Shown here one piece after another: positions 1 through 42,754 of a DNA stretch of 42,754 nucleotides (positions are counted from its first letter, which is position 1; the number at the start of each line of letters is the position of its first letter). The stretch is taken from positions 1-42,754 of the IMG/VR virus record IMGVR_UViG_3300021356_000042; one strand, 5' to 3'. A program made the translations under genes and the position numbers. This DNA is from a virus. Below the pieces are notes generated by a model. The model was not told the origin of the DNA. It saw only the letters and a list, made by a program, of their open reading frames with translations, and ran no database searches.

Positions 1-42
1 ACATCACCAAGAGCAAATTCACTATTATTCAAGAGTAGTTAA
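1..42 (+). CDS. 3' end of upstream gene (probably baseplate wedge gp6), frame unresolved
   Basis: Two frames are open from the left edge and close just before the next start. One ends at TAA 40-42 and reads TSPRANSLLFKSS. The other ends at TAG 36-38 and reads ITKSKFTIIQE. By T4 gene order the preceding gene should be gene 6. Too little sequence remains to choose the frame or confirm identity. Confidence 0.3.
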   Translation, partial: TSPRANSLLFKSS

Positions 43-3000
43 ATGGCTGCAATTAAGAAAAGAATTTCTGCGTTAGTCAATAAGCAATTACCTGACTTTA
101 TTACCGCTGAATATCCAAAGTTTTCTGCATTCTTGCAGAAATACTACGAGCAGCTTGAATTAAGGGGACAACCTCTTGACATTATTCAGAATTTGACGCA
201 ATATTCAGATATTGACACCTATGAAAAGGGTCTACTATCTGAATTTACGTCATGTACTGCTAATATTGCTGCTAATGATACTACTATTCAGATTGAAGCA
301 TCAGATGGTTTTCCAGAAACCGATGGTTACGTCTTAATTGACGATGAAGTCATTTTCTACGAGTCAAAAACTGACACTACTCTAGAAAATTGCATCAGAA
401 ACGTTTCTGGCACTACAAAACTTGGTGATTTGTATCATGAGTCTACCTGGAAGCAAGGTGACTATGGAAATGGTGCTGACCACTTGAATGGTGCAACCGT
501 TTATAACATCAGTAACCTTTTTTTATATGCGTTTGTTAAAAATTACGAAACGCAATACCTAGCGTCCTTCCCAGAAGAGTCACTCAAACCAGAAGTTGAC
601 AAAAGGACTCTAATCAAAAACATTAAACAGTTTTATAGAGCAAAAGGCACCGACCAGTCAATCAAGTTTATCTTCAACTCGATTGTTGCTCAGGATGCTG
701 AAGATATTCCTTCAATTTACTATCCTAAGGAGAATACACTCAAGGCATCTACTTCTGACTGGATTAATAAGTTTGCTCTAAGAGTAAAAGTCTTATCAGG
801 AGACGCAAATAAGGCAATTGGTCAAATTTTGCGTCAAGAAGAGGATACATTCAACGTAAATGTTGGTAATGCTTTTGCTACGATTGATAATGTCAACTTT
901 TTAGGCAATTTTGATGGCGAGAGCATCTATGAAGTCGCTCTAGCACCAGAAACCATTGTTGGTGAATTTGCTGTAGCACAAAAAACGTTTTTGACAAGCA
1001 GATTGCTGCCTTCTGCTAACACTGATGGCAGAATTGATGTATTTTCGACCACTGGGTGGAAAACCGAGAAGGGACAGATTGAAATCGGTGGTGAGACGTT
1101 TACATATAAGGACAAAAACGTCAATCAGTTTGTAATTGAGGGTAGAAACGGAAATGGTGACTATCCAGTCAACACTCCAGTGTATAACTATGCTAACCTC
1201 AGTGCTACCTACGAAGAAAATGGTGTAGAATACACCGTAAGGTTTGTTTGCTACGGCATTCTATACAATCTTAATGTTTCTGCTGCAAATCCATATTCTA
1301 CTGAGGGCGATGAAGTCCAAATCAGTGATTCTGGTTTTGAAACAAGAAATACCGTCATTTATGACAAGTCACAATCTGATGTGAGATGGAAAGTCAACGA
1401 TACCATCTCTAAGAGCTCTATTTCAGGATTGAGTGAGGTATTAACTGATGTCCAAGCGATTTATGAGGATGAGCAATACTATTACATTGCTTCTTCAGGT
1501 CTTCCCTCTTATAGTATTGGCACTTTTGCTAATTTAACACCAAGAGACCAAAAATTCCTTAAATTGATTCGTAAAGAGTCAATTAGAAACACAGAATTGT
1601 ATCCAACACCAACTAGAGATATTGGTATCTTTCTAAATGGCGTTGTTGCTTATGGTTATAAGGATTACGACTCAAATGACGTTGTATTCGGTGGTGTAGA
1701 GAGTTTTACGGTCACTGAAAAGGGCAGTGGATACAAAGCAGCACCTTTTGTGCTAATTGATGGTGATAAGGAAGCAGTTGGCAAAGCAATTCTCTCTGGT
1801 GAGGTTGTTGAGCGTATTGATGTTATAAATCCTGGTCAAAACTACAATTCAAACCCAGCAGTTACTGTTACTTCTGGTCGCGGCGCAATTGTTACGGCAA
1901 CGGTCACTAAAGATAAGGTAACTCAACTCACAATTGTTGACCCAGGTGAATATTACTCATCACCACCTCTAATTATCATTAGAGACTCTCTTGGAAGCGG
2001 TAGATTAGCAGAATACACTTCTATCGTATCTAATGAAGGTAAACTAATCGGATTTAACAAAATTGCCGAAGGTAAATTCTACACACAAGCAAATGTGACC
2101 GTAGAAGTCGTTGCTGTTGGCAAAGGTGCCGAAGCTACTGCTTCTGTGAAGCGTTGGAAGAAGAATCGCTTTGAAGTTACAGCAAAAGACGCAGAAAACG
2201 GCGCATTGTTTGAGAATTTCACAAAATCCTTTGGATATGGTTATGCACACCTAGGAAACCCACAACAACTAAGAACAGACCTCGGTGACACCAATTCTAG
2301 TGCTCACTCTCCAATTCTTGGTTATGCATATGATGGAAACCCAATTTATGGTCCATATGGATACAGTGACCCTCTAGACCCAACATCTGGCATTGATAGA
2401 ATGCTAACAAGTTGGAGAATCAAGAATAGACGTGATTCTGATGGTCCAGATGAGGCAACTTATCCTGTAGGGACTTTTATTGCTGATTATTACTATCAGC
2501 ATCGTTTTGGTAGTTTAGATGAAAATAATGGTCGTTATTGTGTAACACCAGACTATCCAAATGGCGTATATGCTTACTTCCTCACTGTAAGCGCAGGTGG
2601 CACCCCAGTATTCCCATATATCTTAGGCGAAAGATTCTATTCTATCCCAGTTGAGTCTAATTACAACTCTGCTATTAATCAACTTAACGTCCCATCAAAA
2701 GCAAGACGTTTAAAGACCTCAATCACACCAAATAATGGTGTTGCATCTTCTGCTGTAATTGAAACTACAAGAGAAGGCACAGTTACCTCCAGTCTAGTCG
2801 AATCTTCTCCTGCCAACTTTGCAGTTGGTAATAGAGTCTTTATTGACAACAGAAATACTGGCGGAAGTGGGTTGGTGTCTGATGTTGCATCACTCAAAGG
2901 TAAGAGTATTTCTTCTATTGAGTCTACTGAGACAAAAGCAGTAAAAATTACATCAAAGAATCCTGTTTACTTCTTTGACAAGTCAATCATTACACAAGAA

Positions 3001-6000
3001 GGCACAAATGCAAGTGGTGAAGTTGTAGGTGATGTTTTGTCATCAAATGACTTTGTTTTGAGAAATGTCTCTGGTGTATTTGATACTGTAAACAAATTAA
3101 ATTCTAATTTAAGAATTCTAAATCTAATCGTAGATACAGAGTCATTCTACACCGAAAATACTGTTATTCGTTTTACAAATGGCAGTGAAGTTACTGTATT
3201 GTCGATTACTAACGATACACTCCGTGTAGCATCAAATCCATTTGAAGATGGTGATGGTATTGTATTCCCTCAGACAGGAAGTGGAATTACAGCAGATACT
3301 ATCTACTATGTAATCAACTCAACTGCCAACAGTTTCCAGATTGCTGCAACTGCTGGCGGCGCTGCCTTATCTCTTGATACTGTATCTTCGTTTGGTGTTG
3401 TTGCTACCAGTGAAATTGGTAGAGGTCTCATCTTAGAAAGAGTCATTGCTGGCAACACCGTAAAAGTAAGAGTCGATGATGGCGATTTCATCGCATCTAA
3501 TGATTTTTATCTTCGTAGTGCAAATATCGATGATACTGTAGGTGCTCGTATTTCACAAGTTGATGAGTTAAGTAAGAATGTAGAGATTTTTGAATTAAAT
3601 GACAATATTGGTCTCGTAACTACTAGTGATGAGCATAGTGTAACTTTAGGTGATAAGGTAACTGTAGACATTATTCCCGATGACGCACAAACTACCACAG
3701 ATTACCATGTAAGACGTAGAATTTACCAAACGGTAAGATTATTTGCACCACAAATCAATACTACTATTTCAGATACTGGTATTGGTGTAACAAAACTATT
3801 AAATGGTGGTGCAGATTACACTGATGGTGTTTATCAAGATGTAGAATTAATTTTTGCTGACCAAACTCGCACACGAAATGCCTCTGGATTCATTGTCGAT
3901 GCTGCAGACGCATTTGTTGGTGCTCCTGGTGCAGAGGGCAATGCTAAAGCAACTATCACAGTAACTAACAATACTGTAGTAAACGTTGCTATCACTACTA
4001 AAGGGTCTGCATATCAAATTGGTGATATTCTTGCAGTTGCTGATGCAGACTTGAGTAGATTTGCAGGGTCTTTGAGTCAGTCATATCTTTTCGTTGAAGT
4101 TGGTCATGTTGGTTTAGGTATTAATGATACTGTAGTTAAAGTTGCTGACGTATCCGACATTTCTGTTGATGATATTCTAAAAATTAACAAAGAAAGGTTA
4201 AAAGTAACTTCTATTTCTGGCAATAGTGTAACTGTGTTGCGTGGTGTAGAAAATACCACCAGAGCTAATCATTTTGATGGCAATGCAGTAACATTTGCAA
4301 CTGGTCAGTATAAGTTTATTGAAGGCACACAAATTGGCGGTAATAACAGCAGTCCATTTGTAAAATACTATGATGCTGACAAACAAGAGCTAACAGTTAC
4401 CTACAATTTAGACCAATCACTAGAGTCTATCGAAGCAATTACATTTAACTCATCTTTTACTGATGATGGTGCTCCTTCCAAGCAAGTTGTTGTAGATACT
4501 GTAGTTTCTGCACCAGCATTTAAGTTTGAATTCTCGAAAGACAATAATTCTGGACCATGGACACCAAATCCAATTATTTCTGTCCAAAAATTCTATCGTT
4601 ATAAGTTTATCACTAGTGACCCTTCAATGGGTGGGTCTTTCTTAGAATTCTCTCCAAGTAGAAATAAAAACATCATTACTACAGAAGCAATCAAGGGTAA
4701 TCTAGTCCCTGGCACAGGTGACGAAAATACATCTTTTGTTTCTGTTAGATTTGGTTTTGGTGATGCTTCTCCATCAAATACCTATACTGAAAAGAAACAA
4801 ATTGATTTTACAAATTATTACTACTTTGATAAGGCAGGCGTAGCAACTTCTGATGATAGTTACTTATCTTTAGTGGATGACCCACTACAAGGAGAAAAAA
4901 CCGTAAATTATGTTTCTCCTCTATCATTTGCGTATGATTTAGACTCTACTCCTGCATATGATGGGTCTGGCACATTTTTATACACAACTACGTCTATTTT
5001 TGCCCGTGGCGAAATTGATGCGACTAGAATCGTAAATACAGGAAAAGAATATAAGAAAATTCCTAATGTTTTTGGTATTGCACCCGCATTAGAGAATATT
5101 TGCGAGCCATTACTTAATTATGATAGTGACACCAATAAAATTATCTCTATCTCAATTGCTACTGCAGGTAAAGGTTATTCTAAACCAAAAATTGCAATAG
5201 TTGACAATGGTGAAGATGTTTATCTAAATTTTGATATTGTTGTTGGTCCTAGTGGCGAAATTATTGCAATCAAACTATTACAAGATTATACTTTTAATAG
5301 TCTTCCCCTAGTTTACGTTATTGAAACTGATGTGGATGTTTTCTATGGTAGTAGAAATATTGGCGTCCCAAGTAATGTTAAAGTTACATATAATGGCACT
5401 TCTTACTATAGTGATACAACAGTATCTTCTCTATTCACTTCTCATCAAATTTTACAGGTAACAAATCTAGATGATAAGAATTTCTTAAATGGTGAGATTA
5501 TCAAGCAGTACGAAGGTGGATTCTTGATTGCTGAGGGTCAACTAGCAAAAGACGGTTATGACCCAAGGAAAAACTTCTTGAAAGTTAAAAATGTGATTGG
5601 TGAGTTTAAATCTGGTCTTCCTGTTACTGGCACTCTGTTGAATAAGAGTGTAGATGTGACAAACGTCTATTTTACACTATTCAATACTGATATTAAGTCA
5701 TATTTTGACAATGCTGGTTATTTTGACACAAATAGAGGACAACCATCTGCATATACACAGAAGTTAGCAGATTCTTACTTCTATCAGGACTATTCTTATG
5801 TTGTAAAATCTAAGAGTCCTATTAACATCTGGAAAAAGCTGGTTAAGCAAACTGTCCACCCAGCTGGATTCAAGATGTTTGGTGAAGTTGCTATTGAAGC
5901 AAAAGCAACTACTGAGATGCCATCATCTCAAAGAGCAATTGAGAATATCAGTGTTATCAATCTATGGGACCCTGAGAAAAACAAGGTCACTATTCAGAGC

Positions 6001-8859
6001 ACTAGACAGCAACTCACACAATCTACTATCACTGTCAGCGATACTAACGTTAAGAGAGGTAAAGGTAGTGTATTGGTGTCTGGCATCGACACTACTGAGT
6101 TACTTTCATATCAGTTTGAATTGCAACAACCATTTGATGGAGATTTTGACGAAGCGGGTAACATTGTCGGCACCAGGACATTTAATATGGTCTTACCTGG
6201 GTCTGGTATTCTCAATGTAGCAAATGAGCATAATCTATTCATCACTTTGGATGGTGTTGTGCAAGAGCCTGGTGTAGCATTCAGCGTATCTGGGTCTACT
6301 ATTACATTTGCTATTCCACCTCTTGGACCAAGAAGAGCAAATAATCAAGACATCGAGCCACAGAAACTGGTTGGTAGATTAATTAGATTTAAGAATGATG
6401 CTCTCAATAACCAATATTATAGAAAGATTAAAAATATCCAAGAGCAGTTTGATGGAGTAACTACTAGATTCCCATTATACTATGAAGATGGCACTGATGT
6501 CATTTTAGAAGCAAAGGAAAATCTATTGGTATCTCTAGATGGTGTCATCCAAGAAAATAAGATGACTCCTTTGATTCCTGCCTTCGCATCTTATTATATT
6601 GATAGGACTGTAGTGCCTAATGACATTGTATTCATCGATGCTCCTAGAAGACTTGATGATGTCAATTATACTAGATTCTTTGCATATGGCATTGGTAGTT
6701 ATGAGAGAATCTATCTAGAGACAGATTTATATAATGGTGTCAAGAAAGGTCCATTTATCATGAGGACTGTCCTTGGCAATCAGACAGTTACAGTCAATAA
6801 TGACAGAACAATCTTAGTCTTTATTGAAGGTGTCTTACAAATCAGAAATCGTGCATACACCGTTACTGGGTCAACGATTACATTTGCCGAGCCTCCAAGA
6901 CCAGGACAAATTATTAATATCTTATATGTCTTCGGTCGTGAAACAGAAAGAAAACTAACTTTCTATAATTTTGAGAGTAATAAATTCTTCAACACTGTTG
7001 ATTTGTTATCTTCTGCATTCATCAGTAACGAGCAGTTATCTCAATACAATACTGTATATCAAGGAAACTCTCTTGGTGAGTGGTTTACTGTTGGTGAAAT
7101 TCTAAATGCATTTGCTAGCACTGATGGACAAGGCAATCCTACATTAAGAATTATCTTTAAGCAGCAAAACTTTAAGATTGACCCACTATATCCAATTAAA
7201 CTATCAAATTATAAGTATGCTGTCAATGAGTTTACTATTGATGCTGATGAAATTACATCTTTCAGTGACTATAAAGAAGATGATGAAAGAAATGAATTAG
7301 TATTCAAAACTAAAGCAGGATGGATGTTTGGCACGGAGTTGACGCCAGCATATAAAAATAATATTAATGTCGGTGACAAAATTAAAGTCGATGGTGAAGA
7401 TGAATATCGTGAAGTCCTTCTTATTCCTGAAATTCTTAAAAAAGTAGGACATAGAAGACAAGACTTAATTAAAGATAATCACTGGGCAGAAGTTGGTGTT
7501 ACTGATTATAATGGTCAGATTGCTGGTATTGGTCTTAGTGTATTAGCACAGTTAGATGATGGTAAAGTTGCTTCTATTACATGGAATCAAAGAAACTATG
7601 CAGAGTATGCATTCGCAGTCTCTGATGGTATCATTATTCCTAAAGTTGTAAGCACAAGGAATGGTCTGATATTCTTAAATTACACGAATAGAGTATTGCT
7701 CCGCTCTGGTGAATACATCAACACTATCAATCCAAACCAATCAACAATTGTAACAAATCCTCTAAATATCCAACCAAATGCTTTTGGTTATAGAGAAACA
7801 CCAAAACTAGTCTTTGTCCCACAACCACCAAGGGATGAATATGGTAACATTACTGGTCCTGTAACTGGTGGTGGTGCATCTGGTCATGTTGTTATGGACC
7901 GTGGTGAAGTTATTGATGTTGTGTTAACTAGTAGAGGTAGTGAATATTCTGCCCCTCCTAGAGTTTACATTACACGAGGATACGATATTTTCCGTGCTTC
8001 TGACAAGGTAGTTGAAACTAGGACTGATTTATTCCTCGAACCTAAGATTACATCTAACTTCTCTATTACATCATGGTTCTTGCTTGATATCGGGTCCAAG
8101 TTGGTCCCAGATATCAATACAGTCATTGATGTTAAGTATCAGAGTATTGAGGTTGAGCCCACTCTCATTATCACACCTCCTGCTATTGATGTAACTATTG
8201 ACAGACAAATAGAAATTGTTTCTATTATTGATGCATCTGTTAATGTTGTCAGCATGTCTTCTGTTGTTGAATTCCAGAGGACTTCTAGAATCTCAACTGA
8301 ATTTGATGTCAGTAGTATCAACCAAATCACTAAACTTGTCACGGTTGAAGTTGACTTTGGTGCATGTGACGTATTCAGCAGTGGTGTTGATGCAGATAAG
8401 TATGAATTCGCTCAACTTGGTAACAGATTCTCCGTATACGAAAATATCAAGTTTAGTCAAGATTTAGGTATTGCAACATACAATGGTCTGCCGATTAGTG
8501 GTCAGAATACTCTCCAAGAAATGGAGATTTATTATCCAACTATCACTATTGGTGATTTTGCCGATAGGAGTGAGTCTTCTCTAGGTGCTAATGGTGCTCA
8601 TTGGCAGTTGCATTGGCCAACTATCAATGAATATGGTGCTCTTTTAGACTCGGCATTGACTGACACTGCCACTATTGTTTATGTCCCAACTGGAGTTGTC
8701 AATAGATTCCCATCTTCAGGCAAATTATTAATTGGGAATGAAGTAGTATCTTACACTGGTGTTGCAGGTGGTGATAGATTTACTGGCGTTACTAGAGGTA
8801 TTGATGGCACCACACCACAATCTCACAATGCAGGTGACTACTTGAGAAGTTTGGTCTAA
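43..8859 (+). CDS. Giant baseplate wedge protein, gp7-like, 2938 aa with YHYH domain
   Basis: Virion structural protein, probably a baseplate wedge component related to T4 gp7. Seen: the N-terminus (residues about 19-38, ITAEYPKFSAFLQKYYEQL) and the segment DKRTLIKNIKQFYRAKG from residue 186 resemble the C-terminal third of T4 gp7 as I remember it (EAFCEAYIQYLSDGYG and DKRDAVARFFESRSYDFYSTKG). Near residues 1920-1943, YSYVVKSKSPINIWKKLV and HPAGF match gp7's closing RSYYVMKIKSN...FVHPVGF. In T4 these lie within roughly 200 residues; here about 1,700 beta-rich residues separate them. Residues about 757-850 (YAYDGNPIYGPYGY) form a YHYH-type domain. Repeats of the G-x-x-Y-x-x-x-P and IGNE...TRG...GTT...H types occur throughout, one at the extreme C-terminus. 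ATG 43 directly follows an upstream stop. The next gene is gp8, as in T4. Structural role is secure; gp7 homology is inferred from motifs and order. Confidence 0.8.
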   Translation: MAAIKKRISALVNKQLPDFITAEYPKFSAFLQKYYEQLELRGQPLDIIQNLTQYSDIDTYEKGLLSEFTSCTANIAANDTTIQIEASDGFPETDGYVLIDDEVIFYESKTDTTLENCIRNVSGTTKLGDLYHESTWKQGDYGNGADHLNGATVYNISNLFLYAFVKNYETQYLASFPEESLKPEVDKRTLIKNIKQFYRAKGTDQSIKFIFNSIVAQDAEDIPSIYYPKENTLKASTSDWINKFALRVKVLSGDANKAIGQILRQEEDTFNVNVGNAFATIDNVNFLGNFDGESIYEVALAPETIVGEFAVAQKTFLTSRLLPSANTDGRIDVFSTTGWKTEKGQIEIGGETFTYKDKNVNQFVIEGRNGNGDYPVNTPVYNYANLSATYEENGVEYTVRFVCYGILYNLNVSAANPYSTEGDEVQISDSGFETRNTVIYDKSQSDVRWKVNDTISKSSISGLSEVLTDVQAIYEDEQYYYIASSGLPSYSIGTFANLTPRDQKFLKLIRKESIRNTELYPTPTRDIGIFLNGVVAYGYKDYDSNDVVFGGVESFTVTEKGSGYKAAPFVLIDGDKEAVGKAILSGEVVERIDVINPGQNYNSNPAVTVTSGRGAIVTATVTKDKVTQLTIVDPGEYYSSPPLIIIRDSLGSGRLAEYTSIVSNEGKLIGFNKIAEGKFYTQANVTVEVVAVGKGAEATASVKRWKKNRFEVTAKDAENGALFENFTKSFGYGYAHLGNPQQLRTDLGDTNSSAHSPILGYAYDGNPIYGPYGYSDPLDPTSGIDRMLTSWRIKNRRDSDGPDEATYPVGTFIADYYYQHRFGSLDENNGRYCVTPDYPNGVYAYFLTVSAGGTPVFPYILGERFYSIPVESNYNSAINQLNVPSKARRLKTSITPNNGVASSAVIETTREGTVTSSLVESSPANFAVGNRVFIDNRNTGGSGLVSDVASLKGKSISSIESTETKAVKITSKNPVYFFDKSIITQEGTNASGEVVGDVLSSNDFVLRNVSGVFDTVNKLNSNLRILNLIVDTESFYTENTVIRFTNGSEVTVLSITNDTLRVASNPFEDGDGIVFPQTGSGITADTIYYVINSTANSFQIAATAGGAALSLDTVSSFGVVATSEIGRGLILERVIAGNTVKVRVDDGDFIASNDFYLRSANIDDTVGARISQVDELSKNVEIFELNDNIGLVTTSDEHSVTLGDKVTVDIIPDDAQTTTDYHVRRRIYQTVRLFAPQINTTISDTGIGVTKLLNGGADYTDGVYQDVELIFADQTRTRNASGFIVDAADAFVGAPGAEGNAKATITVTNNTVVNVAITTKGSAYQIGDILAVADADLSRFAGSLSQSYLFVEVGHVGLGINDTVVKVADVSDISVDDILKINKERLKVTSISGNSVTVLRGVENTTRANHFDGNAVTFATGQYKFIEGTQIGGNNSSPFVKYYDADKQELTVTYNLDQSLESIEAITFNSSFTDDGAPSKQVVVDTVVSAPAFKFEFSKDNNSGPWTPNPIISVQKFYRYKFITSDPSMGGSFLEFSPSRNKNIITTEAIKGNLVPGTGDENTSFVSVRFGFGDASPSNTYTEKKQIDFTNYYYFDKAGVATSDDSYLSLVDDPLQGEKTVNYVSPLSFAYDLDSTPAYDGSGTFLYTTTSIFARGEIDATRIVNTGKEYKKIPNVFGIAPALENICEPLLNYDSDTNKIISISIATAGKGYSKPKIAIVDNGEDVYLNFDIVVGPSGEIIAIKLLQDYTFNSLPLVYVIETDVDVFYGSRNIGVPSNVKVTYNGTSYYSDTTVSSLFTSHQILQVTNLDDKNFLNGEIIKQYEGGFLIAEGQLAKDGYDPRKNFLKVKNVIGEFKSGLPVTGTLLNKSVDVTNVYFTLFNTDIKSYFDNAGYFDTNRGQPSAYTQKLADSYFYQDYSYVVKSKSPINIWKKLVKQTVHPAGFKMFGEVAIEAKATTEMPSSQRAIENISVINLWDPEKNKVTIQSTRQQLTQSTITVSDTNVKRGKGSVLVSGIDTTELLSYQFELQQPFDGDFDEAGNIVGTRTFNMVLPGSGILNVANEHNLFITLDGVVQEPGVAFSVSGSTITFAIPPLGPRRANNQDIEPQKLVGRLIRFKNDALNNQYYRKIKNIQEQFDGVTTRFPLYYEDGTDVILEAKENLLVSLDGVIQENKMTPLIPAFASYYIDRTVVPNDIVFIDAPRRLDDVNYTRFFAYGIGSYERIYLETDLYNGVKKGPFIMRTVLGNQTVTVNNDRTILVFIEGVLQIRNRAYTVTGSTITFAEPPRPGQIINILYVFGRETERKLTFYNFESNKFFNTVDLLSSAFISNEQLSQYNTVYQGNSLGEWFTVGEILNAFASTDGQGNPTLRIIFKQQNFKIDPLYPIKLSNYKYAVNEFTIDADEITSFSDYKEDDERNELVFKTKAGWMFGTELTPAYKNNINVGDKIKVDGEDEYREVLLIPEILKKVGHRRQDLIKDNHWAEVGVTDYNGQIAGIGLSVLAQLDDGKVASITWNQRNYAEYAFAVSDGIIIPKVVSTRNGLIFLNYTNRVLLRSGEYINTINPNQSTIVTNPLNIQPNAFGYRETPKLVFVPQPPRDEYGNITGPVTGGGASGHVVMDRGEVIDVVLTSRGSEYSAPPRVYITRGYDIFRASDKVVETRTDLFLEPKITSNFSITSWFLLDIGSKLVPDINTVIDVKYQSIEVEPTLIITPPAIDVTIDRQIEIVSIIDASVNVVSMSSVVEFQRTSRISTEFDVSSINQITKLVTVEVDFGACDVFSSGVDADKYEFAQLGNRFSVYENIKFSQDLGIATYNGLPISGQNTLQEMEIYYPTITIGDFADRSESSLGANGAHWQLHWPTINEYGALLDSALTDTATIVYVPTGVVNRFPSSGKLLIGNEVVSYTGVAGGDRFTGVTRGIDGTTPQSHNAGDYLRSLV

Positions 8860-8863
8860 TCAG

Positions 8864-8877
8864 TATAAATATAAATA
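8864..8877 (+). promoter_or_regulatory. Tandem overlapping late promoters
   Basis: Two perfect TATAAATA octamers overlap by two bases (8864-8871 and 8870-8877), a few bases after the preceding stop and about 40 bases before the gp8-like start. T4 late promoters need only this -10 octamer, read by a gp55-type sigma. The same motif is known in T4-like cyanophages. Confidence 0.7.
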
Positions 8878-8915
8878 ACTCGGAATTACCAGAAATAATA
8901 CAATAAGGGAAAACT

Positions 8916-10793
8916 ATGGCCGCCATCATTTCTGAAAAATTCAGAATCTTTAATGCTAAACAGTTTTTAGAGTCTTTATCTGAAGGCGCAACTGGCACTG
9001 AAGCAACTTCTGACGAAAGAACTAAATCCTACTTCTTCGTAGGTCGTCCCCAAAGGTGGAATGCATATCTAGAAATCTACTCAGTAGTAGGTAACTTCAC
9101 GCTAGGTGAAACAGTTTATGTCACTGGTAGTGGTATCACTGCAGCAAACTCTCCATTCCGAGCAACTGTTGAGGCAGTTTACCCAAATAGTATTCTTCTA
9201 TCTGGTGTTTTCCCTAACATTGCAGCAGTCCCTGGTATTGGTAGTCAGATTAGAGGTGATTCCTCTAATGCTACAGCATATGCGGCGGTTTACAGATATG
9301 CGACTGACGAAGTGCCTCTTCGTCCAGCAGATAATGACGAAGAAGAGAGAAGCATTCATGATGACATGATTGCTCTTAAGAGAATTGGACAAGACCAAGT
9401 AAGAGCAGTTGTCAGAAGATTCAACTGGAATCCAACTGTCAATCCTAAGTATGACATGTGGAGACCTGACTACTCTTATGCAAGAGCAGCACAGGTTGAC
9501 CCTGATGGTGCAGGTTCACTAACTCCTGCAGAATCTCTAGGAAATGCACAATACTACGTTGTTAACAACAACTACGAAGTATTCAAGTGCCTCTACAATG
9601 GTGTAACACCAGCAACTCCAGATGGCGCTAATGCATCTCTAGAGCCTAAGAGAAATCCTGGTCCTACTGGCGAAGGCGTATATGACTCAGCAAATGGCAT
9701 CTTCACTGAGTATCCTGATGTAACTAACGGTTATATCTGGAAGTATCTCTACACCATTCCAACAAATGATGTGTTGAGATTCCTCTCGACTGACTTCATG
9801 CCTATCGTTGAGGATTCTACTGTTACTACACTAGCAGCATCACAAGCAGGTTCTATTACGACTATTGTTGTCAGAGACAACGGTAGCAACTTACCTGCCA
9901 GTGAAGTTATCTACACACCTATTCTAGGTGACGGTGCAAATGGTCTTGTCCGTTTAGAAACTGATTCCAATGGTCAAATCACCACTGCATATTTGGTGGA
10001 CAATGCAGGTGCTAGAGTAAATATCAGTGGTAGTGGTTACACATATGCAAATGTGTTAATTAAGAATGGTTACCTCTATGAGGAAGCATCTCTAACCACA
10101 CCATTCTCTGTTTCTGCAAACGCATCTGGTGATGTCGAAGTTATCGTCCCACCACAAGGCGGTCATGGTGCTGATGCAATCGTTGAGCTTCTCGCTAAGA
10201 GAATTATGGCAAACATTCGTTTGACATACGCAGAAGGTCAAGGCGACTTCCCTGTAGACAACGATTTCCGTAGAATTGGCATTATCAAGAATCCTAGACT
10301 CCCTGCACCATCTACTGATTTTGCAACTCAGGACACAATCAGTGCAATCTATGCAGTTAAACTAAACAATGTTAGCGGGTCATTCCAACCTGACGAAATT
10401 GTTGAGCAAGAAGTTGCTGCTGGTGAGTTTGCTAGAGGCACTGTAGTTTCTTGGGTTTGGGATGAAGTGGCAGCAGGTCAAACCCCAACTTCAGGCACGC
10501 TAAAATACTTCCAGAGCTCTGACCTACATACTGATAACGGTGTTGTAAGAGCATTTGTTTCTGATGCAGCAAAACTAGTGACTGGTAAAACTTCACTAAT
10601 CGATGGTGCTGTAGAAACTGGTTATTCAACTGGTGGTGCAACTCTTCCTCTACTTGGTCTAACTTTTGTTAATGGTCTTGCAGTCCCCGAGCTTGCTAAA
10701 AATACAGGTGAAATTGTTTATGTTGAAAACAGAAGACTAATTACCCGTGCTCCCGACCAAATCGAAGATATCAAACTAGTCATTGAATTCTGA
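8916..10793 (+). CDS. 8: Baseplate wedge protein gp8-like
   Basis: Baseplate wedge subunit, homologous by motif and position to T4 gp8. Seen: the N-terminus ISEKFRIFNAKQFLESLSEG followed by SYFFVGRPQRW parallels T4 gp8's KFRTEKMLNFYNSIGSG and ITFGRSEPW (from memory). The conserved-looking block DDMIALKRIGQDQVRAVVRR lies near residues 149-168, followed by a WNPTVNPKYDMWRPDYSYA segment. At 625 aa it is almost twice T4 gp8 (334 aa). The extra length is mainly a beta-rich middle (about residues 300-520) with the glycine/tyrosine repeats also found in the neighbouring giant proteins. The ATG has AGGGAAAA a few bases upstream and lies behind tandem late promoters. The downstream gene is separated by 40 bases. 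Confidence 0.85.
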   Translation: MAAIISEKFRIFNAKQFLESLSEGATGTEATSDERTKSYFFVGRPQRWNAYLEIYSVVGNFTLGETVYVTGSGITAANSPFRATVEAVYPNSILLSGVFPNIAAVPGIGSQIRGDSSNATAYAAVYRYATDEVPLRPADNDEEERSIHDDMIALKRIGQDQVRAVVRRFNWNPTVNPKYDMWRPDYSYARAAQVDPDGAGSLTPAESLGNAQYYVVNNNYEVFKCLYNGVTPATPDGANASLEPKRNPGPTGEGVYDSANGIFTEYPDVTNGYIWKYLYTIPTNDVLRFLSTDFMPIVEDSTVTTLAASQAGSITTIVVRDNGSNLPASEVIYTPILGDGANGLVRLETDSNGQITTAYLVDNAGARVNISGSGYTYANVLIKNGYLYEEASLTTPFSVSANASGDVEVIVPPQGGHGADAIVELLAKRIMANIRLTYAEGQGDFPVDNDFRRIGIIKNPRLPAPSTDFATQDTISAIYAVKLNNVSGSFQPDEIVEQEVAAGEFARGTVVSWVWDEVAAGQTPTSGTLKYFQSSDLHTDNGVVRAFVSDAAKLVTGKTSLIDGAVETGYSTGGATLPLLGLTFVNGLAVPELAKNTGEIVYVENRRLITRAPDQIEDIKLVIEF

Positions 10794-10803
10794 TATCTTT
10801 TTC
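10765..10803 (+). terminator. Candidate weak terminator spanning the gp8 stop codon
   Basis: AAGATATCA (10765-10773) and TGATATCTT (10791-10799) form a perfect 9-bp inverted repeat with a 17-base loop. The right arm contains the stop codon and continues into a short T run. The stem is AT-rich and the loop is long, so it may be weak or only an mRNA 3'-end stabiliser. Confidence 0.35.
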
Positions 10804-10833
10804 TCATTATAAAACCTGTCACTTTGAGTAGAG

Positions 10834-13800
10834 ATGCCACAAAATACCAACTTAAATACCAAAGAGTATAATGACGATTTTGATGCGTCTAAAAACTTTT
10901 ACAAAGTCCTTTTTAGACCAGGATACTCTATTCAGTCTAGGGAGTTAACTACACTACAATCGATTCTACAGAATCAGATTGAGCAATTCGGAAAATACCA
11001 ATTCAAACAGGGGCAACAGGTCATTCCTGGTGAAGTCTCGTTTAACAACAGACTCAACTATGTAAAACTTGCCTCTGTTTCCGAGGTTGCTGAGAATGTG
11101 GGTGGGGAAGTCGTATTTAATAAGTATGACATTAAAGACCTCATCGGTTACACCCTCACTGGATTAACTTCTGGTGTACAGGCGATTGTAATTGAGGCAG
11201 CATATGGGTCAGAGACAGAATCTGATACCATTTTTGTCAATTATATCAGTGGTGGTAATGATAGTGAATCTACATTCAGACAGGGTGAAGAATTAGAAGT
11301 AAATATCGCCAATAGTCCGATTCTGACTGTTGGCACTGACGGTAGTTCTTTGCCATCTTCTATCACTAGTGTAAATCCAGATACTCTAGAAGCAACACTA
11401 ATTGATAGTCCTGCAATGGGATACGCTTCTGCTGTTAAAGTAGAAACAGGTATTTACTTTGTTAATGGATTCTTTGTGCAGTGTGCAGAAAGTCTATTAG
11501 TTGTTGATAAGTACTATTCTCAACCATCCGCAAAAGTTGGTTTTGAGATTGAAGAAGAGTTAATCACTCCAGAAAAAGATATCACTCTCTATGACAATGC
11601 TAGAGGGTCATCAAACTTTGCTGCTCCTGGAGCACACAGATTACAAATTAATCTAAACCTAAAAGCACTTGAGTTAGATGCTGACACAGGTGATAACTTT
11701 ATTGAGTTACTCACCCTAAGACTCGGTGTAATTCAGAAGAAAGTCAATAAGAAAGAATACAACGTATTAGAAGATACACTCGCTAGAAGGACCTATGATG
11801 AGTCTGGCGATTACGTTGTAGATAACTTCCCAATTGAATTAAGAGAATACTGGCAAAGGTCTGGAAACCAAGGTCTGTATCCATCTAGAGTTGATGGCAC
11901 TGTAGGTCCACAAGGATTGTCCGAAGAAGATGCCGAGGCAAAACTAGTATCTGGTATTGGGTCTGGTAAAGCGTATGTCAGAGGTTATGAAATTATCAAT
12001 AAGGAAACTAAATTCCTTGAGGTTGATAAAGCAAGAGATGTTTTAGTCAAAGAAAACAATAAGATTAAAACATATGGGTTGCCATCATTCAACATCACCA
12101 ATTTGTATGGCACTATTCCTCTAAACTCTGAGGGCACACAATTATCATCCTACCCAACTGTATATTTTTCGAGATTATTCAATGATGGATATCTTGGATA
12201 CAATGGTGATTCTGGCACAAGAAAAACTCTTGGTAGAAGAGGGGAAGCACTCAAGTCTTCTGCAAAAACAAATTTAATACATGATTATGGCGTAAAGACT
12301 ATCTACGTCAAAGCAAAGTCTCCTGCACTCGATTACAGCGCCATCCTAGGCACTAGATTGTGGTATGTATCAGACCTTGCTGAGAGTCTTGCTGGCACAG
12401 CAGTTGACTATGTAGATGTCATTGGTTTTTCTCAATTAACCAGACCAGATGATATTGGCGGAGAAATCTATCTCGAATTGACTGTATTGGGTAATAAGAG
12501 AGATTTAGAATCTAAATTCCTAGAATTTGATAATGCAGACTTCATTCCTCTTGCTTTAGGTAATTCATCTGGTGCTGATGTAAAGAGAAGACAACTATTC
12601 ACTAGGTCTCAGGGTAACCCCACAGACGATGGCGATTTCCGCGCACAAAACTATTATTTCCAAGAGAGTGGCACCCAAGTCCAAGTTTCTGACTTGCAGT
12701 ATGAAGTCAGAGTAGAAGGTGGTGTCAATAAGTATATTGCTAAAGTTACTACAGTTACAGACCACGGTCTAGTTGCTGGTAATACTATTACTGTTGCAGG
12801 TGCTATTCCTAGCACATATAACACTACAGGTGCAGTAGTATTAGCAAATGCGTTAGCATCTAAGTATTTCGAGTATGAGATTGCGTCAGATCCTGGGTCT
12901 ACTGCTAGTGGCAACATTATCCTCACGGTCCCTGTTTCTGCTAGCAATCTAATCTTCCCATACGGCGAAGTGGTAGATTACAGCGAGATTATTACTCCTG
13001 TCATTGGTATTTGCAAACCAAAGAATATTTCTCTTCTAGAAAGAGGTGCTGGTTTTAACCAAGAGACTGACAAGATTTTATCTAAAGGTAGAGATGCTGC
13101 TGGCAATCCTATCTACAACTCCATCTTCAAGATGGAATATTTCAATCCAGTTTTCTTTACAAAACTGGTGTTAGATTCTCCAGTAACAACTGGGTATGCT
13201 GCAGGCAACTACATCACTGGTCAAACTAGTGGTGCATACGCAGTTATTGAAGGGTCACCAGATTCATCATATTCATCTTTTAACACTTTACATGTCAGAA
13301 TGATTTCTGGCACATTTAGAGGTGGAGAAACAATTGTTGATGAAGCTGGTAATGTCTTAAGAATTGCTAAAGAAAATACCATCTCACACTTTATTGTTAC
13401 TAAGAGAGGGTCTCAATATACTCAAACAACTTCTGCTGCTTCAACAAAACCATTAAGTATTGGCGGCAAGTTATTTGACGTATCTGTTGTTAAACCAGTA
13501 ATTGTTGGTGGTCAAGTAATTAATATTGAGATTCAAGACCGTAAAGCATTGAGTGATGAGTATGTTTCGACGCCATCGGTTGTAGTTAGTTTTGATGCTG
13601 GCACTCCACCAACCTCTGCAGTTGTAAAAGCGGTATTGTTTAAGAATACTGTGATGACTTACACTAATGAAAGTGTCAAGTCACTATTCTCAGAGTTTGG
13701 TGATGGTGAAATCAATAAGTTTACTGCCGACGTTGAGTCATTCAACGGTGCATATGCTACAAGTAAGGATGTAACGGCATCTACTTTTGAAGGGTCTGCT

Positions 13801-16800
13801 GGTAAGAAATTTATTACTTGTCTAGCATTCTCTGGCAATCCTACTGTTGATTTGCTTCCTGGAGATGTCATTGAGTTTATTGACTCAACTGGAGCATTGA
13901 GGAGAAACATTGTAGAATTGGTCACTCCTCCAAGTGGATTGGTAAGAGGACAAATTTATCTAGACACTGCTTTGAAAGAAGACGTTGTTAATGCAACTAT
14001 TGTTAGAAAGAGAAGTAAGATTACAAGTCCAGAAAACTCTTCTCTTCTATTCCCACTAGGATTCAAGTCTGCTAGCAGTTTGATTGAAGATAGCGATGAT
14101 ACCAAGATTAAATATTATATTCGTAGAGATTTCATTACTACATCTTCTACTTCTGGTGGTCAGATTACGTTCTCTGCCCAATTAAAATTTGGCACACAGC
14201 AATTCATTGATTTCAGAGAAAGCAACTTCTTGCTCACAGTATTAGATAAAGGAAACTCTGATACTGGTTTAGAGAATGGTGATATCATGTATATCACAGG
14301 AGACCAAGTATCTGCCTTGTCTTCTGGTGGTGTTTCTATTACCCTAGACAATCTAACTTTCAGAAGTGATGCATCTTCGGCGTCAAACGTTGTCTTGAAA
14401 CTAACTGCAACTATTGAAGTTACTAAGGCATCACCAAAAACCAAAACTGCTATTAGAAACAAAAGAATCGTTGTCGTATCATCTGGCGATAAAGTAATTC
14501 CTTTCAGAGGATATGACTATGATGCAAAGACTGCTGATGTAGTCTCATATGCAGATGCATTTGGCACCTATGGCACTGATATCAAAGTGTTTGAGGGGTC
14601 TGTATCCAATCCACCTACTCTAGATGACCAAAACAATGTAATTGAAGGTTACGACGTAACTGAAAGATTTACTTTCGATGATGGTCAACGTGATACATTC
14701 TATGATGTTGCACGATTGGTATTGAAGCCAGGTTTTGATGCTCCTACTGGTCAAGTAGTTATCGTATTCGATTACTTCGAGCATTCTGCTGGTGATTTCT
14801 GCACAGTTGATTCATATCTACTAACTGGTGTCCCATCTACAGATATTCCATACTTCAACTCTCCTTCTCTAGGTAGAGTTTATCTTGCAGACTTGGTTGA
14901 CTTCCGTCCTAAGGTTGATGTAAATTCACTTATCACTGGATTCCAGAATAAGTCTTTGTTGTCTAGCAACAATACTGTTTCATTCAATGGGTCTGGTGGT
15001 ATTCCTTCTGCTACACCTGCACACGACGATAATCTAGAATTCACTTTCGGATTTAATAGTAAGCAGTATCTCGATAGAATTGATGGCGTCTTCCTCAATA
15101 AGAAAGGAAACTTTATCGTCAAGAAGGGCAATTCTTCTCTCAATCCATCCAAACCAGAATCTCCTGATGATGCGATTGCTCTATACTATCTCTTCATTCC
15201 TGCATATACGGAGAATGTCAAAGATATTCGTGTAACACCTGTCGATAATCGTCGTTATACGATGCGTGACATCGGTAAGTTGGAGAAGCGTGTTGAGCGT
15301 TTAGAGTATTACACCACTTTAAGTATTCTTGAGCAGCAGACATTCAATACACAAATCAAAGATGATATCGGTCTAGACAGATTCAAGTCTGGTATCATTG
15401 TAGACAACTTTGAGAATCATGCGATTGGTAACTTGAAGTCGTTTGACTACAAGTGCTCTATTGATACTCAACAGTCTGTATTAACTGCTCCTACTGTAGA
15501 GAATTCTTACGGTCTAAGAGAAATTTCTACTACTAATCAGGAAAGGTCTGTTGCTGGTTATGAAAAGACTGGTCACGTCTTAACTCTCCCATATGCAACA
15601 CAAGACTTTGTTTCTAATAAGTTTGCAACCGCAGATGGTAAGATTAATCCAAACCCATTTGTAGTTGTCCAGTATGTTGGTGACGCTTCTATTTCACCAA
15701 ACATTGACCACTGGTATGATAATACCCAAACACCAAATATCCTGAATAATGATACTAAGGTATTCTCTGTGTTTGTCAACAAGACAGATGCTAGAGAAGG
15801 TTATGCAAGTCTCAATAACTTCTACATTACTAACTGGGTTGGCACGAATAGAGCATTCTTTAATATCAGCTCTTTGAATGATATTACAACCAATACCGAA
15901 GCAAATGTTGTAGCAGCAACAATCTCAACTTCATCGAATATTAGTCCACAGAATAATGAAGTTGGAAAAGGCATTACTACTGTAAACAATGGTAATAGCA
16001 CGGTTGCTTCTTCCTTACAACTATATGCTAGGTCGAAAGCAATCAAGTTTACTCTAAGAAGACTTAAACCCAATACAAAATTCTATGCTTTTATTGATGG
16101 TAGAAGTGTATCTCGTTACATCTGTCAGGATGTCAGATTCACTGGTATTCCTGCTAACTCATTAGGTCCATTTGGTGTAAACGCTGATGGGTCAGCAATT
16201 AAGTCTGATGCTAACGGTGATGCTAGTGGTCTCTTGATTTTCCCTGCAGGTCCTGCTCCATTACAAAATGCTACTTGGCCAGGTGACATTAATAGTGTTG
16301 CATATGAGTCTGAAGGAGAAGAATTAAACTTCACCACTGGCATCAAGACAATTAGATTTACTACAAGTGATGAAGATGCTAATGATTCTAGTGTAGATAG
16401 TTTTGCTGAGTGTAAGTATTACGCTACTGGTACTTTCCCCAATCAACCATCTGCAATTATCTCAACGATTCCTGCATTCTTGAAAGGTGCTGAAGGTATT
16501 CAGTTTATTGATAATGCATCAACACAAGCAAAACCAAGTCCACTATCTCAAACATTCCGTGTTGAGAATATGGATGGTGGTTGTTTTGTTACTGGTGTTG
16601 ACCTCTTCTTTGCAGAGAAGAGCTCTTCACTACCTATCAGAGTATACTTGTCTGATACAAACTCTGGCAAACCAGGCACATACATCGTCCCAGGCACAGA
16701 AGTTGTCAAGTCTTCAGATACTTACCTAAAGATTTACACTAGTGGAAGTCTTGATTTGTTGATTGGAGAAACAATCTCTGGTTTCAACTCAGGTGTTAAG

Positions 16801-19338
16801 GGTGTGGTTAAAGAAGTCATTGACCAGAATGGCAATCAACTTCTACCAACTCTACAGAATACTGTAAGAGTTAACAACGACCAAGTTTACACTCTAGTCC
16901 TTTCTAACTACACAAGTTTGGATGGGTCGCCATTCCAACAGAATGAGAATCTAGCGATTCCATCATTGATTACTCAAAACACACTAGACAATACTAGTTT
17001 AACAGTAACTATTGCCAAGGATTCTGGCAGAATTGTTGCTCTCAATATCACTGACTACGGTGAAGGGTATGATTCAGCGACACTAGTTATTCAAAGTCCA
17101 CAACTTCCTGGTGGTAGTGTTGCAACAGCAAACGTATTCATCTCAAATGGTGAAGTATTTGATACCTCTATCCTTCTAGAGGGGTCTGGATATACTGATG
17201 CACCTTCTATTATTCTAAGACCTAATGGGTCTATTAGCAGAGAAGCAGTAATCGAGCCTGTTATTGAGATTGATACACCTGCAATTAGAATGGGTGTTTC
17301 TGTTGACCCACAAGATGGACAGACTCTAGATTCAGTATCTCCAACTAGATTCACATTTGACCATCCAATTTACCTACAAAATAACACCGATTATGCGTTA
17401 GGTATTGAAACAGATTCTACCGACTACAGAGTTTGGTCTTCCAGACTAGGTGAAACTGATATTTCAACATCACAAGTTATCACTCAGCAACCTCTACTTG
17501 GGTCTGTATATAGGTCTCAAAACGTTGATGCTTGGACTGAAGACTTGAGTCAAGATATCAAGTTTGTGATGAAGAGAGCGGTATTTGTTACTGACACTCC
17601 TGCAAACATTAGACTAACTAATGAAGAGTTGGGTTATGAGTTGTTGGATGCAAATCCAATTCAAACAGATTCTTCATCTAATGATAGTGCAGATTCACCT
17701 CTATTCAGAAATAACAATAGAATTATCAAGGTTAATCACCAAAACTCTGGTTTTGAGGATTCTGGTAAATCATATGTTACTTTCCGTCAGTCAGTTGATG
17801 TTGGTGGCATCGAGGGAGAATACATCAATTCCACGTTGTTTGAAGTAAGTAACTCTGGATTGAATTCTTATAATATCGTTTCTAATCTAGGTGCTGGCTC
17901 CAGCACATTTGGTGGTGGCAACACTGTCTTAGCATCTTACAACAGAAAGTATGAAAAACTATATCCAAGAATCGGTTATCTCTCATTCAGTGAGACGCCA
18001 TTCAATGTAGGTGTCAAGACTACTAATATCATTCCACAGGATTCACCTGGAGAAAACTTTGTTTCATATTCACAAACTGACTATGAGACTACATTCTTGA
18101 ATGAAGAGCATTTCTTTGACAATCAAAAAGTTATTGCTTCAACATTCAATGAGGTTAAGAATAACCTCGACGAATCTTTAGAGTATAAGTTTACTTTCTC
18201 GACGACAAAAGATAATTTGTCTCCTGTTATTGACCTAAGGTCTTCATCTGTTAAAGTTATTTCTACTCAGATTGATAAACCAAAAGGCAATGAAGTAAGA
18301 TTCGGTAGAAGATATAAGTTACTATCTTTCTACCCAATCTACAAGTTTAATGTAACTAATCTACCTGTTGACCAGGCAGGAGACCCAATCATCCCAACAA
18401 TTGACCAAAGTGTCACTGGTGATACATCAAACTGCCGTGGTGACATTATCAAGGTAGTTGGGTCTCTAGTTTACGTTAAAGTTAAGAATAGCAGTGTATT
18501 CCAAGCAGGAGAGATTCTAACATTTGGTGTCCAAGACTATACTGGTGTTGCTGTTTCTGCTGATGGCACTACTAGAGTAGTAAGTAACTTCACACCAAAT
18601 ACTCAAGTTGAAGTATATCAAGAAGACCTCACTAATAGATTCAATACTGAAATTTATGGCACAATTGTTTCTTGGGATGAGAAGACTGAAACCCTCGTAG
18701 TGTTAGAAGAGAAAGCACCTATCAATGGTGATTACACATCTCCAGCGACTGGCACTTTTGCTAGAAATTCTTCTAATAATGGTGAAAATCAAGTAAGTGA
18801 TATTATCCGTGTTGGTGATAATCTATGGCATCAAAACATTTCCCCATCAGATGCTACTGACCTAAATGAATCAGTTGCTGGATTCGTCGAAGTTTCTGCG
18901 GTGGATTACTCTTCTGGTGTAAGTTTTACTCCTGATACTACTTCTAAGAATAGCACCTCTCTCGCTAAATATGTTACTAAGGAAGTAACACTTGCAAATC
19001 CAGCAACAACATTAGAAGTTAGACTAACCGCTAACATGGCATCACAAGATGATGTTGAGGTATATTACAAAGCAAAACCTGTAAACTCTCAACTAGTCTT
19101 TGATGATATTGAATGGGTTGCATTTAATGGCAATGGAATGCCAGATATTGAGGTCATTCCTTCTAACGAAGCTGCTATTTCTGGACTGTTTGAATCACAG
19201 TCTTCATATAAAGAGCATAAGTATACTGTTTCTGATTTAAGTGAGTTTGCTTCGTTTGCTGTGAAAGTTGTTATGAAGGCATCCAACCCATGTTACACCC
19301 CTAAGATTCAAGACGCGAGAATTGTAGCGGCATACTGA
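10834..19338 (+). CDS. Giant virion structural protein with N-terminal DUF4815-like domain, 2834 aa
   Basis: Likely baseplate-to-fibre structural protein. Seen: the N-terminus (YNDDFDASKNFYKVLFRPGY, then SRELTTLQSILQNQIEQFG and a GQQVIPGEVSF segment) fits the DUF4815 family found in phage structural proteins. A Glu/Arg/Leu-rich helix near residues 1476-1505 (DIGKLEKRVERLEYYTTL) is a probable coiled coil. A HGLVAGNTITVAGA module lies near residue 645. The C-terminal third has a jelly-roll-like stretch (ENMDGGCFVTGVDLFFAEKS, near residue 1910) and glycine/tyrosine repeats. It occupies the place of T4 genes 9/10 after gene 8, but I see no direct gp9 or gp10 similarity. Its stop overlaps the next start (TGATG), so the two are probably translationally coupled. 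Only a weak TATAAAAC lies upstream. Function beyond virion structure is inference. Confidence 0.75.
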   Translation: MPQNTNLNTKEYNDDFDASKNFYKVLFRPGYSIQSRELTTLQSILQNQIEQFGKYQFKQGQQVIPGEVSFNNRLNYVKLASVSEVAENVGGEVVFNKYDIKDLIGYTLTGLTSGVQAIVIEAAYGSETESDTIFVNYISGGNDSESTFRQGEELEVNIANSPILTVGTDGSSLPSSITSVNPDTLEATLIDSPAMGYASAVKVETGIYFVNGFFVQCAESLLVVDKYYSQPSAKVGFEIEEELITPEKDITLYDNARGSSNFAAPGAHRLQINLNLKALELDADTGDNFIELLTLRLGVIQKKVNKKEYNVLEDTLARRTYDESGDYVVDNFPIELREYWQRSGNQGLYPSRVDGTVGPQGLSEEDAEAKLVSGIGSGKAYVRGYEIINKETKFLEVDKARDVLVKENNKIKTYGLPSFNITNLYGTIPLNSEGTQLSSYPTVYFSRLFNDGYLGYNGDSGTRKTLGRRGEALKSSAKTNLIHDYGVKTIYVKAKSPALDYSAILGTRLWYVSDLAESLAGTAVDYVDVIGFSQLTRPDDIGGEIYLELTVLGNKRDLESKFLEFDNADFIPLALGNSSGADVKRRQLFTRSQGNPTDDGDFRAQNYYFQESGTQVQVSDLQYEVRVEGGVNKYIAKVTTVTDHGLVAGNTITVAGAIPSTYNTTGAVVLANALASKYFEYEIASDPGSTASGNIILTVPVSASNLIFPYGEVVDYSEIITPVIGICKPKNISLLERGAGFNQETDKILSKGRDAAGNPIYNSIFKMEYFNPVFFTKLVLDSPVTTGYAAGNYITGQTSGAYAVIEGSPDSSYSSFNTLHVRMISGTFRGGETIVDEAGNVLRIAKENTISHFIVTKRGSQYTQTTSAASTKPLSIGGKLFDVSVVKPVIVGGQVINIEIQDRKALSDEYVSTPSVVVSFDAGTPPTSAVVKAVLFKNTVMTYTNESVKSLFSEFGDGEINKFTADVESFNGAYATSKDVTASTFEGSAGKKFITCLAFSGNPTVDLLPGDVIEFIDSTGALRRNIVELVTPPSGLVRGQIYLDTALKEDVVNATIVRKRSKITSPENSSLLFPLGFKSASSLIEDSDDTKIKYYIRRDFITTSSTSGGQITFSAQLKFGTQQFIDFRESNFLLTVLDKGNSDTGLENGDIMYITGDQVSALSSGGVSITLDNLTFRSDASSASNVVLKLTATIEVTKASPKTKTAIRNKRIVVVSSGDKVIPFRGYDYDAKTADVVSYADAFGTYGTDIKVFEGSVSNPPTLDDQNNVIEGYDVTERFTFDDGQRDTFYDVARLVLKPGFDAPTGQVVIVFDYFEHSAGDFCTVDSYLLTGVPSTDIPYFNSPSLGRVYLADLVDFRPKVDVNSLITGFQNKSLLSSNNTVSFNGSGGIPSATPAHDDNLEFTFGFNSKQYLDRIDGVFLNKKGNFIVKKGNSSLNPSKPESPDDAIALYYLFIPAYTENVKDIRVTPVDNRRYTMRDIGKLEKRVERLEYYTTLSILEQQTFNTQIKDDIGLDRFKSGIIVDNFENHAIGNLKSFDYKCSIDTQQSVLTAPTVENSYGLREISTTNQERSVAGYEKTGHVLTLPYATQDFVSNKFATADGKINPNPFVVVQYVGDASISPNIDHWYDNTQTPNILNNDTKVFSVFVNKTDAREGYASLNNFYITNWVGTNRAFFNISSLNDITTNTEANVVAATISTSSNISPQNNEVGKGITTVNNGNSTVASSLQLYARSKAIKFTLRRLKPNTKFYAFIDGRSVSRYICQDVRFTGIPANSLGPFGVNADGSAIKSDANGDASGLLIFPAGPAPLQNATWPGDINSVAYESEGEELNFTTGIKTIRFTTSDEDANDSSVDSFAECKYYATGTFPNQPSAIISTIPAFLKGAEGIQFIDNASTQAKPSPLSQTFRVENMDGGCFVTGVDLFFAEKSSSLPIRVYLSDTNSGKPGTYIVPGTEVVKSSDTYLKIYTSGSLDLLIGETISGFNSGVKGVVKEVIDQNGNQLLPTLQNTVRVNNDQVYTLVLSNYTSLDGSPFQQNENLAIPSLITQNTLDNTSLTVTIAKDSGRIVALNITDYGEGYDSATLVIQSPQLPGGSVATANVFISNGEVFDTSILLEGSGYTDAPSIILRPNGSISREAVIEPVIEIDTPAIRMGVSVDPQDGQTLDSVSPTRFTFDHPIYLQNNTDYALGIETDSTDYRVWSSRLGETDISTSQVITQQPLLGSVYRSQNVDAWTEDLSQDIKFVMKRAVFVTDTPANIRLTNEELGYELLDANPIQTDSSSNDSADSPLFRNNNRIIKVNHQNSGFEDSGKSYVTFRQSVDVGGIEGEYINSTLFEVSNSGLNSYNIVSNLGAGSSTFGGGNTVLASYNRKYEKLYPRIGYLSFSETPFNVGVKTTNIIPQDSPGENFVSYSQTDYETTFLNEEHFFDNQKVIASTFNEVKNNLDESLEYKFTFSTTKDNLSPVIDLRSSSVKVISTQIDKPKGNEVRFGRRYKLLSFYPIYKFNVTNLPVDQAGDPIIPTIDQSVTGDTSNCRGDIIKVVGSLVYVKVKNSSVFQAGEILTFGVQDYTGVAVSADGTTRVVSNFTPNTQVEVYQEDLTNRFNTEIYGTIVSWDEKTETLVVLEEKAPINGDYTSPATGTFARNSSNNGENQVSDIIRVGDNLWHQNISPSDATDLNESVAGFVEVSAVDYSSGVSFTPDTTSKNSTSLAKYVTKEVTLANPATTLEVRLTANMASQDDVEVYYKAKPVNSQLVFDDIEWVAFNGNGMPDIEVIPSNEAAISGLFESQSSYKEHKYTVSDLSEFASFAVKVVMKASNPCYTPKIQDARIVAAY

Positions 19339-19550
19339 TGAATAAATTTTCAAAGGTAGAGGGACACGAGGACCTCTACCGTGATAACACTACTGGTGCC
19401 ATAATAAATACAGATAAAAGTTTATTTGAAAATAGTAAGAGGTCCACATCTGCTTCGGGTATTATCAAAAACCTTCAGTCAGATGTGGAATCTTTGAAAG
19501 GCGAATTGTCTGAAATTAAACATCTTCTACGAGAAATAGCTGGTAAGTAA
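19338..19550 (+). CDS. Small coiled-coil protein, 70 aa
   Basis: Not recognised functionally. The first half (KVEGHEDLYRDNTTGAIIN) is polar. The C-terminal half (IIKNLQSDVESLKGELSEIK) has a heptad-like hydrophobic pattern and probably forms a coiled coil. It overlaps both neighbours by one base (TGATG in, TAATG out), so it is almost certainly co-translated with the DUF4815 protein before it and the fibre after it. I recall similar short proteins at this place in other T4-like cyanophages. A role as fibre connector or fibre-folding helper is inference from context only. Confidence 0.75.
   Translation: MNKFSKVEGHEDLYRDNTTGAIINTDKSLFENSKRSTSASGIIKNLQSDVESLKGELSEIKHLLREIAGK
19403..19410 (+). promoter_or_regulatory. 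Possible internal late promoter
   Basis: AATAAATA followed by C lies inside the 70-aa gene, about 140 bases before the 1755-aa fibre start. It has the same form as the intergenic motifs, but it is in coding sequence and could be chance in AT-rich DNA. Confidence 0.3.
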
Positions 19551-22500
19551 TGGCACTAAGAAACGTCCCCAAAAGTTATACCTTTGACCAACAACGTCAG
19601 GAGATTAACTCTCTCGCTGGTGATGTGGGTGATATCACTCAACTTGCTAGTGGTTTACCCAGTGTTGTTGCTGCTATCAACCAGTTGCAAGCTGGGTCTG
19701 CAGATGGTGGTGAATTCCTAAATGGTCCTGCGGCACCTACAGCAGGTGATGGTGCTAATGGAGATTTCTGGTTAGACACTTCCACTAATGACCTATATGG
19801 TCCTAAGGAAAACGGTGCTTGGCCAGCAACCACTATTTCTTTCTCAGAGCAAATTCTTTCTGGTGTTGTAGCACCACTTAGCACATTAGGTAAAGTAAAC
19901 GATTACTACTTTGATAGTGCAAAGAAAGAGCTATATGGTCCTAAGACATCTTCTGGTTGGGGCACACCAACGCCTCTAGGTGAAGCAGATTATCAGAATG
20001 TCTTATATGTAAAACCAAATGGCAGCGACAGTAATACTGGCGCAAGTCCTTCAAAAGCATTTCAAACAATCAAAGCAGCAGCAAAGGCAGCAGCTGCTAC
20101 AGATGGCAACACTACTATCCGTGTCGCTACTGGTAAGTATTACGAAGATAACCCAATTTATCTTCCTAATGGCACATCCATTGTTGGTGATAACTTAAGA
20201 GAAACAATCGTTATCCCCCAGAATGAAGGTAGAGACCTCTTCTGGATTACATCTGGTTGCTATGTCAACTACATGGTGTTTGAGGATAACTTCAATGGTG
20301 GTTTAGGTTATCTTGAAACGGAACCTTCTGACAACCGCACACTTACTGCAGTTGACCAAACATTTAGAGTATTGCCTGGTCATACTCTACAAGAATTAGA
20401 TGATGTCTATGGTGATAGCGGTAATATCATTGAGTTTAAGAAAACTGATTTGATTGCATCTGCTATTGCAGATATGTTGTCGCAATTCCCAGCATTACCC
20501 AGCGACCCAGATTACAGTCAAGCAACTTGCGAAAGAGACCTAGGTCTGGTTGCTGATGCTATCATTGCTGACCTCAGAGCAGGTGGTAATGTCAAGTCTA
20601 TTCAAGCTGGTCTTTCTTACAGGACTCCAAGTGCCACAAATAGATATACACCAACAAATGCGACATATGACCCAGCAACTGGAGTAGCAGTATTAACTAT
20701 TCCTAATCATGGTTTGACTACTGGTGATTTTATTAAATTTGCACCAGAAAGTTTAGTATTCACATGTGCTACTGACAACAATCAGTCTCAACATGCTTAT
20801 CCCCGTCCTGGCGATGGAAACTACAATGCATTCATGGAGATTACTGCTTCAGATGCAACTACTGTTACTGTAAATGCTGGCGTTTCTTCTGATACATCAA
20901 CACATTTATTTGTTTCTGCTGCCCCAGATTCAGTTATTACTCAGAGAACAATTTACGGTGGTGAGTTAATTTCTCAGATTGAAGGAGAAGAAATTGAGCA
21001 AATTTATGCAATCGAAAGGTTGTCATACCACGCTCAGCAAGAAATTTTAAACAATCCATCTTCTGACCCAGGTTGGACATATCCACCAATCACTCAAGAT
21101 AGTGCAGGATATCCAGCATGTGCTAGAGCACAAGCATTTATTGCTACTGCAGAATCAATCATCACCTCTATCATGCAGGGTGGTGATGTCCCTCAATATC
21201 ACGTTGGTCCTGGTTTCATTCTGGTTGACCAAGAATGGATGGAAGTCCTAGACTTTGATTTAGCAACCGATACCTTCACAGTTAATAGGGGTGCTAATGA
21301 CCCTATCACTGGAGAAGCAACTGTTGCTGATAAGCATATTACAGGTGCATTTGTTTCACAAAGTGCATTTACTTGGAGATACGCTGTTGCATATCCAGAG
21401 CAAAGTGGATATCAAGGCAAAGGTAGAGTAACTCTCCAAGCAAACAACACAGTTGTAAGTGGTGATGTAAATACTGTCTTTACTGCAGAATTACAAAACG
21501 GTTGGAGCATCCGTGTAAATGGCAATGATTATAAGATTGCAACGGTAGATAACAACGGTCAATTAACATTAGTTGACCCTGTGCCTGTTGGTGAAGATGC
21601 GACTCTTGATATCTGGTATGTTATTCCACCAAAAGAAAGAATTTTCTTATCACCATACACACAAAACTGCTCATGTATCTCTAAGTTAGGTAAAGCAGTA
21701 TATGATAGTAATGCAGGAGAATATGATGCGTCTAAAACCAGAGGTGGCGGTCTCTTTGCTGATGGTGCTCAGCTCAACAGCAATAGCCCTCTTGAGTCTA
21801 TGGTTGTGGATGCATTCACTCAAATCGTATTTGGGTCAATTGGTTTCCACTTAAAGAATGATGCATATGCTCAGTTAGTTTCCGTTTTCCAAGTTTTTGA
21901 ATCAGTTGGTGTCCTTGCAGAATCTGGTGGTTATGCATCAATCACTAACTCTGCTACCAACTTTGGTTTTGAAGGTCTGAAGGCAGTAGGTTTCTCTGAT
22001 AATGTGCTGCCCATCTTCTCTGGTGGTCAAGTATCCAGTATCCAAAACATTACTAAGACGGACATCAACACTTCTCCTAGTGATATTGTTGGCACAGAAT
22101 TTTCATCTGTTTCAGGTGGTAGTGCAACTAGAGTAACAATCGAAGTTAACATTGTCGATATTGGTAAGTTTGAAAGAGGTCAAACAATTACCATCACCAA
22201 TCATTCATCGACACCAAATATCAATGGCACTGGTAAGGTAATCGATACTGTTGATTTCCAATCAAATAAAATTTCTATTATTGAGCAGGTAGCATACGAT
22301 GCTGTAAATTTTGTTGATGGCACTAGTACTGGTGAAATTGAAATTGCTTCAGGTTCTGTATTTACTAAGATTACCGCTACTGGTTATCAAGCACCTCCAA
22401 TTCCAAACTATGTTTTACAGATTCCCAACTTGGGTCTTGACCCAACTGGAAACCAGCATGTAGTTGGTGAAGTCCTTTCTTATGATGCTGGTAACTTTAC

Positions 22501-24817
22501 CGAGTTTACTACTAACTTCCCAATCGAAGATAGTGTAATTGCTGGTATTGCAAACAATGACCCAGCACTATTATTCGCACCATCTACTGTTAACAGTTCT
22601 TCCCATACGTTTGAATACGTTGGCACTGGCATTAACTACACTGCATTCCCGCAGAATGGTGGTGTCACTGATGTAACAAAACAGAGTGTTGAGGTATCTT
22701 CTGGTAAGACTTATGTCAGTGCTACAGACCAGAGTGGTAACTTCAGTGTTGGTCCTTTCTTCAATGTAAACCTTAGAAGTGGTAAGGTTACATTTAACGG
22801 GTCTGTTGCTCTTGGTGTCCTAGATTCTCTACAACTCAAAGGGTCTCCTGGTGTCCCAATCTTTGAATTCTCACCTGATAATGATTTGGGTGGCTCTATT
22901 GCTAGGTCAGATACTGTATTACCTACTCAGAAAGCAGTTAGAGACTACATTAATAAGACTTCTGTTTTAGGAAACTTCATTGGTCTAAACAAAGGCACAT
23001 CTAGTATTCCTGGTCTTATTGTCCAGTTGGATGCTAGTGGTAAGATTGACTCTTCTCAAATTCCACAGACATCAACATTTGTTGTATACACTGTTGAATA
23101 TGAGTCTGAGCGTTTACAGGCATTTATTCCTGAAGCAACCAAGACTGTTGTAAGTAACACAACTACAACTATTGAATTGAATAGTGTCGTTGACTTGGTT
23201 GACGGTCAACTCTTATCTGGCACTGGAATTCCCGCAAACTGCAGAATTGTAATTGGTGGTATCAATACTTCCACAAACACAATTACTGTTGACCAAAACC
23301 TACCTACTCTAACTGTAGGCACAAGCATTGATTTCTTAGGCGATGCACTAAAAGCAGGTGATATCGTCATTCAGAAAAATGAAGCTGATGGCGACCCCAA
23401 TACCCTTCTACAAACTTGGATTTTAACAGGTCTACCAGCAACAGACCCAAACAACTGGGAATTGATTGCACTCAATCAGTTAGATGCAGCTGCTATTGTT
23501 TCGGGTATTATTTCACCATCCAGACTAGGCACAGGTGTTGCTAATGATGATACTTATCTAAATGGTCTCAACAAATTTACACCTGTTGTAAAAGGTATAA
23601 ATCCTCCAACAAATTCCGCTATTACTATTTCAGGTACGGCGGAGACTCTTAAGAAGACTGGCACTGCAATTGATGTATCTCAAATCACATGGTCTGCAGA
23701 TACTATTACAGTAACTACAGCAACAAACCATGGTTTGACAACAAATGATTATGTGGAAATTGAATCAGTTATCCCTGATACTTACAATGCTTTATATCAA
23801 GTAACTGTTACTTCTGTAACTGAGTTTACTGCTCCAAGAGTCGGTAATCCTGGAAGTTATATTAGTAGCGGTATTGTTACTTCTGGTATATTAAATGATA
23901 GTGGTTTTGTTGAATTAGATGTCAACGCTGCATCATATTCTCCTGGACAATCAAGCGGGTCTAGTAGTCGTGGTGTTGCTAGTTACTTCTATGATAGATT
24001 CACGATTGATACTCAGAATGTAGTTGATATTCGCGATAAAGGTATCACTCTTGGCAAAATTCAAAATATTGGACCAAAGACTCTACTAGGTAATGCTGGT
24101 TCGTTGTCGGCAAACCCAGAAGAAATTGAATTGGGTGTAGGCGTTGCTGGTGTTACTACTTTTGAGATTAATAAGTCATCAACAACTGGTAACTATACTG
24201 TATTTGATGAAGGCACATCTCAAGATTTAGGAGAGTTGCCAACATTACAATTAGTCCCAGGAAAAGAATATGTATTCCGTATTGGCACAATTACGGGACA
24301 ACCATTCAATATTGTAACTTCTCCTGGCACAGTAGGTGCAAACTTATACACTGATGGTATTCTTGGACAGGGCACAGAAACTTTAGGTGATATTGTAAGA
24401 TTCACTGTCCCACAAGATGCACCGTCATACTTATATTATCAGTCTAGTGGTAATTCATTAAACTATGGACAAATCAAGATTATCAAGATTCCCGATAATC
24501 TAGAAATTTTTGATAGCACTTCTTCTGCACAGCATGTCTTAGATGAGTTTGGTATTGGTGCAATAAACACCGTTGAGTATACTATCCAAATCAAGAATAC
24601 TGTAGACCCATATTTCCACAGCACAAAACTCATGGTGCTACAAGATGGCACTGATGTTTTCATCAATGAATATGGCACTGTGTTTAACGATAGAAGACTA
24701 GGAGATTTCAGTGCTGATATTTCTGGCGGCAATGCTAGACTTTTATATACACCTGCTCCTAATAACAATGATTATCTCAATAGACTCATTATTCAGAAGA
24801 ATTACATTTTAAGTTGA
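19550..24817 (+). CDS. Large tail-fibre-like protein with beta-helix domain, 1755 aa
   Basis: Predicted tail fibre or adhesin. Seen: the N-terminus MALRNVPKSYTFDQQRQEIN is of a type I associate with cyanophage fibres. Two GDFWLDTSTNDLYGPK-type repeats follow (about residues 65-145). A segment starting VLYVKPNGSDSNTGA (about residue 150) with GTSIVGDNLRETIVIP is a DUF1565/pectate-lyase-like right-handed beta-helix start. HGLTTGDF and HGLTTNDY modules lie near residues 388 and 1396. A YVSATDQSGNFSVG...LPTQKAVRDYI block spans about residues 1055-1132. The segment order is shared with the 1596-aa fibre at 31383, which marks them as paralogues. It is translationally coupled to the small gene upstream. 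The receptor is unknown. Confidence 0.75.
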   Translation: MALRNVPKSYTFDQQRQEINSLAGDVGDITQLASGLPSVVAAINQLQAGSADGGEFLNGPAAPTAGDGANGDFWLDTSTNDLYGPKENGAWPATTISFSEQILSGVVAPLSTLGKVNDYYFDSAKKELYGPKTSSGWGTPTPLGEADYQNVLYVKPNGSDSNTGASPSKAFQTIKAAAKAAAATDGNTTIRVATGKYYEDNPIYLPNGTSIVGDNLRETIVIPQNEGRDLFWITSGCYVNYMVFEDNFNGGLGYLETEPSDNRTLTAVDQTFRVLPGHTLQELDDVYGDSGNIIEFKKTDLIASAIADMLSQFPALPSDPDYSQATCERDLGLVADAIIADLRAGGNVKSIQAGLSYRTPSATNRYTPTNATYDPATGVAVLTIPNHGLTTGDFIKFAPESLVFTCATDNNQSQHAYPRPGDGNYNAFMEITASDATTVTVNAGVSSDTSTHLFVSAAPDSVITQRTIYGGELISQIEGEEIEQIYAIERLSYHAQQEILNNPSSDPGWTYPPITQDSAGYPACARAQAFIATAESIITSIMQGGDVPQYHVGPGFILVDQEWMEVLDFDLATDTFTVNRGANDPITGEATVADKHITGAFVSQSAFTWRYAVAYPEQSGYQGKGRVTLQANNTVVSGDVNTVFTAELQNGWSIRVNGNDYKIATVDNNGQLTLVDPVPVGEDATLDIWYVIPPKERIFLSPYTQNCSCISKLGKAVYDSNAGEYDASKTRGGGLFADGAQLNSNSPLESMVVDAFTQIVFGSIGFHLKNDAYAQLVSVFQVFESVGVLAESGGYASITNSATNFGFEGLKAVGFSDNVLPIFSGGQVSSIQNITKTDINTSPSDIVGTEFSSVSGGSATRVTIEVNIVDIGKFERGQTITITNHSSTPNINGTGKVIDTVDFQSNKISIIEQVAYDAVNFVDGTSTGEIEIASGSVFTKITATGYQAPPIPNYVLQIPNLGLDPTGNQHVVGEVLSYDAGNFTEFTTNFPIEDSVIAGIANNDPALLFAPSTVNSSSHTFEYVGTGINYTAFPQNGGVTDVTKQSVEVSSGKTYVSATDQSGNFSVGPFFNVNLRSGKVTFNGSVALGVLDSLQLKGSPGVPIFEFSPDNDLGGSIARSDTVLPTQKAVRDYINKTSVLGNFIGLNKGTSSIPGLIVQLDASGKIDSSQIPQTSTFVVYTVEYESERLQAFIPEATKTVVSNTTTTIELNSVVDLVDGQLLSGTGIPANCRIVIGGINTSTNTITVDQNLPTLTVGTSIDFLGDALKAGDIVIQKNEADGDPNTLLQTWILTGLPATDPNNWELIALNQLDAAAIVSGIISPSRLGTGVANDDTYLNGLNKFTPVVKGINPPTNSAITISGTAETLKKTGTAIDVSQITWSADTITVTTATNHGLTTNDYVEIESVIPDTYNALYQVTVTSVTEFTAPRVGNPGSYISSGIVTSGILNDSGFVELDVNAASYSPGQSSGSSSRGVASYFYDRFTIDTQNVVDIRDKGITLGKIQNIGPKTLLGNAGSLSANPEEIELGVGVAGVTTFEINKSSTTGNYTVFDEGTSQDLGELPTLQLVPGKEYVFRIGTITGQPFNIVTSPGTVGANLYTDGILGQGTETLGDIVRFTVPQDAPSYLYYQSSGNSLNYGQIKIIKIPDNLEIFDSTSSAQHVLDEFGIGAINTVEYTIQIKNTVDPYFHSTKLMVLQDGTDVFINEYGTVFNDRRLGDFSADISGGNARLLYTPAPNNNDYLNRLIIQKNYILS

Positions 24818-24829
24818 CATATATGGTAT

Positions 24830-24837
24830 AATAAATA
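24830..24837 (+). promoter_or_regulatory. Late promoter motif
   Basis: AATAAATA followed by C sits in the 44-base gap before the 69-aa gene, about 25 bases upstream of its ATG, a normal position for a T4-type late promoter. Confidence 0.6.
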
Positions 24838-24861
24838 CATCGTGTCTATATTAATGCATCC

Positions 24862-25071
24862 ATGGCAGCAACTGATTTGAAAGCAAACTTCCAAAATCAA
24901 ATGAAGGAAATCGACGAGAAAATCCTTCAGATTCAAGGGGAGTTGAAAAAAGCAGAAGAATATAAACTTAAACTAGTTGGTGGTCTTGAGACTCTAGAAT
25001 TACTAGAGCAGCAAGATACAGCAGCACCTCCAGATGACCTAGGAGCACTGCCAGAAACAACTGAAGAATAA
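24862..25071 (+). CDS. Small coiled-coil protein, 69 aa
   Basis: Not recognised functionally. Residues about 5-50 (NQMKEIDEKILQIQGELKKA) are strongly amphipathic with Leu/Ile heptads, a likely coiled coil. The tail is short, acidic and proline-rich (APPDDLGALPETTEE). No clear Shine-Dalgarno sequence precedes the ATG. It follows a late promoter motif and is followed by a strong terminator hairpin, so it can form its own short transcription unit. It resembles the 70-aa and 72-aa coiled-coil genes in size and placement between fibre genes, but not clearly in sequence. Confidence 0.75.
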   Translation: MAATDLKANFQNQMKEIDEKILQIQGELKKAEEYKLKLVGGLETLELLEQQDTAAPPDDLGALPETTEE

Positions 25072-25078
25072 TTACAAG

Positions 25079-25110
25079 ACCCTTCTTATAAATACATAAG
25101 AAGGGTTTTC
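25079..25110 (+). terminator. Rho-independent terminator with an embedded late promoter
   Basis: An 11-bp perfect stem (25079-25089 with 25096-25106) has a 6-base loop and is followed by TTTT and then C. It starts 7 bases after the stop codon of the 69-aa gene. It is the strongest hairpin I see in the window. Its left arm and loop also contain the TATAAATA octamer. Confidence 0.8.
25087..25094 (+). promoter_or_regulatory. Late promoter inside the terminator hairpin
   Basis: A perfect TATAAATA lies at the top of the left arm and loop of the terminator. Transcripts starting about 6 bases downstream would lack the left arm, so the terminator could not fold in them. The downstream leader ATAAGAAGGGT is repeated before gene 13. 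Confidence 0.65.
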
Positions 25111-25119
25111 TTGTATCTA

Positions 25120-25455
25120 ATGGCAGCTATACCAATTAATTTGATTGTTGAGCAGAGGGCAGACTTTGAAGCAACCTTCACCATCTCTGGTGCAAACAAT
25201 GTTGCTTTGGATTTGAGTAATTTTTCAGCAGAAGCCAAAATCAAGAAAAACTATACATCTTCTACGTCAACAAATTTTGCTGTTGTATTCCTAGACAGAA
25301 CTAAGGGACAATTAAAACTGACTTTAGATTCTTTCAATACTTCTATGTTGAAAGAAGGTCGTTATGTTTATGATATTGTCATCACTAACTCAGTTGGTGG
25401 TGCAAAGCGTAGAGTGGTTGAAGGACAAGTTACTGTTACACCTGGAGTTACCTGA
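25120..25455 (+). CDS. Small beta-sandwich-like virion protein, 111 aa
   Basis: Not recognised to family. The sequence (IPINLIVEQRADFEATFTIS, later GRYVYDIVITNS and VVEGQVTVTPGVT) is a run of short beta-strands that looks like an Ig-like or fibre-associated fold, as in small phage baseplate or fibre proteins. I chose ATG 25120. An in-frame TTG at 25111 would add three residues but lies in the tail of the terminator. AAGAAGGG upstream is a possible ribosome site, with a long spacing of about 14 bases to the ATG. The stop overlaps the next start (TGATG). Confidence 0.7.
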   Translation: MAAIPINLIVEQRADFEATFTISGANNVALDLSNFSAEAKIKKNYTSSTSTNFAVVFLDRTKGQLKLTLDSFNTSMLKEGRYVYDIVITNSVGGAKRRVVEGQVTVTPGVT

Positions 25456-25820
25456 TGGCAGAAGAATATCAAGTCGTCTTGTCATATGATAATGAGACTA
25501 GTGTAACTCTAGACTCATCACTTAATAATCAAGTAGATTCAAATTTCACCATCGAAACAACGCAACTCGTGGCACAAACTATCGAAGATTTAGGTAATGT
25601 TGATACCTCTGCTCTTGACAAAGCAGGAAATACAACCGACAAATATGTTATGGTGTGGGACGCTGGGCAACAAAAGTATTCCTTCGTCAACCCAGATACT
25701 GTTCTTTCTGCAGCTGCAGATGCAACGGCACCAACTCAACCAGGACTTCCACAAGACTTTATCGATACTCTCGATACTGATTTGGATAACCTTATCGATG
25801 TTGATGCTGGGTCTTTCTAA
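25455..25820 (+). CDS. Unknown small structural-cluster protein, 121 aa
   Basis: Not recognised. It is an acidic protein (MAEEYQVVLSYDNETSVTLD at the start, DTLDTDLDNLIDVDAGSF at the end), rich in Asp and Thr. The middle segment DKYVMVWDAGQQKYSFVNP resembles the DKYVLVWDA-type beta-hairpins common in phage fibre proteins. The start overlaps the preceding stop by one base, so it is likely co-translated with the 111-aa protein. A late promoter follows before the 511-aa fibre. Its context suggests a fibre-attachment accessory; this is inference. Confidence 0.65.
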   Translation: MAEEYQVVLSYDNETSVTLDSSLNNQVDSNFTIETTQLVAQTIEDLGNVDTSALDKAGNTTDKYVMVWDAGQQKYSFVNPDTVLSAAADATAPTQPGLPQDFIDTLDTDLDNLIDVDAGSF

Positions 25821-25822
25821 TT

Positions 25823-25830
25823 CATAAATA
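25823..25830 (+). promoter_or_regulatory. Late promoter motif
   Basis: CATAAATA lies immediately after a stop codon and 33 bases before the 511-aa fibre gene. AGGAAAAG (from 25853) is that gene's ribosome site. Confidence 0.6.
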
Positions 25831-25863
25831 ATACTAGAATTCTGTACTCTGTAGGAAAAGTAA

Positions 25864-27399
25864 ATGGCGGCACCAACAATTAAGTTTAAAAGAGGCTCGC
25901 AGGCTAATCTGCCAGCTCTCGCCGCAGGTGAGCCCGCTTTTGTTAATGATGAATATAATCTATATCTTGGTCTTGATGGCACATCTGGCAATAATAAGTT
26001 TTTAGGCTCTGCCCGTTATTGGGTTAAAGAGACTGGCACAACAGGTCATGCAGTTAAACTCTACTCACGCACCGACGCAAGTGGTGGTGGTAGCGTAAGT
26101 CTTGCAGCACCTGACGTAGCATCAGACATTTCGTTTACACTACCTTCAGTAGATGGTAGTAGCGGACACATCTTGACCACGGATGGCAGTGGTAATCTTT
26201 CTTTCCAGCAACCAGCAGCTTCATCATTCACTATTGCTGCAGAGTCAGGCACTTCTGATACATTCAATACTGGAGAAACGTTAACTTTTGCTGCTGGCGA
26301 AGGTATTGATACCACTGTATCAGACAACCAGATTCTCATTGCTGCTGAGTTAGCAACAGAAACCAATGCTGGTGTTGCAACTTTCGATGGCACTGACTTT
26401 ACTGTAACTTCTGGTGATGTCACTCTCAACGTAGAGAGAATTCAGGACATTGCTGGTGATATGGTTTCCAGCAACACAGAAGCTGGCATTTCTGTCACTT
26501 ATGATGACACCAATGGCAAACTAGATTTTGATGTCTCCGATTTTGACATCACTCTTTCTGGTGACGTTACTGGCACAGCAACTGTTACCAATTTGGGTAA
26601 TGTAACAATTACAACAACTGTTGCTGCTAACTCTGTTGCTCTCGGCACTGACACCACTGGTAACTATGTCGAAGATGTAACTGCAGGTGCTGGTCTTACC
26701 AAGACTTCTTCTGCAGGCGAAGGTCAAACAGTTGACCTAGAAGTTGGCGCTGGTGTAGGTATCACAGTTAACGCTGACGATATCGAGCTCAAGAATAGTG
26801 GTGCTTTAACCGATGCCACAGTAATGGCATGGAATGATACCGCTGGTCAACTAACTGATGCTCCTATTACCTATAGTGGTTCCGATGTTACTACTGGTGG
26901 TAGTTTAACGACTACTGGTGACATCACTGTAGGTGGTAATGACATTAAGTCCAACGGTGGCACTACCGTTTTCTCCCTATCTGGTGCAAACGCAACTGCT
27001 GCTGGTAACTTCGTTATCAATGGCGACCTAACCGTTAGTGGATCAACCACCACTGTTTCTACAACTAATGTGGTTGTCGATGATGCGGTAATGGAATTGG
27101 GCACTGTCTCTGGCGCTGCTCCTTCTTCTACCACAACAAATGACCTTGGTTTCAGATTCCATTATCACAATGGCACTGCTGCTAAGACATCATCTGCTTT
27201 CTGGGACGGTAACACTGGTTTCGTCTTTGTTTCTGATGCAACTGAAGCAGCTGGTCCTCAACTAACTGGCACACTTGCTGATGTCCAGATTGGTGGTCTA
27301 TGGATGGGCGACTTCGGCACCCCAACCAACCAAGTGTTAAATAATAACAGTGGCACCTTCGAGTTAATCAACACACTCGTAGATGGTGGTACATTCTGA
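25864..27399 (+). CDS. Tail-fibre-like protein with RG-type N-terminal anchor, 511 aa
   Basis: Predicted tail fibre. The N-terminus (IKFKRGSQANLPALAAGEPA, then YNLYLGLDG) matches the short anchor domain seen in many phage fibres and in the major tropism determinant family: an RG motif, an AGE motif and a display strand. The body is beta-rich with the repetitive SGDVTG...T pattern (LSGDVTGTATVTNLGNVTIT) typical of cyanophage fibre shafts. Near residues 386-413 it carries NGDLTVSGSTTTVSTTNVVV, a module also found in the 528- and 1596-aa fibres. The C-terminal segment (LGFRFHYHNGTAAKTSSAFW) is probably the tip. It is preceded by a late promoter. Confidence 0.75.
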   Translation: MAAPTIKFKRGSQANLPALAAGEPAFVNDEYNLYLGLDGTSGNNKFLGSARYWVKETGTTGHAVKLYSRTDASGGGSVSLAAPDVASDISFTLPSVDGSSGHILTTDGSGNLSFQQPAASSFTIAAESGTSDTFNTGETLTFAAGEGIDTTVSDNQILIAAELATETNAGVATFDGTDFTVTSGDVTLNVERIQDIAGDMVSSNTEAGISVTYDDTNGKLDFDVSDFDITLSGDVTGTATVTNLGNVTITTTVAANSVALGTDTTGNYVEDVTAGAGLTKTSSAGEGQTVDLEVGAGVGITVNADDIELKNSGALTDATVMAWNDTAGQLTDAPITYSGSDVTTGGSLTTTGDITVGGNDIKSNGGTTVFSLSGANATAAGNFVINGDLTVSGSTTTVSTTNVVVDDAVMELGTVSGAAPSSTTTNDLGFRFHYHNGTAAKTSSAFWDGNTGFVFVSDATEAAGPQLTGTLADVQIGGLWMGDFGTPTNQVLNNNSGTFELINTLVDGGTF

Positions 27400-27417
27400 T
27401 AATAAAAGGTAAAAATT

Positions 27418-27636
27418 ATGAATGATGTTGAAATTGATTATTCGTCGTTGGTTCAGGTCTACCAAAAAAGAATGGCAGACCTGATTCATCAAAATATCTT
27501 ACTTGAGACCAGAGGCAATCTTCTAGCACAGAAAGTAAATTCCTTACAGGAGCAAATTACCCAGTTAGAAGAAAAGAAGTCCTCGGGTACTAGAAAGAAG
27601 CAAGCAGTAAATACTGCCCAAGAAGACTTTACATAA
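27418..27636 (+). CDS. Small coiled-coil protein, 72 aa
   Basis: Not recognised functionally. Residues about 10-55 form a clear amphipathic helix (NLLAQKVNSLQEQITQLEEK), a predicted coiled coil, followed by a basic SSGTRKKQ tail. It has a ribosome site (AAAGGTAA just upstream) and lies 18 bases after the 511-aa fibre, with no separate promoter visible, so it is likely on the same transcript. Like the 69- and 70-aa genes it sits between fibre genes. A folding-helper or oligomer-connector role is only inference. Confidence 0.75.
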   Translation: MNDVEIDYSSLVQVYQKRMADLIHQNILLETRGNLLAQKVNSLQEQITQLEEKKSSGTRKKQAVNTAQEDFT

Positions 27637-27647
27637 AGTCACCTCAC

Positions 27648-27655
27648 GCTAAATA
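27648..27655 (+). promoter_or_regulatory. Weak late promoter-like motif
   Basis: GCTAAATA differs from NATAAATA at one position and lies about 22 bases before the 175-aa gene. GAGAGGAG (27665-27672) follows as a good ribosome site. The promoter call is tentative. Confidence 0.3.
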
Positions 27656-27676
27656 GCACTATTTGAGAGGAGCCAT

Positions 27677-28204
27677 ATGGCATCGCCGCAGATTAGAATC
27701 AAACGTACTGCTGTATCTGGGCGTGTGCCCACTACGGCGCAACTTGAACTGGGCGAGTTAGCAATTAATACCTCTGATGGTAAGCTTTTCCTAAAAAAAT
27801 CATATAATAGTGTTGAATCAATCATCGATGTTGGGTCTGCTACAACACTAGCAGGTAACAACGGTGAATTTCAATTCAATGACAATGGAAGTTATGGTGC
27901 ATCTCCAAACCTATCGTGGGATGGAATTAATGTCACTGCAACTGACTTAAAACTAGTTGGAACCCTTACTGCTAATGGTAGCACAGGGGCATCTGGTTAT
28001 GTTCTGGCATCCACAGGATCTGGTGTCCAATGGATTCAAATGCCTGGTCTTCAGTTGTTTCCAACTGGAGATTATAACGCTGGGTCTGACCCAAGTGACC
28101 CACTAAAAGATACTACTGACGCTTTCGGTGTTTCTACTATTCCATCTTGGGATAACATGGAGCCCATTGGCACAATTTTATTAGTTGATTTAGGAACAGT
28201 ATAA
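27677..28204 (+). CDS. Short fibre-like protein with RG-type N-terminal anchor, 175 aa
   Basis: Predicted small fibre or fibre adaptor. The N-terminus (IRIKRTAVSGRVPTTAQLEL, then GELAINTSDGKLFLKK) is the same kind of anchor as in the 511- and 528-aa fibres. The middle has GNNGEFQFNDNGSYGASPN and SGYVLASTGSGVQWIQ, segments typical of phage fibre shafts. The C-terminus (WDNMEPIGTILLVDLGTV) is short. It lacks any obvious receptor-binding tip, so it may be an adaptor or a reduced fibre. It starts at an ATG with a strong ribosome site and is followed 20 bases later by the 528-aa fibre. Confidence 0.7.
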   Translation: MASPQIRIKRTAVSGRVPTTAQLELGELAINTSDGKLFLKKSYNSVESIIDVGSATTLAGNNGEFQFNDNGSYGASPNLSWDGINVTATDLKLVGTLTANGSTGASGYVLASTGSGVQWIQMPGLQLFPTGDYNAGSDPSDPLKDTTDAFGVSTIPSWDNMEPIGTILLVDLGTV

Positions 28205-28224
28205 GATATTATAGGTATTAATCA

Positions 28225-29811
28225 ATGGCAACTCAGGTACAATTTAGAAGGGGCACAGGCACCCAAAATAATAACTTTACTGGCGCTGAAGGTGAGTTGT
28301 CAGTAAACCTTAGTAACTATTCACTCAGGTTGCATGATGGTGTAACTGCTGGTGGTTACGAGATTGCTAGGCAAGATTTTACCAATGCTACTTTTGGTGC
28401 TAATGTTTTACCAGCAGCAAATACTACATATAATCTTGGGTCATCTGGATTCAAATTTCTCAATATCCATTCGCAGGAATTTACAGGAGACTTAACAGGT
28501 AACGCAGATACTGCTACTGCTCTAGAAACTGCAAGGACTATCAACGGTGTTTCTTTCGATGGCACTGCAGATATCACCATCGAAGCATCTATTGATAAGA
28601 CTCTATTCATCAGTGAAGGTCTAGAAGATACTGGTGGTCTCACTTCGTTTGATGGTGGCACTGACGTAACATTACGTCTCAAGAATGCTCCCAACTTTTC
28701 AAACAATACTTTCTTGAGATGGGATGATGCAAACGAGCAGTTTGTAGATTCTAATATCACAGATGATGGCACTACGGTAACAATTTCTGGTAACTTGAAT
28801 GTTACTGGGACTACAACAACTATTTCTACAACCAATTTAGAAGTTACTGATAAACTCATTATTATTGGTGATGGCACTACAACTACTCAAGCTGCTGATG
28901 GCGCAGGATTTAACATCGGCACTTCGGGTGTATCTCTAACATACGACCTAGCAAATACTTCGTGGACATCATCCGAGAGTATGAATCTTGCTACTAGCAA
29001 GACTTACAAGATTGCAGGTACTACAGTTATTGGGTCTACATCTCTTGGTGCAAATATTGTTTCATCTTCTCTAACTTCTGTTGGCACACTAACATCTTTG
29101 GATGTTTCTGGTGCTACTACTTTAACTTCATTGAATGTATCTGGCAATTCTACATTCCAATCTAATGTATATCTTGGTGATAGTGATATATTACACTTTG
29201 GCGCTGCTGGTGATTTGCAGATTTATCATAGTGGTAGTGCATCTAACATCAGAGAGAATGGGACTGGAAATTTAAATGTCTGGGGAGATGAAATTATATT
29301 TTGGAATTCTGCTGGCAGTGAGGTAAAAGCGGGTTTCGTCACAGATGGTAAAGTAGACCTTTACTATAATAATTCTAAGAAATTTGAAACCAGATTAGAT
29401 GGTGCAGAAATTTTTGGCGATCTTTATGTAAAAGATACTGTCAGGAAAGATACTAGTAATGCCGAGATTACTAAGACATATGTAAAGACAGGAGATACAT
29501 CAACGTCATCTCTTGCTGACCACAGTTTAACAATCGAAAGTTGGGCTGCAACTAACTACAACGCTGTGGATTATGTTTTTTATACTGTGGCACAAAATGG
29601 TGAAAAAGAAGTTACCAAATTCACTGTGTTAGCAGATGGCAGTGGTGACATTTGGACTACTGAGCAAAATACTTTAAGAAGTGATGATAATAATCCTACT
29701 ATAGAATTGGAAGCAAGATGGATTTCTAATAAAGTCTTTATTGTTTTAACACCATCTAGCAATAGCAATGATGTTGTTTATAAAATGAGTGCAACAGCAT
29801 TCGTTGTATAA
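28225..29811 (+). CDS. Tail-fibre-like protein with RG-type N-terminal anchor, 528 aa
   Basis: Predicted tail fibre. The N-terminus (VQFRRGTGTQNNNFTGAEGE, then LSVNLSNYSLRLHDG) is the RG/GE anchor also seen at 25864 and 27677. Residues about 190-216 (NVTGTTTTISTTNLEVTDKL) and the following GTSGVSL...SSSLTSVGTLTSLDVSG block match the 1596-aa fibre. LHFGAAGDLQIYHSGS (near residue 328) is a strand pattern often seen in marine phage fibres. The C-terminal ~130 residues (from about TVRKDTSNAEITKTY) look like a separate globular tip. The stop codon overlaps the late promoter that serves the next gene. Confidence 0.75.
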   Translation: MATQVQFRRGTGTQNNNFTGAEGELSVNLSNYSLRLHDGVTAGGYEIARQDFTNATFGANVLPAANTTYNLGSSGFKFLNIHSQEFTGDLTGNADTATALETARTINGVSFDGTADITIEASIDKTLFISEGLEDTGGLTSFDGGTDVTLRLKNAPNFSNNTFLRWDDANEQFVDSNITDDGTTVTISGNLNVTGTTTTISTTNLEVTDKLIIIGDGTTTTQAADGAGFNIGTSGVSLTYDLANTSWTSSESMNLATSKTYKIAGTTVIGSTSLGANIVSSSLTSVGTLTSLDVSGATTLTSLNVSGNSTFQSNVYLGDSDILHFGAAGDLQIYHSGSASNIRENGTGNLNVWGDEIIFWNSAGSEVKAGFVTDGKVDLYYNNSKKFETRLDGAEIFGDLYVKDTVRKDTSNAEITKTYVKTGDTSTSSLADHSLTIESWAATNYNAVDYVFYTVAQNGEKEVTKFTVLADGSGDIWTTEQNTLRSDDNNPTIELEARWISNKVFIVLTPSSNSNDVVYKMSATAFVV

Positions 29812-29817
29812 TAAATA
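29810..29817 (+). promoter_or_regulatory. Late promoter overlapping a stop codon
   Basis: AATAAATA shares its first two bases with the TAA stop of the 528-aa fibre and lies 33 bases before the next start. Confidence 0.55.
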
Positions 29818-29850
29818 TTAAGCAAACACTACAAACGGGGAGAGTGAACC

Positions 29851-30579
29851 GTGGCAGTATATAACAAGGAATTTACAGTAAAAAACGGATTAATTGTTGA
29901 GAATAACAATTCCGTAAAACTAAGCACAGGGACAGGCACATTACGCTATGTGTCTATTAAATCACCATCATCACTAACAGGAGATTATACATTAACTTTA
30001 CCTGTAGATGATGGGCAAGCAGATGAAATGCTCATCACCGATGGCGCTGGTACTCTTGCTTGGGGCAAGGTCAATACCATCAACATGTTTGCTAACTCGG
30101 TAACACCAGTTATTCTTGAAGATACTGGTGACTTCACCATGAATACTCTATTAACAAATAGAGTTAAGTCTTCTGGCGATATGGTCTTAGACCCAAACAA
30201 CGACGATGGTGTCACAGGTGTTGTTGAAATTAAGGGCGACCTAGTTGTTAGAGGTAGTAACAACATTGCTGCAGGCGCTAGTTTTGCTGTAGAAACTGGA
30301 GACTTTACAGCACAGGTTGCAGCAAGATATCTAGTTGATACAAATACTAATGCAGCTGACATTACTGTTGTATTACCTACGTCACCAAACATCGGTAACA
30401 CGATTACATTTGCTGACATGAAAAATAGCTGGGATGCATACAATGTAATCTTGGACGCAGGGACTGGTAAAACATTCCAAGATAAAACTGGAGACATCGA
30501 TTCACCTTACATTTTAGACGTTGCTGGAGTAGAAGTACTCATCGTTTGGACAGGCACTGTCTGGAAAGTATACGCCTGA
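29851..30579 (+). CDS. Fibre or baseplate-pin protein with gp9/gp10-like C-terminal domain, 242 aa
   Basis: Predicted virion protein. Starts at GTG 29851, chosen because GGGGAGAG (29837-29844) lies at correct distance. The C-terminal ~75 residues (ADITVVLPTSPNIGNTITFA, a central W, NVILDAGTGKTFQD and a final VWTGTVWKVYA) follow the same strand pattern as the N-terminal part of T4 gp10 as I recall it (VTINLP...W...VTLVAASGDTIKG...GRWEYV), a fold shared by the gp9/gp10 family. The N-terminal half has fibre-shaft segments (YTLTLPVDDGQADEMLITDG). It may be a small fibre using this domain as its end piece, or a reduced gp9/gp10 equivalent. Confidence 0.65.
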   Translation: MAVYNKEFTVKNGLIVENNNSVKLSTGTGTLRYVSIKSPSSLTGDYTLTLPVDDGQADEMLITDGAGTLAWGKVNTINMFANSVTPVILEDTGDFTMNTLLTNRVKSSGDMVLDPNNDDGVTGVVEIKGDLVVRGSNNIAAGASFAVETGDFTAQVAARYLVDTNTNAADITVVLPTSPNIGNTITFADMKNSWDAYNVILDAGTGKTFQDKTGDIDSPYILDVAGVEVLIVWTGTVWKVYA

Positions 30580-30596
30580 CCAAAAACCTCAAATAT

Positions 30597-30622
30597 TATA
30601 AATACATTTGACGATATAAATA
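30597..30622 (+). promoter_or_regulatory. Pair of late promoters
   Basis: Two perfect TATAAATA octamers, 30597-30604 and 30615-30622, are spaced 18 bases apart in the longest intergenic gap (78 bases). They would give two staggered late starts for the 222-aa gene. Confidence 0.7.
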
Positions 30623-30657
30623 AAATTGATTCTAGAACACTCTTGTTGGGGTTATAA

Positions 30658-31326
30658 ATGGCGCTATACCTAAGTGAATCAGGCATGGACGGCGGATCAG
30701 GTGGTGGAAGCGGTATGTATTCGTTTTTCAACCAATCTAATCGCTTCTATTTCCATGCTCTCCGTCGTGACGCAGACGGAATGCTGAACTACACTAAGAC
30801 AAACACATCTGATGATGAGACTATCGATGTTTTCAACATCGACGGCACGGGTCAGACAGATTTCATGGATGCATGGAATAACGTTGTCGAAGTTGGTGCA
30901 GTAAAAGAAGTCTCTCTGATTTCTGGTGGTATTCCAAACGATTCAGATGCAAATGTTACTTACACTGTAACTGGATTGGTTGGTAATGGAGATGGTGATG
31001 GTGAGCCAAACCAAGTGCCAGGAAGTGGATTGAATCTACTCATCACTAGAGATGGTGCAGGATTGATTAGTCAAATCCAAATTCATTCTGGTGGTGCTTC
31101 CTTCTCACCCAACGAAACTGTAACAGTTGCCTCATCTAAAATCAATGATGTCACTGACTTAACTATCCGAGTTGAGGATACGGTTAAATCATACAGTAAT
31201 AATGAAAACATTGATAAATATCAACAGTATAAGTTTGAAGCAAGAAAGATAACCTACTTCATTGACGACGAAGGTTATTTCGTTGCCAGATTTGGCACTT
31301 ACGATTACACCGTAGGACCAAAATAA
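30658..31326 (+). CDS. Unknown conserved-looking virion protein, 222 aa
   Basis: Not recognised. The N-terminus has a glycine-rich patch (SGMDGGSGGGSGMYSFFNQS) followed by an aromatic/basic segment (NRFYFHALRRDADGMLNYTK). The middle carries one glycine/phenylalanine beta-repeat (ISQIQIHSGGASFSPNETVT) of the type found in the giant baseplate proteins. The C-terminus (FEARKITYFIDDEGYFVARF) is strand-rich. Strong tandem promoters upstream suggest high late expression. By position it falls in the T4 gene 11/12 region, but I see no gp11 or gp12 similarity. Confidence 0.65.
   Translation: MALYLSESGMDGGSGGGSGMYSFFNQSNRFYFHALRRDADGMLNYTKTNTSDDETIDVFNIDGTGQTDFMDAWNNVVEVGAVKEVSLISGGIPNDSDANVTYTVTGLVGNGDGDGEPNQVPGSGLNLLITRDGAGLISQIQIHSGGASFSPNETVTVASSKINDVTDLTIRVEDTVKSYSNNENIDKYQQYKFEARKITYFIDDEGYFVARFGTYDYTVGPK
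31213..31220 (+). promoter_or_regulatory. Possible internal late promoter
   Basis: GATAAATA lies inside the 222-aa gene, about 165 bases before the 1596-aa fibre, whose own 56-base upstream gap has only a poor TATAAAAA. It is in coding sequence, so chance is possible. Confidence 0.25.
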
Positions 31327-31382
31327 TCGCCCAACGGCACAAACGTCTTTTATTCACCACGGACTCATAGGAAATATAAAAA

Positions 31383-34300
31383 ATGGCTGATTTCAGATTA
31401 GGTAGACTAAAATTCAACTGGAGAGGAGATTGGCAAGCATCTACCGCTTATGTCATTGACGACATTGTTGCTTTCAAAGGCAACACATACGTTTGTGTCG
31501 TCAACCACACCTCCGCATCTGACGAGACTCAGTGGGACTCCACTGATTACGATATCGCAACACCAAGATGGCAGTTGCATGTCCCTGGCACCAGAATGAT
31601 GGGTGTCTGGACAGCAAACACTTTCTATGCTGTCAATGACCTCGTTAGCTTTGGCGCTAACCAGTATCTATGTGTGTCAAACCACACTTCACCATCAACG
31701 GAAGACCAATTCTATGCTTCCCAAATCAATTGGACACTATATGTAAGTAGTGTTGATTATAAAGGTGCTTGGTCTAACAGTGTCTATTACAAGATTAATG
31801 ACATTGTAAGATATGGTAATAGTCTATATCTTTGCGATACTGCACATACCTCTGGTATTAGTTTCGACGAGTCTAAATTCCAGTTATATCTTGAGTCTCT
31901 CAAGTTTGAAGATACTTGGTCTAACGCTGTTGAATATCAACCTGGCGATATTGTCAACTTTGGTGGTTACACCTATGTGGCAAAGACAATCCACACTAAC
32001 CTCCAACCAAACGCAAATACTTCCGCTTGGGACATTCTAACCACTGGTTTTGATGTTAAGGGTGAGTATGACAACGCAACCGAATATGTCCCTGGTGATG
32101 TAGTCCAGTTTGGTGGTAACACTTTTGTTAAGATTGTTACTGGCAACGCTGGTGTATATCCAACTGACACATCTGCTTGGGAGTTGGTTTCTTCAGGTCT
32201 TAACTGGAGAGGTCCTTGGAATTCTGCTAACACATATCAAATCAATGATGTTGTATCCTCAACGTCTGCTTCTTGGGTATGTCTAACTGACCACAACATC
32301 AACATTGACCCTGTTGCCGACCAAACAAATACTGGTGGCACCAACTGGCAGGCACTTGCACAAGGCGAGTCTACTCTAACGCTATCAAACCCTGGTGACA
32401 TCCTATTCCGTAACAACGGTGGTGCAAACGTTAACCTTGCAATTGGCAACGAAGGCGATATCCTAACCGTTGACGACCAAGGTCTTCCTGCATGGGAAAG
32501 AAACAACTGGTGTGCTAACGTTTACTACGTTTCAACTGATGGCACTGATGACCCAGACTTCGGTAAGAATATCTCCAAGCCTTGGAGATCACTACGCTAT
32601 GCTCTTGCACAAACTGCAAACCAAGGTACTGCTGACAACATCGTAACTATCTTTGTTAAGTCAGGCACCTACGAAGAGCAACTACCTCTTATCACCACAC
32701 CTTACACATCGATTGTTGGTGATAACCTCCGTGCTACGATTATCAAACCAGATCCTAACACGCAGTCAACTGACGCATCACCTGTAGAGAACAGATTCTC
32801 TACGATGTTCTTCCTATCAGAAGCTGTAACCCTCAAAGACCTCGTTATGGTCGGCATGGAAGGTTTCACTCCTGCTGTTGGTGCAAATAACTCTTGGGAT
32901 ATCACCCAAGCAACTATCCGTGGTGTATTCTTACGTCTACATCCTAACGACGCAATCACAACTAAGTCACCTTATATTACTCAGTGCTCTGCATTCTCTG
33001 GTCGCCCATCATCTGGCGATGCAAATAGCGGTGGTGGTGTTGGTTGTATTATTGACAAGAGCATCTACTCTGTCACCTCTAACGGCTCTATGCTGTTTGA
33101 CTCCTTCACACAATTCCATGATGGTGGTGTAGGTTTCTGGTGTAAGGACCTAGGTAACGCTGAAATCGTTTCTTCCTTCACCTACTACGCACACATTGGT
33201 TACACTTGCACAGGTGGTGGTAGAATCCGCTCCGTTGCTGGTAACAACTCCTACGGTGAGTATGGTTGTGTATCTTCAGGCACCGACCCCACAGAAACCG
33301 CACTTACAGGTACTGTTAGAGGTCAGAGACTCAACTTTGTTTACGAAGAAAACTCTGTCCTATTCAAGAAACTTGAGCAGGTCGTCCAGGGTGAAGATGA
33401 CGGCAATGGCAACATTGACTACTCAACATCTAACGCAAACTATGCTCTTGCATTGGTCTTGTATGTCCAAGATGAGTATCTACTAATCGAGCCTATCACG
33501 GGCACATTCGGTAATGGTCTCCCAATTCAAGGTGTTTCTTCAGGCACCGTTGTTGGGTCAGGCGCTACTGGCACAACAGATGCAGCAGCAGCACTTGCTG
33601 GTATCTCTGGTACAATCTTTACCATGGATAACCTACCTGTTTCTGGTGGTCAAGCAGTCCTACCAAAACCAAACTCTTCAACCAACTTCTTGAATGTTGC
33701 TGGGTCTTCCCAGTATGATGACGGCGGATACTACGTTGTTGCAGACGTTGTTGACCCAGATACTGCACAAAACCTCTCACTATCGACTCTACGTCAACGT
33801 GATGTCCCTGGTGCAGAACCAACTGCAGTTGAAATTTCTACAGTTGCATACTCCAACGACACAGTTACCATCGTAACTTCTGCTTCACACGGTCTAACAT
33901 CTGGTGACGAAGTTGTAGTTGTAATTGCAAACGCAGTTTATCAACCATATGCTTCAGCACCATTTGAAAGAGAAACTGTCACTCTTATCGACGGCACAAC
34001 TTTCACATACTCTAAGCCTGGTCTAAACGATATTTCTCCTGCTGTTGCACAAGGTGGGTCTAAAGTTTATCTACAGAGCAGCAGTGGTGGTAGCACAAAG
34101 GCAGTACACACTGGTGGTACTGACGTTGACCTATATAACGTCTCTTCTACTTCAACTAGACTAGACCGAGCAGGCACACAGGCTCTCGACACCACAACTA
34201 CTGACATCACCTTCCAGGATACTTCTATCCTATCTGGTATGACCGCTGGTGCAAACAACTTCATCCTCATCGGCAACGAATTCATGGAAATCAGCGCGAT

Positions 34301-36173
34301 TAACGCTGGTCTCGGTGTAACAGTTACTAGAGGGTCTGAAGGGACTACAGCAGCAGAGCACGCTGACGGTAGCGTTGTATACTATGTAACTAAGACCGCA
34401 GCGGCAACCACACTTAAGGGTGATATCGACACTGCAGTAACTACTCTACCTATCTTCTCTATCTCCAACTTTGATGCTAACGACATCATCAAGATTGAGA
34501 ATGAATTCTTGAGAGTCACTGCTGTAAACTCTGCTCTAGTTGGTCAAGCAACTGTTACCTTCTCACAACCTAAGACGGTTGCGGCAGCAAGTGGTCAAGG
34601 ATTTGAGATGCGTCTAAACTACTCACAGGTTAGACTTACTTCCCACGACTTCTTGAATGTCGGCACAGGCACGAAGACAACCACCAACTGGCCTGACCAG
34701 CCTCTACAAGATCCTAATCAACTCAATGAAGTTTACGAAGACTTCCCAGGTCGTGTTTATTATGTCTCTACTGACCAAGATGGTAACTTCCGTGTTGGTG
34801 AATTCTTCAAGGTTGAGCAGGCAACTGGTAGTGCAACACTCGATGCTAACGCATTCGACCTAAGCGGTCTTGCTTCACTACGACTAGGCACCATCGGTGC
34901 TCAGTTGGGTGCATCGATTAACGAATTCTCTACTGATGTAACACTCGGTGGTGACTTCTCTAGAGACACTGCATGTCCTACTCAGTTGGCAGTTAAGACA
35001 TACGTTGACTCTCAAACTGGTAGCAGCATCGGAAGAACTGCACAGACAATCGGTGTTTCTGCACTTGAGTCTTCTGGCACAACTGCAACTGTAACTTCAT
35101 TCGTCCCAAATAATGTTTTCCAAGGTGATGAAGTTATTATCGCTGGTGCTGACCAATCAAACTACAACGGCACATATATTGTCCAGTCTATTGACACTGC
35201 AAACAACTCATTCACATATGTGATGTCTGGCACTGCAGTTTCACCTGCAACTGGTGCTATTACATGTGAAAGAAAGCAGAAGATTGCTACTGACCTAGAC
35301 ATTGTTGGCAACACTAAGACACGTCCTACATGGAATGATTCTGCTACTGTCTTCAATGCAATTGACATTGATGTTACAGATACCAACTCACAAGTTACTT
35401 CGTCTCTAATTAAAGCAGACGTTGATGGTCAGTCTAAGTTTAACGTTGACAAGGCAGGTAACATCACTGCTGCTGGTAACCTAACCGTTGCAGGCACAAC
35501 AACCACCGTTAACTCAACCAACTTGGAAATCACCGATAAGGAGATTATCATTGGTAGTGGGTCTGCAGATGCTGCTGCAGCAGATGGTGCTGGTATCGTA
35601 GTTGGCACATCTGGTAGGTCACTCAAGTATGACAATAGCAACACCAGATGGAATCTATCTGATGCTCTAAACGTTGGTGGCAACGGTCTACAAATCAGTG
35701 GTGTCCAGGTCCTATCACAGAGCACTCTTGGTAGTGGCGTTACTGCTTCTTCACTAACTTCTGTTGGTGAATTGACTGGACTATCAGTTAGCGGAATCTC
35801 TGGTTTCTCTGGTGTCCAAGAAAGAGTCCAGGTAAGAAACTCTGGCGAATCTGGAAACGTTAGTTACGATTTCGGAGCACAGGGTGTTTACTATCATCCA
35901 TCGCTTGCTGGTGATATCACTATCGGTATCGCGAATGTCCCTGCTGTCTCTGGTCAATCAAGAGCATACACAATCGCGGTAGTTGTTTCTCAGGGTGGCA
36001 CACCATACAAGGTAGCATCTTCCTTCGGTATTAATGGTAGCTCTTATACCATTAAGTGGGCAAATGCTTCACAACCAACAGGTAATGCTAGCAGACACGA
36101 TATTTGGTCCCTATCCATGGTTTATGACGGGTCTACTTGGCAGGTTTATGGTGTTGCATCTTCCTTCGGTTGA
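31383..36173 (+). CDS. Large tail-fibre-like adhesin with six chitin-binding-like repeats and beta-helix, 1596 aa
   Basis: Predicted receptor-binding fibre. Order of parts: six tandem W...Y...D(I/V)V...G..Y.C...H repeats (residues 11-325) of the CBM5/12 chitin-binding type; a beta-helix start (VYYVSTDGTDDPDFGKN, about residue 380, then YTSIVGDNLRATIIKP); a long beta-helical middle; a HGLTSGDEVVVV module (about residue 836); two IGNE/IENE-type repeats (about residues 959-1060); a VYYVSTDQDGNFRVGEFFKV...PTQLAVKTYVDSQ block; the TTTTVNSTNLEITDKEIIIG module (about residues 1373-1392); and a C-terminal domain ending YDGSTWQVYGVASSFG, a fibre end type I associate with cyanophages. Codons are rich in AAC, GAC, TTC and ATC, suggesting high expression. 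AGGAAA precedes the ATG. Confidence 0.8.
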   Translation: MADFRLGRLKFNWRGDWQASTAYVIDDIVAFKGNTYVCVVNHTSASDETQWDSTDYDIATPRWQLHVPGTRMMGVWTANTFYAVNDLVSFGANQYLCVSNHTSPSTEDQFYASQINWTLYVSSVDYKGAWSNSVYYKINDIVRYGNSLYLCDTAHTSGISFDESKFQLYLESLKFEDTWSNAVEYQPGDIVNFGGYTYVAKTIHTNLQPNANTSAWDILTTGFDVKGEYDNATEYVPGDVVQFGGNTFVKIVTGNAGVYPTDTSAWELVSSGLNWRGPWNSANTYQINDVVSSTSASWVCLTDHNINIDPVADQTNTGGTNWQALAQGESTLTLSNPGDILFRNNGGANVNLAIGNEGDILTVDDQGLPAWERNNWCANVYYVSTDGTDDPDFGKNISKPWRSLRYALAQTANQGTADNIVTIFVKSGTYEEQLPLITTPYTSIVGDNLRATIIKPDPNTQSTDASPVENRFSTMFFLSEAVTLKDLVMVGMEGFTPAVGANNSWDITQATIRGVFLRLHPNDAITTKSPYITQCSAFSGRPSSGDANSGGGVGCIIDKSIYSVTSNGSMLFDSFTQFHDGGVGFWCKDLGNAEIVSSFTYYAHIGYTCTGGGRIRSVAGNNSYGEYGCVSSGTDPTETALTGTVRGQRLNFVYEENSVLFKKLEQVVQGEDDGNGNIDYSTSNANYALALVLYVQDEYLLIEPITGTFGNGLPIQGVSSGTVVGSGATGTTDAAAALAGISGTIFTMDNLPVSGGQAVLPKPNSSTNFLNVAGSSQYDDGGYYVVADVVDPDTAQNLSLSTLRQRDVPGAEPTAVEISTVAYSNDTVTIVTSASHGLTSGDEVVVVIANAVYQPYASAPFERETVTLIDGTTFTYSKPGLNDISPAVAQGGSKVYLQSSSGGSTKAVHTGGTDVDLYNVSSTSTRLDRAGTQALDTTTTDITFQDTSILSGMTAGANNFILIGNEFMEISAINAGLGVTVTRGSEGTTAAEHADGSVVYYVTKTAAATTLKGDIDTAVTTLPIFSISNFDANDIIKIENEFLRVTAVNSALVGQATVTFSQPKTVAAASGQGFEMRLNYSQVRLTSHDFLNVGTGTKTTTNWPDQPLQDPNQLNEVYEDFPGRVYYVSTDQDGNFRVGEFFKVEQATGSATLDANAFDLSGLASLRLGTIGAQLGASINEFSTDVTLGGDFSRDTACPTQLAVKTYVDSQTGSSIGRTAQTIGVSALESSGTTATVTSFVPNNVFQGDEVIIAGADQSNYNGTYIVQSIDTANNSFTYVMSGTAVSPATGAITCERKQKIATDLDIVGNTKTRPTWNDSATVFNAIDIDVTDTNSQVTSSLIKADVDGQSKFNVDKAGNITAAGNLTVAGTTTTVNSTNLEITDKEIIIGSGSADAAAADGAGIVVGTSGRSLKYDNSNTRWNLSDALNVGGNGLQISGVQVLSQSTLGSGVTASSLTSVGELTGLSVSGISGFSGVQERVQVRNSGESGNVSYDFGAQGVYYHPSLAGDITIGIANVPAVSGQSRAYTIAVVVSQGGTPYKVASSFGINGSSYTIKWANASQPTGNASRHDIWSLSMVYDGSTWQVYGVASSFG
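31413..32357 (+). repeat. Six tandem CBM5/12-like protein repeats
   Basis: Six copies of about 45-52 codons encode residues 11-62, 72-120, 126-170, 175-219, 224-270 and 274-325. Each has a Trp/Tyr near the start, a Y-x-x-x-D-[ILV]-V core, G-[NS]-x-[WFY] and mostly a C-x-x-x-H-T ending. The fifth copy has lost the C/H ending and the first Trp, so it may be non-binding. Confidence 0.7.
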
Positions 36174-36192
36174 TACGATATATAATTACAAT

Positions 36193-36199
36193 AGGAGGT
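36193..36199 (+). promoter_or_regulatory. Strong ribosome binding site
   Basis: AGGAGGT, the best Shine-Dalgarno match in the window, lies 9 bases before the ATG of the glycine-rich protein and fixes that start. Confidence 0.7.
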
Positions 36200-36207
36200 A
36201 AAACAAA

Positions 36208-37140
36208 ATGCCATTTTTAGGAAGTTTCACAGGGAGTAAAGCATTCGGCGGCGGAGGGGGCGGCGGCTCCCTCGACGTTTGGGTTTCACAGGAGGGTTTT
36301 AGCTTAATTAGTGGTACCGCAGGTTCAGCAAATGCAGTATATGAAAAAGTATATAATGGTAGCACTAGTGGTTCTTGGAATACCACTCAATCTGATTTGA
36401 CTTACAGTTTATCTGCACCACCAATTCCCGTTAAAGCTCAGGTGCTTTTATGTGCTGGCGGTGCTGGTGCAGCTGGAGGATTGTCTGGCGGTGGTGGTGC
36501 TGGTGGATCTCTATTTCACAACTCATATACATTAAGCACTGTTTCAGCTACTAGCATCACTATTGGTGGTGGTGGCTCAGGCGCAAGTAGTCATGGTGGA
36601 TATGGTGTAGCAGGAAGAGCTTCGTCATTCGGATCACTTAGCTGTGACGGCGGCGGGCGTCCTGGCAGATGGTCAGGTGAGCCTGGACAACCAGGCGGGT
36701 GCGCTGGTGGTGCCAACGCTCACTGGGGTGGATATTATGGTGGTGGTTCTTCAACTGCTCCACCAAATCCTGGTGCAACTCACTATGGTTATCGTGGCGG
36801 TCAAAAAAATGAGTGTCCATCATATGTTGGCGCGGGTGGCGGTGGTGCTGGCGGTAATGGATATTCCCAAGGCGGTCCTGGTCGTGTACTCCTAGGAAGA
36901 GGATATGGCGGCGGCGGTGGTGGCGGTAGTCACTACGGTTGGGGTTATTATCCACCTTCATCAGGCGGATCCTATGGTGGTGGACGTGGCACACAATGGC
37001 ACCATAATGCAGGTGTTAGCGGTAGTGACAGAACTGGCAGCGGCGGTGGCAGTGGACACCATTCACCAGAAAACAATGGTGGTAGAGGCGGCAGTGGATT
37101 CTGTGTTGTCCGTGTAAGAGGAGACGGTCAGCAAATCTAA
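36208..37140 (+). CDS. Glycine-rich adhesin-like tail protein, 310 aa
   Basis: Predicted receptor-binding tip or fibre-tip protein. Seen: an FGGGGGGGSLDVWVS linker (residues 13-27), a short beta domain (to about 70), then a glycine-rich region from VKAQVLLCAGGAGAAGG (residue 75) to the end, with many G-G-x runs separated by aromatic and histidine loops (SHYGWGYYPP, ANAHWGGYYGGGS) and closing SGFCVVRVRGD. This fits the phage glycine-rich tail domain. The idea of polyglycine-II packing, as in T-even gp38 adhesins, is family knowledge applied by analogy. Cysteines at 82, 147, 165, 203 and 299 could pair or bind metal. It is the last structural gene before the halogenase. A small dedicated chaperone is not seen. 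Confidence 0.7.
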   Translation: MPFLGSFTGSKAFGGGGGGGSLDVWVSQEGFSLISGTAGSANAVYEKVYNGSTSGSWNTTQSDLTYSLSAPPIPVKAQVLLCAGGAGAAGGLSGGGGAGGSLFHNSYTLSTVSATSITIGGGGSGASSHGGYGVAGRASSFGSLSCDGGGRPGRWSGEPGQPGGCAGGANAHWGGYYGGGSSTAPPNPGATHYGYRGGQKNECPSYVGAGGGGAGGNGYSQGGPGRVLLGRGYGGGGGGGSHYGWGYYPPSSGGSYGGGRGTQWHHNAGVSGSDRTGSGGGSGHHSPENNGGRGGSGFCVVRVRGDGQQI

Positions 37141-37146
37141 TAAATA
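37139..37146 (+). promoter_or_regulatory. Late promoter overlapping a stop codon
   Basis: AATAAATA followed by C begins inside the TAA stop of the glycine-rich gene, 22 bases before the halogenase ATG. It gives the halogenase its own candidate late start. Confidence 0.6.
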
Positions 37147-37168
37147 CTTGAAACAATAAATTTACATT

Positions 37169-38773
37169 ATGTCTTATTCCTTTGAGAATATTACTATCGT
37201 TGGCGGTGGTTCATCTGGTTGGATGACTGCCGCCACTTTTGCTAGGTTTTTTTCTGATAAAAATATCTCAATTATTGAAAGTCCAGACTATCCAATTGTG
37301 GGTGTTGGAGAAAGCACCTTAGGACAAATTAATAAATGGAAAAGTCTTCTTGGTATAGAGGATAAAGACTTTATGCAAGAAACTGATGCTTCATATAAAA
37401 TGAGCATCAAATTTACAGATTTTTACAAAAAGGATGCAGGTGGATTTCATTATCCATTTGGAGAGAGAAGATTAATTGGTGATAATTTTGATGGATTTAA
37501 TACATGGTTTGTTAAAAAAGCATTGAGACCCGAAACCCCTGTGCAAGAATATTGCAGGGCACATTATACATCAATGCCTCTCATTGAGAATAATAGAATT
37601 TCAGATGACCCAGAAAAATATCCATTTAGTATGCAGTGGGATACTGCATATCATTTTGATGCAACAAAATTTGGACAGGTATTAAAGAAAAATTATTGTT
37701 TACCTAGAGGTGTAAATCTCATCCAAGATAGTGTTGAAGATGTAGTTGTAAATGACGATGGTATTGACCATCTAATATTAAAAAGTGGCAACAAACATAA
37801 AGCAGACTTATATATTGACTGCACAGGATTTAAGAGTTTATTGTTATCTCAAACATTGAATGAAGAATTTATTTCTTTCAATGATATTCTGCCAAATAAT
37901 AAAGCTTGGGCAACACATTTACCATATATCGATAGAGAAAAAGAGATAGAATGTTTTACTAATAGCACTGCTATCGGGAATGGTTGGTGCTGGAATATTC
38001 CTTTATGGTCTAGAATTGGCACAGGATATGTTTATTCTGACAAGTATATAACCGATGAAGAAGCATTAGAAGAATTCAAACAATATCTAATGTCAGATAA
38101 GGTTGTCATCCCTAGGACTAGAGAGCAAGTAGATGCGATGACGTTTAGACCTATCACTATGAGAGTTGGTATTCATGATAGGACGTGGGTAAAAAATGTT
38201 GTTGGCATCGGATTAGCAGCAGGATTTGTAGAGCCTCTGGAGAGTAATGGTTTGTTTACAGTCCACGAATTTTTACTTCAGTTGATGAGGACATTGCAGC
38301 GCAGTGATGTTTATACTCAATTTGATGTGGATTCATATAATTCTGCAACGAAAGAATTGTTTTATGAGTTTGCCGAGTTTGTTGCTATGCATTATTCTTT
38401 ATCAAATAGAAATGATACTGAATACTGGAGAGATGTTACTCGCCAAAGAAATAGAATGACGGATGAATTAGTTTCTAGAGTAGTAAGACCATCTAATGCT
38501 TCTTTAAAATTATCCTATGCAAAGGGTCGTGAAAATAGATGCCCTAATGATGTATATGCAGGAGATATTCCGATTGCTGCTGGTATGAATTATAATTTTA
38601 CATCAAAATTAGATGTAGAATTAAAACAGTTATTTGATGATGTAGATTATGAATCTTTGGTTGATGAGAGTAGTGCTTCATGGGATTATTGGTATTCTAA
38701 AAATTTAGATAAAGCTATGCGGTGTCCTACTCTCCACAATTATCTGAAGACTAATATTCATACAGATAAATAG
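37169..38773 (+). CDS. Flavin-dependent halogenase (tryptophan halogenase family)
   Basis: Predicted FADH2-dependent halogenase, which adds Cl, Br or I to an electron-rich carbon using O2 and a halide. Seen: an N-terminal FAD-binding motif IVGGGSSGWM (residues 10-19), VGVGESTLGQINKWKSLLG (44-62), the catalytic-type Lys in SYKMSIKF (K77), the family signature WCWNIP (W273-P278) and Glu358 in FVEPLESNG, matching the Lys and Glu known to be needed in PrnA. Length (534 aa) is normal and the gene is intact. Related viral enzymes exist: VirX1 of cyanophage Syn10 is a characterised iodinating halogenase. The gene is AT-richer than its neighbours, with more AAA, TTA and ATT codons. It lacks a clear Shine-Dalgarno and lies between an adhesin gene and gene 13. 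No flavin reductase is in the window, so a host one would be needed. Substrate unknown. Confidence 0.92.
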   Translation: MSYSFENITIVGGGSSGWMTAATFARFFSDKNISIIESPDYPIVGVGESTLGQINKWKSLLGIEDKDFMQETDASYKMSIKFTDFYKKDAGGFHYPFGERRLIGDNFDGFNTWFVKKALRPETPVQEYCRAHYTSMPLIENNRISDDPEKYPFSMQWDTAYHFDATKFGQVLKKNYCLPRGVNLIQDSVEDVVVNDDGIDHLILKSGNKHKADLYIDCTGFKSLLLSQTLNEEFISFNDILPNNKAWATHLPYIDREKEIECFTNSTAIGNGWCWNIPLWSRIGTGYVYSDKYITDEEALEEFKQYLMSDKVVIPRTREQVDAMTFRPITMRVGIHDRTWVKNVVGIGLAAGFVEPLESNGLFTVHEFLLQLMRTLQRSDVYTQFDVDSYNSATKELFYEFAEFVAMHYSLSNRNDTEYWRDVTRQRNRMTDELVSRVVRPSNASLKLSYAKGRENRCPNDVYAGDIPIAAGMNYNFTSKLDVELKQLFDDVDYESLVDESSASWDYWYSKNLDKAMRCPTLHNYLKTNIHTDK

Positions 38774-38784
38774 ATAAGAAGGGT
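38765..38784 (+). promoter_or_regulatory. Late promoter and leader for gene 13
   Basis: GATAAATA (38765-38772) overlaps the halogenase stop. The following ATAAGAAGGGT (38774-38784) is the same leader found after the promoter at 25087 and supplies the ribosome site AAGAAGGG, about 13 bases before the ATG. Confidence 0.65.
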
Positions 38785-38796
38785 CTCTTTGTATTC

Positions 38797-39609
38797 ATGT
38801 CTAAATCTAAACCTGCTACAAGGCAAGAATTAATTGATTACTGCCTTCGTAGACTGGGTGCTCCAGTGCTAGAAATTAACGTAGACGAAGACCAAGTAGA
38901 AGACTTGGTGGATGAGGCACTACAGTATTTCAACGAAAGGCATTTTGATGGTGTTGAGAAAATGTTTCTCAAGCACAAAGTTACTGCTGCTGATGTAACT
39001 CGTTTCCAAGAGAGTAACACCACTACCACTGCTCCTAATGGAGATGTGTGGGAGGAGAGGAATAACTATATCGAAATGCCAGAGCATATCATTGGTGTTG
39101 AAAGATTGTTTTCTTTCGTTGCTAGTAGTATTCGTGGCGACTTGTTTGGTATTGAATATCAAATGTTTTTGAATGACTTGTATGCATTCGGGTCATTAGA
39201 TATTCTAAACTATTACATGACCAAATCATATCTAGAAACTCTGGATATGGTATTGAATACTGGTGCGTTTATTCAACTCAGATACACCAAGAGACAGAAT
39301 AGACTCTACATTGATTATGAAGCAAAGAATATGAATGATGACCGATACATCATCGTTGAGTGTTATCGTGCATTGAATCCAGCAGACCACACAGCAATTT
39401 ATAATGACTTCTTCTTGAAGAGATATCTAACTGCTCTCATCAAGAGACAGTGGGGTCAGAATCTAATCAAGTTTAATGGCATCCAACTTCCTGGTGCTGT
39501 GTCACTCAATGGAGAGAAGTTATTCTCTGACGGTCAAAGGGAGTTAGATGAAATCGAAGCAAAGATGATTTCAGATTACGAATTACCACCACTAGACGCA
39601 ATCGGTTGA
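38797..39609 (+). CDS. 13: Neck protein gp13
   Basis: Head-completion/neck protein that, in T4, forms a ring with gp14 under the portal and seals the packaged head for tail joining. Seen: the N-terminal block RQELIDYCLRRLGAPVLEIN followed by DQVEDLVDEALQYFNERHFD and EKMFLKHKVT is characteristic of T4-like gp13. The middle has FSFVASSIRGDLFGIEYQMF and the C-terminal half RYLTALIKRQWGQNLIKF. At 270 aa it is near the T4 length (309). It begins the 13-14-15-16 run in T4 order. A single base separates it from gene 14. Confidence 0.9.
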   Translation: MSKSKPATRQELIDYCLRRLGAPVLEINVDEDQVEDLVDEALQYFNERHFDGVEKMFLKHKVTAADVTRFQESNTTTTAPNGDVWEERNNYIEMPEHIIGVERLFSFVASSIRGDLFGIEYQMFLNDLYAFGSLDILNYYMTKSYLETLDMVLNTGAFIQLRYTKRQNRLYIDYEAKNMNDDRYIIVECYRALNPADHTAIYNDFFLKRYLTALIKRQWGQNLIKFNGIQLPGAVSLNGEKLFSDGQRELDEIEAKMISDYELPPLDAIG

Positions 39610-39610
39610 C

Positions 39611-40522
39611 ATGCCTAAGAGTGTATACTTTCCACAGCACGGTGGTATTACCCCCGAGCAAAGACTTGTCCAGGATTTAGTTGATGAGCAACTAAAGTTA
39701 TTTGGTGCTGAGGTTTTCTACATCCCCAGACAGATGCTCATTGATAGAGCACTGCAAGACGTTGTGATGTCCAAGTTTAAAGAGGCATATCTTATTGAGA
39801 TGTATCTCGTAAACGTGGAAGGTTTTGGTGCCCAGTCTGAATTCATTTCTAAGTTTGGTCTTCGCGTTACTGACGAAATTACTTTCGTTGTATCACAGAG
39901 AAGATGGGAAGATGTCATGGCAAGGTCATTGACTCTTACTATTCCTGCAAGACCAAATGAGGGGGACTTGATTTATTATCCACTAACAAATGATTTCTAT
40001 GAAATCAAGTTTGTAGAAAGAGAAACTCCTTTCTATCAGTTAGGAAAGATTTACTACTTTACCATGACTGCTGAAATCTACGAGGCAGGCAACGCTATCT
40101 TCGAGACTGGTAATATTAGTCTTGATAGTATTGGTAAGGAAAGTCAAAACGCATATGAATTCCCAGTATACCTCAAAGATACAGGGACTGGCAACTATGA
40201 AATCATGGAGAAGGTCCGTCAAACATATACAGATACTGCTGGCAATCAAGTAGAAGTTATTGCTACGGTTGCTGATTGGGACCCAACCACCAGAGAATTG
40301 AAACTCACCTATATAAATGGTGATTTAGTAGAAGATGCCAACATCATTGGTCAAACCACTGGCACAACATATGAAGTTGAATCCTTCTCTACTATTGACA
40401 TCGACCTTGAGAATAATGACTTCTCTCAGAATCAATATCTTGAGGACTTTGGCGACGATATTATTGATTGGACCGAAGGCAACCCATTCGGTGAGTATGG
40501 AAACAAAACGGATAGCTTCTGA
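39611..40522 (+). CDS. 14: Neck protein gp14
   Basis: Neck protein partner of gp13. Seen: the start KSVYFPQHGGITPEQRLVQD, then LVDEQLKLFGAEVFYIPRQM, and FISKFGLRVTDEITFVVSQR with RRWE, all typical of T4-like gp14. The later part (GDLIYYPLTNDFYEIKFVER) is a further conserved strand region. The C-terminus is acidic (DFGDDIIDWTEGNPFGEYGN). At 303 aa it is a little longer than T4 gp14 (256). It starts one base after the gp13 stop, and its own stop overlaps the gp15 start (TGATG), so the neck and tail-completion proteins are probably made in fixed ratio. Confidence 0.9.
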   Translation: MPKSVYFPQHGGITPEQRLVQDLVDEQLKLFGAEVFYIPRQMLIDRALQDVVMSKFKEAYLIEMYLVNVEGFGAQSEFISKFGLRVTDEITFVVSQRRWEDVMARSLTLTIPARPNEGDLIYYPLTNDFYEIKFVERETPFYQLGKIYYFTMTAEIYEAGNAIFETGNISLDSIGKESQNAYEFPVYLKDTGTGNYEIMEKVRQTYTDTAGNQVEVIATVADWDPTTRELKLTYINGDLVEDANIIGQTTGTTYEVESFSTIDIDLENNDFSQNQYLEDFGDDIIDWTEGNPFGEYGNKTDSF

Positions 40523-41322
40523 TGTTAGGTAGTCATTTTTATCACTCATGTATTAAAAAAACTGTAGTTGCTTTCGGCACGCTGTTTAACAACATTCAGG
40601 TCATCAAGAAAGACCCTGAGACGAATGTTGAGATTGAGCGTCAGAAGGTAGCAGTTGCCTATGGTCCTAAGAATAAGTTTCTTGCTCGCCTAGAGCAGAA
40701 TCCTGAGGTAGGTCGTAAGGTTGCTATCACTCTTCCTAGAATCTCATTTGAGATGACAACTATGAATTATGACCCGTCAAGAAAGACGAGTCCTATTCAG
40801 TATTACTTAAAGGAAGATGGGTCTAGCACTAGTGCTAAGAAGCAATACATGCCAGTGCCATACAACATTGGTTTTGAATTAGGCATCATTGCAAAGTCAC
40901 AGGATGATGCTCTGCAGATTATTGAGCAGATTCTGCCATTCTTCCAACCAGCATTTACTGTCACAGTAAATATGATTCCTGATATGGAAGAGAAGAGAGA
41001 CATTGCATATGTCCTCAACTCTATTGACTATGAAGATGATTATGAAGATGACTTCATGACTAGAAGAAGCATCATCTACACATTAGGATTTACTGCTAAG
41101 ACATATCTCTACGGTCCTCTTGTCAATGCAGACCTCATTCGTAAGAGTGTTGTGGAAGCAAACGTTGGTGACTTGAATCAACATAAGAGGACGATGCGTT
41201 ACACCACACAACCAGAAGCGAAGACAGACCTTAATGCAGATAGTGTTATCGATGCTGCAGATACATTACTGCTCAATCCAGATGACGACTTCGGATTCAA
41301 TGAAGGGATTGAAATCTTATGA
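40522..41322 (+). CDS. 15: Tail terminator / sheath stabiliser gp15, with C-terminal calcium-loop motif
   Basis: Tail-completion protein that caps the tail tube and sheath and joins them to the neck in T4. Seen: the N-terminus GSHFYHSCIKKTVVAFGTLF with NNIQVIKK parallels T4 gp15's YFYNSSFRRYATLMGDLFSN (from memory). PVAYGPKNKF-like text (VAVAYGPKNKFLARLEQNP) follows, then RISFEMTTMNYDP, the usual gp15 core. Odd: the extension near residues 236-247, DLNADSVIDAAD, fits the D-x-N-x-D-x-x-x-D-x-x-D dockerin/EF-hand calcium loop, with all five oxygen-ligand positions present, then an acidic LNPDDDFGFNEGIEIL end. The start overlaps the gp14 stop; the end overlaps the gp16 start by 4 bases (ATGA). 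Confidence 0.9.
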   Translation: MLGSHFYHSCIKKTVVAFGTLFNNIQVIKKDPETNVEIERQKVAVAYGPKNKFLARLEQNPEVGRKVAITLPRISFEMTTMNYDPSRKTSPIQYYLKEDGSSTSAKKQYMPVPYNIGFELGIIAKSQDDALQIIEQILPFFQPAFTVTVNMIPDMEEKRDIAYVLNSIDYEDDYEDDFMTRRSIIYTLGFTAKTYLYGPLVNADLIRKSVVEANVGDLNQHKRTMRYTTQPEAKTDLNADSVIDAADTLLLNPDDDFGFNEGIEIL

Positions 41323-41726
41323 CAAAGTTTGAGGATAATATGGAAGAAATCTTTGATATCGATGTCTCAGAGGAAACCAAACCTGCTGAGATTGTGAAGG
41401 AAGAAGAAAACGTTGACGCTACTAAAGATTACGAATATACCCGAGGAGAGTTGTATAGACTCATCGAGCAGGGTCAAGAGGCAGTACAGGGCGCTCTAGA
41501 GGTCGCTCAGGAGTCTGGTCACCCTAGAGCATTTGAGGTGGCAGTCAACGCCATGAAGCAGGTTGCTGACATGTCTGATAAGTTGATTGACCTACAACAA
41601 AAGATGAAAAACCTAAATAAGGATGAGGAGAAAAAAGGTCCTTCCTCTGTCACAAACAATGCTATCTTCTTGGGTAGCACTGCTGAGTTGCAGAAGATGC
41701 TCAAGCGTGGGAAGGTCGAAGAATAA
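41319..41726 (+). CDS. 16: Small terminase subunit gp16
   Basis: Small subunit of the DNA-packaging terminase, which in T4 binds the DNA and regulates the gp17 motor. Seen: an acidic N-terminus, a helical core (YTRGELYRLIEQGQEAVQGA, then SGHPRAFEVAVNAMKQVADM) predicted to form the oligomerising coiled coil, and the C-terminal NNAIFLGSTAELQKMLKRG, which matches T4 gp16's NATVFMGSPTEL (from memory). It is 135 aa, slightly shorter than T4 gp16 (164). The start overlaps the gp15 stop. The large subunit (gene 17) is not in the window; three small genes follow instead. Confidence 0.88.
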   Translation: MTKFEDNMEEIFDIDVSEETKPAEIVKEEENVDATKDYEYTRGELYRLIEQGQEAVQGALEVAQESGHPRAFEVAVNAMKQVADMSDKLIDLQQKMKNLNKDEEKKGPSSVTNNAIFLGSTAELQKMLKRGKVEE

Positions 41727-41740
41727 ACAGGGAAACTAAA

Positions 41741-42187
41741 ATGAACACTGTAAGACCACTTGGACAAATTACATCTATCGATGCTACAACAATTGACGCA
41801 GCATATCCTTCTGGTAATGGAGGAGGAATGTTAAACGGGAAAGAAATTCTGCGAGCAACTACCGTTAGAATTGATAACCAATCAGATTTTCCTATCGTAG
41901 CAAGACTTGTGCAAGTGCAAGCTCTCAATCCTGCTACTGGCGAACCATTCAGTGTTTTCCAACAAAATAATGTAGAGGTTTTTAATTATTATGACATGAT
42001 TGTCAAACCTGCAGAAACAGTTTATGTTTCAAAACATGCAACCCCTACAGTGCTTGACGACCCCAACATTCCAACTTACATCCCAGAAACATCTGGAGAA
42101 ACTATTCAGATAAGACTTGCTCCTGGTGTTGCTGCTGGTTCTGCCACTGGGTTTGTTTACGCTTCTCCTGTAACTGTAGAGGGTTAA
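41741..42187 (+). CDS. Unknown small protein, beta-rich, 148 aa
   Basis: Not recognised. Seen: a start of MNTVRPLGQITSIDATTIDA, a glycine loop (SGNGGGML) and alternating strands (TTVRIDNQSDFPIVARLVQV; VEVFNYYDMIVKPAETVYVS) up to IQIRLAPGVAAGS. The FPIVARLVQVQ and KPAETVYVSK segments look like a small beta-sandwich virion or fibre-tip protein. It has AGGGAAA just before the ATG and lies 14 bases after gp16. The next gene starts one base after its stop, so the pair is likely coupled. A decoration or structural role is only a guess. Confidence 0.65.
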   Translation: MNTVRPLGQITSIDATTIDAAYPSGNGGGMLNGKEILRATTVRIDNQSDFPIVARLVQVQALNPATGEPFSVFQQNNVEVFNYYDMIVKPAETVYVSKHATPTVLDDPNIPTYIPETSGETIQIRLAPGVAAGSATGFVYASPVTVEG

Positions 42188-42188
42188 T

Positions 42189-42458
42189 ATGAATATTATC
42201 AAACTATTAAGCGAAGCAATTCCTCTCACAGACGCTGGAGACCCTGTTTTTGAAGGGACTAAAGTATTATTGCAGCACAACCACGCTGGTGGAAATTCTC
42301 ATCTAGTTACACTTAAGAATGCTGGTGGAGATATATTAGGTAGTTTCTTTCTTGCTCCACATAGACCAGTTGTTATTGATAAAGAACCTACAGATACATT
42401 AGAAGTAGGTGGTAGTGTAACTGATATCTTTGCAACTAAAATCGCTCACATGGGTTAA
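42189..42458 (+). CDS. Unknown small protein, 89 aa
   Basis: Not recognised. It is a small beta-rich protein (VLLQHNHAGGNSHLVTLKNA, then GGDILGSFFLAPHRPVVIDK) ending TDIFATKIAHMG. Its alternation of strands and a PxxPVVIDKEP loop are somewhat similar in style to the second half of the 148-aa protein (KPAETVYVSK), so the two might share a fold; this is a weak impression. Its start lies one base after the preceding stop and it ends five bases before the next gene, so it is part of one translation unit. Confidence 0.6.
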   Translation: MNIIKLLSEAIPLTDAGDPVFEGTKVLLQHNHAGGNSHLVTLKNAGGDILGSFFLAPHRPVVIDKEPTDTLEVGGSVTDIFATKIAHMG

Positions 42459-42463
42459 ATGTA

Positions 42464-42754
42464 ATGAAATCTTTCAGACAACTCCGCACTCAATTAAACG
42501 AGTATTCAGAATATAGCATGGTTCGTAGAGAATTAGCTGTATCGATGACTGCTATTGAAAGAATAAATAAGCACGTCCAAGGTGACGGTAACCTTGAGGC
42601 ATGGGTCCAATCTAAGATTACCCGTGCAACTGATTACCTTGATACTGTAGCTGATTATATGGATAGTGGCGTAAGTGAATCCTTGGATGTTCCCCACGAA
42701 GAAGTAAATGAAGGAGCAGCCTGGACCAAAAAATCAGGAAAGAAAAAGTCTGGA
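42464..42754 (+). CDS. 5' part of an unknown gene, cut by the window end
   Basis: Open from ATG 42464 to the last base (97 codons, no stop). Seen: an N-terminal helix-rich region (SFRQLRTQLNEYSEYSMVRR, then VSMTAIERINKHVQGDGNLE and KITRATDYLDTVADYMDSG), an acidic linker, then AAWTKKSGKKKSG at the edge. A Trp followed by Lys/Ser/Gly-rich text is how a small basic domain in several cyanophage proteins begins, as I recall it, but this cannot be settled here. It is five bases downstream of the 89-aa gene and co-oriented. Confidence 0.7.
   Translation, partial: MKSFRQLRTQLNEYSEYSMVRRELAVSMTAIERINKHVQGDGNLEAWVQSKITRATDYLDTVADYMDSGVSESLDVPHEEVNEGAAWTKKSGKKKSG

Follow-up and report, generated by a model that had tools for sequence, protein, structure and literature searches.

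A predicted late promoter nested within an intrinsic terminator upstream of the tail fibre assembly gene of a T4-like marine myovirus

T4-type late promoters are recognised by gp55, gp33 and gp45, and transcription starts 6 nt past their octamer. In T4 the octamer occupies positions -13 to -6 (PMC1524935), and a -35 element is absent from the late promoters of this phage (PMC2988020). The late promoter reported for cyanophages is NATAAATA (review PMC2984593). Late promoters associated with an RBS-sequestering hairpin are known from T4 e, soc, 49, I-TevI/II and segB, as well as from Aeh1 mobE (PMC3014915, PMC2988022). In the class represented by e, 49 and I-TevI the late start lies inside the hairpin, so only RNA arriving from upstream folds and the late RNA stays free; the stem sequesters the SD, the start codon or both, and such genes are also part of earlier transcripts from upstream, on which they must remain silent; the known effect is translational, and a U-tract is usually missing. 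Citing papers describe the PeSL cassettes of T4-type phages (Arbiol et al. 2010; Comeau et al. 2014) as small intergenic cassettes that join an early sigma-70-like promoter to a stem-loop terminator and that mediate recombination and gene shuffling (cited in PMC4503421).

The element described here lies in the virus record IMGVR_UViG_3300021356_000042, a 42,754-nt stretch (hereafter the window) that represents a 42.8-kb piece of the genome of a T4-like marine myovirus. This fragment holds structural genes only, every one of them on the plus strand. A tryptophan halogenase-like gene (phrog_2928, 37169-38773) separates the fibre genes from the neck genes. The element falls between a 69-aa gene and the 111-aa fibre-assembly gene (Table 1), in the intergenic stretch TTACAAGACCCTTCTTATAAATACATAAGAAGGGTTTTCTTGTATCTA. 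Homologs of the 111-aa protein revealed by a protein search come mainly from cyanophages (Synechococcus, Prochlorococcus), with some from Pelagibacter and Methylophilales phages. The protein search was the route to cultured relatives; a DNA search of cultured phages with the region of the element gave no match, and the exact stem was absent from all cultured genomes searched.

Table 1. Features of the element and its surroundings (window coordinates).
Feature	Position	Strand	Basis and remarks
AATAAATA, probable late promoter for the 69-aa gene	24830..24837	+	sequence, position, octamer positional enrichment; predicted start 24843
69-aa gene, phrog_580, function unknown	24862..25071	+	ORF list, PHROGs
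Left arm ACCCTTCTTAT; its final 3 bases also begin the octamer	25079..25089	+	fold
Late promoter octamer TATAAATA; predicted transcription start 25100	25087..25094	+	-13 to -6 rule, PMC1524935
Loop AAATAC	25090-25095	+	fold
Right arm ATAAGAAGGGT; bases from 25100 on predicted to stay in the late RNA	25096..25106	+	fold
GAAGGG, predicted 5' end of the late RNA, possible weak ribosome site	25100..25105	+	-5.1 kcal/mol; 14 nt from ATG
U-tract TTTTCTT, shorter than in relatives	25106..25112	+	upstream RNA predicted to end near 25109
111-aa gene, L-shaped tail fibre assembly, phrog_3304, opens the fibre operon	25120..25455	+	PHROGs
Site before gp13 (38797): GATAAATA and the same right arm ATAAGAAGGGT, no left arm	38765..38784	+	sequence, relatives compared

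The octamer is of the kind found in T4-type late promoters and lies shortly upstream of a late gene, as do the cyanophage late promoters NATAAATA, which share the same octamer and precede late structural genes; the review of these promoters makes no mention of terminators or hairpins (PMC2984593). By itself TATAAATA is no rarity in the window (5 occurrences vs 2.4 expected). Every one of the 13 occurrences of NATAAATA in the window falls on the coding strand, the other strand having none, and in eight related records 41-69% of ATAAATA and 25-46% of CTAAATA motifs are situated outside ORFs and shortly before an ORF start, in comparison to 0-11% of control 7-mers. An early sigma-70 promoter at the element was rejected, as the plus strand within 200 nt yielded no site of the sigma-70 type.

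The same bases form a perfect hairpin at 25079-25106, with 11 uninterrupted pairs and a 6-base loop. The original prediction placed the octamer in the end of the left arm and the loop of an 11-bp terminator stem, and this anatomy was confirmed: the octamer covers the last 3 left-arm bases and 5 of the 6 loop bases. The predicted RNA folding energy of 25079-25113 is -14.1 kcal/mol, whereas shuffled sequences average -3.8 (z -5.55) and none of 200 equals it; an outer stem, ACAAG/CUUGU, extends the fold, giving -18.5 for 25074-25118 (z -6.6). The hairpin ranks strongest among the plus-strand terminator-like sites between 19000 and 32000. As in an intrinsic terminator, the stable stem is followed at once by a U-tract. 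The stem is clear, but the T run extends only over 25106-25109 before C25110, giving UUUUC in RNA. The GC content of the stem is low, and the d'Aubenton-Carafa-type terminator score is only +3.0 in the window; relatives in which 6-7 U follow the same or a similar stem without a gap score about +19 to +26. With such a short U-tract and low score, termination in the window phage may be partial, and the sharp separation of the 69-aa gene from the fibre operon that had been proposed is less well supported.

Since the T4 octamer occupies -13 to -6, transcription is predicted to start at 25100, within the right arm, and the late RNA should therefore lack the entire left arm. The lack of a -35 element in T4 late promoters leaves the bases upstream of the octamer free to act as that arm. 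Together with the conservation described below, these features indicate that the 32 bases are probably a composite element in which an intrinsic terminator encloses a T4-type late promoter; RNA from upstream would stop there, and late RNA would escape. RNA reaching the terminator, at least that from the putative late promoter at 24830, would carry both arms, form the 11-bp hairpin and end, at least partly, near 25109. Polymerase with the phage late sigma factor (gp55 type) would start on the same DNA at about 25100, and its RNA, holding only part of the right arm, would form no terminator and continue into the fibre-assembly gene at 25120. RNA folded from the predicted start (25100-25160) has no strong structure (-7.2, z +1.4). 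In RNA that reads through, the hairpin may additionally mask the translation start, as is known from T4 e, soc, 49 and I-TevI.

It had also been proposed that the late RNA keeps its ribosome site free. The candidate site, AAGAAGGG in the right arm, pairs only modestly with the anti-SD (-5.1 kcal/mol) and is located 13-14 nt from the ATG, which itself lies outside the stem; among relatives the distance between right arm and ATG ranges from 11 to 19 nt. The candidate AAGAAGGG as a conserved SD is unsupported; in the resolvase version of the element described below, the right arm does contain a good SD. In its predicted start inside the hairpin, which only RNA from upstream can fold, the window element resembles the T4 e/49/I-TevI class; it differs in that its hairpin is a predicted terminator with a weak SD. 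With PeSL cassettes, as described in citing papers, it shares the stem-loop terminator and promoter within a small intergenic cassette of a T4-type phage, but its promoter is of the late type. A literature search for nested or overlapping late promoter-terminators, with most subscription papers outside its reach, found no report. Within that search, what appears to be new is the nesting of a late promoter in a terminator; hairpins with a late start inside and cassettes of early promoters and terminators were already known.

The conservation of the element was assessed in 83 distinct upstream regions of homologs of the 111-aa gene, derived from two IMG/VR scans, each restricted to the best 80 loci. 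A site was called nested when a U-tailed hairpin enclosed the octamer and at least half of the left arm preceded the predicted start, so this class has a hairpin by definition; octamers were preserved in the shuffled upstreams used as a control. The octamer N[AC]TAAATA was present in 83/83 of these upstreams, and in 30 of them it was nested, compared with 0-2 in shuffles (mean 0.7). In the protein tree, which is built on few columns and has many weak forks, nesting occurs in every member of three clades, and their stems differ. The stem of the window clade is CCCTTCTTAT, and its member L010 has CCCCTCGTAT, so that pairing is kept through two double changes. The second clade has ACCTTCC...GGAAGGT plus TTTTTT, and the third has CCCCTCGCTAAATAGTGAGGGG. 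In the relatives of the window 6-7 U directly follow the stem. Conservation of pairing and octamer in related phages, which had been proposed as a check, was observed. Together with the anatomy it supports well the core proposal of a late promoter nested in a terminator, with late RNA that would lack the left arm; the start site, termination and escape are predictions. The retention of the nested layout while the letters of the stem are replaced suggests, on comparison of related and hence not independent sequences, that the overlap is selected and the element is a real genetic switch. Apart from the clade described next, other clades have the octamer alone, and several relatives are devoid of any terminator.

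In a separate clade and in the cultured phage Melnitz-1 (L013, L015, L018-L021, L024, L035, L041, L059, L254), the hairpin before the fibre-assembly gene is not a terminator: it lacks a U-tract, bears the octamer in its loop and conceals a good SD. The SD of the sister group that includes Melnitz-1 is AAGGAG, located in the right arm. A pattern related to such RBS-hiding hairpins was encountered in 109 IMG/VR stretches.

The exact element was found in 21 IMG/VR stretches. The downstream gene is readable in 20 of them and is always homologous to the fibre-assembly gene or to gp13 (neck protein); the remaining contig (L136) ends too soon but has a leader of the gp13 type. Nesting was observed in 10 of 65 distinct gp13 upstreams vs 0.4 in shuffles; these sites comprise no fewer than five types of stem, in two geometries. 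In close relatives this position holds the complete nested arrangement, a tandem one or neither. The full hairpin precedes gp13 in L124, whose gp13 is 96% identical to that of the window, and in L326 the promoter and terminator are arranged in tandem and not nested. Given that the copy before gp13 in the window has lost the left arm and that several relatives are without a terminator, the terminator looks useful yet not essential, and it appears to turn over.

In 20 marine phage records, 26 of 456 promoter-like octamers were found in nested terminators vs 4.7 in shuffles, an excess biased upward since many of these records were picked for holding the element. The idea that every late promoter is nested was rejected on these counts, and P-HM1 and syn9 had no convincing case. 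Tandem promoters and terminators are at least as common genome-wide (25 tandem and 17 nested among 271 terminators), and nesting as the sole arrangement was rejected in view of tandem cases such as L326 and L014. In Melnitz-1 a nested terminator at 75082 separates a tRNA gene from a hub/tail-lysozyme gene, and the cultured phage DSL-LC03 carries a nested element at 9119. In three of the scanned records a nested element precedes the gene of a RusA-like Holliday junction resolvase (phrog_244). A scan of the best 80 loci for this gene gave 67 distinct upstreams, 44 with the octamer and 36 nested, in comparison to about 3 in shuffles. The order of parts is octamer, CCTCC, loop, GGAGG, U-tract and ATG; the predicted start coincides with the left-arm end or lies close to it, a geometry that differs from that of the fibre-gene element, and GGAGG in the right arm makes a good SD with a spacing of 7-9 nt to the ATG. 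Among 20 resolvase elements, 8 cells were changed on both sides of the stem vs 1.0 in column shuffles, and pairing reached 98% vs at most 64% when slid, a percentage biased by the choice of elements mostly for having a hairpin. The resolvase gene occurs in many T4-like marine phages (L517:19103-19432 (-), L545-L624) with late promoter, terminator hairpin and SD within about 35 bases.

T4 gene 49, which encodes a Holliday junction resolvase of a family unrelated to the RusA-like enzymes, arranges its parts in the order seen in the marine resolvase element. Scanning of T4 recovered genes e, 49 and I-TevII as positive controls and gave no clear case of a nested U-tailed terminator, the gene 49 site being borderline. 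Further late octamers lie in strong hairpins of T4 (NC_000866) at 71948, 77349/77371, 112042 and 144462 (L526-L533), those at 77349/77371 being opposed. In cyanophage DSL-LC03 (L404, OR003938.1 40821-40848) a strong hairpin whose loop bears a late octamer includes the start codon of an HNH endonuclease in its right arm, which recalls T4 I-TevI and Aeh1 mobE.

The T4 precedents e, soc, 49 and I-TevI raise the question of whether the hairpin is mainly a translational lock that hides the start of the 111-aa gene in read-through RNA, so that only RNA started at the late promoter is translated. The sister group that includes Melnitz-1 has such a lock at this very gene (SD AAGGAG, octamer in loop, no U-tract) and the U-tract of the window is weak; nevertheless, a run of 6-7 U immediately behind the stem is retained in the relatives of the window, and the SD offered by AAGAAGGG is modest, its spacing to the ATG being long and variable, which renders this explanation unlikely. 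It is less likely still that a terminator and a late promoter were simply crowded into a short intergenic gap and overlap without functional gain. The gaps of only about 20-50 nt, the equally common tandem arrangements and the missing terminator in some relatives agree with such an incidental origin, but nesting far exceeds the shuffle controls, whole clades keep it through stem replacement, and the predicted resolvase start falls at or near the left-arm end.

Another reading is that the inverted repeat works chiefly as DNA, either as a joint for recombination in PeSL-like swaps of fibre modules or as a protein-binding dyad. Relatives such as G007 bear copies of the element at both ends of the fibre/halogenase island, and PeSL cassettes of T4-type phages are reported to mediate shuffling (cited in PMC4503421). 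Neither a joint nor a binding site, however, needs the U-tract and start geometry that are kept while the stem letters change, nor is conservation of pairing without conservation of sequence, as already seen here, expected of them; we regard this role as highly improbable. The late promoter nested in a terminator is our preferred reading of the locus.

Beyond the window, we consider it slightly favoured that T4-like marine phages possess a recurrent class of composite switches, in which a late promoter, a terminator and sometimes a ribosome site are packed into about 30-40 bases. The late start would drop the left arm and, in the resolvase version, free a good SD, and the layout would be kept or regained at the fibre-assembly, gp13, RusA-like resolvase and tail hub genes while the stems are replaced. 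If the mechanism proposed for the locus is correct, a single short sequence terminates the upstream message and launches the next, which is not stopped by the same signal, and tightly packed phage genes are set apart at almost no cost in DNA. For annotation this would mean that terminators should be scored jointly with overlapping late octamers. In abundant marine phages the hairpin principle of T4 genes e and 49 would then reach beyond translation to transcription termination.

Follow-up and report, generated by a model that had tools for sequence, protein, structure and literature searches.

Halogenases of the VirX1 family are paired near-obligately with genes encoding glycine-rich tail-fiber tips. 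Because the pairing is near-obligate we propose a halogenated tip; our preferred reading, which we hold to have an even chance of being right, is that the halogenase is one part of a receptor-binding-tip cassette that phages exchange, and that its probable targets are exposed tyrosine, tryptophan or histidine residues of the tip. The family of the enzyme, its intactness and its linkage to the tip are matters of direct observation, while its substrate and the benefit to the phage are what we infer from them. The window considered here, that is, the whole stretch of DNA that was analysed, is a linear virus record of 42,754 bases and a piece of the late region of a T4-like cyanomyovirus; its source is a phage of cyanobacteria. 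The right-hand end of the window runs in the order tail fiber, glycine-rich tip, halogenase, gp13, gp14 and gp15, and the cassette consists here of the fiber, the tip and the halogenase only. The features concerned are the following:

31383..36173, + strand: tail fiber protein, upstream carrier of the tip module (phrog_9851, tail fiber protein; CBM_5_12 stretches)
36208..37140, + strand: glycine-rich tail-fiber tip, putative receptor-binding adhesin, 310 aa, 31% Gly (PF21722 E=2e-12, composition, Foldseek)
37140..37146, + strand: ATAAATA late-promoter-like motif, 29 bp 5' of the halogenase start, kept in the relatives L002 and L003
37169..38773, + strand: VirX1-family flavin-dependent halogenase, 534 aa, intact (PF04820, VirX1 match, K77/E358)
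38766..38772, + strand: ATAAATA late-promoter-like motif, 31 bp 5' of gp13, overlapping the halogenase 3' end (motif search)
38797..39609, + strand: gp13, head-tail adaptor / neck protein, at the right edge of the exchanged module (phrog_211 E=1e-46)

The CBM_5_12 stretches of the tail fiber (31383-36173) are carbohydrate-binding and three in number.

A first-pass annotation of this DNA had described an intact halogenase between the tip gene and gene 13, and this description stands: the reading frames are found as listed, the halogenase opens with ATG, and all of the motifs that had been named are present, namely GGGSSG at residue 12, K77, WCWNIP at 273 and E358 within EPLES. Neither K77 nor E358 varies in alignments of 56 and of 103 sequences. 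The protein matches PF04820 (E=7e-105) as well as phrog_2928, and its best match among solved structures is VirX1 (6qgm, E=7.5e-101), to which the profile alignment is full-length (positions 2-527), the C-terminal region included. An AlphaFold model built on an alignment restricted to sequences from the window and the contigs has a pLDDT of 91.8, and Foldseek places it at a TM of 0.91 to VirX1 6qgm, against ~0.8 to free-tryptophan halogenases. The dN/dS of the gene is ~0.13 (0.12-0.14) relative to L002 and L003, which indicates purifying selection. In the tree, the enzyme groups with VirX1 and not with other phage halogenases; the branch to the 63-row clade has an SH-aLRT of 90, and of 97 when the sequence L223 is included, in a tree made by a quick method and without bootstrap. 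The clade is separate from the halogenases found in metabolic-gene regions of S-MbCM6, Syn1 and P-SSM2, from that of the S-SSM6a sugar/carbamoyltransferase cluster and from that of HTVC008M, which lies between terminase genes. Sequence, fold and tree assign the window enzyme, with its predicted halogenating activity, to the VirX1 family; we do not place it with the free-tryptophan halogenases or in the S-SSM6a-type cluster.

The linkage of enzyme to tip was approached from both ends. Starting from the enzyme, halogenase relatives were collected, open reading frames called and the distance to glycine-rich frames measured. The VirX1 clade comprised 63 dereplicated enzymes, 48 of them assessable, and a glycine-rich tip gene lay no more than 7 kb away in 44 of these 48, a count inflated by shared ancestry, many contigs being related. 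Half of the 44 linked enzymes lie within ~0.7 kb of the tip gene and 12 are on the opposite strand; as a baseline, only 2-18% of the sequence of nine large genomes is 3 kb or less from a glycine-rich gene. The arrangement is alike in S-RIM44, Sf-FP1, Sf-FR1, S-WAM1, S-CREM1, P-RSM6, S-SZBM1 and P-TIM40, and in Syn10 both VirX1 and its paralogue directly follow three glycine-rich genes. Context, in which the first-pass annotation had seen part of the novelty of this window, is not peculiar to it; since VirX1 of Syn10 itself sits in a like cassette, tip linkage is a family trait. In Syn10 gp13 lies ~63 kb from the cassette and the halogenases still adjoin the tips, which weakens the explanation that the site before gp13 alone is a hotspot for cargo.

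The reverse search used the tip as query instead of the enzyme and in this way avoided sampling on the halogenase. Among 50,697 phage records, the Syn10 tip matched 12 and the S-RIM44 tip matched eight, and a VirX1-clade halogenase was present in all 20 of the 20. The viral contigs yielded 80 loci that encode the N-terminal domain of the Syn10-type tip; after removal of redundancy, 46 of them had 3.5 kb or more of downstream sequence, and a halogenase lies on the same strand, 443-2148 bp downstream, in every one of these dereplicated contigs (46/46). Three relative contigs were found for the tip type of the window itself, and 3/3 have a halogenase. K77 and E358 are intact in 103/103 sequences. 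A phrog_1787-type protein of ~165 aa lies between tip and halogenase in 76 of the 76 Syn10-type loci from which such a gene was extracted; the halogenase is thus not the only recurrent neighbor of the tip, since this gene and the oxygenases return in the cassette as well. The phrog_1787 protein (for example L061:7968-8462), which is absent from the window, is a candidate tip chaperone or enzyme adaptor. Tip relatives were recovered through the non-repetitive N-terminal domain; repeat-based searches gave no confirmed relatives for tip A5, and that with the L066 tip found itself and one fragment. The N-terminal domain of the Sf-CH11 tip also matches phages outside the listed halogenase records.

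Samples drawn on gp13 give a more mixed picture. Counted in the order halogenase with tip, halogenase without tip, tip without halogenase and neither, two such samples gave 4/0/3/30 (Fisher 5e-4) and 3/0/4/19 (p=0.013), and the L019-type gp13 sample showed no association (1/8/4/22), its tips being able to lie beyond the 10 kb fetched. The co-occurrence of the two genes, which had been put forward at first pass as a check, is accordingly strong in both directions of search and null in one gp13-based sample. An odd start codon in L142 was traced to an artefact of the ORF caller, with the homologous ATG just inside.

Tip and enzyme also segregate together. Two isolates of S-RIM44 with 96.6% identity around gp13 differ in having or lacking the entire tip and halogenase cassette, so that within this one species tips and halogenases have been gained or lost jointly. 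Compared with L002 and L003, the relative L062 is 97-100% identical in gp13-15, yet its tip differs (36-37% identity) and it has no halogenase; L142 and L068 show the same pattern, with gp13-15 at 90-93%. Conversely, the backbones of the window and L142 are distant (gp14 53%) and their tips are nevertheless 61%, their halogenases 60% identical. L062, L064 and L068 all possess glycine-rich tips of another type and lack the halogenase, and tips of other types therefore do not need the enzyme. Among genomes in which the two genes are apart, S-B64 has its halogenase in the replication region and encodes a His-rich, glycine-rich tip elsewhere, and the L054 contig has a glycine-rich tip-like gene ~100 kb from its halogenase. 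In L045 and L046 a tail fiber lies near the halogenase and no glycine-rich gene was detected.

Related islands vary in content. Those adjacent to fiber and tip in L004, L033, L039, L009 and L015 hold three to four different PF04820 halogenases and several PF13759 oxygenases, that of L004 additionally a carbamoyltransferase. In S-CREM1 (L218 10619-16109), one halogenase and tip are followed by a JmjC protein and by eight genes annotated as 2OG-Fe(II) oxygenases. S-CAM3 (L230 1958-10254) has glycine-containing tip-like genes followed by carbamoyltransferase and heptose-sugar genes and no halogenase, possibly a parallel decoration cassette.

The halogenase had been credited at first pass with its own late promoter, and an ATAAATA motif does precede its start. 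This motif occurs 13 times in the window, each time on the + (coding) strand, and 10 of the copies are intergenic, with intergenic DNA making up ~2% of the window; a motif search of the window found no copy before the start of the glycine-rich gene. From such promoter motifs late expression of the halogenase would be expected. In L142 and in L062, a close relative without halogenase, a hairpin precedes gp13 with the promoter motif across its loop, and in the window's copy of this hairpin the left arm is gone. DNA similarity between the window and L062 begins at 38766, so the module was probably exchanged at this position. Near-identical hairpins (AAGACCCTTCTTAT/ATAAGAAGGGT) with ATAAATA across the loop recur at window 25076-25109, L062:6564-6595 and L142:2920-2975; we read ATAAATA-holding hairpins as terminator and promoter in one, an element that recurs where modules meet.

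The label of adhesin given to the tip gene at first pass is backed by PF21722 and by Foldseek matches of the tip model, moderate in confidence at a pLDDT of 66, to the Bxb1 tail tip and the Pam3 cyanophage fiber. A glycine-rich distal domain is encoded directly after the tail fiber, as in tips of the Pam3 gp24 / S16 gp38 type. The gene encodes a putative receptor-binding adhesin, whose binding to a receptor and presence in the virion are predicted. In Pam3 the glycine-rich domain is described as belonging to the receptor-recognizing end, with loop tips that are variable (PMC9608196). A general enrichment of Trp/Tyr in tips beside a halogenase failed in a larger sample: tips of the gp13-sampled set had 11.6 vs 5.0 W+Y+H per 100, and in the larger set histidine alone differed among the aromatics (3.0 vs 0.67, p=0.007), a weak difference with seven controls. 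Aromatic enrichment is not relied on here as evidence because only the histidine difference was kept in the larger set. Several columns of the tip alignment interchange mostly among H, Y and W, and these are candidate modification sites.

Taken together, bidirectional pairing that persists while gene order and position change suggests function and not merely a hotspot for cargo. The simplest coupling would be that the tip is the substrate of the enzyme. The cassette would then comprise a tail fiber, a glycine-rich tip, sometimes the phrog_1787 protein, the halogenase and often 2OG-Fe(II) oxygenases. Made late in infection, the enzyme would most likely act while the tail fiber is assembled and, alongside the 2OG-Fe(II) oxygenases, add bromine, iodine or chlorine to exposed, electron-rich tyrosine, tryptophan or histidine of the tip's variable loops; a tip halogenated in this way would differ in receptor binding, in stability or in the interference between phages. 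It is tempting to extend this to the family, with VirX1-type enzymes acting as dedicated protein halogenases and many cyanophages carrying halogenated Tyr, Trp or His in their tip loops with 2OG-Fe(II) oxygenases as partners, a generalization that we judge to fall a little short of an even chance.

Several observations speak against the tip as substrate: tryptophan and tyrosine are not enriched in tips beside a halogenase in the larger sample, and histidine is so weakly; the phrog_1787 gene and the oxygenases recur as the halogenase does; shared ancestry raises the counts; the Sf-CH11 domain has matches beyond the listed halogenase records; one gp13-based sample is null; some close relatives have another tip type and no enzyme; and VirX1, as reviewed, works on free small aromatic molecules in vitro (PMC8407142). 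The last of these also favors the main rival, in which the halogenase and its oxygenase neighbors make or modify a small molecule late in infection, be it free tryptophan or indole, a pigment derivative, a signal or a toxin, with the tip cassette serving merely as the site at which this cargo is carried and exchanged. Other cyanophage halogenases do reside in clusters with carbamoyltransferase and sugar genes that have been interpreted as serving a secondary metabolite or the decoration of capsules (PMC7824862), L004-like contigs add a carbamoyltransferase to their island, and other tip types carry other cargo or none. Nevertheless, the reverse pairing is near-obligate (46/46 contigs, 20/20 records), it persists far from gp13, the exceptions encode a glycine-rich tip elsewhere, and a small-molecule role gives no reason why tip type and enzyme should be swapped jointly; we regard this rival as rather unlikely. 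The alternatives offered at first pass, halogenation of a host metabolite or a signal at lysis, likewise explain the near-obligate pairing less well.

Tip-type specificity and late expression would both be accounted for if the target were on the host side, be it a surface glycan, an outer-membrane protein or a receptor pigment, and its modification served superinfection exclusion or kept released virions from binding to debris; enzyme and tip would in that case be linked because both must match the same receptor. This seems improbable, given that the 534-aa protein begins directly at the flavin-binding fold, that flavin-dependent catalysis is cytoplasmic and that late timing is rather late for exclusion. 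Least probable of all, in our estimation, is a linkage by ancestry alone, in which a few tip modules acquired a halogenase once and have kept it because the cassette recombines at its borders and is exchanged as a unit. A module border is indeed visible (38766), many contigs are related, and the gene between tip and enzyme is as strictly conserved as the enzyme (76/76); yet the pairing spans several unrelated tip types, gene orders and both strands, the catalytic residues are all retained under purifying selection, and S-B64 and the L054 contig encode the pair in trans.

A search of the literature, with subscription papers outside its reach, found no report of a tip-halogenase linkage; to judge from what could be searched, the near-obligate tip pairing, which extends to VirX1 itself, is new. 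Among the roles proposed for VirX1 and its kin are antibiotic protection of the host (PMC2984593) and changed host metabolites (PMC10452541), and for the other type of cluster a secondary metabolite or capsule decoration (PMC7824862). The tip pairing offers a specific candidate for what these enzymes act on in nature. Halogenated tips, if confirmed, would represent a type of post-translational modification new to viruses that affects how the host is recognized, a chemical route to diversify this recognition past the limit of the 20 amino acids, and would lead to enzymes able to halogenate proteins in the folded state. Should tips prove to be unhalogenated, the pairing itself would still need an explanation.

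Comparison with known systems places these findings. The window tip resembles Pam3 gp24 (7ypx) and S16 gp38 (PMC9608196) in its glycine-rich distal domain and variable loop tips, within the limits of a moderate model; for these two, no halogenase neighbor is mentioned in the text consulted. Cyanophage halogenases of the S-SSM6a / P-SSM2 type (PMC7824862) are also phage-borne PF04820 proteins accompanied by 2OG oxygenases, as in VirX1 cassettes, but they share <31% identity with the window enzyme, fall outside the VirX1 clade and occupy metabolic-gene or sugar/carbamoyltransferase regions, whereas the neighbors of the window enzyme are the tail fiber, the tip and gp13-15. PrnA, RebH, PyrH and Thal have the PF04820 fold and the catalytic core in common with it; the free-tryptophan halogenases are nonetheless more distant (TM ~0.8), and many of their alignments end before the C-terminal region, several stopping near residue 440 while PrnA and RebH variants align further. 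The window enzyme also has YPF where Th-Hal, AbeH, SttH and PyrH have HPF.

Flavin halogenases that act on peptides or proteins are known in SrpI (PMC10858898), ChlH (PMC12518702) and PyrH, the last on (G/S)GW motifs (PMC9775415). SrpI, ChlH and engineered PyrH provide a precedent for tryptophan halogenation in ribosomal peptides and proteins, but they belong to RiPP clusters or engineered tags and not to phage tail proteins, and we claim no membership among them. The closest system remains VirX1 of cyanophage Syn10 (6qgm), with which the window enzyme shares the catalytic lysine (K79, equivalent to K77), the catalytic glutamate, the WxWxIP motif and the setting beside a glycine-rich tip. At ~38% identity, and with EPLESN for EPLEST, its activity and halide preference can only be predicted from this likeness; in contrast to the VirX1 locus, the window halogenase is a single copy placed directly after the tip, with no phrog_1787 gene. 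The active site of VirX1 is unusually open and suits bulky substrates (PMC8407142).
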